Below, piece after piece: positions 1-12,963 of a stretch of 12,963 nucleotides of DNA (the first letter of the stretch is position 1; each line of letters begins with the position of its first letter). The notes beneath the pieces were generated by a model. It had not been told where the DNA came from, did no database searches, and saw only the letters and a list, made by a program, of their open reading frames with translations. The DNA lies in the NCBI GenBank assembly GCA_021802595.1, contig JAJZRT010000036.1:1-12963 (forward strand), given 5' to 3'. Position numbers and translations under genes: made by a program. Source of the stretch: Pseudomonadota bacterium (GTDB lineage Bacteria > Pseudomonadota > Gammaproteobacteria > Burkholderiales > Thiobacillaceae).

Positions 1-13
1 GATTCCGCTCATG

Positions 14-75
14 GTTCGACAGGCTCACCACGAACGGAATCAACAAGTTGCCGTTCGTCCTGAGCTTGTCGAAGG
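14..75. repeat. Dispersed inverted-repeat element upstream of mutY
   Basis: Two arms, 14-37 and 51-75, are near-perfect reverse complements (about 20 of 24 positions pair) separated by a 13-nt loop. The right arm carries the core TCCTGAGCTTGTCGAAGGA at 58-76. A related core occurs in the opposite orientation at 9189-9208. Read as protein, this kind of element yields peptides such as VRQAHHERN and PELVEG, which recur in spurious N-terminal extensions in many proteobacterial annotations. The fold and the second copy are seen directly; membership of a genome-wide REP/MITE-like family is inferred. Confidence 0.75.
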
Positions 76-100
76 ACTTGTTCAGCGCTTCCCTAAAGGG

Positions 101-109
101 TGCTACCCT
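101..109 (+). promoter_or_regulatory. Possible extended -10 element for mutY
   Basis: TGCTACCCT fits an extended -10 (TGn plus TACCCT) and ends 6 nt before the GTG start of mutY. No convincing -35 is present; TTGTTC at 78-83 is too far away (20-nt spacing). If used, transcription would start at or next to the start codon, giving a leaderless message. No Shine-Dalgarno sequence precedes the GTG, which agrees with that. This is pattern matching only. Confidence 0.3.
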
Positions 110-115
110 GCCGGG

Positions 116-1150
116 GTGAGTTCGTTTGCTTCCCGTATCGTCAGCTGGCAACAGCGCCACGGCCGCCACACCCTGCCGTGGCAGGCCACGCGCGATCCCT
201 ATCGCATCTGGCTGTCGGAAATCATGCTGCAGCAGACCCAGGTCGCCACGGTCGTTCCCTATTTCGAGCGCTTTGTCGCACGCTTCCCCGATCTGCCTGG
301 CCTGGCCGCCGCCGCCGAGGACGATGTGCTCGCCTTGTGGAGCGGACTCGGCTACTACAGCCGTGCGCGCAATCTCCATGCTGCCGCGCGTGCCGTCATG
401 ACCCGGCATGGCGGAACATTCCCGGCACAGCCGGACGTCATCGCCCAATTGCCGGGCGTGGGACGCTCGACCGCCGCAGCCATCGCAGCGCTGGCGTTCG
501 GCCGGACGTGTGCCATTCTCGATGGCAACGTCAAGCGCGTCCTGGCGCGCCATGGCGGAATAGCCGGCTGGCCTGGCGAGAAGAAAACCGAAACCGCACT
601 GTGGGCGCTGGCCGAGTCACAGCTGCCCCGTACCGGCATCGAGGCCTATACCCAGGGCATGATGGATCTCGGCGCACTCGTCTGCACCCGCAGCCAGCCC
701 GACTGCGCGGCCTGTCCGGTCAATACCGACTGCATCGCCTGCAAGCAGGGCCGCGTCAACGAATTGCCGACACCACGCCCCAAAAAAGCGCTGCCTGAAA
801 AGCAGGTGCAGATGCTGCTGCTGCTCGATCGCGGCGAACTGATGCTGGAGAAGCGCCCGTCGCGGGGCATCTGGGGCGGTCTGTGGAGCCTGCCCGAACT
901 GGCCCCCGACGCGGACGCCGCCGGCCACTGCCGCGACCGCTTCGGTCTCATCGCGCTGACCCAGCAGGCGTTGCCGCACCTCACCCACAGCTTCACCCAT
1001 TTCAGGCTGCATATCCGGCCTGTGGAACTCCGTCTCTCACCGCGCCACAGCACGTCGCCCGGCCAGATCTGGATGCCTCTGGCCGATGCGCTGGGTGCGC
1101 CCCTGCCCGCCCCCGTGCGCACGCTCGTCAAACGGCTTGACAGCCGATGA
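116..1150 (+). CDS. mutY: A/G-specific adenine DNA glycosylase MutY
   Basis: Removes adenine mispaired with 8-oxoguanine or guanine in base-excision repair. The 344-residue product matches the family length (about 350). The N-terminal motif SEIMLQQTQV holds catalytic Glu35. The helix-hairpin-helix LPGVGRSTAAAI is followed by ILDGNVKRVLAR with catalytic Asp136. The iron-sulfur cluster loop is Cys190-x6-Cys197-x2-Cys200-x5-Cys206. The C-terminal third is the NUDIX-like 8-oxoG recognition domain (EKRPSRGIWGGLWSLPEL, then LTHSFTHFRLHI). I chose GTG 116 because family homology begins at SSFASRIVSWQQRHGRHTLPW. The in-frame ATG at 11 would translate the repeat element into a meaningless N-terminus. 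It stands alone here: the next gene starts 76 nt downstream with its own promoter-like motif. Confidence 0.96.
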   Translation: MSSFASRIVSWQQRHGRHTLPWQATRDPYRIWLSEIMLQQTQVATVVPYFERFVARFPDLPGLAAAAEDDVLALWSGLGYYSRARNLHAAARAVMTRHGGTFPAQPDVIAQLPGVGRSTAAAIAALAFGRTCAILDGNVKRVLARHGGIAGWPGEKKTETALWALAESQLPRTGIEAYTQGMMDLGALVCTRSQPDCAACPVNTDCIACKQGRVNELPTPRPKKALPEKQVQMLLLLDRGELMLEKRPSRGIWGGLWSLPELAPDADAAGHCRDRFGLIALTQQALPHLTHSFTHFRLHIRPVELRLSPRHSTSPGQIWMPLADALGAPLPAPVRTLVKRLDSR

Positions 1151-1176
1151 GTCGCCCGGCTGCTGCCGCGCGGGAA

Positions 1177-1198
1177 TTGCCGTGCTATAAAACGGCAA
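1177..1198 (+). promoter_or_regulatory. Extended -10 promoter inside a perfect inverted repeat
   Basis: TTGCCGT (1177-1183) and ACGGCAA (1192-1198) are perfect 7-bp reverse complements flanking an 8-nt loop. The loop contains TATAAA (1186-1191), preceded by TGC to give an extended -10. No T-run follows, so it is not a standard mutY terminator. The arrangement suits a promoter for the downstream three-gene operon whose -10 is framed by an operator-like dyad. The -35 is poor, as is usual with extended -10 promoters. Confidence 0.45.
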
Positions 1199-1225
1199 CC
1201 CGATGAAACAACCTCCCTACGCCCA

Positions 1226-1651
1226 GTGGCACATGCGCATTTCCTCATCCGGCGGCTGATCCTGCTGGTCCTGCTGGTCAGCCCGCTTGCCGCCTCCGCC
1301 GGCGTCATCGTCAACACCGACGTCGAAGGCCACAGCATCAGCGTCGCCACCCTGCGCAACATTTACACCCTGCGCCAGACGATGTGGCCCAACCACCAGC
1401 CCATCGTGGTTTTCGTCCTGCCGGACGACCACCCGGTTCATGTGGCGTTCGCCAAGGAAAAGCTCGGGCTCTATCCCTATCGTCTGCGGCAGACGTGGGA
1501 CCGGATGAGTTTCAGCGGCATGGCCAGTGCGCCGATCCAGGTCAGGGACGAGAACGAAATGCGGGCACGCGTGCGTGCCACACCGGGAGCGATTGGCTAC
1601 ACAAGCAAGGACATAGTCTATGACGGCATCAAGACGCTCAGGCTGGAATAG
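1226..1651 (+). CDS. Small secreted PstS-like substrate-binding protein
   Basis: A 141-residue protein with a clear Sec signal peptide (RR, then a leucine-rich core, cleavage after ASA at residue 25), so it is periplasmic. The mature ~116 residues resemble one lobe of phosphate-type ABC substrate-binding proteins: LRNIYTLRQTMWPNHQPI, then a W-x-x-x-x-F-S-G segment, then PGAIGYTSK near the end. PstS proteins are normally 320-350 residues, so this is a half-size member. No permease or ATPase gene lies nearby, so a sensing or periplasmic carrier role with the downstream genes is more likely than ABC import. The only in-frame start is GTG 1226, and it has no clear Shine-Dalgarno. ATG 1203 and ATG 1233 share a frame that stops quickly. 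Its 3' end overlaps the porin gene by 32 nt. The ligand is unknown; phosphate or another oxyanion is a guess from the family. Confidence 0.8.
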   Translation: MAHAHFLIRRLILLVLLVSPLAASAGVIVNTDVEGHSISVATLRNIYTLRQTMWPNHQPIVVFVLPDDHPVHVAFAKEKLGLYPYRLRQTWDRMSFSGMASAPIQVRDENEMRARVRATPGAIGYTSKDIVYDGIKTLRLE

Positions 1652-2816
1652 CCTGCTGGTGGTTGCTCTGCTGGCGGCGTCGCCCGCCTGGGCGGACGAA
1701 CTGGCCGGTCCCCGCTACCAAATCCAGGGGTTCGCGGCACAAAGCCTGATCAGCAGCACCAACAACCATTTCTTCGGCGACAGTCAGGATGGGGTCAGCA
1801 CCGGGTTCACCGAAGCCGGTCTCCATGGAACCTGGCAGGTGCTCGATGCCGTGCGGCTGTCAGGCCAGGTGCTGTATCGGCGTGCAGGAGAAAGCGACAA
1901 GGACGGCCTGCGCGTGGACTATGCCCAGGCTGACTGGCAGTTTTATCAAACCGAAGTCAGCCAGCTCGGACTCAAGTTCGGCAAGGTCAAGCTCCCCTAC
2001 GGTCTGTATAACGAAACACGCGACGTGCCTTTTACCCGTCCCGGCATCCTGCTACCGCAGTCGGTCTATTTCGACAACAGTCGCAGCCTGCTTCTCGCAG
2101 CACCTGGCATATTCGTGCATGGGGCCAGTGTGCAAACGTACGGTGCGGCAGATTTTTCGCTGGGCTGGGTACGCCCGGATTTCAACAGCGAATCGGTGGA
2201 ATACAACTTTCTTGGCATCGATCGGCCCGGCAAGCTGGAAGGCAGGGAGAGCTTCATCACCCGCCTGCGCTGGGACACTCCGACCGACACTACGCTGATG
2301 CTGACCTACGCCGACCTGAGGGCCAACTACGCACCGGGCACCTCCGATCTGCTGGCGGCTGGCGGCTTGCGGTACCGCAATCTGCTGGCAACGGCCCAGC
2401 AGCGACTCGATACTGTGACGCTCACCGCCGAATACAGCGAGCCCAGTGTTGACTATCGCGGTTTCGGCCCGCGCCTGCCCGACGCCCATGGAGTTATTCA
2501 GGCTTATTACCTACAAGGCGAGTGGCGGTTTCACCCTGCGTGGGAGCTGATGCTGCGGCACGATGTGCTCTATCGCAGAAAGAATGACAAATCCGGTCGC
2601 CAGTTTCAGGCCGCCACGGGCCTGCCCGCACACACCGAATTCGCCCGCGACTGGACCCTGGGCCTGCGCTGGGATGCAACCCCCCGCCTCATGCTGCGGG
2701 CGGAATATCACCATGTCGACGGGACCGGCTGGCTGCCCGGTCCCGACAACCCGGATTATTTTAGCCGGGAACAGCGCTGGAACATGTGGCTCCTGCAGGC
2801 AGCCTACCGGTTCTAG
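1620..2816 (+). CDS. Outer-membrane beta-barrel porin-like protein
   Basis: 398 residues with a signal peptide cleaved near AWA (residue 25), then alternating aromatic/hydrophobic strands typical of a barrel: QVLYRRAGES, DYAQADWQFYQTEVSQLGLKFG, KLPYGLYNETRDVPFTRPGI, and many strands ending in aromatic residues. It ends in LLQAAYRF, the C-terminal phenylalanine signature recognised by the BAM machinery. The FGKVKLPYGLYNETRD segment with following loops resembles porins and porin-like proteins encoded beside sensor genes, but I cannot place it in a named specificity class. ATG 1620 is preceded by AAGGA at 1607-1611 with 8-nt spacing. It overlaps the binding-protein gene by 32 nt and ends 4 nt before the GGDEF/EAL gene, so the three should be co-transcribed. 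Probable role: letting the solute sensed by the operon into the periplasm. Confidence 0.85.
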   Translation: MTASRRSGWNSLLVVALLAASPAWADELAGPRYQIQGFAAQSLISSTNNHFFGDSQDGVSTGFTEAGLHGTWQVLDAVRLSGQVLYRRAGESDKDGLRVDYAQADWQFYQTEVSQLGLKFGKVKLPYGLYNETRDVPFTRPGILLPQSVYFDNSRSLLLAAPGIFVHGASVQTYGAADFSLGWVRPDFNSESVEYNFLGIDRPGKLEGRESFITRLRWDTPTDTTLMLTYADLRANYAPGTSDLLAAGGLRYRNLLATAQQRLDTVTLTAEYSEPSVDYRGFGPRLPDAHGVIQAYYLQGEWRFHPAWELMLRHDVLYRRKNDKSGRQFQAATGLPAHTEFARDWTLGLRWDATPRLMLRAEYHHVDGTGWLPGPDNPDYFSREQRWNMWLLQAAYRF

Positions 2817-2820
2817 CGCG

Positions 2821-5565
2821 ATGCGCCCGCCCGCATTTCTCAGCCTGAAATGGAAGCTGCTGTTGCCGCTCACGCTGGGCATGGCGGCCGGCACGGTGGC
2901 GCTCACCTGGATCAACGACGCCAACCTGCGGCGCGAAGTGCAGCAGGCGCGGCTCGAGAGTGCGACGCACAACGAGGCGCTGCTGCGCTTCCTGATTCAG
3001 CAGAACGAACGGCAGTTGGTGGACGCCGGGGCAGCGCTGGCCGACTTCCTGGTGGCCGACCATGGCGGACCACCCGGTCTGGAATCCGGCTTCGCCCTGC
3101 AGCCTTACTGGGACCAGCTCAGCCTCAACCAGGGCTTTGAAAGCCTGCGCCTGTACGATGCCGGCCAGCGGCTGCTGACCGGTTTCGGCAGCACGCCCGC
3201 GCCCGATGCATTGATAACCGCCAGGCTCACGGAGGTGCTCGCGAGCGAACACCCCGCCAGCGGCCTGTACTGCGCCGAGCGCTGTCTGTTTTACGGCATG
3301 GCGCCGGTGCTGCGCCGGGGCCGTACCACCGGCGTGGTGGTCGTCTCGATGGATCTCTCCAGCCTGCTGAGCACGTTTGGCCGGAGCAGCGGATACGATC
3401 TGGCCATCGCCGCCGCCCGCCCGCAGAAGGTCCAGCTGATTGCCGCCACCACGCCGGATATCAAAACGATGGTGGACAAGGCGGATTTCGTCCCCTATCC
3501 GCAGCGCCCGCAAATCGAGTCCGCCCTGACCCGCAGCCGCGGCAAGGTATACGAATGGCAGAAACTGAAGCCGCTTGCGGCGGCACCCGAGACGCCGTAC
3601 TTCATCGCGCGCAAGGACGTCACCCATGCCGAACAGGCCATCGAAAAATCATTCCTGACCAACCTGGTGACCGGCCTGACGGTATTCATCCTGGCCGAGG
3701 GGGTGTTGCTGATTTCGCTCGCCTGGCTGATGCGGCGAATGAACCGGGTCAGCACCGGCCTGCCGCTGCTGGGCGAAGGTCGCTGGCGGGATGCGCGCCA
3801 GCATCTGCAGTTTCGCGACAAGGCCCCGCGCGACGAACTCTCCACCCTGGAAGACGCCGCGCTCACCCTCGCCAGCCAGCTCGAATCGCTCGACACGGCC
3901 GCGCGCAACCAGCAAAACGATCTCGCCAGGCTGGTCGACACCCTGTCGCACGAGCGCGATTTCATCTCGGGCCTGCTGGATACGGCGCAGGCGCTGATCC
4001 TGACGCAGGACCGGCAGGGTGTGATCCGCATGGCCAACCATTACGTGGAAACCCTGACCGGCCTGACGGAAAGCCAGTTGATCGGGCAGGATTATTTCCG
4101 GCAGATGATCGCGCCGCAGGAAAGCCGCGACTGGCGTTCGCGACTGCTCGTCCACTTCGTCAATAATCCCGCGCCGCTGCGATTCGAAGCGCTGCTCGCC
4201 ACCCCTGATGGCCTGCGCAACATCACCTGGGTCCATTCGCTGATCGGCCAGGCGGGCGATAGCGAACTGCTGATCCTGTCGGTGGGGCTGGACCTGACCG
4301 AACTCAAGAGCGCGCAGGCACGCGCCAGCTACCTGTCCGACTACGACACGCTGACCGGCCTCTACAATCGCCAGGGCTTCCAGCGGCGGCTGGCGCATAC
4401 GCTGACCGAACAAAAAGGCGGCGCGCTGCTGCTGATCGACCTCGACGACTTCAAGGCGATCAACGACCTGGCCGGCCACAGCGCCGGCGACGCGGTGATC
4501 CAGCGCACGGCCGACCGCCTGCGCGAACTCCAGCCGGCGCCCAAGCTGGCCGCCCGGCTGGGTGGCGATGAATTCGCCCTGTACCTCGAACCCTTGCCGG
4601 ATGCCCAGTTGCTGCAGACGGCGCGCTACCTGTGCAAGGGCGACCGCGACCAGCACATTGCCACCGCCTGCGTCGGCATCGCCATGGCCCAACCCGACTG
4701 CACCACGGAAAGCCTGCTGGGGCACGCCGACCTGGCGCTCTCCCATGCGCGCGCCAAAGGCCGCTCCAACTGGCATCTGTACAACCCGGCGGACGGCACC
4801 CGCGAGAGCCTGCTTGACCGCACCGCGCAACTCGCGCTGATCACCGACGCGCTGCACGACAACCGGCTGGCCCTGTTCCTGCAGCCCATCATGGCGATCC
4901 AGGCCGGCCGGGCCATGCACTACGAGGCCTTGCTGCGGGTGCGGACGCCGGACGACCAGATTCTGCCGCCCGCGCCGCTGATCGCCGCAGCCGAGGCCTC
5001 CGGGCTGATCCGGGAAATCGACCAGTGGGTGCTGGAACGTGCCATCGCGCTGATCGCCAGCCGGCCCGGCCTGCACCTCGCGGTCAACCTGTCCGCCCGC
5101 AGCCTGGACAATCCGGGACTGCCCGCCCTGCTGCAGGGCATGCTGGAGCAACAGGGCGTCCAGCCGCACCGGCTGACCCTGGAAATCACCGAAACGGCGA
5201 CGCTCAACCAGATGACCCATGCCGAAATCCTGCTCACCGGGATCCGTGCACTCGGCTGCAAGCTGGCGCTGGACGATTTCGGCGTCGGTTTCTCCACGTT
5301 CCAGTATCTGAAACACCTGCCCGTCGACTTCGTCAAGATCGACGGTTCGTTCATCCGCACGCTGGATCACAGCGAAGATGACCGCCTGTTCGTCAGGGCG
5401 CTGGTCGAGGCGATCCACGGCTACGGCAAGCTGGCGATCGCGGAATACGTCGAGACCGCCGCCATTCTCCAGTGGGTGACGGAACTGGGCGTGGATTATG
5501 CCCAGGGCTACCACTTCGGCCGGCCGCAGCCGGCGGAATCCGTGTTCCCGCCCACGCCTGGCTGA
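2821..5565 (+). CDS. Membrane sensor with Cache-like, PAS, GGDEF and EAL domains
   Basis: A 914-residue cyclic-di-GMP turnover protein. Order: transmembrane helix at about 11-30; a periplasmic sensor of about 240 residues, probably a double-Cache type; second helix at about 281-304; a linker/HAMP-like helical region; PAS at about 383-495 (ALILTQDRQGVIRMANHYVE); GGDEF at about 505-660; EAL at about 672-910. The cyclase side has DLDDFKAIND and intact GGDEF at 581-585, but the RxxD inhibitory site five residues upstream is missing (PAPK instead). The EAL side has EALLR at 702-706, VNLSARS, LEITET, DDFGVGFS, VKIDGSFI and YAQGYHFG, so phosphodiesterase activity looks possible. Start ATG 2821 is chosen because the first transmembrane segment follows directly and the porin gene stops 4 nt upstream; the frame is open further upstream but only inside the porin gene. 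The Shine-Dalgarno is weak, suggesting translational coupling. Net synthase or hydrolase activity cannot be told from sequence. Confidence 0.93.
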   Translation: MRPPAFLSLKWKLLLPLTLGMAAGTVALTWINDANLRREVQQARLESATHNEALLRFLIQQNERQLVDAGAALADFLVADHGGPPGLESGFALQPYWDQLSLNQGFESLRLYDAGQRLLTGFGSTPAPDALITARLTEVLASEHPASGLYCAERCLFYGMAPVLRRGRTTGVVVVSMDLSSLLSTFGRSSGYDLAIAAARPQKVQLIAATTPDIKTMVDKADFVPYPQRPQIESALTRSRGKVYEWQKLKPLAAAPETPYFIARKDVTHAEQAIEKSFLTNLVTGLTVFILAEGVLLISLAWLMRRMNRVSTGLPLLGEGRWRDARQHLQFRDKAPRDELSTLEDAALTLASQLESLDTAARNQQNDLARLVDTLSHERDFISGLLDTAQALILTQDRQGVIRMANHYVETLTGLTESQLIGQDYFRQMIAPQESRDWRSRLLVHFVNNPAPLRFEALLATPDGLRNITWVHSLIGQAGDSELLILSVGLDLTELKSAQARASYLSDYDTLTGLYNRQGFQRRLAHTLTEQKGGALLLIDLDDFKAINDLAGHSAGDAVIQRTADRLRELQPAPKLAARLGGDEFALYLEPLPDAQLLQTARYLCKGDRDQHIATACVGIAMAQPDCTTESLLGHADLALSHARAKGRSNWHLYNPADGTRESLLDRTAQLALITDALHDNRLALFLQPIMAIQAGRAMHYEALLRVRTPDDQILPPAPLIAAAEASGLIREIDQWVLERAIALIASRPGLHLAVNLSARSLDNPGLPALLQGMLEQQGVQPHRLTLEITETATLNQMTHAEILLTGIRALGCKLALDDFGVGFSTFQYLKHLPVDFVKIDGSFIRTLDHSEDDRLFVRALVEAIHGYGKLAIAEYVETAAILQWVTELGVDYAQGYHFGRPQPAESVFPPTPG

Positions 5566-5577
5566 TTGCGGACGGGG

Positions 5578-5586
5578 TGCTATACC
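5578..5586 (+). promoter_or_regulatory. Possible extended -10 for the DsrC-like gene
   Basis: TGCTATACC at 5578-5586 resembles an extended -10. The nearby TTGCGG (5566-5571) is only 9 nt away, so it does not serve as the -35. A Shine-Dalgarno AGGAG at 5609-5613 sits 6 nt before ATG 5620. Together these suggest the DsrC-like gene has its own promoter rather than depending only on read-through from the GGDEF/EAL gene. Confidence 0.35.
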
Positions 5587-5619
5587 TAATGTCACACCGC
5601 AACCATACAGGAGCCTGCC

Positions 5620-5943
5620 ATGAACATGCGGATCCATTCCCCAGGCACCGCCGTCTTCGACCTCGACGGTTTCCTGATCAACCCTGCCATATGGAGCGAA
5701 GGCCTCGCCGACCGCATCGCCCAGAATGACGGCATCGGCCCGCTCAGCGAGGCGCAATACGAGCTGCTGCACGCATTGAGGGACGCCTTTTCCAGGCACC
5801 GGAACGTCACCGCACTCAGCCATGTCTGCCACCTCGTCGGGCAAAGCGCCGACTGCATGCAGCACCTGTTCCCCAGCCCGCGCGAGGCCTGGCGTGTGGC
5901 GGGGCTGCCCAATCCCGGCGAGGAAGCCAAAGCCTATCTTTGA
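5620..5943 (+). CDS. DsrC/TusE-family protein lacking C-terminal redox cysteines
   Basis: 107 residues, the normal DsrC/TusE size. Landmarks in order: FDLDGFLINPAIWSEGLADRIA, then DGIGPLSEAQYELLHALRDAF, then HLFPSPREAWRVAGLPNPG. These match the family pattern of D-x-D-G-F-L, W, GI-x-L, the LFP motif and the AGLP tail. In canonical DsrC the C-terminal arm carries one cysteine in the helix before AGLP and another as the penultimate residue; TusE keeps only the last. Here the first position is Trp91 and the tail ends EEAKAYL, so both are absent. The only cysteines are Cys70 and Cys79, elsewhere in the fold. It therefore probably cannot carry persulfide or trisulfide in the usual way; a regulatory or binding role is inferred. 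ATG 5620 has an AGGAG Shine-Dalgarno. No dsr or tus genes are in the window. Confidence 0.85.
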   Translation: MNMRIHSPGTAVFDLDGFLINPAIWSEGLADRIAQNDGIGPLSEAQYELLHALRDAFSRHRNVTALSHVCHLVGQSADCMQHLFPSPREAWRVAGLPNPGEEAKAYL

Positions 5944-5964
5944 GGCCGCTGCCCGGCGCGGCCT
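5943..5964 (+). terminator. GC hairpin after the DsrC-like gene, weak terminator candidate
   Basis: AGGCCGC at 5943-5949 pairs perfectly with GCGGCCT at 5958-5964 around an 8-nt loop, directly after the stop codon. Only TT followed by CCCC comes next, so it lacks the U-tract of a standard intrinsic terminator. It may still pause polymerase or protect the 3' end. The rest of the 137-nt gap up to ilvE shows only the ilvE promoter-like motif. Confidence 0.35.
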
Positions 5965-6040
5965 TCCCCATTGCATGGCCTGCGGGCTGACAGCCCCCAT
6001 CGCGCCCTCAAGCGGGTGCTTCGCCCTGCCCGGAATCCGG

Positions 6041-6070
6041 TAAGATTGACGTTTTCCATCCGTTAAAGAG
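6041..6070 (+). promoter_or_regulatory. ilvE -10 element and ribosome binding site
   Basis: TAAGAT at 6041-6046 is a reasonable -10, with no clear -35 at the expected distance. AAAGAG at 6065-6070 is a purine-rich Shine-Dalgarno about 10 nt before ATG 6081, supporting that start over the ATG at 6087. Confidence 0.4.
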
Positions 6071-6080
6071 ATTCTTCACC

Positions 6081-7004
6081 ATGTCCATGGCCGACCGCGA
6101 CGGCGTCATCTGGTACGACGGCAAGCTCGTCCCCTGGCGCGACGCCACCACCCACGTCCTCACCCACACCCTGCACTACGGCATGGGCGTCTTCGAGGGC
6201 GTGCGCGCCTACAAGGCTGAACAGGGCACGGCGATCTTCCGCCTGCAGGAACACACCGACCGCCTGTTCCGTTCCGCCCACATCCTCGGCATGAAAATGC
6301 CGTTCGACAAGGCGACGCTTTCCGAAGCGCAGCGCACCGTGGTGCGCGAGAACAAGCTCGAATCCGGCTACCTGCGCCCGATGGCCTTCTTCGGCTCGGA
6401 AGCGATGGGCATCTCGGCCAAGAACCTGTCGGTGCACGTCATCGTCGCCGCCTGGCCGTGGGGCGCCTATCTCGGCGCCGAAGCGCTGGAAAACGGCATC
6501 CGCGTGAAGACCAGCTCGTTCTCGCGCCACCACGTCAACATCACCATGTGCAAGGCCAAGGCCAACGGCAACTACATGAACTCCATCCTCGCGCACAAGG
6601 AAGCCGAGATGGACGGCTACGACGAGGCGCTCTTGCTCGACGTCGACGGCTTCGTCGCCGAAGGCTCCGGGGAAAACGTCTTCATCATCCGCAACGGCAA
6701 GCTCTACACGCCGGATTTGACCAGTGCGCTGGAAGGCATCACCCGCGACACCATCGTGCAGCTGGCTGCCGAAATCGGCCTGCCGGTAATCGAAAAACGC
6801 ATCACCCGCGACGAGGTGTATTCGGCCGACGAAGCCTTCTTCACCGGCACTGCCGCCGAGGTCACGCCGATCCGCGAACTCGACAACCGGGCCATCGGCG
6901 AAGGCACGCGCGGCCCCATCACCGCCAGGCTGCAGGCGATGTATTTCGACTGCGTGCACGGCCGTGCCGATGCCCACACCGACTGGCTCACCCCGGTCAA
7001 ATGA
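6081..7004 (+). CDS. ilvE: Branched-chain amino acid aminotransferase IlvE
   Basis: PLP fold-type IV transaminase catalysing the last step of leucine, isoleucine and valine synthesis (2-oxo acid plus glutamate) in the cytoplasm. 307 residues, the family length. Hallmarks: HTLHYGMGVFEGVRAYK near the N-terminus, then SSFSRHHVNITMCKAKANGNYMNS with the PLP-binding Lys160, then DEALLLDVDGFVAEGSGENVFI and GITRDTIVQLA, then the C-terminal EAFFTGTAAEVTPIRELDNR. The length and lysine position match Escherichia coli IlvE, and the GVFEGVRAY form is typical of the larger BCAT subgroup rather than D-amino acid transaminase or ADC lyase. The stop codon is 11 nt before the zinc-finger gene, so the two form an operon. 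Confidence 0.95.
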   Translation: MSMADRDGVIWYDGKLVPWRDATTHVLTHTLHYGMGVFEGVRAYKAEQGTAIFRLQEHTDRLFRSAHILGMKMPFDKATLSEAQRTVVRENKLESGYLRPMAFFGSEAMGISAKNLSVHVIVAAWPWGAYLGAEALENGIRVKTSSFSRHHVNITMCKAKANGNYMNSILAHKEAEMDGYDEALLLDVDGFVAEGSGENVFIIRNGKLYTPDLTSALEGITRDTIVQLAAEIGLPVIEKRITRDEVYSADEAFFTGTAAEVTPIRELDNRAIGEGTRGPITARLQAMYFDCVHGRADAHTDWLTPVK

Positions 7005-7015
7005 GAGCGCCCGGC

Positions 7016-7234
7016 ATGAGCGAACAGCACGGCGACGCCAAGCGCGACAACACCCAGCGCGTCATCGAGGTCACCGAGAGCGATCTTCCCCTGCACTGCC
7101 CGATGCCGCAGCAGACCGACTGGAACGCCCACCCGCGCGTCTACCTGCCCATCGAGGCGCGCGGCGATGCGCTCTGTCCGTATTGCGGCACGCTCTATCG
7201 CCTGAAGGGCAAGCCCAGCGGCGGCCATCACTAG
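7016..7234 (+). CDS. CHCC zinc-finger domain protein
   Basis: A 72-residue protein with the zf-CHCC pattern: Cys28, His39 in the segment AHPRVYLPIE, then Cys54 and Cys57 in LCPYCGTLYRL. The HPRVYL...CPYCG signature is shared with the mitochondrial complex I subunit NDUFS6 family. Small proteins of this kind are often encoded directly after ilvE in Betaproteobacteria; their molecular role is not established. ATG 7016 is chosen over the in-frame ATG 7001 because GAGAG at 7003-7007 provides a ribosome binding site 8 nt upstream, while ATG 7001 overlaps the ilvE stop (ATGA). Either is possible. Expected to bind one zinc ion and be cytoplasmic. Confidence 0.88.
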   Translation: MSEQHGDAKRDNTQRVIEVTESDLPLHCPMPQQTDWNAHPRVYLPIEARGDALCPYCGTLYRLKGKPSGGHH

Positions 7235-7324
7235 CGCCTACGCCCGACTGGGAAGCGACAGGCCTGTAGCGCCCGCGGATTGCCGGCCCGTAACAATGCT
7301 GGTTGTCGCACGTATTCGAAAATC

Positions 7325-7756
7325 ATGTCCCAATCCGCCTTTCCCACCCCCGAAGCGGCCGAGGCCGCGTTCTACGCGGCCTTCGAGGCGCGCTCGCTCG
7401 ACGCCATGATGGCGGTCTGGGCCGGCGACGATCGCATCGCCTGCATCCATCCGCTGGCCGCGCCGCTGAACGGCCGCGCCGCCGTCGCGGCCGGATGGCG
7501 CAGCCTGTTCGAGGCCGCCGGGAAGTTCCGCGTCCAGGCCGCGCTCGCGCCCGAACTACGCGAGACCGGCCAGGTCATCCGCATCGTGCGCGAGTACCTG
7601 GTCATCGGCCAGGAAACCGAACCGCGCCCGCCGATCCTCGCGACCAACGTGTACCGCAAGGACGCCGGCGGCTGGCGCATGGTGCTGCACCACGCCTCGC
7701 CGCTTCAGGTCGGCGGTACCCCGCCCGCGCGCACCCCGCCGGCCGTGCTGCATTGA
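7325..7756 (+). CDS. NTF2/SnoaL-like superfamily protein
   Basis: 143 residues. The plan fits the NTF2-like alpha+beta cone fold: an N-terminal helix pair (AAEAAFYAAFEARSLDAMMAVWAGDD), then IACIHPLAAPLNGRAAVAAGWRSLF, then beta strands ending VYRKDAGGWRMVLHHASP. The W...D..I.CIHP...L.G...V..GW pattern is that of small bacterial proteins described as nuclear transport factor 2 family or DUF4440-like, with no defined substrate. The family homology ends at HHASP. The last ~17 residues (GTPPARTPPAVLH) look like an unstructured tail and lie in the region overlapping the convergent mpaB-like gene. The 90-nt gap before it has no clear ribosome binding site; TAACAA at 7291-7296 is a weak -10 candidate. 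Confidence 0.8.
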   Translation: MSQSAFPTPEAAEAAFYAAFEARSLDAMMAVWAGDDRIACIHPLAAPLNGRAAVAAGWRSLFEAAGKFRVQAALAPELRETGQVIRIVREYLVIGQETEPRPPILATNVYRKDAGGWRMVLHHASPLQVGGTPPARTPPAVLH

Positions 7757-8610
7757 CCGCTCTCCGGCTGCGGCCCTGCGCCGGCCATCCGCGGGCAGCC
7801 TTGCATCGGACCCGCATTCGTCCCCAGCGCTTCGATTTCATACCCTGCCGGATAACTCGGGTGCGGCTGCCGGGTGCGCAAGCGCGGGGTACGCCGCCGC
7901 GGCAGGATCCGGAGCAGCCGCGCCCGGGTGCGCAGCACCGCAGGCGCCAGCCAGCGGATCGGCCGTGCCGGTTGGGGAAAGCCGAATGCTTCGCGCAAGG
8001 AATCGTCCAGCAAGGCGTGGATATTCAGCCGCACCAGCGGACGCAGCGGCGCGGGAAACCAGGAGGCGAACAGTTCGCGGGTGGCGCGCGCCACCCCCTG
8101 GCTGGCGCGGCCCGCCTGAAAATACTGCGCTTCGTAAGCGCGGCTGAAGGCCTGAAACGATTCCCGGTCGGCCGGTAGTCCGCTCATGTCCATTCGCCGC
8201 CCCACCTCGCGCCAGAAGCAGAACCAGGCTTCCGCCTCCTCCGCGCCCAGGCTGCGCCAGCCGAATCGGTCTATCCAGTGGATGGGCTCGAACACGAAAG
8301 TCGACAGCACATACAGAAAATCCTCGTTGCGAATGGCGAAGCGGGCGTGGATCGCATTCATCCGCGCGATGGCGCGTTGCCCGCGTTCCGATTCGAAGCC
8401 GTTTTCAATGATTTCGGAAACGATGAGATCGGTATCGTCATAGCGCTTCTGCGGGCGCGCCTCGAACTCCCCCGTGGCATGCAGCAGACCGCCGATGCGC
8501 GGGCTGGCGAAGGTGCGGAACAGCGCCAGTTCCAGCGAGCGCGTCACATCCCAGGGGAAGTCGTAGCACGCGATCCGGCGCACCACCTGCTGAATGTGCC
8601 GGGCGTTCAT
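7705..8610 (-). CDS. MpaB/DUF2236 haem oxygenase-like protein
   Basis: 301 residues of the oxygenase MpaB family (DUF2236, related to the rubber oxygenase catalytic domain). Landmarks: IACYDFPWDVTRSLELALFRTFA near the start; RPQKRYDDTDLIVSEIIENG with Arg56 and Thr60; MNAIHARFAIRNEDFLYVLSTF with His88, the likely haem ligand by analogy with latex-clearing protein; then FGWRSLGAEEAEAWFCFWREVGRRM and LFASWFPAPLRPLVR. The substrate is unknown. The family core ends near YPAGYEIEALG; a low-complexity tail of about 45 residues follows and overlaps the convergent NTF2-like gene by 52 bp. ATG 8610 is the only start after an in-frame stop and has no Shine-Dalgarno, but overlaps (ATGA) the stop of a 20-codon ORF with a strong one. 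It is probably the last gene of the haemoglobin-SRPBCC operon. Confidence 0.85.
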   Translation of the reverse strand: MNARHIQQVVRRIACYDFPWDVTRSLELALFRTFASPRIGGLLHATGEFEARPQKRYDDTDLIVSEIIENGFESERGQRAIARMNAIHARFAIRNEDFLYVLSTFVFEPIHWIDRFGWRSLGAEEAEAWFCFWREVGRRMDMSGLPADRESFQAFSRAYEAQYFQAGRASQGVARATRELFASWFPAPLRPLVRLNIHALLDDSLREAFGFPQPARPIRWLAPAVLRTRARLLRILPRRRTPRLRTRQPHPSYPAGYEIEALGTNAGPMQGCPRMAGAGPQPESGQCSTAGGVRAGGVPPT

Positions 8611-8669
8611 GCCGCCAACGCCGCGCTCGTATGCGAGAAATACGCTTTCACGTGCATGTCGATACTCAT
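8607..8669 (-). CDS. Possible 20-codon translational coupling ORF
   Basis: An open frame of 20 codons (MSIDMHVKAYFSHTSAALAA) whose ATG overlaps the SRPBCC stop and whose stop overlaps the mpaB-like start, both as ATGA. AAAGGAG at 8677-8683 gives it the best ribosome binding site of this operon, 7 nt upstream. It may carry ribosomes into mpaB by stop-start coupling. Alternatively it is the real N-terminus of the MpaB-like protein separated by a frameshift, since related proteins extend somewhat further at that end. The peptide itself resembles nothing I know. Confidence 0.4.
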   Translation of the reverse strand: MSIDMHVKAYFSHTSAALAA

Positions 8670-9157
8670 GCTTCCACTCCTTTCAGACTTCGATAATCGA
8701 TCAGCTCCACTCCCAGCCGCCTGGCCATGCCGGCCGCGCCGTCCTGCATCACCGCATGGTGATTCCAGGCGAACAGCGGCGCCAGCAACGGCACCAGCCA
8801 CCGCATCCAGGCCTTGTGCGGAAATACCTGCCAGGTATAGCGCACCCGCGTGCCGGCAGGAATGGCCACCAGCTCCCAACGGCCCATTCCCACCAGGTCG
8901 CCCGCCGCTTCCACCACCAGCAGGTGCGGTTTCTCCGCTGCGCGCGTGGTGAAGTCGATGACGAAGCCATAGGGCAGGCGGCTCGTCCACCAGGTGCGGC
9001 GGACCGCACCCTCGTCGTCGCGCCCGCCAGCCACCAGCGTCTGCACGCGGCGGATTTCCGGCCACCACTGCGGCCAGGCCTCGGGGGTGTCCAGTACCGC
9101 CCACACCGCCTCGGGCGGCACGGCCAGATGCCACTCGCTGACCAGATGGAAATCCAT
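8666..9157 (-). CDS. SRPBCC (START/polyketide cyclase-like) protein
   Basis: 163 residues with the Bet v 1/SRPBCC pattern: an opening beta strand FHLVSEWHLAVPPEAVWAVL, the PEAWPQWWPEI segment, strands through GFVIDFTTRAAEKPHLLVVEAAGDLVGMGRWEL, RVRYTWQVFPH, and a long C-terminal helix AWNHHAVMQDGAAGMARRLG. The family forms a hydrophobic ligand pocket; the ligand here is unknown. I start at ATG 9157 because GAGATAAAGG lies just upstream and homology begins there. An ATG at 9175 would add six residues but directly abuts the repeat element and lacks a ribosome binding site. It lies between the haemoglobin and the MpaB-like gene on the same strand, joined to the latter through a tiny coupling ORF. 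Confidence 0.82.
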   Translation of the reverse strand: MDFHLVSEWHLAVPPEAVWAVLDTPEAWPQWWPEIRRVQTLVAGGRDDEGAVRRTWWTSRLPYGFVIDFTTRAAEKPHLLVVEAAGDLVGMGRWELVAIPAGTRVRYTWQVFPHKAWMRWLVPLLAPLFAWNHHAVMQDGAAGMARRLGVELIDYRSLKGVEA

Positions 9158-9175
9158 GGCCTTTATCTCAACCAT

Positions 9176-9230
9176 CGTTCGGGCTGAGCCCTTCGACTTC
9201 GCTCAGGACAGGCTTCGGCAGGAGCGAACG
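9176..9230. repeat. Second dispersed repeat element, between haemoglobin and SRPBCC genes
   Basis: CGTTCG at 9176-9181 and CGAACG at 9225-9230 form a 6-bp terminal inverted repeat. Inside, 9189-9208 read on the minus strand is TCCTGAGCGAAGTCGAAGGG, closely matching the core of the element at 58-76 (TCCTGAGC, a 3-4 nt variable part, then TCGAAGG). In translation it gives PFDFAQDRLRQ, a peptide commonly produced by this repeat type. The remaining gap, 9231-9257, is AT-rich and featureless. Confidence 0.7.
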
Positions 9231-9257
9231 GAGACTTTGTCATATGAAATGGAAAAC

Positions 9258-9704
9258 TCAATAACTGGTGACGATGTCGCCCTTCATCGAGGCAAGCGCG
9301 GCGAGCAATTCATTTTTCTCTTTTTCCGGTACCTTGAACTTGTTCAGCGACTTCACCAGGTCGTCGACCAGGGCGTTGAAATGTGCGTCGGCGATGCCCA
9401 TGCCCGCATGCGCCGCTTTCATGCTGCGCCCTTCATATTTGCAGGGACCGCCGCTGGCTTCGCAAATCTGGTTGACCAGCATGGCGTTCAGGCGCGGGAT
9501 GTTGGCATGGGCGAAGAAACCGTTGATGCGGTTATCCGCGGCTACGTTGCCGATGAAGTCGTCGACCACGGCCTGGATCGCGGGCTTGCCGCCCAGCCGC
9601 TCGTACAGGGAGGTTTGTGGCGGTGCGCTCGGCATGCCCGAACAGGCCGCCAGCAGTGCGATCAGGGATATAGCGGAGAGGGTGCGGATTGTGGCGGTTT
9701 GCAT
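9258..9704 (-). CDS. Lipoprotein group I truncated haemoglobin
   Basis: 148 residues beginning with a lipoprotein signal (SLIALLAAC, lipobox Cys21, Ser at +2), so probably anchored facing the periplasm. The globin part starts at SLYERLGGKPAIQAVVDDF and follows the 2-on-2 trHbN plan: FFAHANIPRLN, MKAAHAGMGI with proximal His99, then DAHFNALVDDLVKSL. The position normally Tyr B10 (DFY in mycobacterial trHbN) is Ile51, and the E11 Gln position aligns with leucine, so oxygen stabilisation must differ. Cys81 and Cys88 flank the E-F turn and may form a disulfide. ATG 9704 has AAGGAA about 8 nt upstream. It is divergent from the ECF sigma gene and is first in the minus-strand cluster. Possible roles: NO or O2 handling or haem sensing; undetermined. 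Confidence 0.9.
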   Translation of the reverse strand: MQTATIRTLSAISLIALLAACSGMPSAPPQTSLYERLGGKPAIQAVVDDFIGNVAADNRINGFFAHANIPRLNAMLVNQICEASGGPCKYEGRSMKAAHAGMGIADAHFNALVDDLVKSLNKFKVPEKEKNELLAALASMKGDIVTSY

Positions 9705-9765
9705 GATGGATTCCTTGAAGGTGACGGGAACGGTCCCGCCTCCATTACGCACAGGGGCAGGAACC

Positions 9766-9779
9766 GGATGCATGCATCC
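9766..9779. promoter_or_regulatory. Perfect 14-bp palindrome in the haemoglobin-sigma divergent region
   Basis: GGATGCATGCATCC is its own reverse complement over all 14 bases. It lies near the middle of the 180-nt space between the haemoglobin start (9704, minus) and the sigma factor start (9885, plus). A second short dyad, CAGTT-TGC-AACTG, follows at 9779-9791. A dimeric regulator could bind here and control both directions; no regulator is identified. Confidence 0.4.
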
Positions 9780-9871
9780 AGTTTGCAACTGCCTGCGTAT
9801 AGCCGAGTAACCCCCAGGAAACCCAGGATGACCGGCATGAATCCACCGCTGAACCTGACCGACCCCAAGGC

Positions 9872-9877
9872 TATACT
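9872..9877 (+). promoter_or_regulatory. -10 element TATACT just before the sigma gene
   Basis: TATACT lies 7 nt upstream of ATG 9885, so transcription from it would begin at the start codon (leaderless). No good -35 is seen. If real, it excludes the alternative upstream start at 9828. Confidence 0.35.
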
Positions 9878-9884
9878 TGGCTGC

Positions 9885-10466
9885 ATGAGCCAGGACGCCG
9901 CCCCTGCCGAAGACCTCCAGTGCACCCTGCTGGCCGGCCTGATCCAGCGCATGGCGGCGGGGGACGAGGCCGCGCTCGGGCGCCTGTACGACCTGACCCT
10001 GTCGCGCGTCTACGGGCTCGCGCTGAGGATCACCGGTCGCCGCGACCTGGCCGAGGAGGTCTGCGTGGAAACCTACTGGCAGAGCTGGCGCGAGGCGATC
10101 CGCTACGATGCGCTGCGCGGCCAGCCACTGGCCTGGCTGATGGTGATGACGCGCACCCGCGCGCTGGATGCCTTGCGGCGTCTCGACCGGGTCGCCTATT
10201 GCGCAGATCCGGAAACACACCTGGAAAGCGAATCCTGTCCGGACGCCTCCCCGCTGGATCGGTTGCTGCACAGCGAGCAGTCCGGCGTGCTCAGACAGGC
10301 GCTGGCCACGCTCACGCCGACGCAGCGCCAGATGGTGGCGCTGGCGTTTTACAAGGATTTGTCGCACCAGGAAATCAGCGACCATACCGGGCTGCCGCTG
10401 GGCACCGTCAAATCGCATCTCAAGCGCGCGCAGGACAGCCTGCGCAGTATGCTCTTCCAGGCATGA
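9885..10466 (+). CDS. ECF-type RNA polymerase sigma factor
   Basis: 193 residues. Region 2: LIQRMAAGDEAALGRLYDLTLSRVYGLALRITGRRDLAEEVCVETYWQSW, then PLAWLMVMTRTRALDALRRLDR (-10 recognition). Region 4: LTPTQRQMVALAFYKDLSHQEISDHTGLPLGTVKSHLKRAQDSLRSML, the -35 helix-turn-helix. There is no region 1 or 3, so it is group IV (ECF). The next gene is a ChrR-like cupin, as in RpoE-ChrR pairs, so its activity is probably held by that protein. ATG 9885 gives the usual short lead before region 2. ATG 9828, with AGGA at 9816-9819, is a possible longer start adding 19 residues without family resemblance. Its stop overlaps an ATG of the next frame. Target promoters are unknown; the divergent haemoglobin operon is a candidate. 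Confidence 0.93.
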   Translation: MSQDAAPAEDLQCTLLAGLIQRMAAGDEAALGRLYDLTLSRVYGLALRITGRRDLAEEVCVETYWQSWREAIRYDALRGQPLAWLMVMTRTRALDALRRLDRVAYCADPETHLESESCPDASPLDRLLHSEQSGVLRQALATLTPTQRQMVALAFYKDLSHQEISDHTGLPLGTVKSHLKRAQDSLRSMLFQA

Positions 10467-10474
10467 GGCCTTTC

Positions 10475-10936
10475 ATGAACAAACCGACTACACCCCCGCT
10501 CCTGGATGCCCTGCTGATCGAAGCCCTCGCCAGCGCCACCCCGCCCGAAGCACCCGCGCCGGATGCCGCCGCGCGGATGCGGGAACAACTCTTCCAGCGC
10601 GTGCACGCGCCGGTGCCGGATTACCTGTTCGTGCATAGCCATCAGGGCGAATGGGTCGTACTCATGCAAGGCGTCGAACTCAAGCTGCTGCGCGAGGACG
10701 CTCACAGCCGGTCCTTTTTGCTGCGCATGTCGCCGGGCAGCCGCCTGCCGCCGCACGAGCACGCGCTCGACGAAGAAGCGCTGGTGCTGGAGGGCGATGC
10801 CACGATCAACGGCGTGCTGTGCCGCGCGGGGGATTATCACCTGGCGCCCAAGGGCAGGCCGCACGACTGGCTGATTTCGGAAAACGGCTGCCTGCTGTTC
10901 ATTCGCGGCGCCGCCGAGCAACGCGCTCGCCGCTGA
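10475..10936 (+). CDS. ChrR-like cupin, probable anti-sigma factor
   Basis: 153 residues. A short N-terminal helical part (about 9-43, LLDALLIEALAS... MREQLFQRV) is followed by a cupin at about 50-148. The cupin has GSRLPPHEHALDEEALVLEG and APKGRPHDW: His94, His96, Glu100 and His130 repeat exactly the spacing (+2, +6, +36) of the zinc ligands of the Rhodobacter ChrR cupin as I remember them (His141, His143, Glu147, His177). The HxxxCxxC zinc motif of the ChrR anti-sigma domain is absent and that domain is shortened. Placement directly after the ECF sigma gene supports an anti-sigma or sensor role. ATG 10475 has GAGG at 10465-10468 overlapping the sigma stop; ATG 10463 (ATGA overlap) is an alternative adding four residues. 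Its stop overlaps the next start (TGATG). Confidence 0.85.
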   Translation: MNKPTTPPLLDALLIEALASATPPEAPAPDAAARMREQLFQRVHAPVPDYLFVHSHQGEWVVLMQGVELKLLREDAHSRSFLLRMSPGSRLPPHEHALDEEALVLEGDATINGVLCRAGDYHLAPKGRPHDWLISENGCLLFIRGAAEQRARR

Positions 10937-11985
10937 TGCCCGCCGCATGGCCGAGGACTAGCCTGGCCGCTTGCCTTATCGCAGCCCAGGCGGCGATGAT
11001 GGCGGCCATGCCCGCATTCGCTGTCCACGCTTACGTCGCCCCCGCCTGGCTGCCCGGTGGCCATGTGCAAACCATCTACACCAGCCTGTTTATTTCAGCG
11101 CCGCAGGTGGACTATCGCCGCGAACGGCTGGAACTCGCCGATGGCGATTTTCTCGATTTCGACTGGGTGGATGGCGATGACAAGGCACCGGTCGTGGTGC
11201 TGTTCCATGGCCTCGAAGGCAGCTCCGCCAGCCATTACGCGCGCGACCTGATGCACGCCGTCCGGCAAAAAGGCTGGACCGGCGTGGTCGCGCATTTCCG
11301 CGGCTGCTCGGGCGAGGACAACCGGCTGCCGCGCGCCTACTTCGCCGGCGACAGCGAAGACATCGAGACCATGCTACGCCATGTCAAATTGCAACATCCG
11401 AGCGCACCACTCTATGCCGTCGGCGTCTCGCTCGGCGGCAACGCATTGCTGAAATGGCTGGGTGAATCGGGAGAAACCGCAAGAAATCTTGTCGAACGCG
11501 CGGCCGCCGTTTCAGCGCCGCTCGACCTCGTCGCTGCCGGCAACGCGCTCGACCAGGGTTTCAACCGCAACGTCTACACCGCGCGTTTCCTCGCCACGCT
11601 CAAGGCCAAGGCCTTGCGCAAGGCCGATAAATTCCCGGGCCTGCTCGATGTCGAAGCGGTCCGGGCAGCAACCACCTTCCGCGAGTTCGACACCCTGGTC
11701 ACCGCGCGGTTGCATGGATTCCGCGATGCCGACGACTACTGGCTGCGGGTGTCGTCCAGGCCGCTGCTGAAAACCATCGCCATTCCCACGCTTGTCATCA
11801 ACGCGAAAAACGATCCCTTCCTGCCTGCCTGGGCGTTGCCCGGCGCCGCTGACGTCTCGCCCGCGGTCACGCTCGAGCAGCCCTACGGCGGCGGCCATGT
11901 CGCCTTCCCGTCCGGGCCTTTCCCCGGCAACATCGACTGGCTGCCGCAGCGGCTGATGCAGCATTTCGACACACACCGAAGGTAG
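10936..11985 (+). CDS. YheT-type alpha/beta hydrolase
   Basis: 349 residues as drawn. Family marks: APAWLPGGHVQTIYTSL, VVLFHGLEGSSASHYARDL (oxyanion strand), HFRGCSGEDNRLPRAYFAGDSEDI, nucleophile Ser165 in GVSLGGN, Asp293 in INAKNDPF and His321 in GGGHVAFP, completing a Ser-Asp-His triad. These UPF0017/YheT proteins are predicted esterases or lipases of unknown substrate. ATG 10936 overlaps the cupin stop by one base (TGATG), arguing for coupling. It adds a hydrophobic stretch (LAACLIAAQAAMMAAMPAFA) not usual for the family, whereas ATG 11008 would begin near the conserved region and give 325 residues. Either start is possible. It is the third gene of the sigma-cupin operon, and a lipid-related stress role would fit but is inference. 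Confidence 0.88.
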   Translation: MPAAWPRTSLAACLIAAQAAMMAAMPAFAVHAYVAPAWLPGGHVQTIYTSLFISAPQVDYRRERLELADGDFLDFDWVDGDDKAPVVVLFHGLEGSSASHYARDLMHAVRQKGWTGVVAHFRGCSGEDNRLPRAYFAGDSEDIETMLRHVKLQHPSAPLYAVGVSLGGNALLKWLGESGETARNLVERAAAVSAPLDLVAAGNALDQGFNRNVYTARFLATLKAKALRKADKFPGLLDVEAVRAATTFREFDTLVTARLHGFRDADDYWLRVSSRPLLKTIAIPTLVINAKNDPFLPAWALPGAADVSPAVTLEQPYGGGHVAFPSGPFPGNIDWLPQRLMQHFDTHRR

Positions 11986-12010
11986 AATCCACGCATTGCC
12001 ATTCAGGGAG
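11983..12010 (+). promoter_or_regulatory. -10 element and ribosome binding site of the phosphomannomutase gene
   Basis: TAGAAT at 11983-11988 is a good -10 and overlaps the hydrolase stop codon. AGGGAG at 12005-12010 lies 6 nt before the GTG start at 12017 and fixes that start. Confidence 0.4.
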
Positions 12011-12016
12011 TGCGTT

Positions 12017-12963
12017 GTGGAATACCCCAAGGAAATCTTCAAGGCCTACGACATCCGCGGCATCGTCGGCAAGACCTTCACGTCCGAAATCGTCGAGGCG
12101 ATCGGCCACGCCATCGGCTCCGAAGCCGTGGCGCGCGGCCAGAAGGAAATCTGCATCGGGCGCGACGGCCGCCTGTCGGGACCCGACCTGGCCGCCGCGC
12201 TGGCGCGCGGCATCCGCAAGGCCGGCATCGGCGTGGTCGACCTCGGCATGGTCGCCACGCCGATGACCTACTTCGCCGCCTATCAACTGAAAACCAACAG
12301 CGCGGTGATGGTCACGGGCAGCCACAACCCGCCCGACTACAACGGCCTCAAGATGGTGCTCGGCGGCGAGACGCTGTCGGGCGACGCCATCCAGAAGCTG
12401 CGCGAGCGGCTGGTGAACAACGACCTCGCGCACGGCGACGGCGGCTACCGCCAGCACGACATCGCACCCGAATACCTCGCGCGCATCGTCTCCGACGTCA
12501 AGCTGGCGCGCCCGATGAAGATCGCCATCGACTGCGGCAATGGCGTGCCCGGCGCCTTTGCACCCAAGCTCTACCGCGACATGGGCTGCCAGGTGGAGGA
12601 ACTGTTCTGCGAAGTAGACGGCAACTTTCCCAATCACCATCCCGATCCCTCGCAGCCAAAGAACCTGCAGGATCTGATCGCCCACCTGAAAACCAGCGAC
12701 GCCGAAATCGGACTGGCCTTCGACGGCGACGGTGACCGCCTCGGCGTGGTCACCAAGGACGGCAGCATCATCTTCCCCGACCGCCAGCTGATGCTGTTCG
12801 CCGACGACGTGCTCTCGCGCAATCCCGGCGCCGAGATCATCTTCGACGTCAAGTCGACGCGCAAGCTGTTCGGCTGGATCCGGGAGCGCGGCGGACGGCC
12901 GCTCCTGTGGAAGACCGGCCACAGCTTCATCAAGGCCAAGATGAAGGAGACCGGCGCGCTGCT
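12017..12963 (+). CDS. algC: Phosphomannomutase/phosphoglucomutase, partial at window edge
   Basis: The first 315 residues are present; the usual length is about 460, and the frame is open to the edge. The enzyme interconverts hexose 1- and 6-phosphates, feeding GDP-mannose and other sugar nucleotides for LPS and exopolysaccharide. Near the N-terminus is IFKAYDIRGIVG with Arg14. The phosphoserine loop is TGSHNPPDYNG with Ser102; the metal loop is DGDGDRLG with Asp236, Asp238 and Asp240. These sit six residues before the matching positions of Pseudomonas aeruginosa AlgC (Ser108, Asp242/244/246), so the dual-specificity AlgC/ManB group fits better than GlmM. Start GTG 12017 follows an AGGGAG ribosome binding site. 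It begins 31 nt after the hydrolase gene with its own -10-like motif, so it may be a separate transcription unit. Sugar specificity is not proven; manB is an equal choice of symbol. Confidence 0.93.
   Translation, partial: MEYPKEIFKAYDIRGIVGKTFTSEIVEAIGHAIGSEAVARGQKEICIGRDGRLSGPDLAAALARGIRKAGIGVVDLGMVATPMTYFAAYQLKTNSAVMVTGSHNPPDYNGLKMVLGGETLSGDAIQKLRERLVNNDLAHGDGGYRQHDIAPEYLARIVSDVKLARPMKIAIDCGNGVPGAFAPKLYRDMGCQVEELFCEVDGNFPNHHPDPSQPKNLQDLIAHLKTSDAEIGLAFDGDGDRLGVVTKDGSIIFPDRQLMLFADDVLSRNPGAEIIFDVKSTRKLFGWIRERGGRPLLWKTGHSFIKAKMKETGAL

Follow-up and report, generated by a model that had tools for sequence, protein, structure and literature searches.

The three-gene unit described here, henceforth referred to as the trio, encodes a half-size PstS-like protein (half-PBP), a porin-like β-barrel and a dCache_3-PAS-GGDEF-EAL sensor (Table 1). 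It was identified in a 12,963-nucleotide stretch of Thiobacillaceae DNA (the window), and its gene order is shared with distantly related bacteria; the trio therefore probably represents one envelope sensing device. We hypothesize that it is a conserved three-part envelope signalling operon controlling c-di-GMP, with the half-PBP relaying between barrel and sensor, a proposal to which we give an even chance of being correct. The conserved neighborhood itself indicates functional linkage and not a complex.

Table 1 Features of the trio in the window
Feature	Position	Strand	Basis and remarks
Half-size PstS-like, predicted periplasmic protein gene	1226..1651	+	ORF, GTG start, 141 aa
Predicted outer-membrane β-barrel (porin-like) gene	1620..2816	+	ORF, 398 aa, C-terminal Phe
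Predicted inner-membrane sensor gene	2821..5565	+	914 aa; TM, periplasmic dCache_3, TM, PAS, GGDEF, EAL
Gene overlap, 32 nt	1620..1651	+	Sequence; barrel ATG within 3' end of half-PBP gene
Cys151-x3-Cys155 codons of sensor	3271..3285	+	Periplasmic β-hairpin, alignment of trio sensors

Organization and conservation of the trio

ORF and Pfam analysis recovered the set of three genes named in the preliminary description as well as its tight packing, with the half-PBP/barrel overlap followed by a gap of 4 nt between the barrel stop and the likely sensor ATG at 2821. The program-made ORF for the sensor (2563-5565) is longer than the protein starting at this ATG. Because the genes overlap, the trio is likely co-transcribed, as far as can be judged from the sequence; a simple scan for promoters returned 0 compared with 0.5 expected. 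Based on longest-start ORFs, 12 of 48 trio rows, one of them the window, show the same 32-nt overlap between half-PBP and barrel genes, and seven of the 48 an overlap of 4 nt.

Absence of a conserved gene order had been set beforehand as the refuting outcome, but the order was found in Thiobacillus relatives, on a Halomonas replicon and in further genomes of the phylum. It is kept in 20/21 genome-contig loci, 17 of which are titled Thiobacillus, Thiobacillaceae or Hydrogenophilales; the L016 contig stops just past the half-PBP gene, and in L015 and L019 the sensor is cut at the contig end. The Halomonas trio shares 43/34/34% identity (barrel partner: 34%), and because the order recurs at this level of divergence it likely reflects more than chance. 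A plasmid search returned a single record only. Among 398 sampled phylum genomes, the trio was detected in 23 more, plus one with an HD-GYP output, and trio-type units occupy 25 regions of 24 genomes. All 26 trio-group half-PBP rows from these genomes have an adjacent barrel gene, and a GGDEF+EAL sensor follows in 24 of them (two read as two ORFs). Every trio-group unit with sufficient contig carries a sensor or an HD-GYP equivalent. The remaining two of the 26 rows are at L066 and L067. At L066, a dCache_3 + HD (HD-GYP type) protein takes the sensor position and c-di-GMP turnover would therefore be kept despite the domain change. L067 carries two copies of the half-PBP/barrel pair, duplicated together, and a single sensor; the row in question is the first copy, which precedes a complete trio.

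In the half-PBP tree, one branch (support 100/98) separates all trio half-PBPs (49 rows) from the others, so that they form a single supported clade. For this tree, the GGDEF+EAL label was set by hand for L005, L057 and L065 (split ORFs) as well as L015, L016 and L019 (contig ends), L016 showing no sensor at all, and L066 was labelled HD-GYP by hand. Of the 81 places listed by the search, 79 lie in 77 regions; the other two are L056 and the T. thioparus locus already known (L005/L025). Two loci enter no count, namely L056, which has no labelled barrel or same-strand transducer, and L132, which was lost by the gene caller. With the GGDEF-EAL signal removed, distance correlations of the half-PBP were 0.46 with the periplasmic domain and 0.32 with the barrel, in a weak test that lacks a random-gene control.

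Half-PBP and barrel

The half-PBP consists of a signal-peptide-like N-terminus and a domain of ~115 aa. Its score against PF12849 (PBP_like_2), 24.3 bits, is below the 27-bit Pfam cut-off and the match spans only positions 95-186 of the 267-position profile; a precomputed assignment to PF12849 exists for many of its close homologues. No NCBIfam model matches the window half-PBP or barrel at E ≤ 0.01. Fold matches of the structure model identified the PstS fold, with the half-PBP representing one PstS lobe; the 141 residues, which include the signal peptide, contain no second lobe that could help to enclose a ligand. YfiR, to which the half-PBP may still be similar, was not among the fold matches listed. 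In a profile alignment, RAQGSGT of 4ecf faces an LPDDNPVH-type sequence; by this alignment, the equivalent of the PstS phosphate loop (LPDDxPVH-type) would lack both the Arg and the Ser-Gly-Thr of that loop. The phosphate loop thus appears to be replaced. With a single lobe and this loop, the solute binder with an oxyanion ligand envisaged in the preliminary description is not supported in that form. H72, close to the phosphate-loop position, is nearly invariant across the trio group. An R-x3-S-G-(T/M) stretch at residues 93-99 was considered as a PstS phosphate motif and rejected, as the PstS loop aligns at ~65-72 and R93 is replaced by Lys, Gln or other residues in much of the trio group.

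The barrel matches PF07396 (Porin_O_P) with 20.9 bits, equal to the cut-off, over 43 residues only, and such a match at E ≤ 0.01 was found in 5/28 trio barrels. A sequence search gave no credible relative of known structure. The window protein ends in YRF and the final residue is F, W or Y in 47 of the 48 trio-group barrels, window included. K124, R134 and R140 are kept in 28/28 barrels and R155 in at least 90%. The protein is predicted to be located in the outer membrane. The channel proposed earlier is a weakly recognized β-barrel with a putative pore.

The dCache_3 sensor and its cysteine pair

All domains of the sensor exceed their Pfam cut-offs, including PAS, with dCache_3 (PF14827) scoring 35.0 (cut-off 25.7), GGDEF 106 and EAL 236 bits. 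A structure model of residues 1-345 (pLDDT 83.2) contains a Cache fold and mostly matches Cache domains of chemoreceptors and kinases. The window sensor carries GGDEF, EALLR, DDFG, KID and AEYVE motifs and has no RxxD inhibitory site. GGDEF, the first Glu of the EAL motif and DDFG are each kept in 41/41 aligned trio sensors, and five of the 41 have D or S in place of the final Glu of the EAL-domain AExVE motif. The catalytic motifs of both domains are intact. The sensor may have a net phosphodiesterase role because one member has an HD-GYP replacement.

Cys151 and Cys155 are invariant in all 41 aligned trio sensors, or 47/47 with six split or cut ones added, 26 of the 47 being from outside the Thiobacillus group, and mean identity of the dCache domain is 18%. 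The pair flanks a β-hairpin turn in the model. It is missing from 23 non-trio dCache_3 controls, which were taken without random draw from the 30 best-scoring loci of a family search (six had no ORF and one was a trio sensor). In an earlier control by profile, three of 30 control loci matched, one of them a trio sensor. A c-type heme Cache domain requires CXXCH, according to an excerpt of PMC12889525; the window sensor has CAERC instead, and this identity was rejected. The preliminary description mentions neither the Cys-x3-Cys pair nor the fact that wider-family members have exchanged their outputs.

Half-PBP/barrel pairs with other transducers

Beyond the trio, the half-PBP adjoins a barrel in 50 of 52 wider-family rows, whereas the outputs differ: partners include chemoreceptors, histidine kinases, diguanylate cyclases or a SpoIIE phosphatase. 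A labelled barrel is missing at L104 and L115. It is also missing beside the second T. thioparus paralogue, L056, a long branch outside the 52-row counts that has no transducer on its strand either. Since L103 carries a GGDEF as well as an MCP gene, it was entered a single time, under GGDEF. In 17 of the 52 rows, no transducer was found on the same strand within two genes. The porin labels behind these numbers are partly circular because their seeds were picked for adjoining half-PBPs; independent Pfam support comes from matches to Porin_4 (14), OMP_b-brl (5) and Porin_O_P (1) among 50 scanned sequences, three of which are false fusion ORFs. For transducers other than GGDEF/EAL, each label was built from one to three seed sequences and may miss some cases. 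Three long ORFs of a single genome (L111, L125) seemed to fuse porin and half-PBP genes but were discarded as fusions: what looks like their N-terminal portion mirrors, out of frame, a separate porin ORF, a signal-peptide-like stretch precedes the half-PBP and the rows are ordinary neighbors.

We tentatively suggest, while considering it somewhat doubtful, that widespread, undescribed trans-envelope receptors share an input module made up of an outer-membrane barrel plus a stand-alone PBP half-lobe, and that this module has been plugged into various transducers (GGDEF-EAL, HD-GYP, DGC, chemoreceptor, hybrid kinase, SpoIIE phosphatase). Cells could thus read events at the outer membrane, for instance whether a porin is occupied or which state the barrel is in, beyond periplasmic solutes. 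If so, many orphan receptors would gain a candidate input, and half-PBPs named 'ABC-type phosphate transport system substrate-binding protein' are probably misnamed. A signal is known for only a minority of GGDEF/EAL sensors; the conserved trio names the likely periplasmic and outer-membrane partners of its sensor, whose input therefore becomes testable.

Proposed mechanism and alternatives

In the proposed relay, for which we infer contacts, ligand and signal direction, the barrel would reside in the outer membrane and the half-PBP in the periplasm, with the dCache_3 protein spanning the inner membrane. The half-PBP would dock onto the barrel or onto something the barrel lets in, and free half-PBP would be read by the dCache module, which would then shift GGDEF synthesis versus EAL breakdown of c-di-GMP. 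Such a device would join YfiBNR and NspS-MbaA logic, made from other protein families. YfiR offers a precedent for an adaptor with a small PBP-lobe fold (PMC4655355), and stimulation of DGC/PDE receptors by SBPs has been reported (PMC9602780; PMC8079147).

The same established SBP stimulation of GGDEF/EAL receptors would also serve a route in which a small anion enters through the porin and is bound by the half-PBP, which in its loaded form activates the dCache sensor, following NspS-MbaA or LuxP-LuxQ logic. The PstS-lobe fold and the conserved basic barrel residues, which are compatible with an anion path, speak for it. Nevertheless, we consider it rather unlikely: a single chain offers no clam-shell site because the second lobe is missing, and both the apparent loss of the phosphate loop, as judged by the profile alignment, and the nearby H72 count against it. 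The route from channel through receptor to sensor drawn in the preliminary description is one of several possible wirings; a YfiBNR-like wiring with the small protein as adaptor or repressor fits equally well or better.

Barrel and half-PBP could alternatively serve nutrient uptake, with an independent sensor that is only co-regulated. The wider-family rows without a transducer would suit this, since 15 of these 17 retain the barrel, but no ABC permease was found among the nine window proteins scanned with Pfam (bases 1-9175) and trio-group units with enough contig consistently include the sensor or its HD-GYP equivalent, making uptake an improbable explanation. We regard as quite improbable a redox or envelope-stress sensor in which the dCache cysteines sense through a disulfide or metal, with half-PBP and barrel as folding or quality-control partners. 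The invariance of the pair despite low domain identity, its place at the modelled hairpin turn and its absence from the control domains are consistent with such sensing; a hairpin disulfide may, however, serve structure alone, and redox cycling or metal binding is conjecture.

Comparison with known systems

By analogy, the trio may be viewed as a unit that signals across the envelope and formally resembles YfiBNR or NspS-MbaA, with different parts; in agreement with the preliminary description, no system of this make-up was found described among the literature matches listed. YfiB is an outer-membrane lipoprotein with an OmpA-like domain and YfiN a cyclase, whereas the trio has a PF12849-like lobe, a barrel and a dCache_3-PAS-GGDEF-EAL protein. 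At E ≤ 0.01, Pfam matches of the three trio proteins in the window include none of the YfiBNR families. The likeness to YfiBNR (TpbB) of Pseudomonas aeruginosa lies in the combination of an outer-membrane protein, a small periplasmic one-PBP-lobe protein and an inner-membrane c-di-GMP enzyme; YfiR belongs to DUF4154 and resembles the N-terminal lobe of a type I ligand-binding protein (PMC4655355, excerpt).

NspS is a full two-lobe PBP, whereas the trio has half a PBP only; LuxP-LuxQ, unlike the trio, combines a full PBP with a kinase output and has no barrel. As in the trio, the binding-protein gene of Vibrio cholerae NspS-MbaA lies directly upstream of that for an inner-membrane GGDEF/EAL-type sensor, which reads the periplasmic protein; NspS, in contrast, binds polyamines, and the excerpt mentions no porin gene (PMC8079147). 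PstS proteins share the fold of one lobe with the half-PBP, which differs from them in its missing other lobe, its apparently lost phosphate loop and the lack of an ABC permease among the scanned window proteins.

PdeB of Shewanella resembles the sensor in having a periplasmic domain, PAS, GGDEF and EAL, with an additional HAMP domain, and its periplasmic signal is given as unidentified (PMC9061725, excerpt). No neighborhood supporting PdeB identity of the sensor was found at trio loci. Six trio loci adjoin kbl- and tdh-like genes, named by eye for L071, L072 and L074 and by gene sizes for L075, L077 and L081; these are presumably at a different place than the pdeB locus.

Anatomy of the three-gene unit

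The preliminary description had proposed a unit of three genes encoding a secreted half-size PstS-like binding protein (half-PBP), a porin (barrel) and a GGDEF/EAL sensor, and this anatomy is borne out by ORF coordinates, Pfam domains and spacing. The half-PBP and barrel genes overlap by 32 nt and the barrel stop lies 4 nt from the sensor start. Named close matches of the half-PBP are from Thiobacillus, and the window accordingly resembles a Thiobacillus-type genome.

Features of the window around the three-gene unit
Feature	Positions	Strand	Annotation
MutY-like gene, upstream of trio	11-1150		Pfam HhH-GPD + NUDIX_4
Half-PBP	1226-1651	+	Partial PBP_like_2, under Pfam cut-off
Barrel	1620-2816	+	Porin_O_P-like, at Pfam cut-off
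Sensor	2821-5565	+	dCache_3/PAS/GGDEF/EAL by Pfam
Open frame opposite sensor gene	3649-6000	-	783 aa, probably a G+C-rich shadow frame
DsrC-family protein	5620-5943		107 aa, C-terminal end ...AGLPNPGEEAKAYL

DsrC/TusE proteins are expected to carry a C-terminal cysteine, which is apparently missing from the DsrC-family protein of the window.

Conservation of the gene order

Among plasmid records searched with tblastn, one match, a 1.8-Mb Halomonas replicon, carries the same three genes in the same order (identity to the window: half-PBP 43 %, barrel 34 %, sensor 34 %). Scanning genome contigs yielded 21 loci, 17 of them with titles naming Thiobacillus, Thiobacillaceae or Hydrogenophilales; 20 carry the barrel together with a complete or partial sensor gene, and the remaining one meets a contig edge just past the half-PBP. 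Across the phylum, 52 of 398 sampled genomes contain a match at E <= 1e-8. The 77 regions taken from this sample cover 79 of 81 listed places, the other two being in T. thioparus, and were split into a trio group (L057-L081; 26 half-PBP rows, 24 genomes) and a wider group. All 26 trio-group rows have an adjacent barrel, followed in 24 (23 genomes) by a GGDEF+EAL sensor, two of these being read as two ORFs. One further row (L066) has dCache_3 with an HD-GYP-type HD domain as output, and the last row lies at the first of two duplicate half-PBP/barrel pairs, ahead of a complete trio.

At L067:6812-10307, the half-PBP and barrel pair is duplicated in tandem with a single sensor downstream. The third gene of L066 (4739-6571), with its HD-GYP-type domain in place of GGDEF/EAL, also has a CHASE8 match slightly over cut-off (28.0 vs 27 bits); CHASE8 is the sensor domain of YfiN. 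A Thiobacillus thioparus contig (L005:8064 onward) and one other genome (L065) have the sensor gene split into two ORFs, through either sequencing error or decay.

Sensor and barrel

The periplasmic domain of the sensor adopts a Cache fold in the predicted structure model and is the fastest-changing part of the trio, with a mean identity of 18 %, whereas the half-PBP and GGDEF-EAL each average 37 % and the barrel 31 %, pairs with both members from the Thiobacillus group being excluded. C151, C155 and P162 are nevertheless identical in 41 of 41 aligned trio sensors, and the cysteine pair is also found in six split or cut sensors (47/47; the window and its close Thiobacillus-group relatives account for 21 of these). 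The C-x3-C motif is absent from 23 other dCache_3 domains, taken from the best-scoring family-search loci rather than drawn at random. Because both cysteines flank a β-hairpin turn in the model, a C151-C155 disulfide is plausible. The window sensor has intact GGDEF and EAL motifs, and those of the trio group as a whole are nearly intact; the RxxD inhibitory site is absent from the window sensor.

Pfam support for the trio barrel is thin, and a sequence search for a solved relative found no credible one. An aromatic final residue is present in 47 of 48 trio-group barrels, K124, R134 and R140 are kept in 28/28 and R155 in at least 90 %. The protein is likely an outer-membrane barrel and may act as a channel.

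Proposed function

Since the order is conserved, the genes overlap and the pair is duplicated together, we argue that the trio is one functional unit with the half-PBP and barrel as input. We regard it as a variation on known c-di-GMP control of the SBP or YfiR type. In YfiBNR, a small protein with a one-PBP-lobe fold can relay an outer-membrane protein's signal to a c-di-GMP enzyme of the inner membrane (PMC4655355), and in NspS-MbaA a periplasmic binding protein switches a sensor that has GGDEF- and EAL-type domains (PMC8079147). The trio would follow the same logic, built from different parts than either. The HD-GYP domain of L066 hints at a phosphodiesterase role for the output. Residual distance correlations, calculated without a random-gene control, are 0.46 for half-PBP/sensor domain, 0.32 for half-PBP/barrel and 0.31 for barrel/sensor domain, and weakly support contact among the three proteins. 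The combination is not described among the matches listed in a title and abstract literature search covering few subscription papers.

Apparent exchange of outputs in the wider family

More surprising is that a shared half-PBP/barrel pair apparently comes with different outputs. In the wider group, a barrel is adjacent in 50 of 52 rows, mostly upstream, and 35 rows have a same-strand transducer no more than two genes away (histidine kinase 12, MCP 12, GGDEF 7, GGDEF+EAL 3, SpoIIE 1; representatives checked with Pfam); none was found within this range in 17. Half-PBP/barrel pairs at L082-L133 adjoin chemoreceptors, histidine kinases, cyclases and one SpoIIE phosphatase, apparently a common input with exchanged outputs. 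Outside both counts, T. thioparus encodes a second, divergent half-PBP (L056:6010-6591) followed by a gene for an AMP-binding enzyme, with no labelled barrel or same-strand transducer at this locus. In a half-PBP tree of 102 sequences, built from few columns and with 24 of 99 inner forks open, a single branch sets the trio members apart (support 100/98; 49 rows). With the output labels of six rows assigned by hand, output type changes 17 times on this tree vs 47.9 in shuffles.
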